The notes under the pieces: generated by a model
Seen by the model: the letters and a program-made list of their open reading frames with translations, nothing else
Databases searched by the model: none
Told to the model about the DNA's origin: nothing
Translations under genes and position numbers: made by a program
Part shown: one piece after another, positions 1 to 64,000 of the stretch
Position numbering within the stretch: position 1 is the stretch's first letter
Layout of the letters: every line of letters starts with the position of its first letter
Assembly: GCA_017554745.1 (NCBI GenBank)
Contig: JAFZHS010000008.1
Coordinates: 62,001-126,000, forward strand
Direction: 5' to 3'
Source of the DNA: Clostridiales bacterium
Lineage (GTDB): Bacteria > Bacillota > Clostridia > Saccharofermentanales > Saccharofermentanaceae
DNA: 64,000 nucleotides

Positions 1-86
1 GCAAGCGCAACAGGGCGTGTGATATCATCAGGATATAAAAACATAACAGGCCGGAAACGGCTTAAAGATATCTGAGGCGCATATTT

Positions 87-1994
87 ATGACATCTCAAAA
101 GGGAACTGTTGCAGGCAAAGGCAGCCTGTTTTCATTGGCGAGGGCTAAGACCAACGCATTCTTTCAAGGCTTCTGGGAGTTCTTAAAGACTGTCCTGTCA
201 TTGTTCAGGCTGGATTTCTGTGAAGCGATGCTCTTCATAATTTTCTGCACGATATTCACGGCATTTTTTACCTCCATCCTGAAAAAGCTGCTTTTCAGCG
301 CGATGATGTGGGTAAGCGGACAAACGTATATAGCGCCCGTCAATGCCAAGCAGGTATTCTTCCATCCCGTATCCATCTTGCTGATGATCATTTTCGCAGT
401 CATCATTACTTTGTTCTCTCTGTTTGAGATAGCTGGCCTGCTTCATACATTCTCTGTTGCCAAGGCAGGGTATGAGACAAATCTCACATGCATGTTCCTG
501 GCAGGCTTCAGGGCGTGCAGGAAAGCGCTTAATCCCAGGAACTGGCCTTTGATCCTGTTTGTCCTGGTACTGTTCCCGTTAACGAAGATCCTTCCGCTGT
601 CCAGCTCGACTTTTAAGCTGATCCTGCCGGGCTTTGTAAATCAGACGATCGATTACACCAAATGGCTGAATATCCTGTACAACGTAGCATATCTGGCTTT
701 GGTCATTTTCCTGACCGTTTATGTATTCTCGATCAACAGTTTTATCCTGCAGAAAGAGTCATTTATCAAGAGCTGTTCTAAATCCCGCAAACTCGTAAAG
801 GGGCACTTTATCGAGATACTGCTCACGATGCTCTTGCTCACGATCATCCTGAATTTCCTGATAAACTCCATCTCATCGGTAATCGTTGTCAACGGCAAAG
901 AAGCGATATCCTTCTTCAAAGGCGATAGCAGCATGGTTTCCAAAACGGAAGATGTCGGAACATACACTTATGTTTTAAGGCAGATCTTAAGGAGCATTAT
1001 CTCGCCCGCAATCAACAATGCTGCGCTGACGGCGTTGTTCTACAAGTATCTCGATGAGAAGAACGAACATCATACCCTGTCTGAAGACATTTTCAAGGTA
1101 AAGCATTATACAAAGCGCAGGACGATACTGGTGCTGGCAGCTTTAGGCGTGATGTCCTTCGGAATACTTGTAGCGATGACATACAATTACTCTTATCTTA
1201 TGGAAGACGTAGACAGACCGCTCGTTTGTGCACACCGCGGAGATAACGCGAATGCGCCCGAGAATACGATGCCTGCTTTTGAACTTGCGGCGAGCGAGAA
1301 CCTGAAATGGATCGAACTTGACGTCCATCAGACTTCTGACGGCGTCATCGTCTGCAATCACGACCAGACGCTTAAGAGAGTAACAGGTCAGAATCTCGCA
1401 ATACATGACCATACTTACAAGGAATTATCTGAGTATGAGCTCGGTGAATGGATGCCGGGAGATTATGATGATGTTTATATAGCGACTCTTGAAGAGGCGC
1501 TTACTCTGGCCAAAGAAAACGATATGAATGTCCAGGTCGAGCTTAAGGGCCACCCTGATGACGTAAACTTTGAAGAGAATGTCCTGGAGATCATCAATAA
1601 GACCGGTATGCACGATAACGTAATGATCATATCCCAGGATGCATCAAGACTTCAGCGCGTCGCCGAGATCGATCCTGATATAACCAAAGGATACTGCATG
1701 TTTATCGCCATGGGCGATCTGTACGATATCGAGTATACCGACAACATCACTATCGAAGAGACCTATGTTACGCCCGAACTGGTACGCGATATGCATGAGC
1801 AGGGAATACTGGTCTTCTGCTGGACCGTGGACCGTGATGATACGGTACAGTATTTGGTCAGCTGTGACGTTGATGTCATCGGTACTGATGATCCGATTTT
1901 AATTTCCGATGCGCTTGACAAGGCGGATTATACCGGTGGCTTTTCGAGAGCCTTCCACATAGTCATGCACATGATCGCGAATATGGATAAGTAA
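87..1994 (+). CDS. Membrane glycerophosphodiester phosphodiesterase (GDPD family)
   Basis: A 635-residue protein with a long N-terminal membrane region (about residues 30-375, several hydrophobic helices) followed by a GDPD TIM-barrel domain (about 390-615). The GDPD start is recognisable as CAHRGDNANAPENT (HRG...PENT) with the following ELDVHQTSDG metal/catalytic motif. Family knowledge: such enzymes hydrolyse glycerophosphodiesters to glycerol-3-phosphate and an alcohol; the membrane-fused Gram-positive form is thought to act on lipid headgroup or lipoteichoic acid debris. The ATG follows a weak ribosome site (CTGAGG). It lies 19 bases before the next gene on the same strand. Substrate is not readable from sequence. 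Confidence 0.88.
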   Translation: MTSQKGTVAGKGSLFSLARAKTNAFFQGFWEFLKTVLSLFRLDFCEAMLFIIFCTIFTAFFTSILKKLLFSAMMWVSGQTYIAPVNAKQVFFHPVSILLMIIFAVIITLFSLFEIAGLLHTFSVAKAGYETNLTCMFLAGFRACRKALNPRNWPLILFVLVLFPLTKILPLSSSTFKLILPGFVNQTIDYTKWLNILYNVAYLALVIFLTVYVFSINSFILQKESFIKSCSKSRKLVKGHFIEILLTMLLLTIILNFLINSISSVIVVNGKEAISFFKGDSSMVSKTEDVGTYTYVLRQILRSIISPAINNAALTALFYKYLDEKNEHHTLSEDIFKVKHYTKRRTILVLAALGVMSFGILVAMTYNYSYLMEDVDRPLVCAHRGDNANAPENTMPAFELAASENLKWIELDVHQTSDGVIVCNHDQTLKRVTGQNLAIHDHTYKELSEYELGEWMPGDYDDVYIATLEEALTLAKENDMNVQVELKGHPDDVNFEENVLEIINKTGMHDNVMIISQDASRLQRVAEIDPDITKGYCMFIAMGDLYDIEYTDNITIEETYVTPELVRDMHEQGILVFCWTVDRDDTVQYLVSCDVDVIGTDDPILISDALDKADYTGGFSRAFHIVMHMIANMDK

Positions 1995-2013
1995 TCAATA
2001 AGAAGGAATTGCC

Positions 2014-2802
2014 ATGAATAAGATTTTCGCGCAGGTCCGGGAATACATGCTCAAGGCGTTGGAGGAGAAACTCCCTTCGGTTAAGAAGTCCGATCTGGAG
2101 AAGGATGGTGCCGTCTTTTATATGAACGGCAAGAACGGCACTGAGTTTGACTGGTATGTCAATGACCATCTGCCGTGCTTCTTCATCTTTTACAATGACA
2201 AAGAGAACCTGGGTGCTGTTAAGGCCACGCTCTATACCGACGGCGGCCTGAGCGTCTATGTGTATGGCGACAGGGGACACGCCGATCCTGTCGAAATGAA
2301 TTTTACGATTGAATCAGGTGAGAAGGAGCTCATTAATCTTGCTGTTCTTCTTGCGAAAAATGCAGACGGCAAAAAGATCTGGGATGACGATATTCTTAAG
2401 CTCGATTGTGAAGGGGTTCCTGACGAAGAAGCTATAAAGGTATTTCTTTCTCTCAAAGATGCCTTTGAACCGATGGTAGAGCGTAAGAATATGATGGGAC
2501 AGATCGTTATGGTCTCGAAGAAGGTGCGCGAAGGCGGTTTTAAGATCGGTTACGGAATTCGTGACGAGCCTGTGAATGAAGGCGACAGCGGATGGTTCTT
2601 CAGCGTGGGCGATGAGACAGACGAATACATTAACGATACTGATAACATTGAGATATGGTCGGTTAATTCCGCTCTGATGTATGAACCTGCTCTCATGGAG
2701 TTTATTACGGAGCCTTACGGCACGGCTATCGTGCGTGTCTCTCCGGATAAGTTCGAACCGGATGAACCCGGCAAAAAGATCTTCATTGAAAAGAAAAAAT
2801 AA
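2014..2802 (+). CDS. Uncharacterised protein with C-terminal DUF2185-like domain
   Basis: 262 residues, acidic, no signal peptide or membrane segment. The last ~95 residues match the look of DUF2185 (an Imm33-like fold): VSKKV, then a GYGIRDEP stretch, NEGDSGWFFSVGDE, DNIEIW and a PYGTAIVR ending. The N-terminal half is unfamiliar. Such domains occur alone in many Firmicutes and some relatives act as immunity proteins, but no toxin gene is adjacent. The gene is preceded by AAGGAA and follows the GDPD gene closely, so they may be cotranscribed. Function unknown; the domain call is from memory of the family pattern. Confidence 0.65.
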   Translation: MNKIFAQVREYMLKALEEKLPSVKKSDLEKDGAVFYMNGKNGTEFDWYVNDHLPCFFIFYNDKENLGAVKATLYTDGGLSVYVYGDRGHADPVEMNFTIESGEKELINLAVLLAKNADGKKIWDDDILKLDCEGVPDEEAIKVFLSLKDAFEPMVERKNMMGQIVMVSKKVREGGFKIGYGIRDEPVNEGDSGWFFSVGDETDEYINDTDNIEIWSVNSALMYEPALMEFITEPYGTAIVRVSPDKFEPDEPGKKIFIEKKK

Positions 2803-2847
2803 CTTTACCGGGATATATGTCCCGGAACGAACAAAGGGGGTAACAAC

Positions 2848-4080
2848 ATGCGCGAACAGTCTTTTATGATAGTGATCCCGAAGGATGAGAATGTGATCAA
2901 TGATCCCAAGGGCTTTATTGATAATCTGGTTGCTTCTGAGCATATCAAGATCAAGAACTGCGAAATGGAAGAAGAGCGCGGCCTGGTGATCGATCTGGAA
3001 GTCGACGGCAAGCCTCATCAGATAAACGTCCTTCCTACGGATGTTGAGGTCCCGCCGCTCGTCCGTCCCGAGCATGTCTTTACCGAAGAAGAGTATCAGC
3101 TGATTGATGAGGCCAAATCCGGCATCGTAGTTAATATGATGTTTGACGAGGATAACGCGCGGTGTTTCCACGACCAGTTGAGGATCATTAATGCGATGTT
3201 CCCTGAGACTTTGGCTGTTCTTGACTGCCCTGCCGAGAAGCTCCTCTCGGGAAGATGGGTAGCTCTGGCTGCCGAGTCGGACACGCTGCCTTCCCCCAGA
3301 TATCTTTTTACCGTACAGGCGATCTCCGGCGATAACGATGAAGTCTGGCTCCATTCGCACGGCCTTAAGAGATGCGGAATGTATGAGCTTGAGATACTTT
3401 GCTCTGACAGCGAAATGTGCAATGAGCACTACAGGATCATTGAGTCTTTTGCTTTCCAGATGATCGAGAATGAGAAAGCCTTTGAGCCGGGTGAAGCTGT
3501 TTTCGTGGCACACATAAACAGATCTTATGTGGTATGCACGGCCGTTGACTGGAAGGAAGCTCTGAAGTTCTATCCTGAGGCTACCCTCGGAACGGAAGAA
3601 GACAGGGATGATGACGTCCACGGCGAAGATACCTATGTGCTCATGATGTACAACAACCCCGATGCAGAGAAGGCAAAACAATACAGCAAGATCCAGCTTA
3701 TCAACCCGCATCTTAAGAATAATCCGATGTTCCTGTTCTCCAATTCCGAGACGGAGAGGATGAAGAGCCTTGCCATAGAGCGCATTCCCTACATGAAGAA
3801 GGGCTTTGAGAACAAGGACAACAATGTGATCGTAAAGATCGGTCTTGTCACGGATAAGGAGTACTGGAAGGATGACAAGCCCCAGAGGGAACATATCTGG
3901 TTTGAGCTTAAGGAAGTCAGGGAAGACAGTATCGTAGCCGAACTGACCCAGGAACCGTATTACGTGTCCGGAATCAAGGAAGGCGATACAGGCACTTATC
4001 CGTTCTCTGACATCACGGATTGGCTCATCTATACCAAGGACGGCAACATAACGCCCGACGACGCGTACAGGCTTATCTGA
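2848..4080 (+). CDS. DUF4026/DUF2314-like protein
   Basis: 410 residues, soluble, very acidic. The final ~90 residues (EHIWFELKEV...LTQEPYYVSGIKEGD...DITDWLIY) resemble DUF2314, a domain often seen in stand-alone cytoplasmic proteins of unknown role; the larger N-terminal part resembles DUF4026. A strong ribosome site (AAAGGGGGT) sets the start at 2848. It sits 45 bases after the DUF2185-like gene on the same strand, and both have small-domain immunity-like C termini, hinting at a shared but unknown role. No catalytic motif can be pointed to. Confidence 0.6.
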   Translation: MREQSFMIVIPKDENVINDPKGFIDNLVASEHIKIKNCEMEEERGLVIDLEVDGKPHQINVLPTDVEVPPLVRPEHVFTEEEYQLIDEAKSGIVVNMMFDEDNARCFHDQLRIINAMFPETLAVLDCPAEKLLSGRWVALAAESDTLPSPRYLFTVQAISGDNDEVWLHSHGLKRCGMYELEILCSDSEMCNEHYRIIESFAFQMIENEKAFEPGEAVFVAHINRSYVVCTAVDWKEALKFYPEATLGTEEDRDDDVHGEDTYVLMMYNNPDAEKAKQYSKIQLINPHLKNNPMFLFSNSETERMKSLAIERIPYMKKGFENKDNNVIVKIGLVTDKEYWKDDKPQREHIWFELKEVREDSIVAELTQEPYYVSGIKEGDTGTYPFSDITDWLIYTKDGNITPDDAYRLI

Positions 4081-4088
4081 TACAAAAG

Positions 4089-4118
4089 TTAACAATTTTC
4101 TTTTAGAGAGTTTATAAT
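4089..4118 (+). promoter_or_regulatory. Sigma-A-type promoter for the HerA-like gene
   Basis: TTAACA (4089-4094), 18 bases, TATAAT (4113-4118). A small hairpin (GGTCCG CTC CGGGCC, 4127-4141) followed by three Ts lies in the leader; it could be a weak attenuator or nothing. Confidence 0.6.
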
Positions 4119-4169
4119 ATAAGGAGGTCCGCTCCGGGCCTTTAGTACAAAATACGCAGGAGGCTTCAC

Positions 4170-5786
4170 ATGACAATTGAACAACTTTATGCAGGAATGG
4201 ATCCTCAGGAATTCTACATCGGAAAGGTAACGCAGGTTTACAGAAGTTCCTGTATTGCCCAGATCGATAATCTCACCCTGATGTCAGACAGAAGCAGATT
4301 TAATAAGTCTTTCCTTCCTAATACCATCAACTATTTCGTAATCGTTGACTCGGTCGTAGGTCTGTTCCTCGGAGAAGTATTCGAGAACAAGGCTTCAAGA
4401 AAGAGCATCTACGAGATGTCATCCGGCACGACAAAGTCCAATGACTATCAGGAGATCTGCATCGATACCATCTCTCTCATGCCGACAGAAGCTAATAAGT
4501 TCCAGCTCGCCGGCTTCAATACTCTCGGTATCACCGATAAGGTCTACCTCGCTACTGATGAAGTCTATAAGCTGTTCCTTCAGTCTCTCGAGTTCACGGG
4601 AGAAGATGAAGAACCGCTTCCTCCTTTTGCTACATATCTCAACAAGTCCCAGGCTGAGGTATCCCTCAAGCCCAGCACGCTCTTCAACCGTCACCTTATG
4701 TGCATCGGTGCTACGAACAGCGGTAAGTCCACAACAGCACTCGCTATCCTTGATAAGGTAGTCTCCACAAGACGTAAGGCACTTATCATCGACCCTACAG
4801 GCGAGTACAGGAATGCATTCACTAACGATGAGATCACAAAGCTTACACTTGGTGTAGATACAACAGTATCTCCCGGTAAGATCTCCATGGAGCAGTGGGA
4901 GAAGCTTTTCGAGACTGAGAACAGTTCACAGGGCGCTGTCCTTTCGGAGGCTATTACATCCCTGCGTTACATGAAGAAGATCGGCGAGTCCACATACTAC
5001 AACAAGGTAGGTGAGGACATCGAAGAGGTCCAGGAGAATATTGCTTCAGTAGGCAAGGACGATGTAGACTTCAACATCGAGCTTCTTCCTGAGCAGATCC
5101 AGGCTGAGTCAGTCTGCGAGCCTGACAGAGACAACAATTACAACTTCAAGTACCGTTACGATACTTTGAGAGCAAACCTCAATTCTTCTCTCGTTCAGAA
5201 GATCCAGTATCAGATGACAAATACGAAGTTCCTGTCATTCTTCTCTAATGATCCGAGCATGTATAACCTCCTGGATGTAATCGAAGAATTCATTCATCTT
5301 CCGGAAGAGAGCCTTTATATCGATACATCGCAACTCGGTGCATCTGAAGGTATCGGCGGCATGATCATTGACCTTGTAAGTACTTTCGTAATGTCCAGAG
5401 AAGACATCAAGCCGTTCGTATTCTTCATCGATGAGGTACACAGATATGCTAAGTCCAGATATTCCGACAAGGACTATCACGGCGGCCTTACACTCCTTGC
5501 AAGAGAAGGACGTAAGAAGGGTATCTTCCTTTACCTGACAACACAGAACCCGAAGGACGTATCTCCTATCCTCTTCGGTCAGATCGGTACGATGCTCATC
5601 CACAGACTCATGCTCAACGATGAGATCAAAGCCGTTGAGAGCCACCTTGACGATTACGCCATCAAGCACGTCAGAAAGCTCAACCAGGGTGAAGTTATCC
5701 TTACGAGCGTTAACCTCCTGCACAACATGTTCATCCATGTTAACAAGAGCCCGAGAACACAGTTCAACGAGACACCTCAGCTGTAA
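4170..5786 (+). CDS. HerA-type P-loop ATPase (DUF87/HAS-barrel)
   Basis: 538 residues. An N-terminal HAS-barrel-like region (about 15-150) precedes a hexameric translocase ATPase core: Walker A GATNSGKST (180-187 region), Walker B FVFFIDEVH (416-424), and the HerA-type TTQNPKDV...FGQIGT stretch after it. Family members are DNA-pumping ATPases that usually work with the nuclease NurA in end resection, or with other nucleases in phage defence. No NurA, SIR2 or DUF4297 gene is beside it; it has its own promoter and terminator, so it appears to be a single-gene unit. The start is fixed by GCAGGAGG. Annotated as HerA-like; partner unknown. Confidence 0.85.
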   Translation: MTIEQLYAGMDPQEFYIGKVTQVYRSSCIAQIDNLTLMSDRSRFNKSFLPNTINYFVIVDSVVGLFLGEVFENKASRKSIYEMSSGTTKSNDYQEICIDTISLMPTEANKFQLAGFNTLGITDKVYLATDEVYKLFLQSLEFTGEDEEPLPPFATYLNKSQAEVSLKPSTLFNRHLMCIGATNSGKSTTALAILDKVVSTRRKALIIDPTGEYRNAFTNDEITKLTLGVDTTVSPGKISMEQWEKLFETENSSQGAVLSEAITSLRYMKKIGESTYYNKVGEDIEEVQENIASVGKDDVDFNIELLPEQIQAESVCEPDRDNNYNFKYRYDTLRANLNSSLVQKIQYQMTNTKFLSFFSNDPSMYNLLDVIEEFIHLPEESLYIDTSQLGASEGIGGMIIDLVSTFVMSREDIKPFVFFIDEVHRYAKSRYSDKDYHGGLTLLAREGRKKGIFLYLTTQNPKDVSPILFGQIGTMLIHRLMLNDEIKAVESHLDDYAIKHVRKLNQGEVILTSVNLLHNMFIHVNKSPRTQFNETPQL

Positions 5787-5813
5787 GACAGTTCTCACAT
5801 CACGAAAAGAATC

Positions 5814-5843
5814 AGGCCCCGGAGAGAATTTCCGGGGCCTTTT
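5814..5843 (+). terminator. Rho-independent terminator
   Basis: Ten-base-pair stem AGGCCCCGGA / TCCGGGGCCT with a seven-base loop and a TTTT tail, just after the HerA-like gene. It also lies beyond the end of the convergent TetR gene and may serve both. Confidence 0.88.
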
Positions 5844-5846
5844 GTG

Positions 5847-6401
5847 TTATTCGTCTATTTGGGCCTCATAGGCTTTTTTGCAAAGATTGAATAGAAGTTT
5901 TGCAAGTTCGTGCGTCTCAAGATCAAATCCGTTGTCTATCCATTTGGAGATAACACTGCCGCAGCCGAAGGTTATGAACTTATATGCATATGGATTCTCG
6001 ATCCGGTTTGCTAAAACAGGCAGCTTACTCTTCATGTCGTCCAGCATGTTTTTGAAGATCTTTGTTTTTGTCTCGTAATCCAGATTGCTGCTCATAAGAG
6101 TTTTGTAGATCTTAGCATTATCCTTTATGTATTCCAGATGTTTACACAGGATATCTATATCATCTCCGGTACCTGTCACTGATGAAAAATGTTCTGCAGT
6201 ATCCATCTCGAGTTTTGAGACTATGTCTTTGAGTAGTTGGGTCTGATCGGTGTAATGAAGATAAAAAGTAGTGCGGTTCAGATCCGCCTGTTCACATATT
6301 TCTTTAACGGTTATCTTATGGAAAGGCTTTTCCTGCATAAGCTCAATAAGCGCTGTTCTGAACAGGAGCTTAGTCATTTCTGTTCTTCTTGTTGCAGCCA
6401 T
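5847..6401 (-). CDS. TetR/AcrR family regulator
   Basis: About 184 residues. The N-terminal helix-turn-helix is typical (ITVKEICEQADLNRTTFYLHY), preceded by a helix with FHKITV. The C-terminal half carries the Firmicute-type ligand region ending FITFGCGSVISKWIDNG. A frame extends eight codons upstream, but GGGAG nine bases before the ATG at 6401 makes MAATRRTEM the likely start. It is single, minus strand, and preceded by a promoter with a palindromic operator (see 6480-6528), so autorepression is likely. Its target gene is not obvious; the divergent side has no close gene. Confidence 0.85.
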   Translation of the reverse strand: MAATRRTEMTKLLFRTALIELMQEKPFHKITVKEICEQADLNRTTFYLHYTDQTQLLKDIVSKLEMDTAEHFSSVTGTGDDIDILCKHLEYIKDNAKIYKTLMSSNLDYETKTKIFKNMLDDMKSKLPVLANRIENPYAYKFITFGCGSVISKWIDNGFDLETHELAKLLFNLCKKAYEAQIDE

Positions 6402-6479
6402 AGTATTATCTCCCAATATAGACAATTAGACACGATATGTCGATTTTGCAACGAAAACACATAAACTGCGTATTGTTAA

Positions 6480-6528
6480 ATCAACACTGTGTCGATAAAA
6501 TCTTATTAGATGTTACAGACAAGGTCAA
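6480..6528 (-). promoter_or_regulatory. Promoter and palindromic operator of the TetR gene
   Basis: On the minus strand TTGACC (6528-6523), 17 bases, TAAGAT (6505-6500). Immediately downstream, at 6480-6496, is ATCAACACTGTGTCGAT, an inverted repeat with one mismatch, covering the expected transcription start. A related half-site (GACACGATATGTCGA) lies at 6431-6445. Confidence 0.6.
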
Positions 6529-6588
6529 TAAATTTGCCTGATTCTGTAACGATTTATATGTCAGGGATAATACCTGTATAAAGTTTTA

Positions 6589-6632
6589 CAAAGCCCCCTT
6601 CTCACTTCTCTCCAAATCGTGAGGGGGCTTTG
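6589..6632 (-). terminator. Terminator hairpin
   Basis: CAAAGCCCCC pairs with GGGGGCTTTG, with an inner CTCAC/GTGAG stem and a TT bulge. It is placed after the minus-strand membrane protein gene (6680-7450). U-runs are weak on both sides. Confidence 0.7.
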
Positions 6633-6679
6633 TTATTGCTGATTTGGCGGTTTTACAAGCGGTAGTGAAGTTCAAATAA

Positions 6680-7450
6680 TTATTTTTTCTTGTCGGCCTT
6701 TTTAATTCTGACAGTTACCGGTTTGATGTCGTTTTGGGACTTTTTCTTTTTGCGGTCTTTTAAGTTATCGATGAATCTTTCCACGTATTCCTGAACGAAA
6801 AAATGGAAGAATGCCCATGCCATAGCTCCGAAGCATCCCTCTACTGCGATCATGGCAATTATATTGGTGATGACGTCTATGCCGCAAAAGATATCGTGCC
6901 AATAGGAGATGAAAGCAAAAACCATTATAGCAATGCATCCCAGACTCAGGAGGGTGAAGATGATCGGTGTCGCTATGTATTCAAACTTCCAATACCGTTT
7001 CTGATTAGCCCAGAAGTAAGCGAGGAAAGCGTAAATGATTGTCCATCCTATAAAGAACCCAAACATCCAGTCCATATTGTGTGTAACAGGCAGAATGATG
7101 ACGAAGAAAAGACCGAACAAGGAACTGAAAATAAAGAGTCCCAAGATAAAGTAATATTGGAATGGCAGTATGCCCTTGTGAGGACGCAATATTTTTTTCT
7201 TCCTTTTAGCGCCATTTTTCTGTGACTGCTTTGTCACCACATCGATGAAATATGCTGTAGCGTCATCTTCTTTGTCGAAGATCTTCTGACCTACTTTCTG
7301 GGAGTTTTCGCAGTAGAAATACTCCCACGTGCCGTCCTGACGTTGAAGCAGATTATGGCAGCCGTCGTAAGAGACGCTTCCACCTATGTTTATGTTGCTG
7401 TCGTCGATGCCGAGCCGCTCGAGCTCTTTTTTAAGCTTTCTAGTCTTCAT
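6680..7450 (-). CDS. Membrane protein with small N-terminal cytoplasmic domain
   Basis: 256 residues. An ~80-residue N-terminal domain (pattern DGTWEYFYCEN..K.GQKIFDKEDDATAYF) precedes four hydrophobic helices (about 100-125, 133-157, 162-188, 196-225) and a lysine-rich tail. The N-terminal pattern resembles a short module found at the start of various Firmicute membrane or immunity-type proteins, but I cannot name it. GGGG eight bases before ATG supports the start. It stands alone between a terminator and the divergent GH27 gene. Function unknown. Confidence 0.7.
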   Translation of the reverse strand: MKTRKLKKELERLGIDDSNINIGGSVSYDGCHNLLQRQDGTWEYFYCENSQKVGQKIFDKEDDATAYFIDVVTKQSQKNGAKRKKKILRPHKGILPFQYYFILGLFIFSSLFGLFFVIILPVTHNMDWMFGFFIGWTIIYAFLAYFWANQKRYWKFEYIATPIIFTLLSLGCIAIMVFAFISYWHDIFCGIDVITNIIAMIAVEGCFGAMAWAFFHFFVQEYVERFIDNLKDRKKKKSQNDIKPVTVRIKKADKKK

Positions 7451-7542
7451 TGTTCTATTACCCCGCTAATATGTTAGCACAAACGCTTTATGTCTGCTCT
7501 TATGTTAGAATGCATTTATTAAAGTTTTTCGCCCGGGTATGA

Positions 7543-9777
7543 ATGATGGAACAGATCGTAGTTTATAATGAATCGCTCAAGGAAAGTGTTTACAAATTTA
7601 CGGATAAATGCTTTCTTGAGATAGGCAAAACATTTGAGCCTGACGGCAGGCATTCGTTTTATAACGACATCGAAAAAGAGTTCGACCGTTTCTGGTGTCT
7701 GCTCACAGATGAAAAAGTCACCGGCACTGTCGGGATAAGGAAAGAGGACGATACTACAGCAGAGCTTAAAGCCATGTATCTTTCCAAAGAACTGCGCGGA
7801 AAAGGATACGGGTATAAGCTTCTTGATCTGGCCATGACTTATTCCAAAGAGAAGGGTTACAAGCGTGTCGTGCTTGATTCGATGTCAAAATACGAAGCAG
7901 CGTTAAAGCTTTATGAGAAATACGGATTCAAGAGGATCGACAGATATAATGACAATCAAAAAGCAGATGTGTTTATGGAATATGTTTTCGAGCCGGTTAT
8001 GGACAGACCTGCAATAATCACTGACGACAGATACAGATTTGATTCTTTCGATAATGGTGAACCGCTTCCTTGCAGAGGCCCCAAAAGGCTTCCTGCGATG
8101 GGCTGGAACAGCTGGAATCCTTTCGGAAGCAACAACAATGAAGAGCTTACAAGAGCGCAGGCAGATAAGATCATTGAGCTTGGCCTTGATAAGTTCGGCT
8201 ACAAGTATGTTGTTTTAGATGACGGCTGCTACAGCTTTCAGAGAGTTAACGGCAAGCTTGTTAATCACGAAGAGAGATTCCCCGGCGGCCTTAAGTCAAT
8301 ATCAGATTATATTCACGGCAAGGGATTGAAGTTCGGAATGTATAACGACATCGGCACTAATCTTTGCGGCGGAGCTGCTGTCGGGACGCACGGTCACGAG
8401 AAGGAAGATGCGGAGTCTTACCGCGAATGGGACATCGATTATATCAAGGTCGATAACTGTTATTACATGTGGGACAACGCGACCTTTGCGGATCCTGAGA
8501 ATGCAAAATATTCCTATGCCCCGAACATTAAGAGTATAAAGGTCACAGGTCCTGATTTTGAAGCAATCCTGGACCCTGAAGATGTAACGGTCTCAGGTAT
8601 GAGAGCGCAGATAAAAGACGGCTATATAACTGCTATCGGTACGTTTGACGGCACAGCTCCAGATAACACGCCTATAGGCCTTCAGAGTTCGGAGGTCAGC
8701 TTTGATCTTGCTGTCCCGTGCGAAGGCGATTATAAGATCTCAGTTAACTATGCGACGGGAAAAGAAGAGGGCATCGGTCAGTGGCTTCAGATAAGAACTG
8801 AACAAGAAAAGACAGGCAAACTGACTTTTGATGACATGCTTCCCGAGACGGAATCACCTACAGATTTCAAATGGTCTGACGGTATCGATATAAAGCTTCA
8901 CGAGGGCGTTAACAATATCCGCCTGATGAATCACAGAAGGCAGGAAAATACGCTGGTGTCTTATGCGACTTTGCTTGAAGAGATAAGAAAAGCAATGCCT
9001 GATAAGGACATCGTCTATTCAATCTGCGAATGGGGCAAGACCATGCCTTCTGACTGGGGCTACAAGGTAGGTGACAGCTGGAGAATACTGAACGATATCA
9101 CTTTTGCAGTAGGCTCTCCTGAGGGCGATTACGGCACCGGTCAATGGTTTGATAAATACACGAACAGCATCACGTCACAGTACAACAAGTGCGTTATCAT
9201 GGATGAGTTCGCGTCTCTTGATAGAGGCTGGAACGACCCTGATATGCTCATGATCGGCATGAACGGCTTAACTCCCGCAATGAACCGCACTCACATGTCG
9301 ATGTGGTGCATGATGAATTCCCCACTGATGCTCGGTCTTGACTTAAGAAGAGTCGAAAAGGGTGACGATATCTACAAACTCATAACTAATGAGTATCTTA
9401 TCGGTATCGATCAGGATCCTTTGGGCATCCAGGCGAAGAGAATATTCACAACATATCCCTGCGAAGATCCTTCCAAGGAATATATCCGGGATATCAACAG
9501 GGTAGACGTGCTCGCCAAGCCTCTGTCCGGCGGCAGGCTGGCAGTCGCGATCTATAATCTGTCAGATGAGATCGCGGAGGAAGATATCAATCTTGATCTG
9601 GACTATATTGCAGAGAAATTGGGTGATAAATTCCCCTCTGAACTCAAGGAAATCCGGAATCTTAAGGAGATAAACGTGTGGAACGGCGATTCTGCGACCG
9701 TCTCGCACAGGATCCTCGAAAAGCCCGTGATCATTGAACCTTACGGCAATGTAACATTGTTACTTGAGGGTATTTGA
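7543..9777 (+). CDS. GNAT acetyltransferase fused to GH27 alpha-galactosidase
   Basis: 744 residues in one frame. Residues 1-150 form a GNAT domain with the acetyl-CoA loop (LRGKGYGYKLL) and the closing YEKYGFKRI. Residues ~180-744 are a GH27 (melibiase) barrel: PAMGWNSWNPFG, DDGCYS, nucleophile D304 in DYIKVDNC, acid/base D518 in SWRILNDIT. Between strands, residues ~325-475 hold an inserted beta-rich segment resembling a carbohydrate-binding module. There is no signal peptide, so it should hydrolyse terminal alpha-galactosides in the cytoplasm. The Met near residue 153 has no ribosome site, arguing for true fusion. The acetyltransferase substrate is unknown. Confidence 0.87.
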   Translation: MMEQIVVYNESLKESVYKFTDKCFLEIGKTFEPDGRHSFYNDIEKEFDRFWCLLTDEKVTGTVGIRKEDDTTAELKAMYLSKELRGKGYGYKLLDLAMTYSKEKGYKRVVLDSMSKYEAALKLYEKYGFKRIDRYNDNQKADVFMEYVFEPVMDRPAIITDDRYRFDSFDNGEPLPCRGPKRLPAMGWNSWNPFGSNNNEELTRAQADKIIELGLDKFGYKYVVLDDGCYSFQRVNGKLVNHEERFPGGLKSISDYIHGKGLKFGMYNDIGTNLCGGAAVGTHGHEKEDAESYREWDIDYIKVDNCYYMWDNATFADPENAKYSYAPNIKSIKVTGPDFEAILDPEDVTVSGMRAQIKDGYITAIGTFDGTAPDNTPIGLQSSEVSFDLAVPCEGDYKISVNYATGKEEGIGQWLQIRTEQEKTGKLTFDDMLPETESPTDFKWSDGIDIKLHEGVNNIRLMNHRRQENTLVSYATLLEEIRKAMPDKDIVYSICEWGKTMPSDWGYKVGDSWRILNDITFAVGSPEGDYGTGQWFDKYTNSITSQYNKCVIMDEFASLDRGWNDPDMLMIGMNGLTPAMNRTHMSMWCMMNSPLMLGLDLRRVEKGDDIYKLITNEYLIGIDQDPLGIQAKRIFTTYPCEDPSKEYIRDINRVDVLAKPLSGGRLAVAIYNLSDEIAEEDINLDLDYIAEKLGDKFPSELKEIRNLKEINVWNGDSATVSHRILEKPVIIEPYGNVTLLLEGI

Positions 9778-9778
9778 C

Positions 9779-10144
9779 GTGATTTTGACAGGTAAATTCA
9801 TAAAATTGCTGTCAGACGATACATCCTGGACCACTGGAGAGGATTTTGGCGGCGATGGGGATACTCTCCTGCGCAAAAACTGTGCGATAATAATCCACAG
9901 ATACCTGCAAAAGGTCATGAAAGAGCCTGATGAGACGGAAAGCCTGCCTTCACCTTCTGATATTCCGGACTTGAACGATTGCAGGATCTGCGCGCCTCAT
10001 ATAGCTCAGGTGATCGCGAAAGGAATAATGGAGCCTCGCGAAATTGGCAGTTTAAAGCTTTTCGAGGGCAATAAAGAAGTGTCAGTAGAGGAAGCACTCA
10101 AGTTTGAAAATCGGATTAATTCCGATAATGGGGTAAATGTATGA
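9779..10144 (+). CDS. Small uncharacterised protein between glycosidase and lipoprotein genes
   Basis: About 121 residues if GTG at 9779 is used; GAGGG eight bases upstream favours it over the TTG at 9764, which would overlap the previous gene. Contents: ILTGKFIKLLSDD near the start, SWTTGEDFGGDGD, a charged helix, and DCRICAPHIAQVIAKGIMEPREI. No membrane segment or known motif recognised. It follows the GH27 gene by one base and overlaps the lipoprotein gene by four (ATGA), so it is translationally coupled on both sides. Confidence 0.6.
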   Translation: MILTGKFIKLLSDDTSWTTGEDFGGDGDTLLRKNCAIIIHRYLQKVMKEPDETESLPSPSDIPDLNDCRICAPHIAQVIAKGIMEPREIGSLKLFEGNKEVSVEEALKFENRINSDNGVNV

Positions 10145-10914
10145 AAAGAGCAGTTGCAATCTTGTTGACGGCATTGATGGTACTATCTCTGTCCGGCTGC
10201 CTGGGCGGAAAGGATTTCGTTGAGATCAATTCCGTAAACTTTCCTGATACTGTTGTCCTTCGTAAAGTAAAACAGTTCGATAAGAACCACAATGGCAAAT
10301 TAAGTCTGTCTGAACGCGAAAAGGTCAAGACTATTCAAATGGATAAAGTTGAAGATCTTACGGGAATAGAGTGTTTTCCAAACCTTGAGACACTTGCTTT
10401 GGATTATTCTGATTGCTCGGGTTTTGATTTCGGAAGCATTCCAAGTGTCAATTCTATTATGCTTTTTGAGTGCGAGATAGGCAGCCTTGACCTTAGTAGA
10501 AATTTGAAACTGGAACAGTTGAGAGTAGTCGACAGTCCGTTAGAAAAACTCATCCTTCCTGCCAGTGATAATCTGATGGATATAAACTGCCGGAATTGCG
10601 GCCTTACTTCGATCGATGTGACAGCGTGTCCCAAACTGGATCACCTGAATGTGACATATAATTCATTGACCGAACTCGATATCAGCAGCTGCCCGAATCT
10701 TATCAGTATCAGCTGCTATGGAAATAAGATCCCGGAATTGGATATAAGCAATTGTCCTGAGCTCGTAGAGACAGTAGAGAACTCTATTGCATCGTCACAG
10801 TCATATGGTGATAACGCCGGGATCTGCCGCATGTATTATTATGATGATCCAAGCGATATGAACATATATGGCGTACATCTTTATGTTGAAAACAAAACGG
10901 AGCTGATCTGGTAA
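10141..10914 (+). CDS. Leucine-rich-repeat lipoprotein with EF-hand-like loop
   Basis: 257 residues. A lipoprotein signal peptide with lipobox LSGC (Cys20) places it on the outer membrane face. DKNHNGKLSLSE at about 44-55 looks like a calcium-binding EF-hand/dockerin-type loop. It is followed by internalin-style leucine-rich repeats (FPNLETLALDY; LTSIDVTACPKLDHLNVTYN; LTELDISSCPNLISISCYGN). Such proteins usually bind other proteins or surface polymers. Its start codon overlaps the preceding small gene, tying it to the glycosidase operon, possibly as surface receptor; that link is inference. Confidence 0.75.
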   Translation: MKRAVAILLTALMVLSLSGCLGGKDFVEINSVNFPDTVVLRKVKQFDKNHNGKLSLSEREKVKTIQMDKVEDLTGIECFPNLETLALDYSDCSGFDFGSIPSVNSIMLFECEIGSLDLSRNLKLEQLRVVDSPLEKLILPASDNLMDINCRNCGLTSIDVTACPKLDHLNVTYNSLTELDISSCPNLISISCYGNKIPELDISNCPELVETVENSIASSQSYGDNAGICRMYYYDDPSDMNIYGVHLYVENKTELIW

Positions 10915-10959
10915 TACTAGTCTCAAGAGAATAGAACCAAAATTTAAGAGAAATCACAA

Positions 10960-13074
10960 ATGAACAGTAACATATTGAGCTTTGCAAAACCTGCTTCAGA
11001 CTGGAACGAAGCGCTCCCTGTCGGCAACGGAAGGTTGGGCGCTATGGTATTTGGCGGCGTCGCGACTGAATTGCTGCAGCTCAACGAAGACAGCATCTGG
11101 TACGGCGGCCCTAAGGACAGGGTAAATCCGTCCGCTAAAGAAAAGCTTCCTCTCATACGAAAAGCAATAGACGAAGGCCGCATCAGCGATGCCCAGGACC
11201 TTTGTGCGCTTGCGCTTTCAGGCATTCCTGACACGCAGAGCCACTATGAGCCGCTCTGCAATCTGTATATTCTCTTCGATTACGATAATGACGAAGTTAC
11301 AGACTATTCACGTGAGCTTGATATCGCGAATTCAGAAGTGCGCATTTCGTATAACAAAGAAGGCGTGAACTACAGAAGAAGCGTCATTGCAAGTTATCCA
11401 GATAAGGTGATCGCAGTTAAGCTTGGCAGTGACAAAGATGGAAAGATATCCTTCAGGACGCAGCTTGCGAGAGGCAATATTACATGGGATACGCGTTCAT
11501 TCAGGGGGCAGGTCTACAGGAACCCGGGGTATAACAATTGCGTTGATGCGATCTGCAATCCGACGGGCGATACGACGATCCTGACAGGAAGATGCGGTGG
11601 CACAGGTTCTTTGGAATTCGCATGTGAGATAAAAGTGATCGCCAAGGGCGGAAGCATTGAATCACTTGGTAATACGCTTGTGGTAAAGAATGCGGATGAA
11701 GCTTTAATCCTTATTGCTGCATCGTCGGAGTTTTATGAGAAAGATCTTAAAGGCTATCTCAATAAAACGTTAAGCGATGCATCTGATAAAGGCGCGAATA
11801 AGATTTGGGCAGATCACATAACGGATTACAGGACTCTCTACGACAGGACAAGTCTCACACTTCCTTCATCAGAATGGGATGTCGTCCGCATGTTCAACTT
11901 CGGTAAGTACCTTACCATAAGCGGAAGCCGCGAAGGCTCACAGCCGTTGAATCTTCAGGGTATCTGGAACAAGGATTTTGATCCCGCTTGGGGCTCGAAA
12001 TACACGATCAACATTAATGCTGAAATGAACTACTGGCCTTGCGAAACACTTGATCTTCCAGAGTGTCATCTGCCTCTGTTTGATCTCCTGGAGAGGATGA
12101 AGCCGAGGGGCGAAGAAGTAGCGCAGAAGATGTACGGAATGCGCGGCTTTGTCGCTCATCACAACACTGATTTCTGGGGAGACTGTGCGCCTCAGGACAC
12201 ATGCCTTTCGTCGACTTATTGGGTGCTGGGAGCGGCATGGCTCTGCCTGCATGTCTGGGAGCATTACAAGTACACAGGCGATATTGAGTTTTTGAAAGAG
12301 CATTTCGATGCGATGGTGAAAGCCGCAATATTCATTGTTGACTACAGCATAATCGACAACGGTTATCTCGTTTTGTCTCCGACCATTTCACCTGAGAATG
12401 AATATGAGCTTCCTAACGGAGAGAAGGGCTGCATCTGCAAAGGCGCATCGATGGACGATCAGATAATAAGAGAGCTTTTCGAGTGTGTGTTGTCGGCAGA
12501 AGAAATACTTAAGACGAACGCTCCTGAGATAGAAGAGATCAGAAAGAGTATTGAGCTCATAAAGCCTGTTACCACAGGAAGAGACAGCAGGATCTTAGAG
12601 TGGCACGAAGAGTATAAAGAGACTGATCCCGGGCACAGACACATATCACATCTTTTCGGATTGTTCCCCGGCACATCGATCAAAAAAGATCTTTTTGAAG
12701 CGGCTTCGAAAACATTGGAGTACCGCCTTGCAAACGGCGGCGGCCACACAGGCTGGAGCAGGGCATGGATAATCAATCTTTATGCCGCAATGGGTATGGG
12801 TGATGAAGCCTATAAGCACGTAAGACTTCTGATGGAAAAGTCTTTGCTTCCGAATCTTTTTGATAACCATCCGCCTTTCCAGATAGACGGGAATTTCGGA
12901 CTTGTATCAGGTATTGTCCGCATGATCTTAGGCCGCGACGGCGAAGAGCTTCCCGCGCTTCCCAAGGAGTGGAAAGACGGCTCTGTTACAGGCTTCAAGC
13001 TCGAAGGCGGTGCTAAGATCGATCTGGTCTGGGAAGATTATAAAGTGGTATCCAAAAGGATATATCACCCCTGA
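10960..13074 (+). CDS. GH95 alpha-L-fucosidase/galactosidase family enzyme
   Basis: 704 residues. It opens with the GH95 hallmark ALPVGNGRLGAMVFGG and LNEDSIWYGGP, continues with an N-terminal beta-sandwich (to about 270) and an alpha/alpha barrel containing ININAEMNYWP (the paired Asn), HHNTDFWGD, LSPTISPENEY (the catalytic Glu region) and QIDGNFG (Asp). Known members invert alpha-1,2-fucosyl or related alpha-L-galactosyl linkages. No signal peptide, so it acts on imported oligosaccharides. It is somewhat short of the usual ~750 residues at the C terminus. Together with the GH27 enzyme 3 kb upstream it suggests use of host or plant heteroglycans; no transporter is adjacent. Confidence 0.9.
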   Translation: MNSNILSFAKPASDWNEALPVGNGRLGAMVFGGVATELLQLNEDSIWYGGPKDRVNPSAKEKLPLIRKAIDEGRISDAQDLCALALSGIPDTQSHYEPLCNLYILFDYDNDEVTDYSRELDIANSEVRISYNKEGVNYRRSVIASYPDKVIAVKLGSDKDGKISFRTQLARGNITWDTRSFRGQVYRNPGYNNCVDAICNPTGDTTILTGRCGGTGSLEFACEIKVIAKGGSIESLGNTLVVKNADEALILIAASSEFYEKDLKGYLNKTLSDASDKGANKIWADHITDYRTLYDRTSLTLPSSEWDVVRMFNFGKYLTISGSREGSQPLNLQGIWNKDFDPAWGSKYTININAEMNYWPCETLDLPECHLPLFDLLERMKPRGEEVAQKMYGMRGFVAHHNTDFWGDCAPQDTCLSSTYWVLGAAWLCLHVWEHYKYTGDIEFLKEHFDAMVKAAIFIVDYSIIDNGYLVLSPTISPENEYELPNGEKGCICKGASMDDQIIRELFECVLSAEEILKTNAPEIEEIRKSIELIKPVTTGRDSRILEWHEEYKETDPGHRHISHLFGLFPGTSIKKDLFEAASKTLEYRLANGGGHTGWSRAWIINLYAAMGMGDEAYKHVRLLMEKSLLPNLFDNHPPFQIDGNFGLVSGIVRMILGRDGEELPALPKEWKDGSVTGFKLEGGAKIDLVWEDYKVVSKRIYHP

Positions 13075-13091
13075 TAACACATGGAAAAGGT

Positions 13092-13103
13092 TATAATGCA
13101 TCT
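13092..13103 (+). promoter_or_regulatory. Perfect -10 six bases before ATG (possible leaderless start)
   Basis: TATAAT at 13092-13097 then GCATCT then ATG at 13104. Transcription starting six to eight bases after the -10 would begin at or in the start codon. No purine-rich ribosome site lies between; GGAAAAGG further up overlaps the -10 zone. The -35 is poor. Confidence 0.45.
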
Positions 13104-13559
13104 ATGACACACAAAGAAAAAGCACTTGATTATTTCAGCAGGAAGTTCCACTGCTCGCAGGCAGTGTTAGCTGCTTATGCTCCCGAATTAGGTCTTACGG
13201 AAGAGCAAGCGTTAAAGCTAGGAGCATGCTTCGGTTCGGGAATGCGTAAAGGCGAAGTTTGCGGTGCCTGCACCGGAGCGCTCATGGTGCTTGGAGCTCT
13301 TTACGGCCAATACGATAAAGCTGATCCTGAGAGCCGTATCAGAGCTAATGAAGTAAACGACAAGATGATGGACGGATTCGCGAAGGTAAGCGGATCTTAC
13401 ATCTGCAACGACCTTCTGAAATGTGATATCTCGACACCGGAAGGCAGGAAATATGCGCTTGACAATAATCTGTTCACGGAGTTTTGTCCGCTTATGGTGG
13501 CAAATGCCGTCGATGTTTTGGAACAGATAATAAAAGAGACAGAAGAATCAGGATCCTGA
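13104..13559 (+). CDS. C_GCAxxG_C_C family redox protein
   Basis: 151 residues. Conserved cysteines appear in order: FHCSQAV, GACFGSGM, GEVCGACTGA, then YICNDLLKC and FCPLMV. This matches the C_GCAxxG_C_C family, small proteins common in strict anaerobes, thought to bind a metal centre and take part in redox reactions. It lies 18 bases before the DUF362 ferredoxin-type gene, making a redox pair. The start ATG is six bases after a perfect -10 element. Precise reaction unknown. Confidence 0.85.
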   Translation: MTHKEKALDYFSRKFHCSQAVLAAYAPELGLTEEQALKLGACFGSGMRKGEVCGACTGALMVLGALYGQYDKADPESRIRANEVNDKMMDGFAKVSGSYICNDLLKCDISTPEGRKYALDNNLFTEFCPLMVANAVDVLEQIIKETEESGS

Positions 13560-13577
13560 CCGTTAGGAGGAAACAGT

Positions 13578-14702
13578 ATGGACAAATCAAAAGTATACTT
13601 TACCGATTTCAGAACAGGACTGGGTGTAAGCCTCACGGCTAAGCTCCAGAAACTCATCAGGATGGCCGGTATCGGTTCGATCGATTTTGACGGAAAGTTC
13701 GTTGCTATCAAGATGCATTTCGGCGAACTTGGAAATCTCGCATATTTAAGGCCGAACTACGCGAAAGCAGTTGCTGATGTCATCAAGGAAAACGGCGGAC
13801 TGCCGTTCCTTACAGACTGCAATACTTTGTATCCCGGAAGCCGTAAGCACGCGCTTGAACACATGGACTGTGCCAATATCAATGGTTTTAACACGGTCAC
13901 GACAGGCTGTCAGATAATAATCGCAGACGGCTTGAGAGGAACCGATGACATTATCGTTCCGGTCCCGAATGGTGAATACTGCAAGGAAGCTTATATCGGG
14001 CGTGCGGTCATGGATGCGGATATCTTTATTTCTTTGACGCATTTCAAGGGTCACGAGCAGGCCGGCTTCGGAGGAACGATCAAGAACATCGGCATGGGAT
14101 GCGGCTCCCGCGCGGGCAAGATGCAGCAGCATCAGAGCGGCCATCCTCATGTTATAACCGAAATGTGCAGAGGATGCAGAAGATGCACCAAGGAGTGCGG
14201 TTCTAATGCGATCATCTACGAGAACAATAAAGCATGGATAGATCCTGCCAAGTGCAAGGGATGCGGCAGATGTATCGGTGCCTGCGCCTTTGATGCTATC
14301 GAGAACGATAACTGGGATGCTCCTCAGATGCTCGGCTGCAGAATGGCTGAGTATACTGCTGCAGTAATAAGCGGAAGGCCTAATTTCCACATCAGCCTGA
14401 TTACTGATGTATCGCCTAACTGTGACTGTCACGGCGAGAACGATGCACCGATCCTTCCTGATATCGGAATGCTCGCTTCATTTGATCCTGTTGCTTTAGA
14501 CCAGGCTTGTGTTGACCTCTGCTCGAAGGCTGAGCCTATCAGAAACAGCCAGCTGGGTGACAACATGGCAAGACCTGATTTCCACGATCACGGTGATGTC
14601 TGGCACAACAGTAATCCTAATGTTTCCTGGGCTGAGACTCTTGAGCATGCTGAGAAGATCGGCATCGGCACGAGAGATTATGAGTTGGTTACTATGAAAT
14701 AA
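13578..14702 (+). CDS. DUF362 protein with two 4Fe-4S clusters
   Basis: 374 residues. The N-terminal DUF362 domain (KVYFTDFRTG..., VAIKMHFGELGN, THFKGHEQAGFGGTIKNIGMG) is followed by a 2[4Fe-4S] ferredoxin insert, CRGCRRCTKEC at about 196-206 and CKGCGRCIGAC at about 225-235, and then the rest of DUF362 with a DPVALDQACVDL motif. Widespread in anaerobes; biochemical role not established, probably electron transfer. A strong TTAGGAGG precedes the ATG. Pairs with the upstream C_GCAxxG_C_C gene. Confidence 0.9.
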   Translation: MDKSKVYFTDFRTGLGVSLTAKLQKLIRMAGIGSIDFDGKFVAIKMHFGELGNLAYLRPNYAKAVADVIKENGGLPFLTDCNTLYPGSRKHALEHMDCANINGFNTVTTGCQIIIADGLRGTDDIIVPVPNGEYCKEAYIGRAVMDADIFISLTHFKGHEQAGFGGTIKNIGMGCGSRAGKMQQHQSGHPHVITEMCRGCRRCTKECGSNAIIYENNKAWIDPAKCKGCGRCIGACAFDAIENDNWDAPQMLGCRMAEYTAAVISGRPNFHISLITDVSPNCDCHGENDAPILPDIGMLASFDPVALDQACVDLCSKAEPIRNSQLGDNMARPDFHDHGDVWHNSNPNVSWAETLEHAEKIGIGTRDYELVTMK

Positions 14703-14790
14703 ATAAGTTGTCCTAAAAATCTAATATGATTTTTCATCTCCCACGGGTATAATGTCCTGATAAAACAACAGGCAGCCTGTGGGAGTATTT

Positions 14791-16518
14791 ATGTTAAAGA
14801 ACTTGAGAAAGCTTATCAGCTACTATAAGCCGTACATGGGGACATTCCTTCTGGATATGTTCTTTGCTGTCGTGGCTTCAGCTATAGCGCTTGTCATCCC
14901 GCTGGTCGTCCGATATATCACTTCGGATGTTATCTACATGGAGCAGGGTGCAAAGGAGAGGATAATCAATCTCGGCATCGTGCTCTTGGGTCTTGTCATC
15001 GTACAGTTTTTCGCGAACTTCTACATAACGAATATAGGCCACGTTATGGGGGCCAAGATGGAGTACAACATGCGTGCCGAGATATTCGCTCATCTGCAGA
15101 AACTGTCATTCTCTTTCTACGACGACCAGAAGACCGGCCAGCTCATGAGCAGGATCACGAATGACCTTTTTGAGATAACGGAGCTTCTGCACCACGGCCC
15201 CGAAAACATTGTAATCTCCGTCATTAAGATAGTCGGTGCCTTCATAATCCTGTTTGGTATCAGCAAATACCTTACGGCTGCTGCATTCATTATGCTGCCC
15301 CTCATGTTCTTATTCGTTTTCTTCCTGAACAAAAGGATGCGCAAGGCGTTCAAGAACAACAGGAAAAAGGTTGCGGAGATCAACTCGAGGGCAGAAGATA
15401 ACCTTTCCGGCATCAGAGTCGTTAAGTCATTTGCCAATGAAGACATTGAGATCGCAAAGTTTAAAGAGGGCAACGACGCTTTCCTGAAGACTAAGAAAAA
15501 CAGTTATCTCTATCTCGGTCTGTTCCAGTCGGGTATGACGGCTTTTATCCTGCTGGTAAACATTGTGGTCATAATCACAGGCGCGGTCCTGATCTCTGAC
15601 GGGCTTGTTGAGATTCCTGACTTCATTGCGTTCCTTTTGTATATCAATACATTCACGGAGCCCATCAGGGTCATCGTTGATTTCACTGAGCAGTTCCAGA
15701 ACGGCTATACGGGCTTTGAGAGATTTGCGGAGATAATGAATATCGAGCCTGATATCAAGGACAAGGAAGATGCTGTCGACATGACTGATGTCAAAGGCGA
15801 CATCTTATTCGATGATGTATCGTTCAAGTATAAGGACGGCGCACACAGGGTACTGCGTCATATCAATCTGGATATCGAAGCAGGATCTTACGTTGCATTA
15901 GTCGGTTCATCTGGCGGCGGCAAGACTACGCTCTGCAGCCTCATTCCGAGGTTTTACGATGTAACGAACGGCTCCATTAAGATCGATGGCAAAGACATAC
16001 GCGACATTAAGCTTAAGAGCCTTCGTGATCACATTGGAATCGTGCAGCAGGATGTTTATCTGTTTGCCGGAACCGTACTGGAAAACATAAGTTACGGCAA
16101 GCCCGGATCTACCAAAGAAGAGATAATCGAAGCAGCAAAACTTGCGAATGCGCATGATTTCATTATGGAGCTTCCGAACGGTTACGATACTGATATCGGA
16201 CAGCGCGGAATCAAGCTTTCAGGCGGTCAAAAGCAGAGGCTTTCCATCGCCAGAGTTTTCCTCAAGAACCCGCCTATCCTTATCTTCGATGAGGCAACAA
16301 GCGCTCTTGATAACGAGAGCGAGAACATCGTAAAAGAGTCATTGGAAAAGCTCGCAAAGAACAGAACGACGATAGTTATTGCGCACCGCTTGTCTACTGT
16401 AAGGAATGCGGAGAGGATCCTTGTTCTTACAGAGAACGGTATTGAAGAGAGCGGTACCCATGATGAACTCATGGCTAAGGACGGTATCTACGCAGGACTT
16501 TATAAGTGGAACGCGTGA
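14791..16518 (+). CDS. ABC exporter, fused membrane and ATPase domains
   Basis: 575 residues. Six membrane helices (about 1-300) followed by an ATP-binding domain: Walker A GSSGGGKTT, Q-loop, signature LSGGQKQR, Walker B ILIFDEATSALD, and the switch histidine AHRLS. This is the MsbA/LmrA-like half-transporter design, working as a dimer; substrate is not predictable. GGGAG seven bases before ATG 14791 is preferred to the GTG 12 bases earlier. A TATAAT at 14748-14753 is the likely -10. Followed at eight bases by a GNAT gene. Confidence 0.93.
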   Translation: MLKNLRKLISYYKPYMGTFLLDMFFAVVASAIALVIPLVVRYITSDVIYMEQGAKERIINLGIVLLGLVIVQFFANFYITNIGHVMGAKMEYNMRAEIFAHLQKLSFSFYDDQKTGQLMSRITNDLFEITELLHHGPENIVISVIKIVGAFIILFGISKYLTAAAFIMLPLMFLFVFFLNKRMRKAFKNNRKKVAEINSRAEDNLSGIRVVKSFANEDIEIAKFKEGNDAFLKTKKNSYLYLGLFQSGMTAFILLVNIVVIITGAVLISDGLVEIPDFIAFLLYINTFTEPIRVIVDFTEQFQNGYTGFERFAEIMNIEPDIKDKEDAVDMTDVKGDILFDDVSFKYKDGAHRVLRHINLDIEAGSYVALVGSSGGGKTTLCSLIPRFYDVTNGSIKIDGKDIRDIKLKSLRDHIGIVQQDVYLFAGTVLENISYGKPGSTKEEIIEAAKLANAHDFIMELPNGYDTDIGQRGIKLSGGQKQRLSIARVFLKNPPILIFDEATSALDNESENIVKESLEKLAKNRTTIVIAHRLSTVRNAERILVLTENGIEESGTHDELMAKDGIYAGLYKWNA

Positions 16519-16526
16519 GGTGAAAT

Positions 16527-17318
16527 ATGGATGCTTTTGCAGACGAGAGAGACTATAAGCTTTTAGATCAGGATAAGTATACATTCTCGGTATTGTCGAG
16601 GATCATCAGAGGCGAATTAGAGCTTTGCCTGACTGATCACGAGAAGCTTATTATCTGCTTTTCCGGCCAGCCGTATCCGGTATGGATCTGGACACCGGAT
16701 AGCGCGTCTGAAGCTGATATGGAGCGCGCTTATCAGATTGCAAAAGAGAATTCATTTTTGGATGGTGAGCACCATTTCAACATTAAGTATGAGCTCGCCG
16801 AATACTTCATTAAGAGAGCTGCGGAAGACGGTCTGGAGCTTAAGATAACTACGAACCTTTTTGCTTACGATTGTCCTTCTCCAATCGCTCCGGCATCTGT
16901 AATTGACGGTAAACTTCACCGGTGCACTGCAGAAGACGCTGATGTTATGGTCGAGTTTTTCGACATGTTCCATACTGAGCTCAACATCGATCAGGAGAGC
17001 AGGAAGCAATACAAACTCTACGTTGAAGACGGTATAAAGACCGGTTCTCTTTATACATGGAAAAACGGAGATGGCAAGATCATTGCCAGCTGCAACTGGC
17101 ACCCTGTTCAGGAGATGGCTTCAATTGGTTTGGTATATACGCTCAAGGAATTTAGAAGGAAGCATTACGCAGAGCATCTTGTATATCAGGTAACTAAGAT
17201 AGTTCAGGATGCAGGATATCTTCCGATGCTTTATACAGACGCTGATTATGTCGCTTCGAATAAGTGTTATGAGAAGATCGGTTATATACTCAGAGGCAAG
17301 CTCTGTACGATAGGATAA
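16527..17318 (+). CDS. GNAT family N-acetyltransferase
   Basis: 263 residues. The N-terminal half (PYPVWIWTPD...) resembles the unfamiliar leading domain of two-domain GNATs; the second half carries the GNAT fold with VYTLKEFRRKHYAEHLVYQVTK (acetyl-CoA pyrophosphate loop) and YTDADYVASNKCYEKIGY at the end. Substrate unknown. GAGGTGAAAT provides the ribosome site; it follows the ABC exporter by eight bases and precedes the HAD gene by three, so they form one transcript. Confidence 0.85.
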   Translation: MDAFADERDYKLLDQDKYTFSVLSRIIRGELELCLTDHEKLIICFSGQPYPVWIWTPDSASEADMERAYQIAKENSFLDGEHHFNIKYELAEYFIKRAAEDGLELKITTNLFAYDCPSPIAPASVIDGKLHRCTAEDADVMVEFFDMFHTELNIDQESRKQYKLYVEDGIKTGSLYTWKNGDGKIIASCNWHPVQEMASIGLVYTLKEFRRKHYAEHLVYQVTKIVQDAGYLPMLYTDADYVASNKCYEKIGYILRGKLCTIG

Positions 17319-17321
17319 GTT

Positions 17322-17966
17322 ATGAAATACAAGTATTGTTTATTTGACCTTGACGGCACACTGACAGACCCTGCGATCGGAATTACCAATTCCGTTATGC
17401 ATGCGCTCGAAAAGTACGATATTCACGTATCAGACAGATCTGAACTCTATCCGTTCATTGGTCCGCCGCTGGATTATTCATTCAAGACCTTCTACGGATT
17501 TTCCGATGAACAGGCTGTAGAAGCAATCAAGTATTACAGAGAATACTTCAGCGTCACAGGACTGTTCGAGAATAAAGTTTATGACGGCATTCCTGAGATG
17601 CTCGAAGGACTTAAGGAAAAGCAGGTTAAGATCGCTCTTGCTACTTCGAAGCCTTATGAGTTTTCTATCAAGATCCTTAAGCATTTTGACCTCTATAAGT
17701 ATTTCGATTTCTTCGGTGCTGCCACGATGGACGGCAGGATCAGCAAGAAGGAAGACGTTATTTCTCATCTGTTAGAAGAGATGGGCGCAGAAAGCAAAGA
17801 TGAGATCCTGATGGTAGGAGACAGATATCACGATATTGACGGCGCCAAGGCTAATGATCTTAAGAGCGCTGGTGTATTATGGGGTTACGGTTCAAAAGAA
17901 GAATTGCAGAAAGCGGGAGCGGATTACATTCTTGCTGAGCCTTCTGAGATTCTGAAGTTGTTCTGA
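17322..17966 (+). CDS. HAD hydrolase, phosphoglycolate phosphatase-like
   Basis: 214 residues. HAD motifs: FDLDGTLTDP (nucleophile Asp and acid/base Asp), ATSKP (motif II), a lysine in the KKEDV region, and MVGDRYHDIDGA (motif IV). The helical cap after motif I (ITNSVMHALEKY...YPFIGPPLDYSF) is the Gph/PpaX type. It should dephosphorylate a small phosphate metabolite. AGGA lies nine bases before ATG. Co-directional with GNAT and Nudix neighbours, a common metabolite-repair style grouping. Confidence 0.88.
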   Translation: MKYKYCLFDLDGTLTDPAIGITNSVMHALEKYDIHVSDRSELYPFIGPPLDYSFKTFYGFSDEQAVEAIKYYREYFSVTGLFENKVYDGIPEMLEGLKEKQVKIALATSKPYEFSIKILKHFDLYKYFDFFGAATMDGRISKKEDVISHLLEEMGAESKDEILMVGDRYHDIDGAKANDLKSAGVLWGYGSKEELQKAGADYILAEPSEILKLF

Positions 17967-17981
17967 AATACGGGGGATAAT

Positions 17982-18470
17982 ATGAAAAAGATACAGCTTA
18001 TCAATGATGACTATCTCGGATATGTCAACAAACTTCGCCATGCATGCAGAGGCATTGTCGTTAAGGACGGCAAGGTTCTTTTGAGCTATGAGACCAAGTA
18101 CAATAAGTACATGATCCCGGGCGGCGGTGTTGAAGATGGCGAGAATTATGCAGAGTGCTGCGAGAGGGAACTCTTGGAAGAGACCGGAATGAAGGTCAAG
18201 GCAATCGAAGAGTATCTTGAGATCGAGGAATTTTTCGAAGACTGGAGACACATCAATCACTACTTCGTTTGCGAATTTATCGAGGATACGGGCAAGCAGC
18301 ATCTTACGGATGGCGAGAAGGAAGCAGGATATGTGAGCAGATGGATAGATCTTGATGAAGCGATAAAAGACTTCAGTGATTATGAGAAATTCCATAATGT
18401 TGACATTGCTGATTACGGACTTTACAGAAGAGAATATATGGCACTCAAAGAATACAAGGAGATCAAATGA
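17982..18470 (+). CDS. Nudix hydrolase
   Basis: 162 residues. A complete Nudix box is present, G-x5-E-x7-REL-x-EE-x-GM, within GGGVEDGENYAECCEREL and the following LEETGM. Nudix enzymes cleave nucleoside diphosphates linked to another moiety; specificity is open. Ribosome site CGGGGGAT. The stop overlaps the next start by four bases (ATGA), indicating coupling to the small unknown gene after it. Confidence 0.9.
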   Translation: MKKIQLINDDYLGYVNKLRHACRGIVVKDGKVLLSYETKYNKYMIPGGGVEDGENYAECCERELLEETGMKVKAIEEYLEIEEFFEDWRHINHYFVCEFIEDTGKQHLTDGEKEAGYVSRWIDLDEAIKDFSDYEKFHNVDIADYGLYRREYMALKEYKEIK

Positions 18471-18868
18471 AATACTATAGAATACACACTGCAGACCAAG
18501 CATACTTAACGAAGCAGCCGAGAGGCGTATTTACCGCGGTTGCCAAGCTTTCTGAGAGCAAGACTCTTAACGAAGAGGAAGAAAAAGAATATTTGCGCAA
18601 TCACGATTACTTCGAGAGCATCCTTCCCGTGCCGCCATTTTATAAAGACAATAATCCTGACGGAGCAATAACATGGTTCAAGGATACGCCTGAAGGCAAG
18701 AGCGTCTGGGACCAGATGAAGTTTTACCGCGAGATGTGCAGCAAGTACGGCGTTCAGCTCTATGTATCCGAGTGCGATTTCATCCCCGGAGACCTGGTCT
18801 ATGAAGACGATTTCCAGATCGCCGTTAAGAATCCTGTTACTGAAAATATAACTACCAGAGAACTTTGA
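18467..18868 (+). CDS. Small uncharacterised protein coupled to Nudix and radical SAM genes
   Basis: 133 residues, no membrane segment. Features: MKYYRIHTADQAYLTKQPRGVF at the start, FYKDNNPDGAITWFKDT and a YVSECDFIPGDLVYEDDFQI ending. Overlaps the Nudix gene by four bases and lies nine bases before the SPL-type radical SAM gene. I do not recognise a family; the start MKYYRI and conserved aromatic/acidic residues look like a real folded protein. Confidence 0.65.
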   Translation: MKYYRIHTADQAYLTKQPRGVFTAVAKLSESKTLNEEEEKEYLRNHDYFESILPVPPFYKDNNPDGAITWFKDTPEGKSVWDQMKFYREMCSKYGVQLYVSECDFIPGDLVYEDDFQIAVKNPVTENITTREL

Positions 18869-18877
18869 TCATTAACA

Positions 18878-19750
18878 ATGCATTTCGTTGAAGCAAAAGG
18901 GATTCTCCATAACAAGGGCGGATACCATGGTATGAACATCTACCGTGGCTGCACGCACGGCTGCATTTATTGTGACAGCAGGAGCCTTTGCTATCAGTTC
19001 ACGCATAAGTTCGAAGATATCGAAGTCAAGAAAAATGCACCTGAGCTTCTGGAGCAGGCATTAAAGTCTAAACGCAGCAAGTGCATGATCGGCACAGGCT
19101 CGATGTCTGATCCTTACATGCACTGTGAGACTGAATTAAGACTTACCAGAAAGTGCCTGGAAGTGATACACAAGTACGGCTTTGGTGTTGCCATCCAGAC
19201 CAAGTCTGACAGGATACTTGAAGACATCGATCTTCTCGATGCGATCAACAAAGATGCGAAGTGCGTTGTGCAGATGACGCTCACCACTTACGATGATGAG
19301 CTTTGCAGCATCTTAGAGCCCAATGTCTGCAATACAAAAAGACGGATTGAAGTTCTCGAAGAGATGCAGAAAAGAGGCATCCCGACTGTTGTTTGGCTGA
19401 CACCAATCCTGCCTTTCATTAACGATACGGAAGAGAACATTACCAAGATCTTAAGTGAGTGCGTCCGTGTCGGAGTCAAGGGCATCATCTGCTTCGGCAT
19501 GGGACTGACTTTAAGAGAGGGCGACAGGGAGTATTTCTATGAGGCTCTCGATAAGCATTTCCCGGGGCTTAAGGAGAAATACATTGAGACCTACGGAAAT
19601 GCCTACGAAGTTCCTTCTCCTGACAGCAGCAGACTCATGCAGCTTTTTAAGCACACATGCACAGAGAACGGTATCATCTGTGATCCGGATGAGTGCTTTA
19701 AGTATCTTAACGATCTGCCCGATAAGCAGATTAGTATTTTTGATCTGTAA
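18878..19750 (+). CDS. SPL-family radical SAM protein
   Basis: 290 residues. Radical SAM cluster motif CTHGCIYC (C-x3-C-x2-C) in NIYRGCTHGCIYCDSR, followed by GSMSDPY, VVQMTLTTYDDEL and TVVWLTPILPFINDT. This is the pattern of spore-photoproduct-lyase-like proteins (the Rv2578c-type branch), most of unknown substrate. It lacks the longer N-terminal domain of true SplB. No clear ribosome site upstream of ATG 18878. Last gene of the ABC-GNAT-HAD-Nudix run. Confidence 0.87.
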   Translation: MHFVEAKGILHNKGGYHGMNIYRGCTHGCIYCDSRSLCYQFTHKFEDIEVKKNAPELLEQALKSKRSKCMIGTGSMSDPYMHCETELRLTRKCLEVIHKYGFGVAIQTKSDRILEDIDLLDAINKDAKCVVQMTLTTYDDELCSILEPNVCNTKRRIEVLEEMQKRGIPTVVWLTPILPFINDTEENITKILSECVRVGVKGIICFGMGLTLREGDREYFYEALDKHFPGLKEKYIETYGNAYEVPSPDSSRLMQLFKHTCTENGIICDPDECFKYLNDLPDKQISIFDL

Positions 19751-19868
19751 GACTGCCTTTTTCTCTGCAAAATCACGAAAAATATCAAATCAGAAGCCTT
19801 TGATTCTCGTGCTATAATAAGCCATATTTCCAATGGTCACTTTTAGTTTTTGAGGTTAAGAACGCTTA

Positions 19869-20975
19869 ATGGTACTGAGTTTTTACATAGTGATCTTTGC
19901 GCTTTCTTTGGCTTGCTGCATCCTGTTTTTCTGTAATAAGCGCAATTATTATCCGGTGCTTTATGCGATGGTATATATCCTGTCATTGCTATCTCATGCC
20001 TGCTACGTTCTTCTTGCTAAGTCCATGGCTCTAAGGGAAGCGCTCATCATAAACAAGTTCATCTATATCGGGGGATGCTTTTTCCCTTTGGTAGGACTGA
20101 TGATAATCATGTCTATCTGTCAGATAAAACTGCCCAAATGGGCCGTTTTCTTTTTGCTGATCATCACTGCGACGGTTTTCGGGATTTCTACCACAGCAGG
20201 ATACAGCCCGATATTCTATAAGGATGTCTCAATTGAGATGCGGTACGGTGTGACTGTTCTGATCAAGGAATATGGCCCGCTGCATATACTTTTCTATCTG
20301 CTGATAGGCTCTTTCCTGATCGCCACTTTGATCGTGCTGGCATACGGCTGGTTTAAGAAGCCTAATATCTCAAAAAGAGATCTCGCCATCGCCGCATTCA
20401 TGCAGATCTTTTCCATTTTCTGTTATTTTGTCGGACGCATGGTAATGAAAGAGATCGAGTGGATGGCGTTAGCTGATCTCGTTGATGAGATCGGATTCCT
20501 TCTGATAATGAACCACATCGGTCTTTACCGTGTCGATGATCTGGTCATCAGTTCCATTCAGAATGAAGGCAAGGTAGGATTCATCGCAATGGATTTCAAA
20601 AAGAGATATCTCAGTGCAACAGATGTTGCCAAGAGATTTATTCCCGAGATCGCGGATAATCCGGCAGACCATGTTATCAAAGATGATAATCTCCGTGATT
20701 TGTTTGATAAGTGGATAGACCAGTACAGCGTGGAGAAAATGTCAGTCGATCACACTTTCCATAAAGATAAATCGATTTATCTCATCCACGTTCAGGATCT
20801 TTATGACGGCAACCAGAAGCGCGGATATCTCCTTGAGATAACTGATGACACCGAGCATCTTGAGCGCATGGAAGATATTGAGCGCTACAATATGAACCTC
20901 AACAGGGAACTCATTGCGAAGTCCAAGAAGATCAAGGAGCTTGAATCTCAAAAGGAATCTTCGGCTAAGAGCTGA
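19869..20975 (+). CDS. 7TM sensor protein with PAS-like domain and no output domain
   Basis: 368 residues. Seven hydrophobic helices fill residues 1-220 (histidine kinase 7TM N-terminal type), followed by a PAS-like stretch (GKVGFIAMDFKKRYLSAT...GYLLEITDDTEHLERMEDI) and a charged coiled coil that ends the protein. Relatives normally continue into a GGDEF or kinase domain here; this one stops. It may signal by pairing with another protein, or be a degraded relic. GAGG is the ribosome site; a TATAAT at 19813-19818 may be its -10. Confidence 0.75.
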   Translation: MVLSFYIVIFALSLACCILFFCNKRNYYPVLYAMVYILSLLSHACYVLLAKSMALREALIINKFIYIGGCFFPLVGLMIIMSICQIKLPKWAVFFLLIITATVFGISTTAGYSPIFYKDVSIEMRYGVTVLIKEYGPLHILFYLLIGSFLIATLIVLAYGWFKKPNISKRDLAIAAFMQIFSIFCYFVGRMVMKEIEWMALADLVDEIGFLLIMNHIGLYRVDDLVISSIQNEGKVGFIAMDFKKRYLSATDVAKRFIPEIADNPADHVIKDDNLRDLFDKWIDQYSVEKMSVDHTFHKDKSIYLIHVQDLYDGNQKRGYLLEITDDTEHLERMEDIERYNMNLNRELIAKSKKIKELESQKESSAKS

Positions 20976-20983
20976 CTTAATCA

Positions 20984-21030
20984 TTGACAATCTAACAGTC
21001 GTTAGATAAAATCTCCCTAACAATCGTTAG
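20984..21030 (+). promoter_or_regulatory. TetR promoter with two tandem palindromic operators
   Basis: TTGACA (20984-20989), 17 bases, TAAAAT (21007-21012). Operator 1, CTAACAGTCGTTAG (20992-21005), fills the spacer; operator 2, CTAACAATCGTTAG (21017-21030), covers the start region 25 bases later. Both are CTAAC-N4-GTTAG. The arrangement predicts tight autorepression by the TetR protein encoded next. Confidence 0.85.
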
Positions 21031-21042
21031 AGAGGTTCTGTT

Positions 21043-21651
21043 ATGAATACCAGAGATAAGATAATGGATGTTGCGCTCAACATGTTCTCCGAAAGGGGTT
21101 ATGAGGCTGTATCTATAAGAGATATATGTGGTGAGGTCGGCATCAAGGAGAGCACTCTTTACTATCACTTCAAGAATAAAAAAGATATTCTGGATTCGCT
21201 TATAGAGAAGTTCAGATCCCATATAGACGGACTTCTCACACATGTTGACGAGATCACTGAAATGCCCCCGCAAAAGAAGGGTAAGAAGCACGATGATATC
21301 AGTCTCAAAATGGTGGATTCATATATGATAGACAGCTATCTTTTCGATCCCTTCTGTAACCTCATGTTAAGGCTCATGATGATCGAGCAGTTCCATAACG
21401 AAGAGTTAAGGGTGCTTTATGAGAAGACCTTATTTACAGACCCTTATGAGATTCAGATGAGCGTATTTAAAAAGCTCGCTACTACAGGAGTTTTCCCTGA
21501 AAAAGAAATCGAATGGATAGTAAAAGAAATCCATTCGTACATGACCATGCTGACATTTAAATACCTTCTTAACGGTGAACTTACTAAGGAGCGTAAGAAG
21601 GCTTATCAAAAGGAAGTACATGACTTTATGACAAGAAGGTTTATTGCATGA
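21043..21651 (+). CDS. TetR family regulator of the glycosyltransferase operon
   Basis: 202 residues. N-terminal HTH: NTRDKIMDVALNMFSERGYEAVSIRDICGEVGIKESTLYYHFKNKKDIL is textbook TetR (shown in shortened form: GYEAVSIRDICGEVGIKES). The C-terminal domain is all helical, with no recognisable ligand signature. It is the first gene after a promoter with two CTAAC-N4-GTTAG operators and overlaps the glycosyltransferase gene by four bases, so it most likely controls that operon. AGAGAGG is the ribosome site. Confidence 0.9.
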   Translation: MNTRDKIMDVALNMFSERGYEAVSIRDICGEVGIKESTLYYHFKNKKDILDSLIEKFRSHIDGLLTHVDEITEMPPQKKGKKHDDISLKMVDSYMIDSYLFDPFCNLMLRLMMIEQFHNEELRVLYEKTLFTDPYEIQMSVFKKLATTGVFPEKEIEWIVKEIHSYMTMLTFKYLLNGELTKERKKAYQKEVHDFMTRRFIA

Positions 21652-22865
21652 AGAAGATAGCGATGTTTACGATGGGCACCAGAGGCGATGTCCAGCCGTA
21701 TATATATCTGTCCAAAGGTTTGATGAAGGCAGGCTATGATGTGGTCCTCGGTACACATCCGTGCTGGAGAGAACTGGTTGAAGGCTATGGGATACATTTC
21801 GAGCCCGTAGGACCTGACATCGATATAGAGAAAGAGACGACGATAATCCGCGGGAAATCGAAGAACGCGATAATGAGCCTGCTTAAGACGATGAACTTCA
21901 TAATGAAGATTATCGAAGGCTCTTCCAAAGAGGTATATGAGATCTGCAAAGGCAAGGATCTTATTATCGTTACCCACAGCCAGATGGGAGCTGTTGAAGC
22001 GGGAGTATTAGGCATCCCGAAGGTTAATGTGACTCTCCAGACGGAGATGATCGGTGAGAAGCTTCGAAAACAAAAATTCAGCGAGAAACTTATCGGAGGT
22101 TTTATAGCCAGGCAGGCTGCAAAGCCGACAAATAAGATTCGCAAGTTATATGGATTAAAGCCAGTCAAATCTGCCGATGAAGAGATGTCCGATAAGCTCA
22201 ATCTCATACCGATAAGCAAATATGTGGTCGACAGGAATCCTTATTGGGAAGAGAAGAATATTCTTACAGGCTATTGGTACGATGCGGAAGAAGAGTACAT
22301 TCCTGATGAGAAAATGAAGAGTTTTATGGAGGGCGGTGAGAAGCCCGTCGTTCTTGCTTTGGGAGCAATGTCTTTTGAAGCGGAATCCGAGAAAGAAAAG
22401 CTCGATATGTTCGTTAATGCTTTCCAAAAAACGGGACAAAGGGCAGTCATACAGGGTTTTCAAAAGACACTTAAAGATTATGAACTTCCTGATTCCATGA
22501 TAGCCGTCGGCAGCATCCCCCACAGTTGGCTCTTCAAACATGCAAAATGCGTTATCCATCACTGCGGATTCGGAACAACTGCGGCAACGATGATATACGG
22601 TGTTCCGTCGATACCCGTGCCGCACGTCCTGGACCAGTTAGGATTTGCGATGCAGCTTGAGAAAAAGAATGTTGCGACGAAGCACATCAATGCCAAGGAT
22701 TTAAGAGAACAAACGATTATATCTGCCATCGAAGAGATGAATGTCACTTATGCGGACAAAAAAAGAAACGCAGAGTTGATATCTGAGAAGATTGCCGCCG
22801 AAAACGGTGTCGCCGAAGCCGTAAGACTGATAGAATCTGTTATGGAGGAAGGTTCAGGTAAATGA
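21648..22865 (+). CDS. GT1-family (MGT/UGT-like) glycosyltransferase
   Basis: 405 residues. The acceptor domain begins KIAMFTMGTRGDVQPYIYLS, the signature of sterol/macrolide glucosyltransferases, and the nucleotide-sugar domain shows HHCGFGTTAATMIYGVPS and PVPHVLDQ. It should transfer a sugar from a nucleotide donor to a small hydrophobic acceptor such as a lipid or antibiotic. Coupled by ATGA overlap to TetR upstream and to the P-loop kinase downstream, which suggests inducible modification of a compound sensed by TetR (inference). Confidence 0.88.
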   Translation: MKKIAMFTMGTRGDVQPYIYLSKGLMKAGYDVVLGTHPCWRELVEGYGIHFEPVGPDIDIEKETTIIRGKSKNAIMSLLKTMNFIMKIIEGSSKEVYEICKGKDLIIVTHSQMGAVEAGVLGIPKVNVTLQTEMIGEKLRKQKFSEKLIGGFIARQAAKPTNKIRKLYGLKPVKSADEEMSDKLNLIPISKYVVDRNPYWEEKNILTGYWYDAEEEYIPDEKMKSFMEGGEKPVVLALGAMSFEAESEKEKLDMFVNAFQKTGQRAVIQGFQKTLKDYELPDSMIAVGSIPHSWLFKHAKCVIHHCGFGTTAATMIYGVPSIPVPHVLDQLGFAMQLEKKNVATKHINAKDLREQTIISAIEEMNVTYADKKRNAELISEKIAAENGVAEAVRLIESVMEEGSGK

Positions 22866-23386
22866 TCATTCTGATAACAGGTGCATCACATACAGGTAAG
22901 ACATGTCTCGCGCAGAAATTGCTCGAGAAATACAAGTATCCGTATTTGTCAATTGACCATCTGAAGATGGGTCTTATCAGAAGTGGCAACACCACGCTCA
23001 CAGCTTCTGACGATGATGAACTTACTTCATATCTCTGGCCAATAGTAAGAGAGATGATCAAGACAGCGATAGAGAATGATCAGAATCTTATCGTTGAAGG
23101 CTGCTATGTTCCTTTTAACTGGCGCACAGACTTTGGTGAGGATTATCTTTCCGATATTTGGTTTATCTGCCTTGCCATGACTGATGAATACATCGATTCT
23201 CACTTTGACGAGATAATCTCCCATGAGTCTGATGTCGAGCACAGATTATTTGATTCAGACTGCACGATAGAGTGGCTCAAGAGCGAGAATCAGAAGTGCA
23301 TTGAAGGATTCACGGGCGCAGGAGAAAACGTGGTCCTGATCGAGCAGGATTATGATCAGACCATTGAAAGATTGACGGAATTGTAA
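22862..23386 (+). CDS. P-loop kinase-like protein
   Basis: 174 residues. Walker A GASHTGKT (about 7-14) at the N terminus, then SIDHLKMGLIRSG, which is typical of small-molecule kinases of the zeta-toxin/adenylate-kinase-like group, and LIVEGCYVPFNW later. Substrate unknown. It overlaps the glycosyltransferase gene by four bases and is followed at eight bases by the TSUP-SEC59 fusion, so it belongs to the same run. Confidence 0.8.
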   Translation: MIILITGASHTGKTCLAQKLLEKYKYPYLSIDHLKMGLIRSGNTTLTASDDDELTSYLWPIVREMIKTAIENDQNLIVEGCYVPFNWRTDFGEDYLSDIWFICLAMTDEYIDSHFDEIISHESDVEHRLFDSDCTIEWLKSENQKCIEGFTGAGENVVLIEQDYDQTIERLTEL

Positions 23387-23394
23387 GCAGATAA

Positions 23395-24918
23395 ATGGAA
23401 TGGATATGGTACATCGTAGCCGCGTTGGGAGCGGGAATAGGAACGGGACTTGCGGGTCTGTCCGCCGCGACGGTCATGGTGCCCATGCTTATCGTGTTGT
23501 GCCCTTCTTTTTCAGGTGAGACAGGCGCGTACCAGGCAACAGCAATAGCACTTGCTTCAGACATTTTAGGCTCAGCCGTCACGGCTTACACTTATGGTAA
23601 GAACAAGAACATAGATCTCAAGCGCGGATGGCTCATAATGACGCTTATCCTGACTATGTGTACGGTCGGAAGCTATGTCGCTTTCCGGGTAGGCAATATC
23701 GTGCTCGGAAGCTTTACTTTGTTCCTCACATTCTGCATAGGAATACGTTTTCTCGTTAAGCCCGATACCAGCCGCAAGAATCAGGTGATGAAGGGTGAGA
23801 AGCTCGGACTTAAGGGCATAATAATCTCGATTCTTTGCGGTATACCCATCGGCTTCGGCACGGGTTTTGTCGGCACAGGCGGAGGCATGATGATGCTCAT
23901 AGTCTTCACTGCATTCCTTGGCATGGAGCTCAAGACCGCGGTCGGTACGAGCACCTTCATAATGACATTTACGGCGCTTATCGCATCGGTCAGCCACATT
24001 CTTATTCATCCCGCTATCGTTATCGAGAAGTGGGATGTAATGCTCCTATGCATCATCGTAGCGACGGTCGCGTCTCTTGCTTCTGCACGCTTCGCAAACC
24101 GCGTTAAGAACAGGACGATCGGTCTTGTAACCGGCGCCGTCCTTACCATTCTCGGAGCCGCGATGCTGATACTTTATTTCTGGGAATACTTATCGCAGAT
24201 TGAACTGTTTGTCGAGACACTGCGCTGCCTGGGACTTCTGATACTATTCATCATTCCTTGCGTTGTGGTTCTTTTGCTAATCAGGGCTTTATTAAAACCG
24301 CCGTCATTCGTATTCAGAAAGCTCCTGCATCTGGTGGCATTTACGGGCATTTCCTTAATGGTCATCTTCGCGAAAAACTGGCTTGCGGTCGTTATCACCG
24401 CGTTAGTGTTTGCGTTGATCTTGTTCCCGATACTTTCGATACTCGAGAAAGAACCTTGGTTCGACAGATTCTTCGTGCAGAAGAAAAAGGGCGAGATCAA
24501 GATCAGCATGATAATGCTGCTTGTTATGTTCGCTGCGCTCGTTGCTGTAGCCTGGGGTGTATTTGACCAGCCTTATATTGCGGCAGCTTCGATACTCATG
24601 TGGGGCGCAGGAGACGGAGCTGCGGCACTTGTCGGAATACCTTTCGGTAAGCATAAAGTGAAGATAAAGCCCGCTGACGGCAAGAAATCGTGGGAAGGAA
24701 GCTTTGCGATGCTGGCTGTAGCCTTCCTGTGCGGAGTTCTGGTGCTTGTTTTTGCGCAAAAGACAGGAATACCAAAGGCGGTTATTTTCGCGCTCCTTGG
24801 CGCAATTTTTGGGACAATAACGGAGCTTTTCACACCGAGCGAATTTGATACCGTAACAGTACCTGTTGTCATTGAGGCTGTATTGCTTATACTTAATCTG
24901 TTTGGAGGATTAGGATGA
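23395..24918 (+). CDS. Fusion of TSUP/TauE-SafE permease and SEC59-like CTP-dependent kinase
   Basis: 507 residues, almost all membrane. Residues 1-262 are a TSUP (TauE/SafE, DUF81) permease with the two half-repeats (GIGTGLAGLSAATVMVP and FGTGFVGTGGGMMM). Residues ~300-507 resemble dolichol/phytol kinases: FRKLLH (307-312), GAGDGAAALVGIPFG (404-418), KKSWEGS (430-436), FDTVTVPV near the end. TSUP proteins move small anions such as sulfite or organosulfonates; SEC59-like enzymes phosphorylate polyprenols using CTP. No internal ribosome site is evident at the junction. Weak ribosome site at its own start. The joint function is unknown. Confidence 0.82.
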   Translation: MEWIWYIVAALGAGIGTGLAGLSAATVMVPMLIVLCPSFSGETGAYQATAIALASDILGSAVTAYTYGKNKNIDLKRGWLIMTLILTMCTVGSYVAFRVGNIVLGSFTLFLTFCIGIRFLVKPDTSRKNQVMKGEKLGLKGIIISILCGIPIGFGTGFVGTGGGMMMLIVFTAFLGMELKTAVGTSTFIMTFTALIASVSHILIHPAIVIEKWDVMLLCIIVATVASLASARFANRVKNRTIGLVTGAVLTILGAAMLILYFWEYLSQIELFVETLRCLGLLILFIIPCVVVLLLIRALLKPPSFVFRKLLHLVAFTGISLMVIFAKNWLAVVITALVFALILFPILSILEKEPWFDRFFVQKKKGEIKISMIMLLVMFAALVAVAWGVFDQPYIAAASILMWGAGDGAAALVGIPFGKHKVKIKPADGKKSWEGSFAMLAVAFLCGVLVLVFAQKTGIPKAVIFALLGAIFGTITELFTPSEFDTVTVPVVIEAVLLILNLFGGLG

Positions 24919-25607
24919 GAATACTTTTTATTCGCCACGGCGAACCGAATTATGAGAAAGACGACCTGACCGAGACCGGCTATAAGCAGGCTCAACTGGT
25001 CGCTGAAAGGCTTAAGGACGAAGGCATTGAGGAGATATGGTCTTCCACTCACGGAAGAGCGATAAATTCTGCGAAGCCTACTGCAGAATTATTGGGCCTG
25101 CCGGTGAAGTCCGTTGATTTCATGCGTGAAGTTATATGGGGACCTAAGAACGGCGAGGAGCTTTTTGCAGGAGGTCATCCGTGGGATATCGCAGATGAGA
25201 TGGCCAGACAGGGTATGGATCTTAACGATCCCGAATGGCGCTCGAACCGGTTCTTTAGGAACAATATGGTTTTGGATTGCGTTGATACCATTGAAAAAGG
25301 CATAGACGAATGGCTTGCAGAACACGGTTATATCAGGAACGGCCTTTATTACGATCACGCGGTTGAAGAAGACCATCATCGCACGATAGCTTTCTTTTGT
25401 CACGGCGGTTCTTCAAGTGTAGCGATCGCGCATATCATGAACCTTCCGTTCCCCTATGTCTGCGCGTTGCTGCACATGGAGTTTACAGGCATCACGATCC
25501 TTCGCATGGACAGAAGAAAAGGTCCCTGCACGCTGCCTTGCCTTGAGCTCGCAAATGACAGCAGGCACGTAAAGGAAGGATATTATCATCGTTTGTCGAA
25601 TAAGTAG
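24915..25607 (+). CDS. Histidine phosphatase family protein
   Basis: 230 residues. RHGE at residues 7-10 (FIRHGEPNYEKDDLTETGYKQA) gives the phospho-accepting His; the second His is in FFCHGGSSS. This is a phosphoglycerate-mutase-like phosphatase; substrate unknown. The start overlaps the previous stop (ATGA) and TTAGGATG gives partial ribosome pairing. Part of the run 21043-26833. Confidence 0.88.
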   Translation: MRILFIRHGEPNYEKDDLTETGYKQAQLVAERLKDEGIEEIWSSTHGRAINSAKPTAELLGLPVKSVDFMREVIWGPKNGEELFAGGHPWDIADEMARQGMDLNDPEWRSNRFFRNNMVLDCVDTIEKGIDEWLAEHGYIRNGLYYDHAVEEDHHRTIAFFCHGGSSSVAIAHIMNLPFPYVCALLHMEFTGITILRMDRRKGPCTLPCLELANDSRHVKEGYYHRLSNK

Positions 25608-25616
25608 GAGAGAAAA

Positions 25617-26057
25617 ATGGATAAAAGGATAATCGATTTTCTGATAAGAGCTAAAAAGGCCACATACGCCGGAAAGGGCGCGGAGACAGCATCTTCAAGA
25701 CCCGAGTCGCACGATCTGATCTACAGGGAAGATGACCTGATGTATTACGATACATACTTGGGCGGCAATAAGTTTGCCGGCGAAGAAGCGCTGTGGATCT
25801 CTGATAAGCCTTCTTGGAGCATGAACTATGTAGGCAGGGTCACAGGCGATAATTTCAGTGGAGATTTTCTGAAAGAAGCATTGCTTAATGTGCCTTATGA
25901 GATGCCTTTCAGAGGACCTTTGTCATACACAAACGGCGACTATACATATAAGTGCGAAGTGAACGGTTCTTTCGAATGGTTCCAAGGATATGAGACCATT
26001 TGTTATCAGGGCAAAGAGATCTACGATTGTTATTTCCACGGCGGAATGGTTGAGTGA
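25617..26057 (+). CDS. DUF5680 domain protein
   Basis: 146 residues, soluble. IDFLIRAKKATYAGKGAE at the start, then SHDLIYREDDLMYYDTYLGG, GEEALWISDKPSWSMNYVG and a C-terminal GSFEWFQGYETICYQGKEIYDC match DUF5680, a common small protein in Clostridia without assigned role. Often found near acetyltransferases and regulators. AGGAGAG is the ribosome site. Confidence 0.8.
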   Translation: MDKRIIDFLIRAKKATYAGKGAETASSRPESHDLIYREDDLMYYDTYLGGNKFAGEEALWISDKPSWSMNYVGRVTGDNFSGDFLKEALLNVPYEMPFRGPLSYTNGDYTYKCEVNGSFEWFQGYETICYQGKEIYDCYFHGGMVE

Positions 26058-26062
26058 TCATT

Positions 26063-26578
26063 ATGAGTGATTTGAAATTAAGAGATGTCAGACTTGAAGA
26101 TGCAGATAGACTTGCTGAGATATATTCATACTATGTGTTGAATACTGCAGTGTCATTTGAATATGAGGCACCTTCAACTGATGAGTTTAAAGCAAGAATA
26201 GAGAAAACAATAGCAAAGTATCCTTACCTGGTTTGCGAGAAAGAAGGCAAGATGATCGGATACATTTATGCAGGTGAATACAGTTCGCGTTCTGCATATT
26301 CGTGGACAGCAACCACTTCGATCTATCTGGATAAGGATTACAGAAGACAGGGTATTGGCTCCAGGCTTTATGAAGAGATCGAGCCCAGGCTTAAGCAGAT
26401 GGGCATTATAAATCTTCTTGCAGGCGCAGCTTATAGTGAAGTGGAGGATGAATACTTAACCCACGACAGCTATGAATTCCACAGGCATATCGGATTTGAA
26501 GAGGTTGCGCGCATGAAGACCATTGGTAAGAAATTCGACCGGTGGTATGACCTCGTGTGGATGCAGAAGAAGATCTAA
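26063..26578 (+). CDS. GNAT acetyltransferase, phosphinothricin-acetyltransferase type
   Basis: About 171 residues. LRDVRLEDADRLAEIYSYYVLNT at the start, YIYAGEYSSRSAYSWTATTSIY and the acetyl-CoA loop YRRQGIGSRLYEE are typical of the PAT/YncA group, which acetylates amino-containing compounds including methionine derivatives. A GTG at 26054 overlapping the previous stop is an alternative start; the ATG at 26063 gives the more usual N terminus. The next gene begins at the base after its stop. Confidence 0.87.
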   Translation: MSDLKLRDVRLEDADRLAEIYSYYVLNTAVSFEYEAPSTDEFKARIEKTIAKYPYLVCEKEGKMIGYIYAGEYSSRSAYSWTATTSIYLDKDYRRQGIGSRLYEEIEPRLKQMGIINLLAGAAYSEVEDEYLTHDSYEFHRHIGFEEVARMKTIGKKFDRWYDLVWMQKKI

Positions 26579-26833
26579 ATGTACAAGCATAAGCTTAACA
26601 TGTTGGAACCCGGTTCAAAGATGCTGGCGATTGCAGCAGCATTAAGTGGAGCTGCCCTGGTCTTATATTATTTCAAGCTTTTCATAGTTGCTTATGTTCT
26701 GGCGGGATTGGCCGGATTGATATTCCTTGTGCTGATTATCCTTCTTATGATCGAATCGCATCAGGATAAAGTGCTTAACGAAGCCGCGATCAGGGAAGAC
26801 AAGGAAAAAGAGGAAAGATCAGTCCGCGAATAA
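26579..26833 (+). CDS. Small two-helix membrane protein
   Basis: 84 residues with two hydrophobic helices (about 17-36 and 38-60) and a charged C-terminal tail (KEKEERSVRE). ATG directly follows the GNAT stop, so translation is coupled. No family recognised. Last gene of the run; a fresh TATAAT (around 26862) lies before the next gene. Confidence 0.6.
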   Translation: MYKHKLNMLEPGSKMLAIAAALSGAALVLYYFKLFIVAYVLAGLAGLIFLVLIILLMIESHQDKVLNEAAIREDKEKEERSVRE

Positions 26834-26907
26834 TTACTTCGGAATATGGCGCACAATGTTATAATCAAATAAGTTTGAATTCTGTTTGGGAATAGGGAAG
26901 GGAAAAT

Positions 26908-27795
26908 ATGGAAAGCAAGCTTCTTAATATCAGATGTGACAATTGCGGAGCAGAGTACAGGATCAGTTCGCAGGGTGAGATGATATGCCGTTTCTGCGGT
27001 TCGAAGGTCTATCTTTCCGATAAGGATTTCAAGGCTTATAAGAATACCAGAGACAATATGCTCCATAATGACCGCTTCCTCAACGATGAGGCTGCCGATG
27101 AGGGTGATGTACTCCATCTTTGGAATAATTCGTCGAAGGCGAATTTTACTACTGTCAGAGGCAGTACGATCACCTTGGACAGCTACTACTCCGTGATATT
27201 TGATGATAAGGAAGTCTATATCGGTTCTGATAAGATCGCGCTCGTTTTCAATAATCCGTTGAGTGCCGCAAATTTCTCACTTATGCTGTCTCAGATGGAG
27301 TATCCTTCTGCTGACATCAAGGGCCTTGGCAGGTTCCTTCCGAACATTATCTATAAGGCTGATCTTGAAGACGGAAGAGCTTTGTTGATCGTCGCGAAAA
27401 CGGAGAATATTTATCCGTTGTTCCTTTTCGAGAACTTAAAGGCTACAACGGTTGCATGGATAATCTCGCGCTTCGAAAACCTCGGATGCCTTTTGGAGTT
27501 CAATAACATGGATTTCAAGGCCATCAAGACCGAAGATGTTTATATCAACCCCAAGACGCACGAGCTATTTATCCTTGACGGGTGGGACGGCGTCGAAAAG
27601 ACATCAAGGCGCAACTATCTTAAAGATATGCGTAAGATCGCAAAGGATGTCATGGATATTTCCACAGCGCCTGAGCTTTGCATGGAGTTCCTTAACGGAG
27701 AGCCTGCCAAGACTGCTTATGATGATTTCAGCGATTGGGATAATGTCATTGAGAATGGCTTTAACGGACACAATTTCCATCAGTTCAATGAATGA
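26908..27795 (+). CDS. Zinc-ribbon protein with degenerate kinase-like C-terminal region
   Basis: 295 residues. A four-Cys zinc ribbon at the N terminus (C10, C13, C27, C30: RCDNCGAEY and ICRFCGSKV). Further on, residues ~180-226 read like a worn protein-kinase C-lobe: NLGCLLEFNNMDFKAIKTED, then VYINPKTHELFILDGWD, resembling HxD...N...DFG with the first His missing. No glycine-rich loop is obvious. I infer a regulatory pseudokinase. GGGAAGGG is the ribosome site. It is 15 bases before the vWA gene, and both overlap into the PurA-like gene. Confidence 0.6.
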   Translation: MESKLLNIRCDNCGAEYRISSQGEMICRFCGSKVYLSDKDFKAYKNTRDNMLHNDRFLNDEAADEGDVLHLWNNSSKANFTTVRGSTITLDSYYSVIFDDKEVYIGSDKIALVFNNPLSAANFSLMLSQMEYPSADIKGLGRFLPNIIYKADLEDGRALLIVAKTENIYPLFLFENLKATTVAWIISRFENLGCLLEFNNMDFKAIKTEDVYINPKTHELFILDGWDGVEKTSRRNYLKDMRKIAKDVMDISTAPELCMEFLNGEPAKTAYDDFSDWDNVIENGFNGHNFHQFNE

Positions 27796-27810
27796 TAAAG
27801 GAGTAAGAAA

Positions 27811-28668
27811 ATGGGACGCGGAAGTTATACTGCAAAAGACTGGGAAAGACTTAGAACTGCCAGAAGCATTACTTCTGATGCATCTGCAGAGAATCTCTTT
27901 AAAAACACTCAGATGCTCGATAAGTTTAATCCGAAGTTTATCAACATGAGAGAAGCAAGGGATAACGATGAGCATCCGAATTCCACGCCTATCGCTATCG
28001 GTGTTGACGTAACGGGTTCGATGGGATATCTGTCTGAGTCGATCATTAAGAATTCCCTTAACGAGCTCATGAAAAAGCTTTATGCTTCGAACGTTATTCC
28101 GGATCCGCAGCTTATGTTCGCGGCCATAGGTGACGCGGAAGAAGACGATGCGCCTTTGCAGGTAACACAGTTTGAATCAGATATCCGTATCGCAGAGCAG
28201 CTTCTTGAGCTCTGGCTTGAAGGCCGTGGCGGCGACACGCCGGAAGACTATTCTTTGTTCTGGTATTTCCTTGCAAATCATACAGATACTGACAGTATGA
28301 GGAAGAGAGGCCAGAAGGGATTTGCTTTTACGATCGGCGATGCTCCGAATCACCCTACGCTTTCGAAGAGCGCCATAAAGAATATCTTTAATGATGACGT
28401 TCAGAGTGATCTTAAGATAGAAACGATCGCCAACGAAGCTTTAAAATCATACGAGCTTTTCCACATTAATATCACTTCGCAGACCGAGAGAACTGTTATT
28501 GAGGGAAGAACGATCAATATAAGAAGAGAATCGGTTTTCCTCCTTCCCGAACTGATCATCAGCGTCATCTGCAAGGTTAAGGGACTTAATGCCGCTGATA
28601 TTCTCGGAGATCTCTCACCTGACGTGGCAAAGAGACTCAACAAAATGATGAGTAATCTCATAATCTGA
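27811..28668 (+). CDS. vWA-domain protein
   Basis: 285 residues, no signal peptide. MIDAS metal site DVTGS at 66-70 in IAIGVDVTGSMGYLSESI, with a conserved GGDTPED later and a TIGDAP element. vWA domains of this cytoplasmic type act as scaffolds, and stand beside kinases and ATPases in stress or chaperone systems. The gene sits between the zinc-ribbon/kinase-like gene and the PurA-like gene, sharing the A of TGATG with the latter. AAAGGAG ribosome site. Function unknown. Confidence 0.82.
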   Translation: MGRGSYTAKDWERLRTARSITSDASAENLFKNTQMLDKFNPKFINMREARDNDEHPNSTPIAIGVDVTGSMGYLSESIIKNSLNELMKKLYASNVIPDPQLMFAAIGDAEEDDAPLQVTQFESDIRIAEQLLELWLEGRGGDTPEDYSLFWYFLANHTDTDSMRKRGQKGFAFTIGDAPNHPTLSKSAIKNIFNDDVQSDLKIETIANEALKSYELFHINITSQTERTVIEGRTINIRRESVFLLPELIISVICKVKGLNAADILGDLSPDVAKRLNKMMSNLII

Positions 28669-29801
28669 TGTACTACGCAGTAATCGGAAATAATTACGGT
28701 GATGAAGGAAAAGGCCTGGCAGTCGATTATCTGACACTGTCAGGTCATAATCTTGTTGTAAGGCATAACGGCGGCGCCCAGGCGGGGCACACCGTTGACA
28801 AAAAAGACAGGCGCTTTGTTTTTCACGAGCTTTCTTCGGGCTCATTTAACGGCGGTGACACATACTGGGCAAGCACTTTCCTGCCTGATCTTTATAAGCT
28901 TGAAGAAGAGATAAACGACTTCGCAAAAGTATCTTCCAAACCTGTGAAGATATTTGCTTCGCCTATGTGTAATATCACGCTTCTTTATGATGTTTACATA
29001 AACCAGAAAAGGGAAGAATTACGAGGCTCAGATAAGCACGGCAGCTGTGGCATGGGCATCTGGGAAGCGACCAAGAGATCGCAAAACGGATTCGGTGTCA
29101 CTTTAGGGGAGATACGATCAAGCACTGCTTCAGAACTGGCTTCAAAGCTCTCGAAGATCGAAGCTGATTATGTGTCTTCTAAGATCGCAAAATTCGGCAT
29201 CAGCGAGAATCTCAATCTCGATACTTTTGAGTATGCGACGATTCTTAAAGATGCGCTCGAAAAGTACGTGGTGCTGGTGGAAGACGAACGGGCTTTATTT
29301 ATGTTTTACGACAATGTTGTTTTCGAAGGCGGACAGGGACTTCTGCTTGATACAGCAAGAGATGATCTGTGGCCGCATACGACATGCAGCAGGACGAATC
29401 TTGCCAATCCCGCTATGATCCTTGGGGAACACGGATTAAAGCTCGATGAGGCTGTTTATGTGACGCGCACATACCTGACGCGCCACGGCGCAGGACCTTT
29501 TAACGAGGACACGACGCTTGAGTTTGAGGATGAGACAAATATTCCGAATCCCTGGCAGGATGAGATGAGATTCGGAAGATTTGAGTCTGTTTCAGCACTG
29601 ATAGAAAGAGCCGTCAAAGACAGATGTGATAATTGTCCTGAAGCTAAGACGTCGCTTTTTGTCACTCACCTTAATGAGACTTGTGATAAAGTGCTCACAG
29701 ATGAAGGCGACATTGATTTGGCAGCGTTTACGGCAATTGCTAAAACTGCCGGTGTTGATAAGATATACTGCTCGCGGAGCAAACTTAGTAAAGAAATATA
29801 A
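28668..29801 (+). CDS. Divergent adenylosuccinate synthetase-like enzyme
   Basis: 377 residues against about 430 in PurA. Recognisable: P-loop NNYGDEGKG (catalytic D12, K15), VRHNGGAQAGHTV (H41), GSCGMGIWEA in place of the GTTGRGIGP loop, EGGQGLLLD, and TRHGAGPFNED (IMP-site Arg). The usual guanine-reading TKLD is THLN (333-336), so GTP specificity may be lost or changed. PurA joins IMP and aspartate using GTP; phage PurZ relatives use other bases. Embedded behind vWA and zinc-ribbon genes rather than purine genes, so a paralogue with a changed substrate is likely. Confidence 0.8.
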   Translation: MYYAVIGNNYGDEGKGLAVDYLTLSGHNLVVRHNGGAQAGHTVDKKDRRFVFHELSSGSFNGGDTYWASTFLPDLYKLEEEINDFAKVSSKPVKIFASPMCNITLLYDVYINQKREELRGSDKHGSCGMGIWEATKRSQNGFGVTLGEIRSSTASELASKLSKIEADYVSSKIAKFGISENLNLDTFEYATILKDALEKYVVLVEDERALFMFYDNVVFEGGQGLLLDTARDDLWPHTTCSRTNLANPAMILGEHGLKLDEAVYVTRTYLTRHGAGPFNEDTTLEFEDETNIPNPWQDEMRFGRFESVSALIERAVKDRCDNCPEAKTSLFVTHLNETCDKVLTDEGDIDLAAFTAIAKTAGVDKIYCSRSKLSKEI

Positions 29802-29823
29802 ACGGAATAAGGAAGAGATTTAG

Positions 29824-31383
29824 ATGATTCATTTTGGTTTTTCTTATGTGGGACTGTTGTTCTTCATAATGCTGCTTGTGCCAAATCTTATCTGGGCGAA
29901 GCACAAGCCCAAGGATTACGACAAGTATGTATGCAACGAGAATAAAGTGCTTCTCATGTTCGAGAGGATCGGCGAGGCCACGACGCTTACAACTGCCCTT
30001 ATCTTCAGTGATTACAATCTTAGAGCGTTTACTATCTGGTCGCTGTGGCTTTGCTTTGCGTTCCTCTTCATGGTCCTCTACGAGCTTTACTGGATCAGAT
30101 ATTTCAGGAGCGAAAAGACAATGGCCGACATGTATTCGAACTTTGCGGGATTCCCTGTGGCAGGAGCATCGCTGCCTTGCATCGCTTTCTTCTGCCTTGG
30201 TATTTACGGCACCAACATATTCCTGATCGCAAGCAGCCTGTTCCTGTCGATCGGTCATATAGGAATCCATATCAATCACAGGAATGAAGTTGCCGGAAAA
30301 AAGAAGGCTAAGCGGGTCGTAAAAGTCATCAGAGTGCTTTTGCTCATTCCTGTAGTTTTCCTTTTGCTTATCACGATAGTTGCGATTGCGGGAAGGAACA
30401 TCAACTGGTTCAAGTGCAGCATTGATACTTCCAAGGGAATCGACGAGATGTCTTATGTGGAGATCGGAGGTCAGGAGCAATATATCCACATCAGGGGACG
30501 TGACGTCAATAACCCTGTGATCCTCTATATTCACGGCGGTCCGGCGGGCCCTGATTCTGCGATAATGCCTGTTTTCACTGATCCTCTTATAGACGATTAC
30601 ACTATCGTCTGCTGGGACCAGAGAGGCTGCGGAAGAACATATTTCAGGAATGCCGGAACGGATCCTGATAATCTCACTGTTAATTTTGAGACGGCCTTAA
30701 GCGACACTGATGAGATGGTGGATTATCTTTGCAAGAGATTTAACACTGACAAGGTCACGCTGATGTGCCATTCGTACGGCACGATTGTCGGCACGAGATA
30801 TGTACAGGAGCACAGTGAGAAGGTAGAAGCATATATCGGCATCGGCCAGTTCGTAAGCTGCAGAAGATCTGACGTATTGGCTTATGAAGATGCTTTGGCA
30901 GCAGCTAAGGCGAACGGTGAAGATACTTCAGAACTTGAAGAAGTGTACAAGACATACTGTGAAGGCGATTCACTGAAAGAGTATCTCGCGCTCCGAAATG
31001 CGACATATAAATACCACCCCGCTACGAACAAAGTAAACACTGCTATGCTTGCTGTTTTCTGCCCCTATGCCGGTACAGACGATGTCTTGTGGGTAATGAA
31101 ACAGGCAGACCTCGAGATTTATGAGAAGCTTGAAGGTGAGCTCATGGATGTAACGTATGAATACGATATCTACGATTATGATCTCGAATACGATGTCCCT
31201 ATGTATTTCATTTCGGGCAGCATGGATTATGTATGCAATGCGGGATTGTCCAAGGAATTCAGCGAGGATATCACCGCTCCAATGACTGCTTATGCTGCAG
31301 TCTATGGCGGAGGCCACACTCCCCAGTATGAGACTCCTGAAGCATTTGGAGAACTGGTAAAACGGATGCTTAAGCTTGGTTGA
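29824..31383 (+). CDS. Alpha/beta hydrolase with N-terminal membrane domain
   Basis: 519 residues. About six hydrophobic helices in residues 1-195, then an S33-type alpha/beta hydrolase: oxyanion-region HGGPAGPDS, DQRGCGRTY, nucleophile Ser in CHSYGT, Asp in GSMDYVCNA and His in GGGHTPQYE. Resembles prolyl-aminopeptidase-like esterases. The catalytic domain location relative to the membrane is uncertain. AAGGAAGAG is the ribosome site; follows the PurA-like gene by 22 bases and may be cotranscribed. Confidence 0.83.
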   Translation: MIHFGFSYVGLLFFIMLLVPNLIWAKHKPKDYDKYVCNENKVLLMFERIGEATTLTTALIFSDYNLRAFTIWSLWLCFAFLFMVLYELYWIRYFRSEKTMADMYSNFAGFPVAGASLPCIAFFCLGIYGTNIFLIASSLFLSIGHIGIHINHRNEVAGKKKAKRVVKVIRVLLLIPVVFLLLITIVAIAGRNINWFKCSIDTSKGIDEMSYVEIGGQEQYIHIRGRDVNNPVILYIHGGPAGPDSAIMPVFTDPLIDDYTIVCWDQRGCGRTYFRNAGTDPDNLTVNFETALSDTDEMVDYLCKRFNTDKVTLMCHSYGTIVGTRYVQEHSEKVEAYIGIGQFVSCRRSDVLAYEDALAAAKANGEDTSELEEVYKTYCEGDSLKEYLALRNATYKYHPATNKVNTAMLAVFCPYAGTDDVLWVMKQADLEIYEKLEGELMDVTYEYDIYDYDLEYDVPMYFISGSMDYVCNAGLSKEFSEDITAPMTAYAAVYGGGHTPQYETPEAFGELVKRMLKLG

Positions 31384-31469
31384 GTTCTTCTCAACGTTCA
31401 GTTGTTTGTATTGGCGGCAGAGTAAAGATATCATTTGGCTAAGTTCAGATGAAAAGGAGGCGTAGTGAT

Positions 31470-32519
31470 ATGGGCACAACGCTTGGAAAGAATATAAAGA
31501 CATACCGCAAGAATAAGGGCCTGACACAGGAAGAACTGGCTGATCTTTTGAACGTCACTCCACAGGCAGTGAGCAAGTGGGAATCCGAGAACGGACTTCC
31601 TGATGTGTCTATGCTCATTCCGCTTGCGCAGGCTTTAGGTGTCAGCACGGATGCTCTCTTAGGATACGATTCACTGTCTGAGCAGGATGAACTGATCTCC
31701 AGAGTGAAAGAGACAGTTGCTTCTATGAAAAGCAGCGGAGACAGAAGAGACCAGAAGGCTCTTCGTGTCAGTGAATATCTGTCTACGGAGACATCACTTA
31801 ATCCGGGATGTTTCGAGCTGATCAAGGATTATGTGCAGGAGACTGCAGATCTGAGTATGTATGCAGATCCAATGCTTGAGAATTGTTTCCCTGATGAGAC
31901 GGACCGCATCAAGAAGCTTTACCAGGACGCGATCCGCAAGGGCGCATATCTGATCAGTCACTGCAATGACAGGAGCCTTATTGAGAAGACGCATTATGCT
32001 GTTGCATGGATATATATTCATGACAAAGATTTCGATAATGCAAGAGAGCACATCAATGTGCTGCCGAGCATTTCTTCTAACCGCATAAAGGAAAAGCTCA
32101 GCATGGAGCTCACGTTCTTTGAGAGCGGGTTTGATAAGATGAAAGGTGACATCAAGGAAAACAGCGTCATTCTGTTTGAGCTCGTTTGCAGCATGCTTAA
32201 TACTTTTGCCGAGAACTATGGTTGGTGGTGTGAGGATAAGGACGAAGCGCTTGAGATCTGCGACTGGTGCGAGGGTATAGTTAAAGCTTTTGCTGCAAGA
32301 AAAGACCTCATAAATATGCGGCATTATCTTAGAGCAAGAAGGAGCATAGTATTCTTCAAGCTGGTAGCGGTTAAGAAGTCGGGCGATGACAAGGGCGCAG
32401 AAGCTTTGTATGGCCAGTTCGTAAAGGAGATCAGTCAAGAAGATCTTACTGATGAAGAAAAGGAAAAGATCATAGAGCTTCTGAACAACGACATTGCTCA
32501 TTACAGCAAATATGGTTAA
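31470..32519 (+). CDS. XRE-family regulator with helical C-terminal domain
   Basis: 349 residues from ATG 31470, which has AGGAGG nine bases upstream; a more distal ATG at 31449 lies before that site and is unlikely. HTH_3 domain in residues 1-65 (LGKNIKTYRKNKGLTQEELA, VTPQAVSKWESENGLPDVS). The remaining ~280 residues are helical, TPR-like. This class often regulates neighbouring membrane proteins in Firmicutes. Followed at 31 bases by a two-helix membrane protein. Confidence 0.88.
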   Translation: MGTTLGKNIKTYRKNKGLTQEELADLLNVTPQAVSKWESENGLPDVSMLIPLAQALGVSTDALLGYDSLSEQDELISRVKETVASMKSSGDRRDQKALRVSEYLSTETSLNPGCFELIKDYVQETADLSMYADPMLENCFPDETDRIKKLYQDAIRKGAYLISHCNDRSLIEKTHYAVAWIYIHDKDFDNAREHINVLPSISSNRIKEKLSMELTFFESGFDKMKGDIKENSVILFELVCSMLNTFAENYGWWCEDKDEALEICDWCEGIVKAFAARKDLINMRHYLRARRSIVFFKLVAVKKSGDDKGAEALYGQFVKEISQEDLTDEEKEKIIELLNNDIAHYSKYG

Positions 32520-32550
32520 ATAGGATAGAATACTTTTAAGGGTTAGAAAA

Positions 32551-33120
32551 ATGAACGAACACTATTCAGATTACGTAAAAAAGAACATACCTCATTCGGA
32601 TATCGTTTTCGATAAGATCGAAGAGAAAGATAAGGCGCTGGTAAAGGTCATTCACAGCCAGCACATAAAGAACAATCTCGGGACGCTGATATTGTTCACT
32701 ATAGGATTTATCCCTCTACTCTGGTTCTTTGTAAGATCGCTTTTTATCAGGCTCCCGAATCCTTTTTTCGATATCCTCACACTCGTGCTGATAGGAGCGG
32801 CACTGGTTGCTTTGGCTTATTTTATCTACGATGTCATAGGACCCTTTAAGGGCATTAGAAAAGGCATTGTTCTGGCTTCCGAGAGGATACAGGAGGCAAA
32901 GGACAACAAGAATGCGACATATCAGTACGTGTTCGATATCTTTCTGCCGGATACGGATCAGACCTTGATGAGCTATCAGGTCAGCAGGGAAGTGTTTGAG
33001 AGCGTCAATCCCGGTGACGGCATCGTGATCTACAAGACCTTGCGCAAGGTCAAAGCGCTTCCTGATCCCGAACGCAAAGGCGTAATGGACGTAAGTAAGA
33101 TCAAATCAGGCGTGAGGTAA
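32551..33120 (+). CDS. Two-helix membrane protein, DUF3592-like
   Basis: 189 residues, two hydrophobic helices (about 43-66 and 73-94), then a soluble domain ending NPGDGIVIYKTLRKVKAL. The soluble part recalls the DUF3592 beta-domain. AAGGG is the ribosome site. Lies between the XRE gene and an uncharacterised beta-rich protein; these three may be one transcript. Confidence 0.65.
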   Translation: MNEHYSDYVKKNIPHSDIVFDKIEEKDKALVKVIHSQHIKNNLGTLILFTIGFIPLLWFFVRSLFIRLPNPFFDILTLVLIGAALVALAYFIYDVIGPFKGIRKGIVLASERIQEAKDNKNATYQYVFDIFLPDTDQTLMSYQVSREVFESVNPGDGIVIYKTLRKVKALPDPERKGVMDVSKIKSGVR

Positions 33121-33128
33121 CTTGGGAT

Positions 33129-33701
33129 ATGGACAAGTATAGCGGCGAAGACCTGTTGTTGGGATTATATGCGATCCAAAAGAAGGCTGCTGAAGCTCCG
33201 TGGGCGCTCAAAGAGCATGAACTACCCAAGGGCAACTGGAAAAGAGTGATAGATCCTGACGGAGAAGCCTTTTGTAACATTGTTACAAAGAACTATGTCA
33301 TTGGTATTAAGACCGGAAGAGTCATATTCCTTGATAAAAATACCAAGAAGCGCCTGACTCCGATCATGGGATTCTATCACCTGAACTCAGGGGACGTAAA
33401 ACCCGATGAATCAGAGCTTGTTGTGCTCGAGAACGGCAAGCATTTCCATGTTATCTCGCTCAAGACGTTTGAAGTTATTAAGAAAGTGCTGGTCCCGCGC
33501 GGCACCTATACCGGCGACGTTTACTGCACTTTTTCTGAAGACGGCAAGATCCTTTATGTCCCTGTCCAGCTCTACGATTACGATATAAGGCAGTATAAAT
33601 ACTTCATGTGTGAGTATGAGACAGAGAACTATACTCTGATCAAAAAGACTGAGATAAAACGCGAAGAAGTTGACTGGTGGACTGACGAGAAAAAGGACTA
33701 A
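33129..33701 (+). CDS. Uncharacterised beta-rich protein
   Basis: 190 residues, no signal or membrane segment. Repeated short beta-strand-like units (NYVIGIKTGRVIFLDKNTKK, SELVVLENGKHFHVISLKTF, SEDGKILYVPVQLYDYDI) suggest part of a WD40-like propeller, about three blades. GAGGT nine bases before ATG. Ends four bases before the stop of the convergent NlpC/P60 gene with no terminator between. Function unknown. Confidence 0.6.
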   Translation: MDKYSGEDLLLGLYAIQKKAAEAPWALKEHELPKGNWKRVIDPDGEAFCNIVTKNYVIGIKTGRVIFLDKNTKKRLTPIMGFYHLNSGDVKPDESELVVLENGKHFHVISLKTFEVIKKVLVPRGTYTGDVYCTFSEDGKILYVPVQLYDYDIRQYKYFMCEYETENYTLIKKTEIKREEVDWWTDEKKD

Positions 33702-33705
33702 GCAG

Positions 33706-35253
33706 TTATTCCTCAGGCTTCAGTGTCAGCGCGGTCTTGGACACATCGAGCCAGGTTTTCAGGCTCGTAGTCCTGACGTAAAGACTGCTGACTATTACCG
33801 TGTAAGGGTGAATAGCGTCATTCGATCCCGGAGCGGGCGCGACGTATGTGCCTGTGGCGCTTATAACGTAAGGAATGCCGTCGACTGTGCCAAGATAGAT
33901 CGTCATGTGGCCGGGGAAGGATATAAGGCTTCCGGGCGCGAGATCCTTTATCACGGCAAGTTTCTCATCAGTAGACATATTGCTCATATCGACCTTGTAG
34001 ATCCCTTTGGAATCAGACTGGCCGACGCGCGGCAGGAGAACGCCGAAGCAGCGGTAGATCTCTCTTGTGATGCCCGTGCAGTCGTTGGCTCTTAAGTCGC
34101 CGCCCCATCCGTATCTGTCGCCGAGGAGCTTAAATGCCTGCCTTACTACGTTTGCGGGCGTAAGAGGCAGGTAGCCGATCGTGACATTATCTGATATCGG
34201 GATCAAAGTGTATTCATCCTTGATATAGCCGTCCGAGCCTCTGGTGGGGACCTTAACAATATAGTTGCCGTATGTTGAGCGCTTGTTGATGACGGAAGGC
34301 GCTTCGGATACGGGTATCAATTCCATTTTCGTGCCCATGGGAAGGACAAGATCTCTTAAGGATTCGGCATAAGGATCATCGCCGAGCCTGATCTCTCTTG
34401 CGGTGACAGTAAGCCAGTTCGCAGGGTTTTGTCTGGCGGTCCATTCCTTGCGGTCTTTGCACAGTGCGACGGCATCTTTTCTTACCCACGCTGCGTAGCT
34501 GTCGAAAGAGACATAAAGGTATTCGCCGTCAAGGCTCTCGTGCAGTACGACGAGGGGCATGTAAGGCATGCACTCGGCGTAGAGCATATAGTCGAACAAC
34601 TCGTTTGAATTATTCTTGATAACGCGGTCTTCGGTAGGGAAAAGCCTTAAGGTCATTCGCTTTACGGAAAAACCGAACCGCACTTCGACTTTGTCTCCTA
34701 CGCCACCGATGTTGGAGAGCTCAATCAGTTTGTCCCAATATTCTTGTGTGGTCTTGCTGCCGTTGAGATAGTATTCCGACGGATCATCGGGAGCCATGCC
34801 CGCATTCTCGTTCAGAAAAGCTTTGAGGATATCTCCGTCCAATGTGTCTTCAAACTCATCGAAATAAGGCATCTGCACGCCGTCGCCGGTCTTCTGGTGG
34901 ACTCGGTTTGCGTAATTGAATGCCGCGATCTGGTCTGCATCCATCAATATCTCGTTATCTTCTTCGCTGATCCAGTAATCAGCATTCATCATCTGGGGAT
35001 CGACGCCTTCAACGATGCGTACAAAGTCAGTATCGGCAAGGCTGGTTGTAGTGCTCGGTTCTGTTATGAAATCAACTGAGGTCGTCTCAGTGGTGGTTTC
35101 AGTTGATGTGGCAGGCGGTTCCGTGGCAGGCGTTTCTGAGGCATGCGGGTTTGTGCTGATGCTCTCGGCACCGCCCGAACTGCACGCGCATAGAGACGCT
35201 GCCAGAGCAGCTGAGAGAATTAAAGAAGTTGTTCTATATCTGAAAGTAGCCAT
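33706..35253 (-). CDS. SH3-NlpC/P60 cell-wall peptidase lipoprotein
   Basis: 515 residues. Signal peptide with lipobox SLCAC (Cys near 22-24), a Thr/Glu-rich linker, SH3-like segments in the middle (EYLYVSFDSYAAWVRKDAV; KMELIPVSEAP) and a C-terminal NlpC/P60 domain: catalytic Cys in RANDCTGIT, His in FPGHMTIYLG. Such enzymes cut stem peptides of peptidoglycan outside the cell. A GGGGAG ribosome site supports the start. Divergent from the PEBP lipoprotein; the shared upstream region has a 21-bp-spaced direct repeat. Confidence 0.9.
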   Translation of the reverse strand: MATFRYRTTSLILSAALAASLCACSSGGAESISTNPHASETPATEPPATSTETTTETTSVDFITEPSTTTSLADTDFVRIVEGVDPQMMNADYWISEEDNEILMDADQIAAFNYANRVHQKTGDGVQMPYFDEFEDTLDGDILKAFLNENAGMAPDDPSEYYLNGSKTTQEYWDKLIELSNIGGVGDKVEVRFGFSVKRMTLRLFPTEDRVIKNNSNELFDYMLYAECMPYMPLVVLHESLDGEYLYVSFDSYAAWVRKDAVALCKDRKEWTARQNPANWLTVTAREIRLGDDPYAESLRDLVLPMGTKMELIPVSEAPSVINKRSTYGNYIVKVPTRGSDGYIKDEYTLIPISDNVTIGYLPLTPANVVRQAFKLLGDRYGWGGDLRANDCTGITREIYRCFGVLLPRVGQSDSKGIYKVDMSNMSTDEKLAVIKDLAPGSLISFPGHMTIYLGTVDGIPYVISATGTYVAPAPGSNDAIHPYTVIVSSLYVRTTSLKTWLDVSKTALTLKPEE

Positions 35254-35326
35254 TTTCGCTCCCCGTAAATCGATTTTATGTCTACTATTTTATCAATCAT
35301 TTCCGAAATGCAGATAGTCAGGATTA

Positions 35327-35365
35327 TGTGCAGATATTGCTAATCAATGTGTAGATATTTCTAAT
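35327..35365. repeat. Pair of 18-bp direct repeats, 21-bp period, between divergent genes
   Basis: TGTGCAGATATTGCTAAT (35327-35344) and TGTGTAGATATTTCTAAT (35348-35365) agree at 16 of 18 positions and are offset by 21 bases, two helical turns, so they could be a dimer-bound regulatory site. A plausible weak promoter for the PEBP gene follows (TTAGCA 35390-35395, TAAAAT 35414-35419). Confidence 0.5.
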
Positions 35366-35450
35366 AAGTCCAATGCGCATGCTTTAGACTTAGCATAGAT
35401 AAACCAACTTTGTTAAAATGATAAACGACATACATAAAGGAGAGATTAAG

Positions 35451-36092
35451 ATGAAAAAGATAAGGATCACAGCTTTATTGCTTGGCGTTGTAATGCTCTT
35501 GGGCGCTTCGGGTTGTTCTTCGGCTGAGAAAGAGACAGAGGCCGTTACCGAGCAGCCTGCCGCAACATCTGAAAACGCAACGGCTGAAGAGTCTTCTGAA
35601 GCTCCGGTTGAAGTGATTACAGAGCCTTTAACAGATTATCTTGCAGGCCATGAGACTTTCGAGCTCACGTCAGAAGATCTTAAAAACGGCGTCTGGGATG
35701 ACGTCATTTCATATACTAACAAGGGCGAGAACGTATCCCCACAGCTTTCATGGGCTCCGGTCGAAGGCGCTTCCACATATGTAATTATCATGGTCGACAC
35801 TTCTGTAAATTCCTGGATCCATTGGAAGACCGACGCTGCAACAGAGACTGAACTTCCCAGAGGATGGGCTCCTTCTTCTGATTACATCGGACCGTATCCG
35901 CCGAGCGGTGATACACACGTTTATGAGATCTATGTCGTGGCACTGCGTGCGCCTGTCGAAAAGGTCAAGGGCGTATTAAATGCCACGAATCCCAAATTCG
36001 CGACAGCCATCACGGATCTTGATACTGACATCGACGGCAATGCAGGCAATATTGTCGCGTACGGCCACATTGCGGGCAAGTTCACAAGCTGA
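35451..36092 (+). CDS. PEBP/YbhB-type lipoprotein
   Basis: 213 residues from ATG 35451, set by AAAGGAGAG; an ATG 33 bases earlier lies before this site. Lipobox GASGC, an acidic/Thr spacer, then a phosphatidylethanolamine-binding-protein fold (NVSPQLSWAPVEGASTYVII, DTSVNSWIHWKTDA, GPYPPSGDTHVYEIYVVAL). The bacterial YbhB/YbcL family has poorly known ligands. Surface-anchored. Followed by a clear terminator. Confidence 0.87.
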   Translation: MKKIRITALLLGVVMLLGASGCSSAEKETEAVTEQPAATSENATAEESSEAPVEVITEPLTDYLAGHETFELTSEDLKNGVWDDVISYTNKGENVSPQLSWAPVEGASTYVIIMVDTSVNSWIHWKTDAATETELPRGWAPSSDYIGPYPPSGDTHVYEIYVVALRAPVEKVKGVLNATNPKFATAITDLDTDIDGNAGNIVAYGHIAGKFTS

Positions 36093-36119
36093 TATTTTAC
36101 TCAGTTGATTCGGGATCAA

Positions 36120-36160
36120 ACACCTTCTGCACCTGACTGATGCAGGAGGTGTATTTATTT
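36120..36160 (+). terminator. Rho-independent terminator
   Basis: Twelve-base stem ACACCTTCTGCA / TGCAGGAGGTGT with one G-T pair and a nine-base loop, then ATTTATTT. Ends the PEBP gene. Confidence 0.82.
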
Positions 36161-36237
36161 TCCGGGAAGCCCCGAAAATCAACGAATCTTGTTAATTTAT
36201 GTTATAATTTTCTTTGGAATTAAGGGAGGGACAGAAC

Positions 36238-37548
36238 ATGTTTTATAACAAGGATAATCCTCAATGGAAGTTCAATGAGGACCAGTACCTCAGCAACGAT
36301 GATTATTACGGCATGGTAGAGGAATACGATGAACTCTGCAAGTCGATGCTGAGGGCTGATTTCCGCGACATCAACGAGAAATTCTACGGCGTCAAGGAGA
36401 CTTACACTTCCGAAGAAGACAGAGAACGCAAAAGAAAAAAGCTGCTGATCGGCGGAATCTGCGCTGCGGTAATATTCGCAGGGCTTGTATTAGCACTGAT
36501 GTTTAAGCAGATCCTGATCTTCGGATACGCAATGTGTGCGATCTTCCTGCTTGCCGGTATATCGATAATGGTTTCCGGCAAAGGCGAGGTCGTCGAGTCG
36601 ACCAGCAAAGCAATCTTTAACAGAGTCCTGGGATTTTGCATAACATTCGCTTCCGTGCTGATAATTCTATTGATGCTGTTCAGGACAAAGATGGAGGGAG
36701 GAGAGTTTTTCCTTCTGCTGGGCGTTGTTGTTTTCGGAATAACCGGATTGGCGATTCTGGTAATAGCGGTCATGAAGGCAATGTCGGGCAAGATCGTATA
36801 CACCGAAGAAGTCAATGCTACATGCGCCGGATACGTCCGCTATGTCAGCCACGATTCCGGAGATCATGGCAACAGATTTACGTTTATCCACACATCACCG
36901 TTGTTCAAATATTCTTACGGCGGAGTACAGTATGAAGCTGTCTATGATGACTTCATAGTAAAGAAGGATTCGGATGTTGCCCTCGGCCAGAGCGTGAACA
37001 TCAGGGTCGATCCCAAGCATCCCGAGAACATCCAGTCTGCTGCAACGACACATAAGGGCGGCATCGCTTTCATGATCATCATGGGCCTTATAAGCTTGGG
37101 TGTCGCAGTATTTCTGGCCGTCTACGTCTTCGGCGGCAATGCTAAGACCATGACAGTCGAGACTCAGTGGAATACTCCGATAAATATGGGCGACGGAGAA
37201 GGGGAGACTGCAGCTGAGACTACGCTCAGGCAGATTACCGATGAAATGATCGAAGAGGCTTATGCCGACCAGTTGAAAGGTGAGAAGTGGTATATCGAGA
37301 CGACGACCATTAAGTATACGCACACTCCGGCAGATTCAGACGTCATTGAGCTCTATTTCTCCGACGATACTTTCGTCCGCGGCCTTACTAAAGATGATAC
37401 ACTGAAGCCGGGCACAGAGCTGATACTGTTTTATACTGTTGACGAAGAGTACAAGGAAGACGATCAGCCGTATAAGTTTGTTTTCTCATTCGGCAGGCCT
37501 GATGAATTTGAGTATGTCGGCTCACACTCGGCATATGTAAGCAATTAA
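36238..37548 (+). CDS. DUF3592-like multi-helix membrane protein
   Basis: 436 residues from ATG 36238 (GGGAGGG upstream; the TTG 24 bases earlier is unlikely). Four hydrophobic helices between about 70 and 185, a soluble beta-domain (SPLFKYSYGGVQYEAVYDDF, then VDPKHPENIQ) of DUF3592 type, a fifth helix, and an extracellular acidic tail of about 115 residues. A TATAAT lies near 36203-36208. Role unknown. Upstream of the Cys-Ala-tail membrane protein by 37 bases. Confidence 0.75.
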   Translation: MFYNKDNPQWKFNEDQYLSNDDYYGMVEEYDELCKSMLRADFRDINEKFYGVKETYTSEEDRERKRKKLLIGGICAAVIFAGLVLALMFKQILIFGYAMCAIFLLAGISIMVSGKGEVVESTSKAIFNRVLGFCITFASVLIILLMLFRTKMEGGEFFLLLGVVVFGITGLAILVIAVMKAMSGKIVYTEEVNATCAGYVRYVSHDSGDHGNRFTFIHTSPLFKYSYGGVQYEAVYDDFIVKKDSDVALGQSVNIRVDPKHPENIQSAATTHKGGIAFMIIMGLISLGVAVFLAVYVFGGNAKTMTVETQWNTPINMGDGEGETAAETTLRQITDEMIEEAYADQLKGEKWYIETTTIKYTHTPADSDVIELYFSDDTFVRGLTKDDTLKPGTELILFYTVDEEYKEDDQPYKFVFSFGRPDEFEYVGSHSAYVSN

Positions 37549-37585
37549 TGGTTTGGCTTTAGGCCAAGCCCGAAAGGAATAAGAA

Positions 37586-38539
37586 ATGACTAGGGTATGT
37601 ACAAAGATAATGGCTGCACTGGCTGCGCTTCTCGTGGCTGCTTCAGTTTTACTTATGCTGCCCCGCAAGACCGAAGCTCTGCAGGTCTACTACGATAAGA
37701 TTCATTACTTTGGCATTGAAGCTAATTTGCTTGATAACGGTGCCGTTGAGTTCACTTATACGATTGACTGGGAAGTTATTGTTGATGTTGTTGACGAGCC
37801 ATTCAAATGGGTCAAGATAGGTATTCCTAATTCTAATGCGCATAAGTTCAAAGCGCTGACGGATAATATCAAGTCGGTTAAATACATGAGTGATTATGGC
37901 AGTTTTGCAAAGGTCAAGTTCCGTAAAACTTACCATGCGGGAGACATCATTCATTTTAGTTTCTCATTCGTTCAAGAGAATCTTTTTGAGACGCCTGACC
38001 TCTACGGAAACGGCGGAGTCTGGTCGGGCCTTTATGTCTATGACTACACTCCGGGTTGGTTTGATGAGATTCCGGTCGAGAAATATGAGATCAAGTGGAA
38101 CGTCGCTAATGTCGTCAAGTACACCAACAACGCTCGCGTTGAGGGCCAGTATCTGGTCTGTACCGGATCTTTGAAAGCCGGCGAAAAAGCCAATATAGTG
38201 GTCGGGTACAAACCCGGGTCTTACAGTTTTCAATATAAGGATGTATCTCATTTTTGGACCGATCTGGGAGCTCTCATTGAAGGTGGCGGACCTGTTTTAT
38301 TTGCAATAATTGTTATGTTTGTTCTTACCCGTGTTTCTGACAAATATGAAGGCCATTCCGGCGGATATCACGGTCATTTCCACGGCGGTCATGGAGGCGG
38401 TTGTGCATGTGCATGCGCATGCGCTTGTGCTTGTGCCGGCGGCGGCCGTGCGGGCTGCACGAAAAAGGACTTTTACGGGACCAAGGTCTCTACCATGAGA
38501 ATCAGAAAGATCCTGAAGGACGGTGCCGAAGATGTTTAA
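37586..38539 (+). CDS. Membrane protein with extracellular domain and cytoplasmic Cys-Ala repeat tail
   Basis: 317 residues. Signal peptide (1-32), extracellular domain resembling DUF2207-type beta domains (LLDNGAVEFTYTIDWEVIV), one membrane helix (about 234-250), then a cytoplasmic tail: a Gly/His stretch (GHSGGYHGHFHGGHGGG) followed by six Cys-Ala pairs (273-284), GGGRAGC and a charged end. The Cys-Ala codons alternate tgt/tgc and gca/gct, so this is not simple DNA slippage. The stop overlaps the radical SAM start by eight bases. I infer that the tail is the substrate of that enzyme or a metal-binding site. Confidence 0.8.
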   Translation: MTRVCTKIMAALAALLVAASVLLMLPRKTEALQVYYDKIHYFGIEANLLDNGAVEFTYTIDWEVIVDVVDEPFKWVKIGIPNSNAHKFKALTDNIKSVKYMSDYGSFAKVKFRKTYHAGDIIHFSFSFVQENLFETPDLYGNGGVWSGLYVYDYTPGWFDEIPVEKYEIKWNVANVVKYTNNARVEGQYLVCTGSLKAGEKANIVVGYKPGSYSFQYKDVSHFWTDLGALIEGGGPVLFAIIVMFVLTRVSDKYEGHSGGYHGHFHGGHGGGCACACACACACAGGGRAGCTKKDFYGTKVSTMRIRKILKDGAEDV

Positions 38540-39887
38540 ACAAAAGCTGTATGAGTTAGCCAACTGGAAACAGGTGATCCATACGACCTGGAATCCTGAC
38601 GGCCCCGGCGTCATCAGAATGCACATGATCCCGCCCAAGTTCACGCCCTTCAAGCTCGCCCAGACGATGGTCATCATCAACGGCTCTGAGATACTGCCGA
38701 TCAATGAATCTGGCGCGATCCTCCTGACCGAATACGTCAAGAACGTCAACGAATTTGGCGAAGGTGCCATGACCGACGAGGACCTTGAGAAAATAATCCA
38801 TAAGACATTCCGCGGTGTAAAGAACGTTTTCCCGTTCGTAAAGGATCAGGTGCTCAAAGATGACCTCAACTATTACATCGATCTTTTCGAAGCAATCGCG
38901 AAAGGCGAAGCTGTAGAGACTGACTATCCCGGCATGACGATCGGCGAATATGCCCGCTTCATGAGCGCGCCTCACAGGATGGACCTTCTCGTCTCATCCA
39001 TGTCCAAGGACGGCCATTGGAACTGCAATCAGAAGTGCGTCCACTGCTACGCTGCAGACCAGAAATGCGCTGAAGAAAAAGAGCTAACGACCGAAGAATG
39101 GAAGAAGATAATCGGGATCCTCCGCAAGGAGAAGGTCTCGCAGATCACCTTCACGGGCGGCGAGCCTACCATTCGCGAAGATATCCCCGAGCTCATCAAG
39201 GAAGGCCGCTGGTTCATCACGCGCCTTAACACGAACGGCGTAAGGCTCACGGAAGATTACTGCCGCCGCCTGCGCGAAGCCGAGCTTGATAATCTGCAGG
39301 TCACTTTCTATTCCTGCGATGAGGAGATCCACAACAGGCTTGTAGGCGCGCCCAACTATCAGAAGACGCTTACCGGCATTAAGAACGCAATCGCCGCAGG
39401 CATCAACATGAGCATCAATACGCCTATCTGCAGGCTTAATAAGGATTACAAGAAGACTTTGGAATTCCTGCACGATCTGGGCATCATATATGTGACCTGT
39501 TCAGGCCTTATCCTTACCGGCAATGCCAAAGGCGAAGAGTCTGAAGAACTCCGTATCGAAGGCGAAGAACTTTATGAATCTCTTCGTGAAGCAGTTGAGT
39601 ATGCATATTCACACGACATGGAGATCAGCTTTACTTCTCCCGGCCTGATCAGCCAGGAAAAGCTTGTTGAGATGGGTCTTGATGTGCCTTCGTGCGGAGC
39701 GTGCCTGAGTAACATGGCGATCACGCCGTCAGGCAATGTTGTCCCTTGCCAGAGCTGGCTCTCAGATGAGCCCCTCGGAAATATCCTTAAAGATAAGTGG
39801 AAGACCATCTGGAATGGTCCGCACTGCAAAGAAATAAGGTTGAATTCATCTAAAGAAACACAGAACTGCCAATTAAGAAATAAATGA
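38532..39887 (+). CDS. Radical SAM/SPASM peptide-modifying enzyme
   Basis: 451 residues from ATG 38532, which has AAGGA at a usable distance; a GTG nine bases earlier sits too close to it. An ~155-residue N-terminal domain of unclear fold precedes the radical SAM barrel: CNQKCVHC (C-x3-C-x2-C), TFTGGEPT and TRLNTNGVRL. The C-terminal SPASM region has CGACLSNMAITPSGNVVPCQ and LGNILKDKWKTIW, ending NCQLRNK; the last Cys-rich part is shorter than usual. SPASM enzymes typically modify peptides through extra Fe-S clusters. The eight-base overlap with the Cys-Ala-tail protein argues for a substrate-enzyme pair. Confidence 0.85.
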   Translation: MFKQKLYELANWKQVIHTTWNPDGPGVIRMHMIPPKFTPFKLAQTMVIINGSEILPINESGAILLTEYVKNVNEFGEGAMTDEDLEKIIHKTFRGVKNVFPFVKDQVLKDDLNYYIDLFEAIAKGEAVETDYPGMTIGEYARFMSAPHRMDLLVSSMSKDGHWNCNQKCVHCYAADQKCAEEKELTTEEWKKIIGILRKEKVSQITFTGGEPTIREDIPELIKEGRWFITRLNTNGVRLTEDYCRRLREAELDNLQVTFYSCDEEIHNRLVGAPNYQKTLTGIKNAIAAGINMSINTPICRLNKDYKKTLEFLHDLGIIYVTCSGLILTGNAKGEESEELRIEGEELYESLREAVEYAYSHDMEISFTSPGLISQEKLVEMGLDVPSCGACLSNMAITPSGNVVPCQSWLSDEPLGNILKDKWKTIWNGPHCKEIRLNSSKETQNCQLRNK

Positions 39888-39892
39888 TTTTC

Positions 39893-39905
39893 GGGGTCTG
39901 ACCCC
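39893..39905. repeat. Palindrome GGGGTCTGACCCC
   Basis: Perfect 6-1-6 palindrome five bases after the radical SAM stop. Motifs of this kind (GGGGTCAGACCCC) recur at edges of repetitive elements in many bacterial genomes. No U-run follows, so it is a poor terminator. Confidence 0.4.
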
Positions 39906-39951
39906 ATTAGTTAAAAAATCTCGAAAAAGAATGAACCTGAATGAACTCCCG

Positions 39952-39975
39952 ATCGTCTTTTAGATAAAAGATGAT
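39952..39975. promoter_or_regulatory. 24-bp near-perfect palindrome before the CAP lipoprotein gene
   Basis: ATCGTCTTTTA, two bases, TAAAAGATGAT: 10 of 11 pairs match. The two-base centre is too tight for a stable RNA hairpin loop, so an operator is more likely than a terminator. The gene starts 28 bases later. Confidence 0.4.
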
Positions 39976-40002
39976 GATTCATCGCGAAAGGGAGGTCACA
40001 AA

Positions 40003-41145
40003 ATGAGACGAATAAAGATAGCATCATTTGTTTTGGCAGCAATGATAACATTCACGGTGCTGGAGGCGTGCGACTGGCAGGAGCAGAGGCCGGAAGATGC
40101 AATAGATATTTCAGTTGCAGAGTCCGAACTGATCGAATCACTGAAAGCCGAGGGCAAGGACGATATCGAGATCGCCGAAGCATTAGTAGCTTATGAGGAC
40201 GAACTTAGCAGGGCGGCTGAAAGTGAAGAAAGCATTGCTGAAGCAGTCAGCGGAACAGACGAATCGGTTATCGGGACAAACGAAGTTGTTGCAGATCAGA
40301 CTGATATTTCGGAGGCAGTACAGACAGATCCTTCCGAATCAGCAAGCGTAACTGCAGCTGCTTCTAATCCGACAGGTGCTGCGGCGGCAACGTCAACATC
40401 CAATCCTTCGTCAGTAACTTCAACAACTGCAAAACCTACGGCTACTGCAAAACCTTCAGCAGGTTCTGCAACGCCAAAACCGACTGCAAATGTCACGACG
40501 ACAACAACGCCAACTGCAACGCCCAAACCCACAGAGGCGGAAAGTTATTACGATACTGACTGTGAGGCGGAGTGCGTAAGGCTGATCAACCAGCTGCGCA
40601 AGGAATATGCGGTTGAGGAAAAGCTCACTTTCTATGTGCCGGTCGTAAATAACCTTACATCAAGAGCACATACGCGATGTGATGAGCTCGTCGATGATTT
40701 TTCGCATAATTCTGTCAGCGGCAACAGTGGTTGGGGTGAAGCAATTTACAGAGGAAGAGGCGGAACACCTTCTGCATCAAGTATAGTAAGGGCATGGAAA
40801 AATTCGCGCGGACACTACGCGCTTTTGCTTTCCGGTTGCGTTATGGGCACGGGTGATTACGCCAGCATAAACTGCGGAATGGGTGTTATAAGAGTTGGAG
40901 ATTATACATATGCGGTTTTCGGTACGACAGGAGGTAACAGCGGTAAATCACCTTCGTCAGGATATGTCGCTCCTACGAGTACGCCTACGCCGGTGCCGAC
41001 AAATACGCCGGTCCCTACAGATACCACCGTTCCTACGAACGATTCTTTGCCAACGGAGACACCTGAACCGACAAATACTCCCATCCCTACGAGTACGCCG
41101 GTTCCTACAAAGCCAACGATTGACCCTGACGAAATTGAAATATAG
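40003..41145 (+). CDS. CAP-domain lipoprotein with Thr/Pro-rich linkers
   Basis: 380 residues. Lipoprotein signal with LEAC. A long acidic then Thr/Ala/Pro-rich stretch (about 30-185), a CAP/SCP-like domain (about 185-320: ECVRLINQLRKEYAVEEKL, RAHTRCDELVDDFSHNS, GEAIYRGRG, VMGTGDYASINCGMGVI), then a TPTPVPTNTPVPT tail. CAP domains occur in secreted proteins of spore formers with unclear roles. Strong GGGAGG ribosome site. The TP-rich style is shared with the three FecR proteins that follow, suggesting a common cell-wall environment. Confidence 0.8.
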   Translation: MRRIKIASFVLAAMITFTVLEACDWQEQRPEDAIDISVAESELIESLKAEGKDDIEIAEALVAYEDELSRAAESEESIAEAVSGTDESVIGTNEVVADQTDISEAVQTDPSESASVTAAASNPTGAAAATSTSNPSSVTSTTAKPTATAKPSAGSATPKPTANVTTTTTPTATPKPTEAESYYDTDCEAECVRLINQLRKEYAVEEKLTFYVPVVNNLTSRAHTRCDELVDDFSHNSVSGNSGWGEAIYRGRGGTPSASSIVRAWKNSRGHYALLLSGCVMGTGDYASINCGMGVIRVGDYTYAVFGTTGGNSGKSPSSGYVAPTSTPTPVPTNTPVPTDTTVPTNDSLPTETPEPTNTPIPTSTPVPTKPTIDPDEIEI

Positions 41146-41173
41146 TTTTCGAATCCACTCTGAGGAATTACAA

Positions 41174-41359
41174 ATGAAAAATATGATCAATATATATTGG
41201 GACAGCGAGGCGACGGTCTACGTTGCGACGAGCGACATTATTCCCGGCATGTGCTATAAGGCTGAGACCTTTGATGAGCTGATGGACAAGGTGCGGTACA
41301 ATGTGCCGCGCATTATCCGGGTGAATAAAAACGTTAAGGAGACTGACTACTGGTACTGA
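41174..41359 (+). CDS. DUF1902-like small protein (HicB-like fold)
   Basis: 61 residues: MKNMINIYWDSEATVYVATS and DIIPGMCYKAETFDELMDKV match DUF1902, the small HicB-type domain usually found as an antitoxin or regulator. TGAGGAAT upstream provides a ribosome site. No HicA toxin is adjacent, so it is an orphan. It lies 28 bases after the CAP gene and just before the first nested-hairpin repeat. Confidence 0.72.
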   Translation: MKNMINIYWDSEATVYVATSDIIPGMCYKAETFDELMDKVRYNVPRIIRVNKNVKETDYWY

Positions 41360-41380
41360 GAGTCGGGTGCCGCAGGGCAG

Positions 41381-41491
41381 TTACGCCGGAGTGCCTGTTT
41401 AGTACCCACAAATAAGCACTCAAACGGGAATTTCTCGAAAATTCCCATTTCAGTGCCTGTTTCGGAGGGTCAAATAGGCAATCCGGCGTAA
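41381..41491. repeat. Nested-hairpin dispersed repeat, copy A
   Basis: Outer arms TTACGCCGGAGTGCCTGTTT (41381-41400) and its inverse at 41472-41491 pair at 18 of 20 positions. Inside is a second hairpin around CTCGA with arms CAAACGGGAATT / AATTCCCATTT. Copy B is at 52552-52662. The following bases to about 41570 contain two imperfect direct copies of an AATCGCCTxACAAGGG...GCGAAGGC unit. Together they fill most of the 318-base gap before the first FecR gene. Confidence 0.75.
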
Positions 41492-41609
41492 ATCGCCTGA
41501 CAAGGGAGGAAATGCGAAGGCACTCCGGCTGAAATCGCCTTACAAGGGGGTGCGAAGGCGTCCGTAGACTCGTCCCAAAAAATTTTTCAAAAAAATTTCA
41601 CAAAGCCTA

Positions 41610-41636
41610 TTGCATTTTCTGAAATTGTGATATACT
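41610..41636 (+). promoter_or_regulatory. Promoter of first FecR gene
   Basis: TTGCAT (41610-41615), 15 bases, TATACT (41631-41636) with an extended TGA in front of the -10. The ribosome site AGAAGGG is at 41662-41668. Confidence 0.5.
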
Positions 41637-41677
41637 TATCAGGTTTGTCAAAGCACAAACCAGAAGGGTTGTATCCT

Positions 41678-43375
41678 ATGGCTTTGATTAACGTTTTCAA
41701 GAATCTTTCCAAGAAAACTAAGATAATTATGGCTGTTGCCGCGGTGGCTGTTATTGCCGGTGCCGTGACATTAGTCGTGCTGGGCCGTAGCGGTTACACT
41801 GCCACGACAATGAGACTTCTCAGAGTCGAGGGAACGGTCAATATCGAAGATTCAAAGGGCGGCACCAAGCCCGTTATAGATAAGATCAGATTCCAGTCCG
41901 GAGATGCATTGAATACAGGCAATGACGGCCTTGCTTCAGTAGGCTTGGATGATACAAAGATCGTTACTCTCCAGACAGACAGCCGAGTTGAATTTCAAAA
42001 GCAAAATAAGAAGCTTGAGTTAAAGCTTACGAAGGGCGCGCTGTTTTTCGAAGTAATGGAGCACCTTAAGGACGATGAGACTTATGAGATCCACACATCG
42101 AACATGACCGTAGGTATCAGAGGTACCTCAGGTTATGTCTATTACGATGAGAGTGATAAGAGAGAATCGCTCGTAGTTACTGACGGTATTGTTGAAGTAT
42201 CAGCGACGAATCCCGTTACAGGTGAGACAAAAACCGCCCGGGTTGAAGGCGGCAAGCAGATAAAAGTTTACCTCTATTCCGACAGGACGGAAGATACTGT
42301 CGAGTTCGAGCTTAGCGATGTCTCTGAAGAGAGCCTCCCCGAATTCCCTCTTCAGAGACTCGCCGAGAACGAAGAACTTCTCGACCGAGTCTGTGAGTTC
42401 ACGGGCTGGGATAAGGAAAAACTCCTGGATGTCATTAATGATGCTATCGAAGAAGAAAATAAAGAAGAAATAACTCCTACAGCCACTCCTACTGAGGAGG
42501 CTACTCCTACACCTGAACCTGTCGGTGGAACGCCTGAAGGCCCCTCTGCACCGACTATAACGCCGCCGGTTTCCATAACGCCGACGGCAAAGCCAACAGG
42601 CGCACCGACGGGTTCAGTAACATCAGCTCCGTCTGCAAGACCTACAACAACCGCAGCACCGACACCTTCGTCTGCGCCTACCACAACACCGACAGCTATG
42701 CCGACGTCATCGGCTACGCCTACGGCAACTCCTACCGCAACCGCTACTGCTACGGCGACGGCGACTCCTACTGCTACACCCACTGTGAAGGCAACGCCTA
42801 CCCCGAAGCCGGGATGTGAGATTACGGATTATGCCTGGGATGTTGAATATGAGGGTACGACTGTTTTCGTTTGCCAGAACGTTTCCGGCGATGATTACCT
42901 GTACTACGGCTATATTGACGGAAACTGGGTAGAGCTTGAGCAGCAGGCTTTTGCCGGCAATGGCTGGTGCTATGTATATTTCAAGGACAAAGCGACCGGT
43001 GAAAACTACTATGACGGTTACATGTATAAATATGAAGTTGTAATGCCGACTGTACCGCCTGAGAATACTCCGACATCTACGCCGACTCCTGCAGCACCGA
43101 ACTTCAATTGTGTCCCTTCTGATTCAGATATCCTTGAAGGCCACGAAAAGGCCGGTAACTGGGGCACTATGTGCGACGGCCATCCTGTCTACATAATCTT
43201 TATTAAGGAACCCACGGAAAACAACGGATATAGTTACACTGACTATCGCGCATATGTTAATTATGAATGGGTCAAGCTTTATGGCGCTTCAGCTGGCGAT
43301 ATTCTTGCCGGCAATACTCCTTATAATTTCTACATAATGAACGGCGAAGAGAAGGTTGTGTATTTCCACAATTAA
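41678..43375 (+). CDS. FecR-domain surface protein 1 with TP-rich linker
   Basis: 565 residues from ATG 41678 (AGAAGGG nine bases upstream). One N-terminal membrane helix (about 13-35) anchors the protein; an extracytoplasmic FecR domain follows (about 40-205: [54 protein letters not shown]). Next is a Thr/Pro/Ala linker (about 265-390), then two C-terminal aromatic modules (YAWDVEYEGTTVFV...YYGYIDGNWVEL). FecR domains read DNA- or ligand-linked surface signals in other systems; no TonB partner exists in Gram-positives, so its role here is unknown. Confidence 0.82.
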   Translation: MALINVFKNLSKKTKIIMAVAAVAVIAGAVTLVVLGRSGYTATTMRLLRVEGTVNIEDSKGGTKPVIDKIRFQSGDALNTGNDGLASVGLDDTKIVTLQTDSRVEFQKQNKKLELKLTKGALFFEVMEHLKDDETYEIHTSNMTVGIRGTSGYVYYDESDKRESLVVTDGIVEVSATNPVTGETKTARVEGGKQIKVYLYSDRTEDTVEFELSDVSEESLPEFPLQRLAENEELLDRVCEFTGWDKEKLLDVINDAIEEENKEEITPTATPTEEATPTPEPVGGTPEGPSAPTITPPVSITPTAKPTGAPTGSVTSAPSARPTTTAAPTPSSAPTTTPTAMPTSSATPTATPTATATATATATPTATPTVKATPTPKPGCEITDYAWDVEYEGTTVFVCQNVSGDDYLYYGYIDGNWVELEQQAFAGNGWCYVYFKDKATGENYYDGYMYKYEVVMPTVPPENTPTSTPTPAAPNFNCVPSDSDILEGHEKAGNWGTMCDGHPVYIIFIKEPTENNGYSYTDYRAYVNYEWVKLYGASAGDILAGNTPYNFYIMNGEEKVVYFHN

Positions 43376-43434
43376 GCTTTTCGAGCAGAAGACCAAAAAC
43401 GGGCAGCTGATTTTGAGCAAAATGCTCTCGAACG

Positions 43435-43446
43435 GTATGCTACAAT
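43435..43446 (+). promoter_or_regulatory. Probable extended -10 of second FecR gene
   Basis: TGCTACAAT at 43438-43446 upstream of GGGGGGATG and the ATG at 43493. No good -35. Confidence 0.35.
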
Positions 43447-43492
43447 CGAAAAAGATGCGTACGACACAAAGAACACTCGGGGGGATGATCTT

Positions 43493-45706
43493 ATGTCAGT
43501 GATCGAAAAAATTAAGAGTTTACCTAAGGCGAAAAAGATCGCTTTCGCAGGCATCGGCGCGGCCTTGATCGTGGGCATCATTGTGGCCGTCATCCTGATA
43601 TGCAACAGCGGTTATACCGCCACGACCATGAGACTCCTCCGTGTAGAAGGATCGGTCAATATTGAAGACTCGAAGGGCGGCTCGAAACCCGTTATCGATA
43701 AGATAAGATTCCAGTCCGGTGATGCGCTTAACACAGGTGCTGACGGACTTGCATCAGTAGGTCTTGATGATACGAAAATCGTCACGCTCCAGTCTGACAG
43801 CCGTGTGGAATTCCAGAAGCAGAACAAGAAGCTTGAATTGAAGCTCACAAAGGGCGCACTGTTTTTCGAAGTAACCGAGCATCTTAAAGATGACGAGGTC
43901 TACGAGATCCACACATCGAACATGACTGTAGGTATCAGAGGTACGTCCGGTTATGTTTACTACGATGAGTCCGATAAAAGAGAATCACTCGTTATCACTG
44001 ACGGCGTAGTAGAAGTATCTGCGACCAACCCTGTTACAGGCGAGACAAAGACCGCAAGAGTAGAAGGCGGTAAGCAGATAAAGGTCTATCTGTATTCTGA
44101 CAGAACAGAGGACACGGTTGAGTTTGAACTGAACGAAGTAACGGAAGAAACAGTTCCCGAGTTCGCACTCCAGAGACTGGCTGAGAACGAAGAGCTCTTA
44201 GACAGAGTATGCGAATACACAGGCTGGGACAAGGATAAGCTGATCGAAGTATTAGCGGATGCTATTGCAGAGGAGACTTCCGAATCAACAGAGGAGCCTA
44301 CCCCTACACCTACTCCTGATCCTGAAGACGTAGGCGATCCTACAGATACGCCGGCACCAACGATAACGCCTCCACCTACCGCGACGCCGACTGCAACTCC
44401 GACTGCGAGACCGTCAGGAGCACCGACTGTTACTCCTACGGCAGGAGCAACATCAACGGCAACAGCAACACCGACAGCTGTTGCTACACCTACTGCCAAG
44501 CCTGAGATTACACCTGAGGCCGGATACACTAAGTCGGCTGTTTGGGGCGAAGAATATCATAACAGTATGGTCTATATGGAGACTAAGGGCGATGGAAGCG
44601 ATAAGGTTTACAGAGGATATGTTGAAGGAACAGGCTGGGTTAATCTTGACGAAGATGTATTGAATTCAAACGGTGCAGGGGACTACTACACCTATTACAT
44701 AGAAGGCACCGAAGACGTTTACTATAGCTTTAAAACAGCCCCGCAGGCACAAATTACTGCCACAGCAACTCCTACAGCTACCGCGACACCTTCTGCTAGT
44801 GGCCCGAGTGTACCATCCGGATATGTAAAGTCATCTTGGTGGGGCACTACTTATAGCGGTTCAACGGTATACATTTGTCAACTTGATAATGCCGGCGCAG
44901 CTGAGGATTATGGCAAAGGAATCCCTCAATACAGAGGTTACTCCAATGGAGACTGGTACGATCTTAGTGGTCCTCAATCAGAAAATACCTTTACCGTAAA
45001 AGTCTTCCAATATGTATATTATTCGGATGACTACGTAGAAGGACCTGGGCTCCCGGCGGTTTCGATGGATCCTGATGCGTATAGTGATGATCAAAAAGCA
45101 GACTTTGCATGGGATAAAACTTATGATGGCCATAAGGTCTACGTATTGCAGTCCGGTTCTTCATACAGTGGTTATTATGATGGAAACTGGTTTGAACTAA
45201 AACGCACCCAAGATAATGCAACAATTACTTATACATTCGCCGGTTCTACAAAAGTTTATTATGAGTACTCTGTTAGGATTACTATAGCTACTCACACACC
45301 GACGCCTACCGTAAAAATATCTATTGTTACTCACACACCGACGCCTACCGTAAAAATATCTATTGCAACTCAAACACCGACTCCTTCAGCAGGCACGGCT
45401 GTTCAAGCTCCTACATATTACGGCGGCACATGGCACGAATCAGATGAGAATTATTGGGCCCCATATGTAACTGATATTACCGGCCCGGGTGGAACAAAAT
45501 ATGACCTTGATTTGATCAGGACTACAGATAAAAACGGAAATGAGTGTTTTTATTGTCAAGATGTTTGGAACGATGAGACTAATCGTTATGAAGATGATAA
45601 CGGTTTTTACTATCGAGAGGGGAATACTCTATATTCGGTGCCATCTGAACTGTGTCGTGATGTAACCGATGTTATGAACGAATACTATACCCTTCATGAC
45701 CCGTAA
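43493..45706 (+). CDS. FecR-domain surface protein 2, multi-module
   Basis: 737 residues. Same plan as protein 1: a membrane helix (about 14-36), FecR domain (about 40-205) nearly identical in amino acids though its DNA differs at many synonymous sites, TP-rich linker, then three aromatic modules (SAVWGEEYHNSMVYMETKGD; SSWWGTTYSGSTVYICQ; FAWDKTYDGHKVYVLQSGSS) joined by TP segments and a 13-residue repeat (THTPTPTVKISI), and a distinct C-terminal domain (YYGGTWHESDENYWAPYVTD). Ribosome site GGGGGG. Followed by a strong terminator. Confidence 0.8.
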   Translation: MSVIEKIKSLPKAKKIAFAGIGAALIVGIIVAVILICNSGYTATTMRLLRVEGSVNIEDSKGGSKPVIDKIRFQSGDALNTGADGLASVGLDDTKIVTLQSDSRVEFQKQNKKLELKLTKGALFFEVTEHLKDDEVYEIHTSNMTVGIRGTSGYVYYDESDKRESLVITDGVVEVSATNPVTGETKTARVEGGKQIKVYLYSDRTEDTVEFELNEVTEETVPEFALQRLAENEELLDRVCEYTGWDKDKLIEVLADAIAEETSESTEEPTPTPTPDPEDVGDPTDTPAPTITPPPTATPTATPTARPSGAPTVTPTAGATSTATATPTAVATPTAKPEITPEAGYTKSAVWGEEYHNSMVYMETKGDGSDKVYRGYVEGTGWVNLDEDVLNSNGAGDYYTYYIEGTEDVYYSFKTAPQAQITATATPTATATPSASGPSVPSGYVKSSWWGTTYSGSTVYICQLDNAGAAEDYGKGIPQYRGYSNGDWYDLSGPQSENTFTVKVFQYVYYSDDYVEGPGLPAVSMDPDAYSDDQKADFAWDKTYDGHKVYVLQSGSSYSGYYDGNWFELKRTQDNATITYTFAGSTKVYYEYSVRITIATHTPTPTVKISIVTHTPTPTVKISIATQTPTPSAGTAVQAPTYYGGTWHESDENYWAPYVTDITGPGGTKYDLDLIRTTDKNGNECFYCQDVWNDETNRYEDDNGFYYREGNTLYSVPSELCRDVTDVMNEYYTLHDP
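45291..45380 (+). repeat. 39-bp in-frame tandem repeat
   Basis: Two nearly exact copies from 45291 and 45330 plus a partial third from 45369, encoding THTPTPTVKISI-type units inside FecR protein 2. Long enough to vary in copy number by slippage. Confidence 0.8.
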
Positions 45707-45721
45707 CAACGAACTTTAAGA

Positions 45722-45765
45722 ATGGCCGGCTAAACACTTCAGAGCTTAGCCGGCCATCTTATTTA
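45722..45765 (+). terminator. Rho-independent terminator after FecR protein 2
   Basis: Twelve-base perfect stem ATGGCCGGCTAA / TTAGCCGGCCAT, 12-base loop, then CTTATTTA. Separates FecR 2 from FecR 3. Confidence 0.88.
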
Positions 45766-45776
45766 GATGTCTTCTA

Positions 45777-45785
45777 TGATATAAT
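45777..45785 (+). promoter_or_regulatory. Extended -10 of third FecR gene
   Basis: TGATATAAT (45777-45785) downstream of the terminator and 44 bases before ATG 45829. No clear -35. This makes FecR 3, the cyclase and the GGDEF gene a separate transcript. Confidence 0.5.
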
Positions 45786-45828
45786 AATATATGTGGTCAA
45801 TTAACCTTTAGCGGGGGAGGCATTGCTT

Positions 45829-47238
45829 ATGAGCCTGATCGACAAAGTTAATAGTTTATCCAAGAAAACCAAGATTTTTATTGTTGCTGCTACACTTGTT
45901 GTAGTGGTCGGCATTGTGGCAGTTATTGTTCTTTCGGGGAACAAATACACGGCTACAACTATGAGACTCCTTCGTGTTGAAGGAACGGTCAATATCGAGA
46001 ATTCAGCAGGTGAGATCAAACCTGTCATGAATAACATCAGATTCCAGTCGGGAGATGCTCTCAGCACCGGCTTTGACGGACTGGCTTCGGTAGGCCTTGA
46101 TGAGACCAAGATCGTTACTCTTGAATCGAACAGCAGAGTCGAGTTTACCAAGAGCGCTAAGCAGCTGGAGCTCAATCTGACCGATGGCGGCATGTTTTTC
46201 GAAGTCACCGAGAAACTTAAGGATGACGAGACTTTCGATATTACGACATCCAACATGACCGTCGGTATCAGAGGAACATCGGGTTATGTTAGAGCCAACT
46301 TAAAGAGTGGCAGTACACTATTACAGCTTACGTCCGGACATGTCACCCTCAAAATACCGCATCCAGTAACGTTAAAGGATGAAAGTGTTTCATTAAGTGC
46401 CGGTCAACAGGCATTGATCATGCAGAAAAAGGTTAACGGTGAAGTAAAAAACGAAGTTGTAGTAAGCAAATTTACTGCGAAAGATTTACCTGCGTTTGCA
46501 GCAAAGAAAATTCTGGAAAGTTCTAAGATTCTCAATGAAGTTGTTCAAGGATCAGGAATTACGAAAGACGATTTATTAGCACGTGCCCAAGGTGCAGCTG
46601 CTAATCTAAATGACGGAACAGAAGATCCTGAGCCTACAGTAACGGCTACACCTACACCTACGGATGCTCCTGAGGGTGGCGACGATCAAGCTACTACTCC
46701 GACGGCAACACCTACTATAACTCCGCCTGCTACGGCGACGCCGACTATTACTTCGGCACCCACGATAACGCCGAAGCCGACGGCGACATCAAAGCCTGCG
46801 GCAACTACTAAGCCGACAGCTACAGCCACACCTACAGCTGCTCCGACTACCGCTACAGCTACTCCGACAGCAAAGCCTACAGAGACTGCTACACCGACTG
46901 CTACGGCTGCGCCGACAATGACGGCGACTCCAACAGCTGAACCCACTGCTACTGCGACGCCGACAGCGAGCGCAACTGTCTCACCGGAGGATGGATTCAG
47001 CAAGACACGTATGTGGGACATAAGAGATGAAGATTATGATTATGTAATCTACATTGAGTGTCAGGATAACGAGACCTACCGCGGATATTATAACGGGCGG
47101 TGGATCAATCTTGATTATGTTGAAGAAGAAGATGACGATTTGCTTTTTGAGCGGTATTATGCAGACGGTTTCATGTACTACGAAGATGTATCATCGAAAC
47201 CATCAGATAATCCTCCAATCTATGAATCAACAACATGA
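45829..47238 (+). CDS. FecR-domain surface protein 3
   Basis: 469 residues from ATG 45829 (GGGGGAGG eight bases upstream; the TTG six bases earlier is too close). Membrane helix (about 13-35), FecR domain (about 40-210) that diverges from proteins 1 and 2 after [11 protein letters not shown], a different C-terminal half of that domain, then a TP-rich linker (about 265-385) and one aromatic module ([36 protein letters not shown]). It is 21 bases from the CHASE2 cyclase, so it is the best candidate for a direct partner of the cyclase. Confidence 0.8.
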
Positions 47239-47259
47239 GTTTTACAGTTTGATTAACCT

Positions 47260-49083
47260 ATGAAGAAAAGTAACACCAAGACTCTTGTTGCCTCTCTGGT
47301 TGGCGCGCTCGCGATTACCGTGCTTTGTGGTTCGGGTGTGTTCAGCCGTGCTGAATTGTGGCTGAGCGATGAGCTTTTTCAGCGCCGCGAGGCTGTGCCG
47401 GGCGATATTGTAGTCATTGGTATTGATGAGAGCGACTTCCAGGCTCTGGGTCCGTATAACACTTGGGACAGATCTGTTATGGCAGCCGCTCTTGATGCGC
47501 TTGCATCTGATCCTGACAATCTTCCTGCAGTTGTTGCGATCGATACGCTCTATGCAGGTTATACCAGTGAAGAAGCAGATATGGCATTGGCTGAATCCGC
47601 TGCAAATCTCGGTACTGTCATCACTGCGACGGAAGCACATTTCGGAACTCAGAGAACGTTTGGCACGACTGTTGTCATTAACGATTACGCTATCCTGAGT
47701 TATGAAGAGCCTTACGATGAGCTCAAGGATGTTGCCGTTGAAGGCCACATCAATGCGATGTATGACAACGACGGCGTTATGCGCCATGCGGTCATGTACA
47801 TTGAGCCTGAAGGCGATGGCGGAAGACGCGTCTATTCTATGGCTTATGAGACGGCTTCTGCCTATGCGAAAACAAAGGGCATGACCATTGAGAATCCGCC
47901 CATTGATTCAAGAGGACGTTTCTATGTTTCATATACCGGCGGCCCGTCGGATTTTTATGACGGCATCTCGATAAGCAAGCTGATAAACGGCGAAGTGCCT
48001 TCGTCTTACTACGCAGGCAAGATCGTTCTTATCGGACCTTATGCGCCCGGTCTTCAGGATGCTTATTTCACACCGATCGAAAGAGGCGAGATGATGTACG
48101 GCGTCGAGTATCAGGCCAACGTTATCCAGTGCCTTTTGGACGGCAATTATAAAGTCGATGCGCCTGATTTTATCCAGCTCTGCGTGCTGTTCCTCGTATG
48201 CTTTGCATTCTTCCTTTTCTGCAATAACAGAAGACTTCTTTTCGCAGTGCCCGCACTGATAATCTGCGAGGCTGCGGCTATCGGGTGCTCCTTGATGATC
48301 TACTCGATGGGTTACATAACACACGTGCTTTGGATCCCGCTTGGACTTTTCGTGCTGTTCGTAGTCAGCGTCGCGTCCAACTACATCCGCGCCGCCATCG
48401 CGAAGCAGAGCGTTACCAAGACTTTCGAAAGATACGTTGCACCTAACATCGTAGGTGAGATCCTCAAGGAAGGCACTGATGCGTTGAAGCTCGGCGGCAA
48501 GACTGTTGATATCGCGGTTCTTTTCGTTGATGTCAGAGGCTTCACGACGATGTCGGAGAGACTCTCGCCTGAGGTAGTCGTTAAGATCCTCAACAGGTAT
48601 CTCACGATGGCGAGCGCCTGCGTTGATGACACCAAGGGTACGGTCGACAAGTTCGTCGGTGATGCCATGATGGCTTTCTGGGGCGCGCCCATCGATGACG
48701 ACGATCCGGTCTACCATGCAGCTGTTACTGCTTTAGGTATTGTTGAGGGCGCGAAAAGGATCTCCGCAGAACTCAAAGAAGAGATCGGCGAAGAACTCAA
48801 CGTCGGCGTCGGCATCAATTACGGCCCTGCGGTCGTAGGCAACATGGGTTCTGAAAAACGAATGGACTACACAGCCATCGGTGATACGGTCAACACGTCT
48901 GCAAGACTTGAGGCCAACGCACCCGGCGGCACCGTATATATCAGCCGTTCCTGCGCTGACAGGCTCGAAGGCCGCATGAGATACGAGCCTTTGGATCACC
49001 CGATCAAGCTCAAGGGTAAGGCTGACGGATTTGAGATACTGAGACTTATCGGACCTGTTGAAGGTTCTGAGAAGGAGGAATAA
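47260..49083 (+). CDS. CHASE2-class III adenylate cyclase
   Basis: 607 residues. A membrane helix (about 8-28), extracytoplasmic CHASE2 domain (about 32-300), three more helices (about 305-375), then the cyclase domain (about 415-600). Metal-binding Asp424 and Asp468, adenine-reading Lys464 and Asp536, transition-state Asn545 and Arg549 are all present (LFVDVRGFTTM, DKFVGDAMMAFWGAP, MDYTAIGDTVNTSARLE), so it should make cAMP. CHASE2 senses an outside signal; the neighbouring FecR protein 3 is a natural candidate for input. No good ribosome site; probably coupled to FecR 3. Overlaps the next gene closely. Confidence 0.9.
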   Translation: MKKSNTKTLVASLVGALAITVLCGSGVFSRAELWLSDELFQRREAVPGDIVVIGIDESDFQALGPYNTWDRSVMAAALDALASDPDNLPAVVAIDTLYAGYTSEEADMALAESAANLGTVITATEAHFGTQRTFGTTVVINDYAILSYEEPYDELKDVAVEGHINAMYDNDGVMRHAVMYIEPEGDGGRRVYSMAYETASAYAKTKGMTIENPPIDSRGRFYVSYTGGPSDFYDGISISKLINGEVPSSYYAGKIVLIGPYAPGLQDAYFTPIERGEMMYGVEYQANVIQCLLDGNYKVDAPDFIQLCVLFLVCFAFFLFCNNRRLLFAVPALIICEAAAIGCSLMIYSMGYITHVLWIPLGLFVLFVVSVASNYIRAAIAKQSVTKTFERYVAPNIVGEILKEGTDALKLGGKTVDIAVLFVDVRGFTTMSERLSPEVVVKILNRYLTMASACVDDTKGTVDKFVGDAMMAFWGAPIDDDDPVYHAAVTALGIVEGAKRISAELKEEIGEELNVGVGINYGPAVVGNMGSEKRMDYTAIGDTVNTSARLEANAPGGTVYISRSCADRLEGRMRYEPLDHPIKLKGKADGFEILRLIGPVEGSEKEE

Positions 49084-49085
49084 AG

Positions 49086-50792
49086 ATGCTGACGTTTTTC
49101 GGCAGAGGCTCTGCATTTTCGGATCAGCAAAACAGTGCTTACTTTGAGGACAACAACGATCTCATCCTGATCGACTGTCCGATGGATTCTTTCGACATTC
49201 TGAAGAAGTGGGATCTTACAAAGTATAAGCATATCTACATTCTTGTTACGCATACTCACGGAGATCACATAAGCGGAATCGGAATGCTCGTTGACCTGCT
49301 TTATTTCCTCGTGCACATTCCCGTTACGATCGTTGCTCCCTGCGAAGAAGTCAGGAAAGACCTTAAATATATGCTCTCGAGGCTCGAAGGCTGCAACGAC
49401 TTCTGGTATGAGCTTATTTCCTGTGAAGAACTGAAGAAGACATGGTTTAATTGTTCCATTCCGACTGATCACTCTCCTGAGCTCAAGGGAAGATGCTATG
49501 GATACAATCTGAAGATCCAGGGCAACAACGTTGTCTATACCGGCGATACTAATACTACCGCGCCTTACGAGAAGTATCTTGCTGACGGCACATATCTTTA
49601 TATCGAGATCTCCGCGCACCGTTCGAATGTGCATCTTTACTATGAAGACCTGATCCCGAAGCTCAAGGAGTATCTTGCAAAAGGCGTGAAGGTCTATCTC
49701 ATGCACATGGACGATGAGAAGAAGGTACTTGATAAGGTAAGTGATATCGATGTTAAGCCCGCGCCTCTCGTACACGAGGTCGTGCTGGGAGATAATTCCA
49801 CGATCCTTAACAGCATTCTTGATATCACGGACAGCCTCTACAAAGACATGTGCATGAACGGCAGTGATGATCACAACCTTCTTTTCACGTATCTTACCGA
49901 TCTCGCGAAAACGATCGTTGATGCTGACCGCGCAAGCTTCTGGAAGTGGGATAAGAGAAAGCGCCAGATATGGACTATGTCCGCGACGGGCGTGGATAAA
50001 CTTGTCATTTCAGACAGGACGGGTCTTGTCGGCAAGGCTTTGAAATACCAGAAGACCATCATCACGAACGATCCTTATAACGATCCTGATTTTAACCACG
50101 AGATCGACATCAAGACAGGCTATAAGACCAAGTCAGTAATGGTCCTTCCGGTAGCAGATATCAACGGCAATTTCATAGGCGCTCTGCAGCTCATAAACAA
50201 GAAATCTGACAGAGGTTTTGATGAGGGAGATATCAAGAAACTCTCGCTTGCTGCATTGATCTGCGGTATTGCTCTTGAGTCTGAGACATTCCTCGAAGAC
50301 TCACATCACGACAAGCTCACAGGCCTTAAGAACAGGATGGGTTTCTATTACGATTTCGGAGGCAAATACAAGGACTATCTTATTCCCGATTCGGGTAAGG
50401 TCATGTCTGTCTTTATCGGCGATATCGATAAGTTCAAGCGCGTCAATGATACATACGGCCACAACGCCGGCGATGACGTCCTGAGATTTGCGTCAGAGCT
50501 CCTCGAATCTGCATGCGGTGACAACGACGGCCTTTACAGATGGGGCGGCGAAGAGTTCGTAATGGTAATGCGTGATACCGATCTTGACGGCGCAGTAAAG
50601 AAGGCCGAAGCGATGAGGCTCAAACTCATGGATTCCGATATCGATGCAGACGGCACTATCATCAGATGCACGATGAGCTTCGGTTGTGCTCTTTTCGATC
50701 CCACGAAAACGATCGAAGAGAATATCAGTGCTGCAGACGAGAGACTTTACACCGCGAAAGAAACCGGAAGAAACAAAGTCTGCTGGGAGTAA
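49086..50792 (+). CDS. MBL-GAF-GGDEF triple-domain protein
   Basis: 568 residues, soluble. Residues 1-245: metallo-beta-lactamase fold with THTHGDH (55-61) and further ligands in YTGDTN and LMHMDD, RNase Z/phosphodiesterase-like. Residues ~255-400: GAF sensor. Residues ~405-568: diguanylate cyclase with GGEEF (487-491), no canonical RxxD inhibitory site. GGEEF is usually catalytically active, so it should make cyclic-di-GMP. An MBL domain in front of this is unusual. Starts two bases after the cyclase gene, so the cAMP and c-di-GMP enzymes are made together. Confidence 0.88.
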   Translation: MLTFFGRGSAFSDQQNSAYFEDNNDLILIDCPMDSFDILKKWDLTKYKHIYILVTHTHGDHISGIGMLVDLLYFLVHIPVTIVAPCEEVRKDLKYMLSRLEGCNDFWYELISCEELKKTWFNCSIPTDHSPELKGRCYGYNLKIQGNNVVYTGDTNTTAPYEKYLADGTYLYIEISAHRSNVHLYYEDLIPKLKEYLAKGVKVYLMHMDDEKKVLDKVSDIDVKPAPLVHEVVLGDNSTILNSILDITDSLYKDMCMNGSDDHNLLFTYLTDLAKTIVDADRASFWKWDKRKRQIWTMSATGVDKLVISDRTGLVGKALKYQKTIITNDPYNDPDFNHEIDIKTGYKTKSVMVLPVADINGNFIGALQLINKKSDRGFDEGDIKKLSLAALICGIALESETFLEDSHHDKLTGLKNRMGFYYDFGGKYKDYLIPDSGKVMSVFIGDIDKFKRVNDTYGHNAGDDVLRFASELLESACGDNDGLYRWGGEEFVMVMRDTDLDGAVKKAEAMRLKLMDSDIDADGTIIRCTMSFGCALFDPTKTIEENISAADERLYTAKETGRNKVCWE

Positions 50793-50841
50793 TTGTTGTA
50801 AAGGAAAGTTTATTATTGTATTATTTAAACGATTGATGAAG

Positions 50842-50867
50842 CCTGTGCCTAAAAGCACAGGTTTTTT
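50842..50867 (+). terminator. Rho-independent terminator
   Basis: CCTGTGC / GCACAGG stem with a six-base loop and six Ts. Ends the cyclase-GGDEF transcript. Confidence 0.9.
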
Positions 50868-50904
50868 CAAAAAATAAGGGTAGAACTATATTAGGAGGTT
50901 GCGT

Positions 50905-51636
50905 ATGGAATACTGCAGATTTTGCGGTGCATTGATGAATCCTTTGGCATCGGCTTGTCCCAAGTGCGGAATGAAGCCCCAGGATTTCAGCAGTGCAAAC
51001 GAGTCACCGAAGACCGTCTTGATCTCAAAGCTCGAGAGATACAGGGAGCTTTTGGGTGAGACCGAAGAACTCAAGAGGTTGATCAGACCTCAGAGCGAAT
51101 TCCCGATGTATGAGTCATCTGACTATAAGAAGAGATCATTGATGAAGTATTTCTGGCCTTTCCTGGCAGGCGGCATCGGTTCTTATATTGTCATAGCAGT
51201 TGTTGCCTGCATAATCGCAGTCAATTCGGTTTACGTAAAAGGCAGCTACGCTTTGTCTTCATCACAGTATGCTATAACCCAGAAAGAAATGGCTGATACG
51301 ATCTACAGCGGAATTTTCGTAGGATTGATCGTATGTCTTGGAATCATTCTCATCGGTCTTAAGATCGCAAGAAGAAAGAGAGACGACTTCAACAAGAACG
51401 CTGACTACATGAACATGCAGAAGACAGAGAAGTTCAGAGAAGGTCAGAAGAATCAGAAGATGATCGACATCTATCAGGAAGACATCAACGAGATGTACAA
51501 GTACGAACAGCTCGTTCCCAAGGGCTACCGCACGATTCCCCAGATCACAAGGATCATCGAATTGATCGAGAATGATGAGGCGGCTACAGTCGAAGAAGCC
51601 TGTGCAATGATGGGCGCAGGTGTGCCTGAAGCATAA
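50905..51636 (+). CDS. Zinc-ribbon membrane protein
   Basis: 243 residues from ATG 50905 (TTAGGAGG). An N-terminal zinc ribbon (CRFCGALMN, ACPKCGMKP), a short helical part, two membrane helices (about 78-105 and 133-155) and a charged helical C terminus. Proteins with this plan are common in Firmicutes and unassigned. Own terminator after it. Confidence 0.75.
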   Translation: MEYCRFCGALMNPLASACPKCGMKPQDFSSANESPKTVLISKLERYRELLGETEELKRLIRPQSEFPMYESSDYKKRSLMKYFWPFLAGGIGSYIVIAVVACIIAVNSVYVKGSYALSSSQYAITQKEMADTIYSGIFVGLIVCLGIILIGLKIARRKRDDFNKNADYMNMQKTEKFREGQKNQKMIDIYQEDINEMYKYEQLVPKGYRTIPQITRIIELIENDEAATVEEACAMMGAGVPEA

Positions 51637-51674
51637 AGGCAGCGTATATCGCGCCGTAACAAAGTTACATTAGA

Positions 51675-51716
51675 CCGTCCCAAGTATCTGAAATGAGCTT
51701 GGGACGGTATTATTTT
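51675..51716 (+). terminator. Rho-independent terminator
   Basis: Ten-base stem CCGTCCCAAG / CTTGGGACGG with a 13-base loop, followed by TATTATTTTT. Confidence 0.88.
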
Positions 51717-51825
51717 TCGTGTTTTTAGGGGAAAGGCTTGCGAGCCCCCATTATTATAGTTCCGTCCTCAAAAAGCGGCGCATTAAAATCTGCACAAAAA
51801 GAATTCCCAAAATTGTTCAGAAGAA

Positions 51826-51867
51826 TTAGCACTCTCGTATTGACAGTGCTAATTCGCGGACTATAAT
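51826..51867 (+). promoter_or_regulatory. CIRCE element overlapping a perfect sigma-A promoter
   Basis: TTAGCACTC (51826-51834), nine bases, CAGTGCTAA (51844-51852): CIRCE consensus apart from one base. TTGACA (51840-51845) is inside the CIRCE spacer/right arm; TATAAT (51862-51867) follows at 16 bases. HrcA is known to bind CIRCE and repress until heat shock. The gap 51637-51952 otherwise holds only the terminator of the previous gene and an 86-base leader. Confidence 0.92.
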
Positions 51868-51952
51868 CGGAGGCGGAACAAAGGAACGAAGATCAATAGA
51901 TCAGACCTCCGCTCTAATGCTCGGATAACAACATTCAAAGGAGATGATTATT

Positions 51953-52399
51953 ATGTTGATGTCCGGATTATTTGGAGAAGATTTATTTGATGAATTGTGG
52001 GGTTTCCCGACACACGAACTGGCTAACATCGATAAGCGCCTGTACGGTAAGCACGCCCATTCCATGATGGCAACCGATGTTAACGAGACTGATACCGATT
52101 ACGAGCTCGAAATGAACCTTCCCGGCTTCAAGAAAGACCAGATCAATGTAAAGCTCGAAGACGGTTACATGACCATCAGCGCCTCAAAGGGCCACGATCA
52201 GGAAAAGAAAGACAAGCACGGCAAGATTATCCGTCAGGAGAGATATGCTGGCTCAATGCAGAGGAGCTTCTACGTAGGTGAGGGCGTCAAGACAGAGGAT
52301 GTCAAAGCCAAGTACGAAGACGGCGTCCTCAAGCTCTTTATCCCGAAGAAGGAATTAAAGCAGCTGCCCGGCAACAATACCATAGCCATCGAAGGCTAA
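51953..52399 (+). CDS. Small heat-shock protein, Hsp20/alpha-crystallin
   Basis: 148 residues from ATG 51953 (AAAGGAG nine bases upstream; the ATG at 51944 is too close). An alpha-crystallin domain (about 40-138): TDVNETDTDYELEMNLPGFK, then VKLEDGYMTISASKG, YAGSMQRSFYVGEGV and DGVLKLFIPK. C-terminal IAIEG is the IxI-type tail. It holds unfolding proteins during heat stress as an oligomer. A CIRCE site in the promoter predicts HrcA control, which is less common for sHSPs than for groE/dnaK. Confidence 0.93.
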   Translation: MLMSGLFGEDLFDELWGFPTHELANIDKRLYGKHAHSMMATDVNETDTDYELEMNLPGFKKDQINVKLEDGYMTISASKGHDQEKKDKHGKIIRQERYAGSMQRSFYVGEGVKTEDVKAKYEDGVLKLFIPKKELKQLPGNNTIAIEG

Positions 52400-52427
52400 C
52401 TGAAGATAAGGAACAATTACAAAAAGG

Positions 52428-52453
52428 AGCCCGGAGCAGATCCGGGCTTCTTT
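52428..52453 (+). terminator. Rho-independent terminator
   Basis: AGCCCGGA / TCCGGGCT stem, five-base loop, then TCTTTT. Ends the Hsp20 gene. Confidence 0.88.
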
Positions 52454-52551
52454 TGTGTTTGGAATGTGTGCCCGGAACGAACGAGTGTGTCAGTAATGCT
52501 CGCCCCGGCCCTGTGTTTTCGCGTTTTAGCGTTTTCGCGTTTCCCGAAAAA

Positions 52552-52662
52552 TTACGCTGGATTGCCTATTTACACCCCCTGAATTGTCACTCAAACGGGA
52601 ATTCTTCGAAAATTCCCGTTTCAGTGCCTGTTTTGACGGCTAAAACAGGCAATCCTGTGTAA
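52552..52662. repeat. Nested-hairpin dispersed repeat, copy B
   Basis: Arms TTACGCTGGATTGCCTATTT (52552-52571) and its inverse (52643-52662) pair at 17 of 20. The inner hairpin has arms CAAACGGGAATT and AATTCCCGTTT around TTCGA. The same architecture and many identical bases as copy A. It ends five bases before the stop of the glycerate kinase gene. Confidence 0.75.
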
Positions 52663-52666
52663 CATG

Positions 52667-53752
52667 CTATTTCTGAAAAATACTGAACGCCGTTTCTCTG
52701 ACGCTTTCGACCGCTTCAGAAGTGATCATAGTTGGCCGCACCAGCGGCACGATCTTCTCAAATCCTGCAGCCAGGCATTCTTCATATCCTTCGCCCAAAA
52801 TACCCGTTATCCCGATCACTCGCTTCCCGCACTTTTTGCCGAGTTCCAGTATCTTGTAAGGTGCCTTGCCGTTCACGGTCTGGCTGTCCATTCTGCCTTC
52901 GCCGGTGATGACAATATCACAGTCCTTGATGAGCGATTCCGCGCCGGTGATCTCAGTCACGATATCAGCGCCCGAACGTATCTCCGCGCCAAGGAAATTC
53001 TTAAGTGCAAAGCTCATTCCGCCTGCAGCTCCGGTGCCTTTCTCATACGGATCGAAGCCCGCGGTCTTCGCGAAGTTTAAGAGCCACCCGTCCATCTCTT
53101 CAGCCGCCTCATACGTCGCGCCTTTTTGCGGTCCGTAAACATGGCTCGCACCGTCCGGTCCGCAGAGCGGATTAGTAACGTCACTAGCGACAGTGATTGC
53201 AATGTCTTTTCCTATGAGGCCCGAGACATCTGCAGCAGCGAGATCTCTAAGTCCGATGCAGCCCCGGCTGATATTGTTGCCATCTTTGTCCGTAAGCTTT
53301 GCGCCCAATGCCTGAAGCATTCCTGCACCGCCGTCATTTGTGGCGCTTCCGCCGATGCAGATGACGAGCTTTTCAGCGCCGTTGCCGATCGCGTCTTTAA
53401 TGAGTTCGCCGGTGCCGTAAGTAGTGGTGAGATACGGGTTACGGTGCTCCGGATCGACAAGCATCAGTCCCGAAGCTTTTGCCATCTCAATATAAGCTGT
53501 TTTGCCGGCCGGCTCGAAAATATACTCCGCCTGGACCGGCGTGCCGAGAGGGCCTGTGACAGTAATGGTTTTCGTGATGCCGTGAATATACGGAGCTATC
53601 GCCTCAACCGTTCCTTCGCCGCCGTCTGCAAGAGGGAGAACTGTTACTTTAGCAGAGGGGCATGCAGAAAGAATGCCTTCGCGCACGGCGTTGCCCGCTT
53701 CCAAAGAAGTGAGACTGCCTTTGAATGAATCCATTGTGACGACGACCTTCAT
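52667..53752 (-). CDS. glxK: Glycerate kinase, GarK/GlxK family
   Basis: 361 residues. VVVTMDSFKGSLTSLEAGNA at the start, LPLADGGEGTVEAI, ICIGGSATNDGGAGMLQALG and DIVITGEGRMDSQT are hallmarks of the type-1 glycerate kinase, which phosphorylates D-glycerate with ATP. AGGAGGGCAC sits before the start. Single minus-strand gene; ends next to the hairpin repeat B. Likely used in glyoxylate/glycerate or sugar-acid catabolism. Confidence 0.92.
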   Translation of the reverse strand: MKVVVTMDSFKGSLTSLEAGNAVREGILSACPSAKVTVLPLADGGEGTVEAIAPYIHGITKTITVTGPLGTPVQAEYIFEPAGKTAYIEMAKASGLMLVDPEHRNPYLTTTYGTGELIKDAIGNGAEKLVICIGGSATNDGGAGMLQALGAKLTDKDGNNISRGCIGLRDLAAADVSGLIGKDIAITVASDVTNPLCGPDGASHVYGPQKGATYEAAEEMDGWLLNFAKTAGFDPYEKGTGAAGGMSFALKNFLGAEIRSGADIVTEITGAESLIKDCDIVITGEGRMDSQTVNGKAPYKILELGKKCGKRVIGITGILGEGYEECLAAGFEKIVPLVRPTMITSEAVESVRETAFSIFQK

Positions 53753-53855
53753 GTGCCCTCCTAAAAGATGTTTCTGAATGAATTATACATTGATTTGTAC
53801 ATTTGCATGTACATCAGCACTTAAAAACCAACTCAAGTACAACTTGAATTCTTCA

Positions 53856-53884
53856 TTGAAACTTCAATTCCCGCTCGCTAAAAT
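53856..53884 (+). promoter_or_regulatory. Sigma-A-type promoter
   Basis: TTGAAA (53856-53861), 17 bases, TAAAAT (53879-53884), upstream of AAGGAGGTGA and the ATG at 53930. Confidence 0.65.
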
Positions 53885-53929
53885 ATTGGTGTAAGATCCT
53901 CTATTCTAAGGCTGAAGGAGGTGAGACAC

Positions 53930-54160
53930 ATGGAAGATACGATGACAACGAGAAGATGGAACCAATTCATCAACCTCATTAATGACAACAGACCTATTAC
54001 AGAGCTCGAGCCGCCTATTCAAAACGAACGCGAAAGGCAGATCTTCAACAACATGGTTGATGAACTTGCAAGGGCACGCAAGGTTAATCCTAAGGCATCG
54101 CTTTGCAACGTAGATCTGGAGTGGGGCTGTATCGGAGATACTGAAGGCTATAACGATTAA
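53930..54160 (+). CDS. Small uncharacterised soluble protein
   Basis: 76 residues from ATG 53930, set by a near-perfect AAGGAGGTGA. Charged helical protein (RWNQFINLINDNRPITEL; RQIFNNMVDELARARK) ending in CNVDLEWGCIGDTEGYND. No known motif. It lies 12 bases before the HTH-HD gene and shares its transcript, so it may be its partner. Confidence 0.7.
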   Translation: MEDTMTTRRWNQFINLINDNRPITELEPPIQNERERQIFNNMVDELARARKVNPKASLCNVDLEWGCIGDTEGYND

Positions 54161-54172
54161 GGAGGGGCACTT

Positions 54173-54988
54173 ATGAGTTTAGGAACAAATATCAAGCAAC
54201 TGCGTGAAGAGAGGGGTCTTACCCAGGAGCAGGTAGCCGATAATATCGGTATTACTTTCCAAGCCGTGTCTTCCTGGGAGCGCGACGAGTACAAGCCCGA
54301 TACCGAGAAACTGATAAAGCTTGCAGAGTTGTTCGATGTGTCAGTATCTGCACTTGTAGAAGAGAAGCAAAGTGTCTTCGCTACCAAGAAAGCGATCTAC
54401 AACTGGGAGCACATGAAGACTTATGTGAAGACCACCGCGAAAAATCTCGGACTTACGAATACCCTTAAAGCCGTTACTTATGCTACGGAAGCGCACATGG
54501 GCCAGAAGCGCAAGAAGTCTGATATCCCGTACATTTACCACCCTTTGAATCTGGCTTGTCACGCCCTGTCAATGAATATAACTGATGATGCAATTATCGC
54601 CGCATGTCTGCTGCACGATGTCGTGGAGGACTGCGGCGTTACTTATGACGATCTTCCGGTCAACGATGAGACTAAAGAACTCGTAAGGCTTCTTACTCAT
54701 TGCAAGACCACGCCTGAGAACCGTGATGCTATTATGCGCGAATACTACGATCAGATCGCGTCCAATCCCAAAGCTGCTTTGGTCAAGTGCATTGACCGCT
54801 GCAACAACATCACGACGATGTCTTGGGCTTTAAGCCGCGACAGGATCTACCGCATGATAAAGGAGACGGAGCTTTATTTCCCGGAGCTTATTGCTGTTCT
54901 TAAAGAAGAAGTGGAATACAGCAATGCGGCGTGGCTTCTCAAGTATCAGATAGAGAGTCTTTTGGATGTTTATAAGAGACTGATGTAA
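54173..54988 (+). CDS. XRE HTH fused to HD (SpoT-like) hydrolase domain
   Basis: 271 residues. HTH_3 at 1-62 (NIKQLREERGLTQEQVADNI, ITFQAVSSWERDE). From about 85 an HD domain of the RelA/SpoT hydrolase type: PYIYHPLNLACH, LLHDVVEDCGVTYDDLP and VKCIDRCNNITTM, which keeps the HD pair and later Asp expected for metal binding. Stand-alone proteins of this type (MESH1-like) hydrolyse (p)ppGpp or related nucleotides. Fusion to a DNA-binding domain suggests a regulator that also consumes or senses an alarmone. AAGGAGGG ribosome site. Confidence 0.85.
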   Translation: MSLGTNIKQLREERGLTQEQVADNIGITFQAVSSWERDEYKPDTEKLIKLAELFDVSVSALVEEKQSVFATKKAIYNWEHMKTYVKTTAKNLGLTNTLKAVTYATEAHMGQKRKKSDIPYIYHPLNLACHALSMNITDDAIIAACLLHDVVEDCGVTYDDLPVNDETKELVRLLTHCKTTPENRDAIMREYYDQIASNPKAALVKCIDRCNNITTMSWALSRDRIYRMIKETELYFPELIAVLKEEVEYSNAAWLLKYQIESLLDVYKRLM

Positions 54989-55033
54989 TTGAACGGATCA
55001 GTTTATTCTTTTCAGGCAAACCTCAAATATCCG

Positions 55034-55048
55034 TGATATAATTCGGGT
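55034..55048 (+). promoter_or_regulatory. Extended -10 six bases before ATG (possible leaderless start)
   Basis: TGATATAAT (55034-55042), then TCGGGT, then ATG at 55049. No ribosome site between. Confidence 0.5.
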
Positions 55049-56209
55049 ATGCAACTGGACTATACGTTTTATTATGTAGAGGCCAATATCGTCTGCATCA
55101 TCATTTTCGGAATGATGCTCATAAGAGAGATGGGTTCTGTCGGCAGACAGACCAAGCAGGTGATATTCGTCAACATCACTATAAGCCACATGCTGTATTT
55201 TATAAGTGACATAGCATGGGTGCTTATTCTTGCGGACATTATTCCTTATACAAGATTTGCAGTTGCAGCAGCCAATTTTATGAATGCTCTTTTGCTTTGC
55301 GCGATCACGGGTTTGTGGTTCGTATATGTTGAGATCTCGCAAGGCGAGCAATACATATCGTCCTTCAGAACACGCATGTATACTCTTGCTGCTGCGATAT
55401 TAGATCCGATCGTTATGCTGGCTCTTCTCTTGATCGTTCCCGGAAGCATTGTCACTGAAGACAAAGAGATGACTCCGCTTTATTACATACTTTTCCTGTC
55501 TGTGCCTGCTATGTACATTTGTGTCAGCGCTGTCAGATCTATCCGGAGGGCATTCCGGAAAGAGAATTACGCGGTCAGGAAACAATATCTCATTTGCGCG
55601 ATCTATCCTGTGATACTTACTATATTCGGCATCTGGCAGACACTGTGGCTCGCGGCACCGATCTTCTGCTTCGGCTGCGCGATCATGATGCTTTATGTAT
55701 ACATCATCTCGCTGAATGACCAGGTATCGATCGATGAGCTGACCCGCCTTAACAACAGGACGCAGCTTAAGAGGTTTGTCGCAAGTGAAGCGTTAAAGCA
55801 GAACACAGACAGGATGACGCATTTCGTGCTCATGATCGATCTGAATAAATTCAAGCAGATCAACGACCAGCACGGTCACGTCGAAGGTGACAACGCGCTT
55901 AAGAGAACAGCTGATGCGCTTAAACTATCTTGCGCCGATAACCCGTTTAGGACGTTCATCGCAAGGTACGGCGGAGACGAATTTATCATCATTGCAAAGA
56001 CTGACAAAGAAGATCTGATCAAAGAACTTTGCAGCAGGATCAAGTCCACGCTGATACGCTTAAATGATGAAGCAGGCGCGAAATACGAGCTCTCGGCATG
56101 CATCGGTTACGCATGCTACAATGGCGAACTCGACACATTCCAGATAGCACTTGCCGAGGCTGACGAAGCGCTCTACAAGGAGAAGGCTGAGCGCGGTGCA
56201 TCACGTTAA
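55049..56209 (+). CDS. Membrane diguanylate cyclase (GGDEF)
   Basis: 386 residues. Seven or so hydrophobic helices (about 10-215) and a C-terminal GGDEF domain with YGGDEF (GGDEF at 308-312) and preceding DELTRLNNRTQLKRF. No RxxD inhibitory site. It should make cyclic-di-GMP in response to a membrane signal. Own promoter with an extended -10 six bases before the ATG. Confidence 0.88.
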   Translation: MQLDYTFYYVEANIVCIIIFGMMLIREMGSVGRQTKQVIFVNITISHMLYFISDIAWVLILADIIPYTRFAVAAANFMNALLLCAITGLWFVYVEISQGEQYISSFRTRMYTLAAAILDPIVMLALLLIVPGSIVTEDKEMTPLYYILFLSVPAMYICVSAVRSIRRAFRKENYAVRKQYLICAIYPVILTIFGIWQTLWLAAPIFCFGCAIMMLYVYIISLNDQVSIDELTRLNNRTQLKRFVASEALKQNTDRMTHFVLMIDLNKFKQINDQHGHVEGDNALKRTADALKLSCADNPFRTFIARYGGDEFIIIAKTDKEDLIKELCSRIKSTLIRLNDEAGAKYELSACIGYACYNGELDTFQIALAEADEALYKEKAERGASR

Positions 56210-56260
56210 GTTTCCTGATTTTGATTTCTAAAATATTTTTGCACTATGAGTTTAGGGGAG

Positions 56261-56272
56261 TATAATATCCCC
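56261..56272 (+). promoter_or_regulatory. Perfect -10 six bases before ATG (possible leaderless start)
   Basis: TATAAT (56261-56266), ATCCCC, ATG at 56273. GGGGAG before the -10 cannot serve as ribosome site if transcription starts at the ATG; it could if the alternative ATG or an upstream promoter is used. Confidence 0.45.
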
Positions 56273-58105
56273 ATGAAGATTTGTGCGTTTATCGGAGATA
56301 TGTACAGAGACTTTGCTCTGTCCATCATAAGACGGTTGGACTTCTATGCCCAAGAGAAAGGGCATAGGATCGATGTCTTTGGCATGTGCTCTGTCACAAC
56401 GAGTAACCCTCTCCACGTAAACGGTTTAAAGAGCATCCTGTCTCTTCCTAACGTCCACGACTACGACGGCATTATCCTCTGCTACGATACTCTTATCCAT
56501 GAAGATATGGGCAAGGACTTAGTCGAAGATCTTCTCGATGATATGGAGGCTCCGCCGGTAGTTTGCATCAGAGCCGCCATCCCCGGCTTTATAAACATCA
56601 TCCCTGATAACAGGGCTCTCATGTATGAAGTCGCAAAGCATGTCATCTCCAAGTGCAAGACAGACGATATCGGTTTTGTAACCGGAATGGATGAACTCGA
56701 AGATTCCTTCGAGAGACGCGAGGGCTTCGAGAAGGCCATGCAGGAAGCAGGCTACGATATCCGTGATGACATGGTATTCCATGGCAACTACTGGATCACA
56801 CAAGGCCCTGAGATGGCTGACTGCTTCATCAAGCCTGACGGCACTCTTCCCGAAGCGATAATCTGCTCTAATGACTATGAGGCGATCGCTCTTTGTAATG
56901 AGCTGATCCAGCGCGGATATACGATTCCCGGCGACACCATGATCAGCGGCGTCGACAACACTTACGAAGCGAGAGACCATATTCCGTCCATTACCACGAT
57001 CGAGATCTCAAACGATACATTCATCGACATAGCCATGAAGACGCTTGAAGATGCGATCAACGGCAAGAAGCAGGATCTCAATATCTATGTTCCCGGCAAC
57101 CTTATCCTCCGCGAGAGCACAGGCGACCTGGTAGTCGAGAGAGACATCTATAAGTCCCTCTGTCTGCAGAACGTTGCTTCTTCAGTCTCGATGGATGACA
57201 GAAGAGAGTTTGTTGTCATAAATGCGCTTTTCGAGGGCGCTCTCACAAAAGAGACTTCCATCCAGGTCACGCTCGACCAGTTCAGGACCATCGACAGCAT
57301 CAAATCTGTCTACCTCGTTAAGTTCCTTGAAAATGACAGACTCCTCTTAGGTTATTATTCGGAGCAGGGCGAGGATCATATTGAAGATATTAATTTCCCG
57401 AATGATATCCTTCTTCCCGAAGGCCTCGAAAACGATGAGCGCGGCACCAGGGTCTATCTGCCGCTCGCATATAAGAACGAAGTATACGGCTATGTGCTGT
57501 TTATCTTAGATACGCAGATGGCGAACTTCATCAACTTCAAGATAGAGTACATACTCTCGCAAGCAGGCCAGAATATTAACAAGCTCGAGCTCTACAGCAA
57601 GCTCTTCGGTATTGCCGACGTCATGAGCCTTTACATCAAGGATCCTCTTACCGGCACGCTGAACAGAAGAGGCTTTGAGAAGAAGATCTCGGAGCTTTTC
57701 GACGATGACGGCAAGCTGATTAAAGAAGCGGCCATCGTTTCCATCGATATGGATGAGCTTAAATACATTAACGATAATTTCGGACACAACGCCGGAGACG
57801 AAGCCATCAAAGAGACTGCGAACGCCATCGAGTCTGCGCTCAACACAGGTGAGTTTGTCGCAAGGATGGGCGGAGATGAGTTCGCTGCAGTCATTATCCT
57901 GACCGATCCCATCAGGCTCGGCAAATTCATCAGGACGGTACGCAACAATATCCGCGAGTTCAATATGGCCGGCAAGTATCCGTTCGAGTTAAGCTCTAGT
58001 ATCGGCACGTGTGAGCTCACAGACTGGCACGGTGTCACCGACTGCATGAAGAAGGCCGACAAGGCCATGTACCTCGAGAAAAAGGCTAAGAAAAAGAACA
58101 GATAA
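56273..58105 (+). CDS. LacI-type ligand domain fused to GGDEF diguanylate cyclase
   Basis: 610 residues, no membrane segment or signal peptide. Residues 1-285 are a periplasmic-binding-protein-like fold of the LacI regulator type (KICAFIGDMYRDFALSIIRR, DDIGFVTGMDELEDSFERR, ISGVDNTYEARDHIPSITTI) without its HTH. Residues ~290-440 form a middle GAF-like part. Residues ~450-610 are GGDEF (DPLTGTLNRRGFEKK, MGGDEF at 533-537). It should be a cytoplasmic sugar- or nucleoside-sensing cyclic-di-GMP synthase. An ATG at 56246 is possible but lies before the -10. Followed at four bases by the sigma factor gene. Confidence 0.87.
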   Translation: MKICAFIGDMYRDFALSIIRRLDFYAQEKGHRIDVFGMCSVTTSNPLHVNGLKSILSLPNVHDYDGIILCYDTLIHEDMGKDLVEDLLDDMEAPPVVCIRAAIPGFINIIPDNRALMYEVAKHVISKCKTDDIGFVTGMDELEDSFERREGFEKAMQEAGYDIRDDMVFHGNYWITQGPEMADCFIKPDGTLPEAIICSNDYEAIALCNELIQRGYTIPGDTMISGVDNTYEARDHIPSITTIEISNDTFIDIAMKTLEDAINGKKQDLNIYVPGNLILRESTGDLVVERDIYKSLCLQNVASSVSMDDRREFVVINALFEGALTKETSIQVTLDQFRTIDSIKSVYLVKFLENDRLLLGYYSEQGEDHIEDINFPNDILLPEGLENDERGTRVYLPLAYKNEVYGYVLFILDTQMANFINFKIEYILSQAGQNINKLELYSKLFGIADVMSLYIKDPLTGTLNRRGFEKKISELFDDDGKLIKEAAIVSIDMDELKYINDNFGHNAGDEAIKETANAIESALNTGEFVARMGGDEFAAVIILTDPIRLGKFIRTVRNNIREFNMAGKYPFELSSSIGTCELTDWHGVTDCMKKADKAMYLEKKAKKKNR

Positions 58106-58109
58106 TCTC

Positions 58110-59753
58110 ATGACAGACATTCATGAAGAATATGCCGGGCTTGTTAAGAAAGCCAAGGACGGCGATGAAAGCGCATTTGGCGAGATATACGAGAAGTCAT
58201 CAAGGCTCGTATATACGACATGCTATGGTGTCCTGCAGAACAAGGAAGACGCCGAGGACGCTGCCCAGGAGACCTACATCTCACTCTACAATCATATAGA
58301 TACGATCAAAGAAGACATGACGCTGGTCTCATGGCTCAGCAGGACTGCGTATAACAAAGCTGTTGATATTAAGAAAGTGAAGAAGTCCGGCGTCTCTTAC
58401 GAAGATGCTCTTGCTGCTGATGAGATAGCCGAATACGATGACGATCTCGACTCGCTTCCCGAGACCCTTGTGACCGAACAGGACAACAGGAAAATCATAA
58501 AGGACATTATCAAAAACAAGCTCTCAGATGACCAGTATGAGACAGTGCTTTTGTACTATTACAATGAACTGCCGGTATCCGAGATCGCCGAGCTGATGCA
58601 TTGCCCTGAAGGCACCGTAAAGACCAGACTCAAGACCTGCAGGTCAAAGATCAAGTCTGGCATCGAATCCTATGAGAAGCTTCACGGCGCCAAGCTCGCA
58701 GAAGCAGCTGCCGTTCCTTTCCTTACGAGGTTCTTTGCCGAATGTTCCAAGGAACTTACGATCCCTGCTATCAAGCCGTTTCCTTTTGAGATCGCATCCG
58801 GCCGCGCGGTTGCTTCCGGAGCCTCCGGAGCTGCCAAGACCGGCGCGAAGGTTTCATTCCTGTCATCTCCTGCTGCAAAGGCCGGCATCGCAGCTATCGC
58901 GATAGCTGCTTTGGTAGTGCCGGCGGTTTTCGCTGTTAAGAATATCAAGGAGACTCTCGACAACAAGCCATCGGGAAATATTAATGCATATGCCCGATCC
59001 GGAGAGGGTGGAGAGACGGAGGAGACTTCCACAACTACAGACACTGAGCCTTCAGAGACTGCAGGCGATGACGGAGCAGTAGTGACGGTAAGCAGCGAGA
59101 CCATTTCTGACGATCCGGTCCCTGCTGATCCAATGGTTGAGATCCCGCTCGACCAGGTCGCTGAGTTTGACCAGCTCCAGATGTTTGTCGACCGCTGGCG
59201 TTGTTTGAAGTACGACTGCGAGCACCCGGGCGGAAGCAGCTGGAACGGTTTTGTTTACTCGGTAATGAACGGCAAGGGCAGACCGCTTATTAATTTTGCG
59301 TATTACTTCAAAGATTCTAACTATGATTACGAACTCGGCGCCGAGATACTTGATGAGGATCTGATGGGCTATTATAACGAAGGTTATGTCAACGGCCGCA
59401 TAGAGGAAGAGCATCTGTATTGGGTAGAGGAGAACATCCTGAACATCTCTACTGCAAATATGGTCAGCATCAACAGCGAAGTCAGCAAAGTATCAGACTG
59501 GACGATATCGCCCGAGTATATTTACGAAGGATATCTATACCATAACTGGGACGAGAATACCAACGCGAACGATCTGACACACGAGATCGTAAAGGCCCAG
59601 TATGACGGCACTTATTACTATTTCACAGATCACATGAAAAACTATCGTGACGGCGAGCTTATGTCAGAGTGCGACATCTACTACAAGATGCAGCTGAAGT
59701 TCATTGACGGCTACTATTATTGGTCTTTGATAAGCTGCAGCGATACTAATTAA
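58110..59753 (+). CDS. ECF sigma factor with C-terminal membrane anchor and extracellular domain
   Basis: 547 residues. Sigma region 2 (about 10-75: FGEIYEKSSRLVYTTCYGVL, EDAAQETYISLYNHI) and region 4 (about 130-185: YETVLLYYYNELPVSEIAEL, PEGTVKTRLKTCRSKIK), then a linker, one membrane helix (about 257-276) and a ~270-residue outside part with acidic/Thr linker and a C-terminal domain (GYYYWSLISCSDTN at the end). The usual separate anti-sigma factor is absent; tethering may take its place. Starts four bases after the LacI-GGDEF gene. Confidence 0.85.
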   Translation: MTDIHEEYAGLVKKAKDGDESAFGEIYEKSSRLVYTTCYGVLQNKEDAEDAAQETYISLYNHIDTIKEDMTLVSWLSRTAYNKAVDIKKVKKSGVSYEDALAADEIAEYDDDLDSLPETLVTEQDNRKIIKDIIKNKLSDDQYETVLLYYYNELPVSEIAELMHCPEGTVKTRLKTCRSKIKSGIESYEKLHGAKLAEAAAVPFLTRFFAECSKELTIPAIKPFPFEIASGRAVASGASGAAKTGAKVSFLSSPAAKAGIAAIAIAALVVPAVFAVKNIKETLDNKPSGNINAYARSGEGGETEETSTTTDTEPSETAGDDGAVVTVSSETISDDPVPADPMVEIPLDQVAEFDQLQMFVDRWRCLKYDCEHPGGSSWNGFVYSVMNGKGRPLINFAYYFKDSNYDYELGAEILDEDLMGYYNEGYVNGRIEEEHLYWVEENILNISTANMVSINSEVSKVSDWTISPEYIYEGYLYHNWDENTNANDLTHEIVKAQYDGTYYYFTDHMKNYRDGELMSECDIYYKMQLKFIDGYYYWSLISCSDTN

Positions 59754-59778
59754 ATCCGGCCGCCAATAATATGTTCTC

Positions 59779-59805
59779 AAGCCCTGTTTTGTGCAGGGCT
59801 TTTGT
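59779..59805 (+). terminator. Rho-independent terminator
   Basis: AAGCCCTG / CAGGGCTT stem with a seven-base loop and TTTG after it. Ends the sigma factor gene. Confidence 0.82.
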
Positions 59806-59818
59806 CATGTATGTTTTT

Positions 59819-59850
59819 GGCAACTTATGCAGGCCATGCGGCAACTCATG
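59819..59850 (+). promoter_or_regulatory. Candidate LytTR binding site, two direct repeats
   Basis: GGCAACTTATG (59819-59829) and GGCAACTCATG (59840-59850), ten of eleven bases identical, offset by 21 bases. LytTR regulators bind such direct repeats at two-turn spacing. A weak -35/-10 pair follows (TTGTCT 59861-59866, TATCGT 59884-59889), as expected for an activator-dependent promoter. Confidence 0.7.
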
Positions 59851-59922
59851 TTCAAGCGTATTGTCTTCATCTATCCCCACTGATATCGTCTGGCTGAAAG
59901 GATTTGAGAAGGGAGCAAAAAC

Positions 59923-60768
59923 ATGATCAATTGCAAAGAAGTCAGCAAGTCATTCGGTGAACACAAGGTCTTAGATAAAGTCAGCTTTGATGTACCGGAG
60001 GGAGTCATCGTAGGACTTTTGGGACCGTCGGGAGCAGGTAAGACGACGCTCATTAATATCCTTACCGGTCAGTTAACTTTTGATGCGGGAGAGGTGAGCG
60101 TTATGAATAAAGACGTTAACAAACTCAAGGGAGCAGATAAAGACAAGTTCGGCATCATGATGGACCGTTTCGGACTTTATGAGAGATTCACTTGCGCAGA
60201 GAACCTTGCGGTGTTCGCAGACGTTTACGGAATTAATAAGAGCAATATCAAAGAATCACTTGCATCGGTCGGGTTGGAAGATGCTGCGAAAACCAAAGCG
60301 GCTGACCTCTCAAAGGGCATGAGAGCGAGATTGCTCCTTGCCAGAGCGCTCCTTCATGACCCGAAGATAATCTTCCTCGATGAGCCCACAAGCGGTCTTG
60401 ATCCCAAGTCGGTGAAGGGCATCCACGAGATCATTCAGAACAAGAAAAAAGAAGGCTGCACGATATTCCTTACCACTCACAACATGGATGAGGCCACGAA
60501 GCTTTGCGATGATGTGATGCTTCTTAACGAAGGAAATATTGTTGAAAGAGGCAGACCGTCTGATCTCTGCCGTAAATACAACAAAGACAAGAAGATAAAA
60601 GTAACAATGAAAGACGGCAGCGATGGGGAATATAAGCAGAATGCGGATGCCGCTGATAAGATCGCAGAATTGATCAGGCAGGGCAGTCTCGAGACGATCC
60701 ACTCGGAGGAGCCGACGCTCGAGACGATCTTCCTGGAGCTCACAGGAAAGAAACTGGAGGAGGACTGA
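59923..60768 (+). CDS. ABC transporter ATP-binding protein
   Basis: 281 residues. Walker A GPSGAGKTTL, signature LSKGMRARLLLARALL, Walker B KIIFLDEPTSGLDP, switch His in TTHNMDE. DrrA/CcmA-type exporter ATPase with a short C-terminal domain. Partner of the permease starting five bases after it. First gene of an operon ending in LytTR and DUF3021. GAAGGGAG is the ribosome site. Confidence 0.93.
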   Translation: MINCKEVSKSFGEHKVLDKVSFDVPEGVIVGLLGPSGAGKTTLINILTGQLTFDAGEVSVMNKDVNKLKGADKDKFGIMMDRFGLYERFTCAENLAVFADVYGINKSNIKESLASVGLEDAAKTKAADLSKGMRARLLLARALLHDPKIIFLDEPTSGLDPKSVKGIHEIIQNKKKEGCTIFLTTHNMDEATKLCDDVMLLNEGNIVERGRPSDLCRKYNKDKKIKVTMKDGSDGEYKQNADAADKIAELIRQGSLETIHSEEPTLETIFLELTGKKLEED

Positions 60769-60772
60769 AGAA

Positions 60773-61459
60773 ATGCAGAAGATACTGGTTATATTCAAAA
60801 AGCAGTTAAGAGACACTTTCAAGAATAAGACGATATTGATCCAGTTCGTTATGTTCCCGGTGCTCACTCTCATTATGGAAAATTGTATTAAGATCAATGA
60901 CATGCCGGAGAATTTCTTTACAAAGCTTTTCGCAGTAATGTACATTGGCATGGCGCCTCTGACATCAGCCGCTGCGATAATTGCAGAAGAGAAAGAGAAG
61001 AATACACTCAGAGTTCTTATGCATGCGAACGTCAGACCGTGGCAGTATCTGATAGGTACTGGCGCATACATCTGGACGATCTGCATGATCGGCGCTGCGG
61101 TTATGTCCACCGGCTTGCCGTCAGAAGAAAGACTCTTTTTCCTGCCTGTCATGGCTATAGGATTTGTTATCTCGATCATCGCAGGTGCCTGCATCGGAAT
61201 CTTCTCTAAGAACCAGATGATGGCTACATCAGTCGTTATGCCGGTCATGATGATACTGTCATTCGTACCTATGCTCGCGATGTTTAATGATATAATCAAA
61301 AAAGGTGCAGTGGTATTCTATACGCAGCAATTAAGGAACATTTTTGATGAGATGAGCTGGAGCGCAATAGGCACGAAGAGCATAGTGATTATCTGCGCAA
61401 ACGCACTGGTCTTCGCGGTTCTTTTCGCAGTCCTGTATCGCAAAAAAGGTTTGGAATAA
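60773..61459 (+). CDS. ABC-2 type permease
   Basis: 228 residues with six hydrophobic helices and a typical ABC-2 start (VIFKKQLRDTFKNKTILIQF), EEKEKNTLRVLM in the coupling region. Exports an unknown compound with the ATPase before it. The LytTR gene begins at the base after its stop. Confidence 0.9.
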   Translation: MQKILVIFKKQLRDTFKNKTILIQFVMFPVLTLIMENCIKINDMPENFFTKLFAVMYIGMAPLTSAAAIIAEEKEKNTLRVLMHANVRPWQYLIGTGAYIWTICMIGAAVMSTGLPSEERLFFLPVMAIGFVISIIAGACIGIFSKNQMMATSVVMPVMMILSFVPMLAMFNDIIKKGAVVFYTQQLRNIFDEMSWSAIGTKSIVIICANALVFAVLFAVLYRKKGLE

Positions 61460-61900
61460 ATGAAGATAGAGATCGACATCGACGGCAAATACAAAGATCT
61501 CGGCGTAAAAGTCACGGCGCCTAACATGATGCCTGAAGTTGAGAAGATCGTGTCGCTCATGCGCATGGTCGATATGCAGATCGCCGTGAAAAAAGGTGAG
61601 GAGACGGTGCTCCTTGATGCCAACCGCATCCTCTATATCGAGGCTGTCGAACGCAATACTTTCGTATATACAACAGAAGATGTCTACGAGTCAGATTTTA
61701 AGCTCTATGAATTCGAGCAGCAGCTGTCTGAGCGTGATTTCATTAGAGTAAGTAAACAAGGGCTCTTGAACTTAAAGCAGGTCAAGAGCCTCAGGGCTGA
61801 TATCAATCGCAAGATAAGAGTCACCCTGCAGAACGGCGAGCAGATCATCGTCTCGCGCATGTACGCCGACGAACTTCGCAAACGGTTAGGAGTTAAATAA
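61460..61900 (+). CDS. LytTR-domain transcription regulator
   Basis: 146 residues. An N-terminal ~50-residue segment and a LytTR DNA-binding domain (VLLDANRILYIEAVERNTFV, FELYEFEQQLSERDFIRVSK-like core, then SLRADINRKIRVTLQNGEQI and SRMYADELRKRLG). Stand-alone LytTR proteins paired with a DUF3021 membrane protein are a known regulatory system in Firmicutes, where the membrane protein holds the regulator inactive. Likely acts on the GGCAACT repeats at 59819-59850. Stop overlaps the DUF3021 start (TAATG). Confidence 0.92.
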   Translation: MKIEIDIDGKYKDLGVKVTAPNMMPEVEKIVSLMRMVDMQIAVKKGEETVLLDANRILYIEAVERNTFVYTTEDVYESDFKLYEFEQQLSERDFIRVSKQGLLNLKQVKSLRADINRKIRVTLQNGEQIIVSRMYADELRKRLGVK

Positions 61901-62379
61901 TGGAAGACAATAAGACTATCTTTAATTATATAGGCGAGCTCTTTGCCACATACGGCATCATCATGCTGATATTCGTTATCCTGAATCTTACGCTCGGCGA
62001 CATCGCGAAGGGCTTCACGTCGTTCTTTGAGTACGGCAGCGGAAGTTTTTCCACTAATACGATGCTCCAGCTTTTCCTGCTTTCTGTGATCATATGCATA
62101 GCACGCAATCTTTTCCTTACTGACAAGTGGATCAAATCGATGTCCATCGTAGTCAGGAATTTGGCTTTCTTTATCACGGTTACTATCACCATCATCGCAT
62201 TCATTATTCTGTTTGCATGGTTCCCGGTAGATCTGTGGCCTGCCTGGATAGGCTTCATCGTATCGTTCGCGGTCTGCTCTGTTATAGGAGTCCTCGTAAG
62301 CAAGCTTAAAGAGCGCGCGGATAACAAGAAAATGGCTCAGGCTTTAGAGAGATTCAAAAGCGAAGAAGAGACAAAATAA
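61900..62379 (+). CDS. DUF3021 membrane protein
   Basis: 159 residues, four hydrophobic helices (about 15-38, 50-70, 80-105, 113-135) and a charged C-terminal tail (KLKERADNKKMAQALERFK). This is the standard inhibitory partner of LytTR regulators. Its start overlaps the LytTR stop by one base, giving tight stoichiometry. Confidence 0.9.
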   Translation: MEDNKTIFNYIGELFATYGIIMLIFVILNLTLGDIAKGFTSFFEYGSGSFSTNTMLQLFLLSVIICIARNLFLTDKWIKSMSIVVRNLAFFITVTITIIAFIILFAWFPVDLWPAWIGFIVSFAVCSVIGVLVSKLKERADNKKMAQALERFKSEEETK

Positions 62380-62382
62380 GTA

Positions 62383-62435
62383 TTGACAAACAAAGCGTGC
62401 GGGAATAATATAAACACGATTATATAATCACGTTT
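62383..62435 (+). promoter_or_regulatory. Promoter and palindromic operator of TetR gene
   Basis: TTGACA (62383-62388), 17 bases, TAATAT (62406-62411). Immediately after, at 62412-62435, is a palindrome: GATTATATAATC is exact, flanked by AAAC and GTTT. It overlaps the expected start of transcription. Confidence 0.7.
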
Positions 62436-62454
62436 ATATTATGAGGTGATGTTT

Positions 62455-63057
62455 ATGGCACGCAAAGTCACGATATCCAGAGAAGTAATTCTTGAAGCGG
62501 CGCTTAAGATGCTGATCAGGGACGGATATTCATCCGTCAATGTTAAGACGCTAGCTTCAGAGATCGGGTGCTCGACACAGCCGATAGTATGGCATTTCGA
62601 GAATATGGAAGGCCTAAGGCTGGCACTGTCGGAATATGCTTTCGCGTATGCTGCCAAGAAGGCTGCTTCGAACTTCGACGACAAGCTCGAGAGCTTTGAA
62701 TTCCTTGGCAGGTCTTACGTGAAGATGGCACTAAAGGAGCCGAACCTTTTCAAGTTCCTGTATCTCGGTGAGAGTCCGATGGGCAGACCCTACAATCTCA
62801 AAGACATCGGCAGGGCGAAGAATAAGGAAATGATCTCGATGATATCCTCGCAGAACGGCCTTAACGAAGAGCAGGTGGTGCGTTTTGTCAGGAACACCAT
62901 CATCTATTCGCACGGCATCGCTACGATGCTCGCTACGGGCGTCCTTAAGGGTACCGAGAAAGAGATGATGACCATGATCAACGATGCGGCCGATGCATTC
63001 ATCCTCAAGGAAGGGATAGATCCCGACAAGATGACAAAGAAGGAGAAAAAGAAATGA
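62455..63057 (+). CDS. TetR family regulator
   Basis: 200 residues from ATG 62455, with GAGG seven bases upstream; GTG 62446 and ATG 62449 lie in or beside this site. HTH: REVILEAALKMLIRDGYSSV, KTLASEIGCSTQPIVWHFEN. The C-terminal region (EPNLFKFLYLGESPMGRPYN) is the WHG-like type. The promoter carries its likely own operator. Overlaps the next membrane gene by four bases. Confidence 0.88.
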   Translation: MARKVTISREVILEAALKMLIRDGYSSVNVKTLASEIGCSTQPIVWHFENMEGLRLALSEYAFAYAAKKAASNFDDKLESFEFLGRSYVKMALKEPNLFKFLYLGESPMGRPYNLKDIGRAKNKEMISMISSQNGLNEEQVVRFVRNTIIYSHGIATMLATGVLKGTEKEMMTMINDAADAFILKEGIDPDKMTKKEKKK

Positions 63058-63428
63058 TATCAATAATAGGTGCAGTGCTGCTCTTGCTTGCAGCAGTGAT
63101 GGAAGTCCTGCTTATCTGCGGAGTGCCTTTGGGCGAATTTACGATGGGCGGAAAGCATAAGGTCCTGCCGCTTCCTTACAGGGGACTTGCGGCCTGGTCG
63201 ATCGTCTTGCAGCTCTTTGCAGCTGCGATGATCCTTCAGGGCGGCGGACACATGAACATGTGGTTCTCTAATGGAGTTACGAAGATAATCTGCTTCTGCT
63301 TTGCAGGATTCTTCGTGCTCAACACATTCTTGAATCTGATCTCGTCCAGCAAGAAGGAGAAGATAGCCATGACGCCGCTTGCGGCGATCGAAGCCGTGTG
63401 CTTCTTTGTGACCGCTTTCGCAATGTGA
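63054..63428 (+). CDS. Small four-helix membrane protein
   Basis: 124 residues, almost all hydrophobic: about 3-25, 45-63, 75-93 and 105-123. Coupled to the TetR gene by ATGA overlap, so likely its target. No family recognised beyond the general look of small DUF-type membrane proteins. Confidence 0.75.
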   Translation: MISIIGAVLLLLAAVMEVLLICGVPLGEFTMGGKHKVLPLPYRGLAAWSIVLQLFAAAMILQGGGHMNMWFSNGVTKIICFCFAGFFVLNTFLNLISSSKKEKIAMTPLAAIEAVCFFVTAFAM

Positions 63429-63435
63429 AATAAAA

Positions 63436-63461
63436 AAGGCTGCCTCATATGAGACAGCCTT
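63436..63461. terminator. Bidirectional terminator
   Basis: AAGGCTGCCTCATATGAGACAGCCTT region: 12 paired bases with one mismatch and a short loop, A-run on the left and T on the right. Serves both the membrane protein gene and the convergent GntR gene. Confidence 0.82.
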
Positions 63462-63480
63462 TATAGTTTGCGTATGTTTC

Positions 63481-64000
63481 TTACTCTGCGATGTACTCGC
63501 TGTATTCTTTCTTGATGATGTCCCAGTCGAGATCGAATCTGGACATGTGCTTCGCGAAAGCAGCTTCAGCGGCATCCTTGTCGTGCTTTGCGATCGCGTC
63601 GGCGATTGCCTTGTGATCGGATACGAGCTTCTGGTCCTTGATGGTCTTGAGTGACAAAGATCTTACGCGGTCGAAGTGAAGGCTCATGAGGCCTACCATG
63701 TAGAAGCACTGCATCTTGTTGCATGCGACGTAGATGTTCTTGTGGAATTCGTTGTCGAGGTCTAAGAACTTCGGCGGGTCGTTCTCGAGATAGAACTGCT
63801 GGAGCTTGATGTTTGCGTAGAGCTTCTGGATGTCTTCTTCGGTAGCGACGTCGCAGGCTTCTTTGATGAGAGCAGTCTCGACAGCGATACGGAGGAAGCG
63901 TGATTCCTTGATGAGCTCATAGTCGATCAATGAAACGCTGCAGCCCTTCTGGGGAAGGATGTTGACGATCTTGGACTTGGACAGTTCGAGGAATGCCTCG
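63481..64000 (-). CDS. GntR-family regulator, FCD type (partial)
   Basis: Open to the right edge, at least 172 residues visible. The upstream end reads EAFLELSKSKIVNILPQKGC, the last part of a GntR winged helix, followed by the FCD ligand domain (LRIAVETALIKEAC, DLDNEFHKNIYVACNKMQ, SDHKAIADAIAKHDKDAAEA). FCD domains usually bind a metal-coordinated organic acid. The His and Asp ligands typical of the family appear present. Start lies outside the window. Confidence 0.88.
   Translation of the reverse strand, partial: EAFLELSKSKIVNILPQKGCSVSLIDYELIKESRFLRIAVETALIKEACDVATEEDIQKLYANIKLQQFYLENDPPKFLDLDNEFHKNIYVACNKMQCFYMVGLMSLHFDRVRSLSLKTIKDQKLVSDHKAIADAIAKHDKDAAEAAFAKHMSRFDLDWDIIKKEYSEYIAE

Follow-up and report, generated by a model that had tools for sequence, protein, structure and literature searches.

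The window analyzed here, a stretch of 64,000 nucleotides from a Clostridiales bacterium (contig JAFZHS010000008.1), carries two overlapping genes on its forward strand. The ORF at 37586-38539 encodes a membrane protein of 317 aa that ends in GGGCACACACACACAGGGRAGCTKKDFYGTKVSTMRIRKILKDGAEDV, with the layout (CA)6-GGGRAGC-TKKDFY. The second gene encodes a radical SAM enzyme. Its ATG lies at 38532 and the stop codon of the tail protein ends at 38539, giving an 8-nt gene overlap. A sequence-only reading of this DNA had already pointed out the eight-base overlap as well as six Cys-Ala pairs followed by GGGRAGC, and the ORF matches the latter exactly. The features of both genes are collected in Table 1.

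Table 1. Features of the tail protein gene and the radical SAM enzyme gene (positions in the window)
Feature	Positions	Strand	Basis
Candidate substrate gene, 317 aa: signal peptide, ectodomain, single TM, C-terminal Cys-Ala tail	37586..38539	+	ORF, hydropathy, AlphaFold model
N-terminal signal peptide (hydrophobic aa 1-29, ...RKTEA), predicted	37586..37678	+	Hydropathy; signal-like N-termini in relatives
Extracytoplasmic beta ectodomain, DUF2207-N-like, predicted	37679..38251	+	DUF2207 matches among relatives; model
TM helix, aa 223-250, predicted	38252..38335	+	AlphaFold model and hydropathy
His/Gly-rich cytosolic linker, aa 253-272, low conservation	38342..38401	+	Identity comparison among relatives
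(CA)6 Cys-Ala repeat, aa 273-284; most conserved part of the protein	38402..38437	+	
GGGRAGCTKKDFY motif, aa 285-297	38438..38476	+	42 of 42 distinct tails have RAGC with Lys at Cys+3
Basic C-terminal helix, aa 303-316 in model; possible recognition follower	38477..38536	+	Model
Radical SAM / Twitch-like (truncated SPASM) enzyme, 451 aa	38532..39887	+	Pfam, motif, model
N-terminal RRE-like (PqqD-like) domain, four strands then three helices, predicted	38577..38900	+	Predicted model
CX3CX2C radical SAM cluster motif CNQKCVHC	39024..39047	+	Invariant in 25 homologues
Twitch-like auxiliary cluster region: C387, C390-X9-G-X4-C405, C431, C445	39693..39869	+	450-aa model numbering

Performing hydropathy analysis, we find two hydrophobic segments in the tail protein, a signal-like one at aa 1-29 and a TM segment at aa 226-252, and the same two segments occur in all 32 of the 32 relatives. 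The AlphaFold model shows a helix at aa 223-250 and a disordered tail. Given a signal-like segment, one TM helix, and a disordered tail, the expected topology places the Cys-Ala tail in the cytosol. The earlier claim of a single-pass membrane protein with its tail inside thus agrees with hydropathy and model, as a prediction. In some Lachnospiraceae and Coriobacteriia proteins (L026, L028, L029, L030, and L034), a zinc-ribbon-like CPGCG...CPYCG insert lies between the TM helix and the tail, which fits the cytosolic location.

From alignment and model, the ectodomain folds into a domain whose core residues are conserved, and structural comparison of the AlphaFold model shows a fold like that of ribophorin I and the M1 aminopeptidase N-domain. 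The Pfam DUF2207 (PF09972) N-terminal domain matched 10 of the 29 relatives of the tail protein at E ≤ 1, weakly (best 1.5e-4), and in the same search the 317-aa protein itself gave no DUF2207 match. The tail protein falls in no named family in Pfam, NCBIfam, or PDB.

Both the Radical_SAM (84.5 bits) and the SPASM (40.1 bits) Pfam matches of the enzyme lie above the cut-off, and its cluster Cys residues are conserved in 25 homologues. The sequence-only reading had described a SPASM enzyme with the motif CNQKCVHC. The CX3CX2C motif and the SPASM match stand, but the seven-cysteine SPASM motif is there in its first half only: CX9GX4C and then two Cys, with no CX2CX5CX3C. As the SPASM match covers just this first half, we predict a single auxiliary cluster like that of Twitch enzymes, and "Twitch-like" is a more exact label than full SPASM.

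In the AlphaFold model of the enzyme (pLDDT 83.5), four strands and three helices stand ahead of the radical SAM barrel. Using Foldseek and VIA-align, we found the sactisynthase SkfB (Z 23.0, model residues 27-442) and the peptide cyclase SuiB (Z 22.2, residues 16-450) as the nearest solved structures; the epimerase EpeE is also among the VIA-align neighbors. The alignments with SkfB and SuiB extend over the N-terminal domain and gain some 60-95 residues over those with the RRE-less relatives, which align with the model from about residue 140 onward. We predict from the model that this domain is RRE-like; profile searches with it gave no PqqD/RRE sequence match. In NCBIfam, the enzyme reached no curated radical SAM family cut-off (best NirJ2, 99.8 bits against a cut-off of 500). 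Its sactisynthase scores were 59 bits (StsB) and 57 bits (SkfB), and by sequence it is no closer to the sactisynthases than to NirJ2, AhbD, MoaA, or PqqE. Being far below every curated cut-off, the enzyme forms a separate subfamily. As judged by sequence, neither gene belongs to a named family of the libraries searched.

We compared the parts of the tail protein among its relatives. The mean pairwise identity was 0.96 for the repeat and 0.82 for the following motif, compared with 0.37 for the ectodomain, 0.33 for the linker, 0.32 for the C-terminal helix (putative docking), and 0.18 for the TM segment. Over the 13 codons of the repeat and motif, 31 distinct DNA sequences showed 7.4 synonymous and 0.4 nonsynonymous codon differences per pair. 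This mostly synonymous drift indicates that the tail is selected at the protein level and is not a slippage-prone DNA repeat. The tail was found in 56 distinct sequences, and the reversed tail pattern, searched as a control, gave zero matches in every genome set; together with the synonymous drift, these results rule out a chance low-complexity ORF. A transferable tag on unrelated proteins is likewise excluded, as all tail proteins found belong to one ectodomain family, within which the linker and the zinc-ribbon insertions vary.

The 42 distinct tails follow a strict grammar. Their repeat units are CA (190), CASS (27), CAHSS (10), CVHSS (6), and rarer forms, and the Cys count of the repeat region varies from 3 to 9. 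Directly after the repeat Cys there is Ala (277) or Val (7) and nothing else (284/284). At Cys+3, Ala, Ser, or Gly is found in 282 of 284 cases, a rule that is broken twice and is partly forced by the repeat itself, so that we take the +3 spacing as a lead and not as proof. Such small residues look like part of the chemistry, since a plain metal-thiolate site would not need these neighbors. The motif after the repeat has the general form G-R-A-G-C-[ST]-x-K-[DNE]-F. The last motif RAGC is present in 42/42 tails and its Cys+3 is Lys in 42/42, with +2 free to vary; as RAGC was the search anchor, only the Lys and the flanking positions count as independent observations. The repeat Cys residues are near-absolutely conserved, with one Cys to Tyr change seen: it lies in the second substrate of a tandem pair (L056 1680-2612 and L090 7759-8709, genome G001; CACACAYACACA).

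To see how the two genes are distributed, we scanned one genome per species and obtained 25 loci with enzyme relatives. They come mostly from rumen and gut, and their hosts are Saccharofermentans-like bacteria, Lachnospiraceae, other Clostridia, one Coriobacteriia, and one Bacilli record. At every locus with a complete neighbor gene, except L040, the tail protein adjoins the enzyme. The exception (4956-6257) is an enzyme relative without its last residues in a genome that has no tail protein at all, likely a decaying copy; apart from it, no tail-less enzyme was present in the genomes searched.

In the genus, the tail pattern, the enzyme (E ≤ 1e-50), and the ectodomain profile, the last searched in 83 of the 85 genomes, match the same 17 of 85 genomes with none discordant. 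In the Lachnospiraceae-like family, tail and enzyme occur in the same 22 of 250 genomes. The two sets combined give tail and enzyme together in 39 of 335 genomes and only one of them in 0 of 335, counts that are not independent of phylogeny. The 20 new tail loci of the Lachnospiraceae-like family all carry the same ectodomain family and have the enzyme alongside, save the second of two tandem substrates, which the enzyme does not adjoin. A 398-genome sample of the phylum showed the tail in the source genome alone. The two-gene system is patchy and rare outside some families. The sequence-only reading had suggested a search for such tails next to radical SAM genes in other Clostridia, and had held that tails commonly lacking this neighbor would speak against a link. 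The pairs recur in Saccharofermentans-like bacteria, Lachnospiraceae, and other Clostridia, and we looked for orphan tails in the genomes searched and found none.

The order of the genes is substrate-enzyme in the Saccharofermentans-like and Bacilli loci and enzyme-substrate elsewhere; their adjacency is constant. One genome (G505) holds two complete paralogous tail-enzyme pairs. Performing a mirror-tree analysis, we find that ectodomain and enzyme distances correlate with r = 0.87, which 0 of 2000 permutations reached. The tail protein and the enzyme are the only genes common to 24 loci, and across these loci there was no co-conserved exporter, protease, immunity, regulator, metal transporter, or short peptide gene.

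Third components were considered as well. The upstream gene (36238-37548) and the flanking lipoprotein genes were rejected, being common to the two nearest relatives only. The nearest relatives alone likewise share a neighboring lipoprotein with SH3 and NlpC/P60 domains (33706-35253) and a FecR-domain protein that contains long Pro/Thr repeats and has a related ORF after it (41627-43375). A mobile carrier was rejected too, with no plasmid match and only distant radical SAM matches in viral contigs. A human faeces record named "Bacteriophage sp." (L107, MT837216.1, 2440-5087) has the enzyme (44.5% identity) and the tail protein among long ORFs and is probably a mislabeled bacterial fragment.

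Three other loci deserve mention. In one genome (G018), the cassette is split at contig ends (C191/C192) within the Cys-Ala repeat, so short-read assemblies may break there and hide pairs. The L033 operon (6340-8995) contains the enzyme, a tailed protein, a tail-less paralogue, and a third tailed paralogue with a GGGGGG-interrupted repeat (CACACACAGGGGGGCACA), and may serve as a natural test of the requirements of the enzyme. The second cassette of G505 (L113) sits beside ORFs that look by eye like a small secreted TPM-like membrane protein and an ECF-like sigma factor (700-1332, 2469-3008).

From these sequence comparisons, a radical enzyme is paired with a Cys-Ala-tailed membrane protein in some rumen and gut bacteria and very probably modifies the tail inside the cell. 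The sequence-only reading had proposed that the target of the enzyme is a full-size membrane protein rather than a secreted peptide. Perfect co-occurrence and adjacency, the correlated distances, and the lack of a co-conserved exporter, protease, or short peptide gene strongly support this proposal, and action of the enzyme on the tail is to us highly likely. That the modification takes place at or through the Cys residues seems likely. For thioether cross-links specifically, we would claim slightly less than an even chance. As a whole, we lean toward two genes dedicated to modifying an integral membrane protein in its cytosolic tail, probably by Cys thioether cross-links.

From established biology, the enzyme is cytosolic and oxygen-sensitive. 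The C-terminal tail of a type I membrane protein lies in the cytosol, within reach of such an enzyme, and a signal peptide at the N terminus cannot double as a leader. In the mechanism that we propose, the first gene would give a type I membrane protein with a signal peptide, a DUF2207-like ectodomain outside the cell, a single TM helix, and a cytosolic CA/CASS/CAHSS tail that is disordered. The second would give a cytosolic enzyme in which an RRE-like domain at the N terminus precedes a radical SAM barrel and a Twitch-like domain with a single auxiliary cluster. As the N terminus is an export signal and unable to serve as a leader, we infer that the tail itself would be recognized, probably via the RAGCSxKDF motif with the C-terminal helix as a follower. 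The enzyme would then work along the repeat processively, and each Cys sulfur would be joined to a carbon of a nearby small residue, either Ala at +1 or the residue at +3. The +3 partners would be Ala, Ser, or Gly inside the repeat and Lys for the last Cys, comparable to streptosactin with its CX2S and CX2G rings. The result would be a rigid, thiol-poor tail still tethered in the membrane.

We favor thioethers since Cys is abundant in the substrate, a sactisynthase is the closest enzyme with a solved structure, and the documented sactionine acceptors include Ala, Arg, Lys, Ser, and Gly, with rings from Cys to +3 in streptosactin (PMC8172795). Sactisynthases combine an RRE, a radical SAM domain, and SPASM/Twitch (PMC6231123). 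AlbA rejects an Ala acceptor in its own substrate (PMC8172795), which counts against the proposed mechanism. More tentatively, and as the less probable extension, a leaderless radical SAM/RRE enzyme under C-terminal guidance might turn the tail into a chain of small Cys-derived rings (Cys to +1 or +3, with a final Cys-to-Lys ring). This would be an undescribed modification class, a RiPP-type polymer on a membrane sensor or surface protein.

The strict Ala/Val after every repeat Cys (284/284), stricter than the spacing, also suits another kind of change to the tail, in which the unit is CA because Ala is attacked: epimerization of the Ala Calpha, C-C or C-N cross-links, desaturation, or Cys oxidation. 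EpeE and SuiB among the VIA-align neighbors point the same way, and SPASM/Twitch enzymes catalyze many reactions (PMC8326336, PMC9062424). However, near-absolute Cys conservation means that Cys must matter for the product, and plain epimerization needs no Cys; we regard such a change as unlikely.

Less likely again is that the tail forms a metal or Fe-S thiolate site that the enzyme builds or loads, or that its thiols ligate the auxiliary cluster of the enzyme, as a leader Cys of CteA does for CteB (PMC6231123). Alternating Cys next to a His/Gly-rich linker in the source group and the Zn-ribbon-like CPxCG...CxYCG motif in Lachnospiraceae linkers are consistent with it. Yet the His-rich linker is not kept outside the genus, no metal transporter or regulator is co-conserved, and a metal site leaves both the Ala/Val after each Cys and the fixed Lys at RAGC+3 unexplained.

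The variable number of repeat Cys (3-9) recalls RiPP cores, and cleavage of the modified tail could yield a sactipeptide-like product that is released or exported, with the membrane protein as an oversized precursor. We find this improbable, as no protease, transporter, or immunity gene is co-conserved, the whole protein including ectodomain and TM is inherited with the enzyme, and the ectodomain is folded with conserved core residues. Equally improbable is a tail that merely anchors the enzyme at the membrane for some other substrate molecule: a scaffold would also give constant pairing, and the C-terminal helix with the RAGCSxKDF motif could bind the RRE, but docking needs no 3-9 Cys in strict CA units, and identity is far higher in the tail (0.96) than in the helix that would dock (0.32).

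Most of what is known of radical SAM/SPASM chemistry comes from short secreted peptides, with few whole-protein cases. If modification of the Cys-Ala tail is true, a strictly paired, leaderless membrane-tail system would bring membrane proteins into the range of RiPP-type chemistry and raise the new question of what use a cross-linked cytosolic tail is to a surface protein. The regular CA/CASS/CAHSS repeat should make the chemistry readable from one mass-spectrometry experiment, and it would suit the engineering of repeat cyclization.

We compared the pair with known systems. The sactipeptide systems (SkfA/SkfB; AlbA, CteB, RumMC, and streptosactin GggB) have the enzyme domain order that the model suggests here (RRE-like, radical SAM, and SPASM/Twitch), with a Cys-containing substrate likewise encoded next door, and SkfB, the top structural neighbor, has the Twitch-type single auxiliary cluster predicted here. 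In contrast to their short leader and core, the candidate substrate here is an integral membrane protein of 307-480 aa with a Sec signal and a CA-unit repeat, there is no exporter or protease, and recognition would necessarily come from the tail or C-terminal side. The pair would operate much as a sactipeptide or QhpD system does, but we do not file it as a sactipeptide because the short leader-core precursor, a defining feature, is absent. A full protein is thioether cross-linked by the SPASM enzyme QhpD, whose substrate QhpC is the gamma subunit of quinohemoprotein amine dehydrogenase (PMC8172795); unlike the tail protein, QhpC does not figure in that paper as a membrane protein carrying a low-complexity tail, and its cross-links lie within the subunit.

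The His-Xaa-Ser system (HxsA/HxsB/HxsC) and other repeat-motif systems (TVGG, Asp-Cys; PMC9062424) also join a radical SAM enzyme to a repeat-bearing substrate, but the repeat and the enzyme family differ here. That survey includes a peptide in which the Asp-Cys pair recurs up to six times, and it describes no Cys-Ala repeat (PMC9062424). In the open literature, we found no description of a Cys-Ala repeat partner of a radical SAM enzyme; subscription papers such as the 2022 JACS radical SAM RiPP atlas may mention one. DUF2207 membrane proteins may resemble the ectodomain through the weak matches of 10 of the 29 relatives, and the CA-repeat tail is not part of DUF2207.

By analogy of layout, the nearest analogue is the TIGR04222 membrane proteins with MNIO enzymes (PMC12452194), in which a large membrane protein, its C-terminal tail disordered, Cys-containing, and of low complexity, is encoded beside a modifying metalloenzyme as its proposed substrate. 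None of the substrate proteins matched TIGR04222, and their conserved neighbor is a radical SAM enzyme, not an MNIO. The TIGR04222 tail is Ser/Gly-rich, predicted to be extracytoplasmic, and loosely linked to its MNIO enzyme, whereas the Cys-Ala tail is predicted to be cytosolic and is strictly linked to a radical SAM enzyme.

Follow-up and report, generated by a model that had tools for sequence, protein, structure and literature searches.

What do three FecR proteins, a CHASE2 cyclase and an MBL-GAF-GGDEF protein do side by side in a Gram-positive bacterium, and are the two messengers of such a locus, cAMP and c-di-GMP, raised independently or one through the other? The question is posed by five ORFs in a row at positions 41678-50792 of the window, the 64 000-nucleotide stretch of a Saccharofermentans-type rumen genome analysed here (table 1). 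An earlier note had proposed that the FecR proteins report a wall or substrate signal to CHASE2 and that the cell answers with both messengers together. Our own reading, which we consider evenly balanced between right and wrong, is of a second-messenger cassette that is conserved in Clostridia and senses the envelope, and in which cAMP would act on the c-di-GMP enzyme.

Table 1. Features of the locus, in positions of the window.
Feature	Position	Strand	Details and evidence
FecR1	41678..43375	+	565 aa; ORF call, Pfam FecR, TM prediction
FecR1, FecR domain	41906-42196	+	Pfam
FecR1, C-terminal modules (two)	about 42818-43033, 43142-43372	+	
FecR2	43493..45706	+	737 aa; ORF call, Pfam FecR
FecR2, FecR domain	43724-44014	+	Pfam
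FecR2, C-terminal modules (three)	about 44525-44743, 44819-45061, 45092-45295	+	
Terminator-like hairpin, FecR2/FecR3 gap	45717..45761	+	predicted -24.6 kcal/mol, T-rich tail after
FecR3	45829..47238	+	469 aa; ORF call, Pfam, AlphaFold model, Foldseek/VIA
FecR3, FecR domain	46057-46344	+	Pfam
FecR3, C-terminal module (one)	about 46996-47196	+	AlphaFold model
CHASE2-class III cyclase	47260..49083	+	607 aa; Pfam, active-site residues
CHASE2 domain	about 47308-48159	+	Pfam; then about three TM helices
Class III adenylate cyclase domain	about 48508-49020	+	Pfam
MBL-GAF-GGDEF protein	49086..50792	+	568 aa; Pfam, conserved motifs, fold
MBL domain	about 49086-49778	+	Pfam Lactamase_B_2 1.5e-8
GAF domain	about 49848-50285	+	Pfam GAF_2 6e-7
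GGDEF domain	about 50286-50789	+	Pfam GGDEF 1e-35
Terminator-like hairpin at locus end	50835..50868	+	-18.6 kcal/mol, T run

All five ORFs were confirmed, consecutive and on one strand, and the GGEEF protein does begin two bases past the cyclase stop, as the earlier note had it. FecR3 ends 21 bp upstream of the cyclase. Given the terminator-like hairpins in the FecR2/FecR3 gap and at the end of the locus, FecR3-CHASE2-MBL/GGDEF is likely an operon, while FecR1 and FecR2 may be transcription units of their own. The 2.53 Mb genome holds three FecR genes and one CHASE2 gene, all within the locus; because these are its only copies and many other genomes show the linkage too, the neighbourhood is not a product of chance.

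Across the 115 genomes of the family, CHASE2 was found in 84, FecR in 81 and MBL-GAF-GGDEF in 85, and 82 of the 84 CHASE2 genomes also encode MBL-GAF-GGDEF. FecR lies upstream and MBL-GAF-GGDEF downstream at 63 of 93 family CHASE2 genes, a raw count that ignores kinship, as do all linkage counts given here; several of the remainder are at contig ends. The neighbourhood thus extends well beyond one genome, which removes the first of the grounds for doubt named in the earlier note. Among the 42 named loci in which the cyclase is flanked by 5 kb or more either side (Pfam was run on examples), the same strand carries FecR at 35, an MBL gene at 37 and a GAF-GGDEF or GAF-HD-GYP gene at 37. Loci lacking partners are mostly on short contigs, and two, L094 and L095, were flagged as partnerless with 5 kb or more on either flank; the map of L094 contains a very long FecR ORF left out by the distance filter. 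MBL and GAF-GGDEF form a single ORF here and two ORFs in G064, G074, L061, L067, L068 and L077. In Lachnospiraceae and Oscillospiraceae the parts of the cassette are individual genes, often with HD-GYP in the place of GGDEF. In a sample of the whole phylum, FecR occurred in 40 of 48 genomes with CHASE2 versus 7 of 350 without it. The two genes lie on the same strand and at most 10 kb apart in 31 phylum genomes, mostly in reversed order, and cyclase-FecR-CRP is a frequent arrangement in other Bacillota families. Cyclase-FecR is followed by a CNB gene at eight loci of the phylum sample; Pfam, run on two of these genes, assigned both to CRP (CNB+HTH), and three others look CRP-like.

The CHASE2 protein (Pfam CHASE2 6e-41, Guanylate_cyc 2e-23) is the sole class III cyclase of the genome, with the single PF00211 match. 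Its active site proved as complete as the earlier note had claimed: both metal-binding Asp residues (D424, D468), the adenine-specifying Lys/Asp pair (K464, D542) and the transition-state Asn and Arg (N545, R549) are all kept and are invariant across 16 relatives. Together with CHASE2, these features place it among the class III adenylate cyclases, and it is predicted to make cAMP.

FecR1-3 each match Pfam FecR (PF04773) over the cut-off, with E-values from 2e-11 to 7e-13, and each has one N-terminal TM helix (residues 16-34 in FecR1) and a stalk of 54% Thr+Pro, disordered in FecR3; the anchored, stalked proteins described previously are therefore real. FecR2 shares the architecture of FecR1 and, for its first 260 residues, 82% sequence identity. 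Their C-termini end in folded modules of ~60 residues that were absent from the first account; the whole-chain FecR3 model (pLDDT about 80-93 in this region) gave no good fold match for the module, as the FecR domain filled the match list. By fold (Foldseek/VIA), FecR3 matches 4m0n and 6ovk (PupR), FecR-type anti-sigma periplasmic domains, at a Z of about 16. An anti-sigma identity was nevertheless rejected from Pfam and TM prediction, which leave no cytoplasmic domain: Pfam detected no anti-sigma N-domain in FecR1-3, and the stretch ahead of the TM helix is only some 15-17 residues long. No ECF sigma factor or TonB-dependent receptor was seen among the neighbouring proteins scanned around the locus. 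These FecR proteins thus lack the anti-sigma part by which a TonB/sigma relay is defined, in line with the earlier note.

What, then, might FecR do beside CHASE2? Their linkage is already on record for Gram-negatives (PMC9239204, PMC5192318, PMC5498481). From linkage we infer that FecR signals to CHASE2, the surface-anchored protein partnering with or tuning the extracellular domain of the cyclase. The converse arrangement, in which FecR proteins are envelope outputs under cAMP control and lie near the cyclase as its regulon, seems to us somewhat unlikely, though it has a precedent. In Sinorhizobium meliloti clr - cyaD1 - smc02177, FecR and a cAMP receptor of the CNB type likewise accompany a CHASE2 adenylate cyclase, and according to PMC5498481 the FecR gene smc02177 is one of the targets of Clr, the cAMP regulator, and is dispensable for signal perception. 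The cyclase-FecR-CRP order of other Bacillota families, which sets a CRP gene next to FecR, is the same combination, and FecR1 and FecR2 are separated by the hairpin from the likely cyclase operon. Against this, FecR3 immediately precedes the cyclase, same-strand adjacency survives changes of gene order, as with physical partners, and FecR is found beside CHASE2 histidine kinases as well, whose output is not cAMP (PMC5192318).

The precedents differ from the present locus in their parts. The reader in S. meliloti is a CRP (Clr), and neither an MBL nor a c-di-GMP enzyme is described in the passages of PMC5498481 consulted; the present locus belongs to a Gram-positive, its readers are tandem CNBs and a GAF, it includes an MBL domain, and its FecR proteins are N-anchored and Thr/Pro-stalked. 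A Campylobacterota cluster, with a cAMP phosphodiesterase, likewise groups FecR and a CHASE2 adenylate cyclase with what is presumed to be a hydrolase of cAMP, but it includes TPR genes, of which there is none here, its FecR is called an outer-membrane protein, and no c-di-GMP enzyme is described (PMC9239204). The Burkholderia BiofilmReg operon (response regulator, LysM-FecR COG4254, CHASE2 histidine kinase) also sets a periplasmic FecR protein by a CHASE2 sensor, with a histidine kinase output and a LysM wall-binding domain where this locus has a cyclase and a stalk (PMC5192318).

Whether the two messengers are linked turns on the last gene. By sequence and modelled fold, its GAF domain groups with the cyclic-nucleotide GAFs. 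The top solved relatives by sequence are PmGH (7e-27), Anabaena CyaB2 (1ykd, cAMP; 3e-20) and human PDE10A GAF-B (2zmf, cAMP; 4e-15), and the fold Z is 22.0 against PDE10A GAF-B and 20.6 against CyaB2. CyaB2 contacts R291, T293, D356 and N359 correspond to R282, S284, D341 and T344 here; the pocket Arg and Asp are thus kept, the R, S and D are invariant in 21 relatives, and four of the five letters of the NKFDE motif are retained. Three contact positions are substituted in the GAF here (Ser for T293 and for I308, Thr for N359), so that its preferred ligand may be either cAMP or cGMP. In the GAF-HD-GYP example L063 the pocket Arg is replaced. The GGDEF fold was confirmed in the model and the GGEEF A-site is invariant in 21 relatives; CGDNDGLYRW precedes it in place of a canonical RxxD I-site, an optional feature for product inhibition.

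In the MBL domain the metal set (HxHxDH, H, D, H) is complete within an MBL fold, every ligand being invariant in 17 relatives. The closest MBL structure is 7fct (fold Z 25.1), annotated as 'metallo-beta-lactamase', not phosphodiesterase; a literature search for its substrate found nothing. Next come three Apyc1 cyclic-nucleotide hydrolases (7u2r, 7u2s, 7t28; fold Z 21-22), which superpose over 214-218 residues at 2.6-2.7 Å, in VIA-align/Foldseek lists that are mostly GGDEF chains and in which other MBL families may be under-represented. A sequence search, independent of the fold lists, agrees on 7fct and Apyc1 (E 7e-5 for the latter). Apyc1 shares the fold and all metal ligands with the MBL here and differs in sequence (18-23% identity), while the MBL here misses the Apyc1 Pfam cut-off by far (PF23023, 17.2 vs 50 bits) and is fused to GAF-GGDEF. 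The domain probably hydrolyses cAMP. Identity with the MBL of Lachnospiraceae is low, at about 23%, and the substrates of the two may differ.

Two tandem CNB proteins are encoded elsewhere in the genome, their nearest PDB chains being PKG/PKA regulatory domains (E 1e-18 to 1e-29). Their phosphate-binding cassettes (e.g. FGEMAVIENYPRSST) carry the Glu and Arg in a both-CNB architecture, as in PKA regulatory subunits. The median number of CNB matches per genome in the phylum sample was 4 with CHASE2 and 1 without, and a tandem CNB gene adjoins the cassette in L039, L042 and L054. No PilZ protein was found in the genome, and a c-di-GMP-I riboswitch search gave no match, the controls being equally without one.

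A cyclic-nucleotide-type GAF, an Apyc1-like MBL and tandem CNBs together argue for messengers in series, with cAMP gating c-di-GMP and hydrolysis as feedback. The cyclase, given its intact active site, would produce cAMP; the conserved pocket suggests that the GAF would bind it and switch the diguanylate cyclase on; and the MBL domain, to judge by its metal residues, would break cAMP down and limit the signal. The two PKA-regulatory-subunit relatives would read cAMP too, in some sister species from directly beside the cassette. Such gating has been demonstrated in Leptospira, where cAMP activates the GAF-GGDEF protein LA3929 (da Costa Vasconcelos 2017, cited in PMC5932348); LA3929 is described there as GAF plus GGDEF, whereas here an MBL is fused and the gene lies beside the cyclase. 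The coupling of a cAMP maker to a c-di-GMP maker at a conserved locus thus stands from the earlier note, and its parallel answer is not what the evidence favours. It would have FecR and CHASE2 sense a wall or substrate signal, cAMP and c-di-GMP rise independently, the GAF bind another ligand and the MBL serve as a housekeeping-type hydrolase. We think this distinctly unlikely: the linkage data fit it equally well, GAF domains take many ligands and 7fct bears no phosphodiesterase annotation, but no extracellular part is predicted for the GGDEF protein, whose cue must therefore come from the cytosol, its GAF belongs by sequence and fold with the cyclic-nucleotide GAFs, and the MBL gene stays by the cyclase whether fused or split. 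A Pycsar-like anti-phage locus (cyclase, cyclic-nucleotide effector and Apyc1-type hydrolase) is scarcely credible and was rejected, since the PADLOC Pycsar cyclase matches (best E 1e-30) span just the shared class III catalytic domain and, for all the Apyc1-like fold of the MBL, the cyclase carries a CHASE2 domain and the Lys/Asp pair that specifies adenine, it has neither a TIR nor a TM effector as a neighbour, and the cassette is found in most species of the family and not scattered.

In its strongest form, which we put forward tentatively and with less than even confidence, the serial reading has one protein sense and destroy cAMP and make c-di-GMP, operon-wired to a FecR-governed CHASE2 cyclase and with tandem CNBs reading cAMP in parallel. 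Gram-positive bacteria of the gut would then possess a full converter of cAMP into c-di-GMP, feedback included. It is this Clostridial circuit, and not FecR-CHASE2 linkage as such, that appears new. Searches of the available literature found no paper on a CHASE2 adenylate cyclase in Firmicutes and, for CHASE2 with Clostridia, no title on such signalling; cAMP signalling in Clostridia is little described. The cassette is widespread and conserved, linking FecR, the presumed partner in the envelope, with a source of cAMP, a probable sink for it and a c-di-GMP enzyme, and would give gut and rumen Clostridia a compact two-messenger relay that is open to testing. It predicts control of c-di-GMP by cAMP: cAMP would alter synthesis if the partner enzyme is a GGDEF protein, and degradation if, as often in Lachnospiraceae and Oscillospiraceae, it is GAF-HD-GYP. 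It also turns the question of the signal that CHASE2 domains sense into a testable pairing with FecR, one that recurs across gene orders and across cyclase and kinase outputs.

Five same-strand genes, three for FecR proteins followed by a CHASE2-cyclase and an MBL-GAF-GGDEF protein, had been described here in the earlier note, an arrangement borne out by the ORF positions and Pfam. Hairpins with T-rich tails are predicted in the FecR2/FecR3 gap and 3′ of the MBL-GAF-GGDEF gene; FecR3, the cyclase and MBL-GAF-GGDEF are therefore likely to form an operon. A profile search of the whole source genome (31 contigs, 2.53 Mb) revealed no FecR domains beyond the cassette's three and no second CHASE2, and the CHASE2-cyclase is its only class III cyclase. 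The nearest named relative in the reference collection, a Saccharofermentans rumen MAG (L048), has a 95% identical cyclase. Two genes lie 5′ of FecR1: one for a CAP-domain-like protein with Thr/Pro-rich stretches (Pfam score below cut-off) and, directly adjacent, one for a small DUF1902 protein. A separate membrane GGDEF protein is encoded 4 kb 3′ of the cassette. A nearby lipoprotein, PEBP-like by eye, is related to another of the same description that adjoins a tandem CNB gene in the same genome.

Coordinates of the cassette genes and of other features discussed (window positions unless a locus or contig, Lnnn, is named)
Feature	Position	Strand	Basis or source
FecR1	41678-43375	+	ORF, Pfam
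FecR2	43493-45706	+	ORF, Pfam
FecR3	45829-47238	+	ORF, Pfam
CHASE2-cyclase	47260-49083	+	ORF, Pfam
MBL-GAF-GGDEF	49086-50792	+	ORF, Pfam
Tandem CNB protein	L144:1486-2397	+	same genome as window
Tandem CNB protein	L145:865-1800	-	same genome as window
Lipoprotein beside tandem CNB gene	L145:1956-3056		same genome as window
Lipoprotein near cassette	35418-36092
CAP-domain-like protein	40003-41145
DUF1902 protein	41174-41359
Membrane GGDEF protein	55049-56209
CNB-SpoIIE phosphatase	L160:5308-6486
CNB-DUF2225	L162:4749-5930

The neighbourhood is conserved well beyond this genome. Among 115 genomes of Saccharofermentanaceae, 84 have CHASE2, 81 FecR and 85 MBL-GAF-GGDEF, and 63 of 93 CHASE2 genes are flanked on both sides, by FecR no more than 9 kb upstream and by MBL-GAF-GGDEF no more than 6 kb downstream; the remainder have MBL-GAF-GGDEF only (10), FecR only (12) or neither (8). 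CHASE2 co-occurs with MBL-GAF-GGDEF (both/CHASE2 only/partner only/neither 82/2/3/28, Fisher p 4e-21) and with FecR (79/5/2/29, p 8e-20), shared ancestry being ignored in both tests. Complete triads have one to three FecR matches beside the cyclase, among the matches listed, and separate MBL and GAF-GGDEF genes also occur in the host genus (genomes G064, G074). Sister species carry a second type of CHASE2+FecR locus (L035, C594/F303; L036, C606/F303), which lacks MBL-GGDEF and in which a 1000-aa surface protein separates FecR from the cyclase.

Outside the family, we mapped neighbours of 80 named CHASE2 loci, mostly from Lachnospiraceae, Oscillospiraceae, Butyrivibrio and Saccharofermentans, with custom HMMs, checking representatives with Pfam. 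In the 42 loci with at least 5 kb on both sides, FecR was present in 35, MBL in 37, a GAF-c-di-GMP enzyme in 37 and all three in 29. Outside Saccharofermentans-type loci, MBL is a gene of its own (mostly ~260-285 aa), accompanied by GAF-HD-GYP (~480 aa) except in L061, L067, L068 and L077, where GAF-GGDEF (~335 aa) takes its place. A further frequent partner is an NHL or SLH-NHL protein (24/80 loci); this β-propeller surface protein is a neighbour of the cassette in L090, L091, L093, L094, L096, L099, L111, L117, L119, L120 and L126. In a sample of 398 Bacillota genomes, FecR occurs in 40 of 48 with CHASE2 versus 7 of 350 without (p 1e-39), lying within 10 kb of CHASE2 in 31 genomes, always on the same strand and mostly downstream.

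The cyclase retains D424, D468, K464, D542, N545 and R549, and none of these varies among 16 family relatives; in class III cyclases, D424 and D468 correspond to the metal aspartates and K464 and D542 specify adenine. The genome also encodes two tandem CNB proteins (303 and 311 aa), each comprising two CNB domains with canonical phosphate-binding cassettes; for the one compared, eukaryotic PKG/PKA regulatory domains rank above CRP among solved relatives. Family genomes with CHASE2 have a median of four CNB matches versus one without, and many sister species have a large number of them. A tandem CNB gene lies directly upstream of FecR genes in L039, L042 and L054, with further CNB genes near the cassette in genomes G061 and G069, among the matches listed. 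Of 15 phylum loci inspected, eight carry a CNB gene 3′ of cyclase-FecR; both of those run through Pfam are CRP (CNB + HTH), and three more read as CRP-like over full length. Other CNB fusions near CHASE2 are CNB-SpoIIE phosphatase and CNB-DUF2225. The tandem CNB proteins, together with CRP beside cyclase-FecR elsewhere, support cAMP as the probable working product.

FecR1-3 each have ~15-17 N-terminal residues, a single TM helix, the FecR β domain, a stalk of ~85-130 residues (54% Thr+Pro) and a ~60-aa module (W..Y..VY..YRGYxxGxW..L) present one to three times; all 28 ORFs with this module in the locus set are FecR proteins. The AlphaFold model of FecR3 runs from FecR domain through a helical bundle and disordered stalk to a terminal folded β module. 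Its FecR part matches periplasmic domains of anti-sigma regulators (4m0n and PupR 6ovk, VIA Z ~16). Neither Pfam nor the short segment before the TM helix shows the cytoplasmic anti-sigma domain of FecI-FecR regulators, which makes the classic mechanism of that pair inapplicable. The FecR-CHASE2 pairing itself is already known. FecR lies beside a CHASE2 enzyme in Campylobacterota, where the cluster includes a cAMP phosphodiesterase (PMC9239204), and beside a CHASE2 histidine kinase, rather than a cyclase, in Burkholderiales (PMC5192318). PMC5498481 describes the same adjacency in Sinorhizobium meliloti and reports FecR there as dispensable for signal perception, which is the strongest reason for caution in naming FecR as the sensor. 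Our literature search found no paper on the clostridial arrangement; what appears new is the parts list, in which MBL joins GAF-GGDEF or HD-GYP, with tandem CNB proteins as proposed readers and with stalked, multi-copy FecR.

The solved structures nearest to the cassette GAF are the PmGH GAF, followed by the cAMP-bound CyaB2 and PDE10A GAFs and PDE5 GAF-A; comparison of its AlphaFold model gives the same picture (Z 22.0 to PDE10A GAF-B, 20.6 to CyaB2). CyaB2 contacts cAMP through R291, T293, I308, D356 and N359 (PMC4411481), equivalent here to R282, S284, S299, D341 and T344: the pocket Arg and Asp are shared, whereas the other three positions differ. R282, S284 and D341 are unchanged in 21/21 relatives. 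The MBL domain keeps all its metal ligands (H56, H58, D60, H61, H129, D154, H207) and is closest to 7fct, for which a literature search found no substrate, then to three cyclic-nucleotide hydrolases of the Apyc1 family, with Z scores of 21.2-22.0 over 214-218 residues. The GGDEF domain retains an intact A-site. Activation of a GAF-GGDEF enzyme by cAMP is known from Leptospira, as cited in PMC5932348, and is proposed for the cassette enzyme. The GAF class, the MBL ligands and fold, the intact GGDEF and this precedent suggest a serial circuit. The FecR-cyclase-GGDEF signalling reading of the earlier note stands in part; its parallel output of cAMP and c-di-GMP gives way, on GAF class and MBL fold, to a proposed relay. 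A profile search found no PilZ domain, a candidate c-di-GMP effector, in the genome. Judged from residues, folds and linkage, we give roughly even weight to a serial relay in which the CHASE2-cyclase would make cAMP, the GAF domain would read it, the GGDEF domain would make c-di-GMP and the MBL domain would remove the cAMP.
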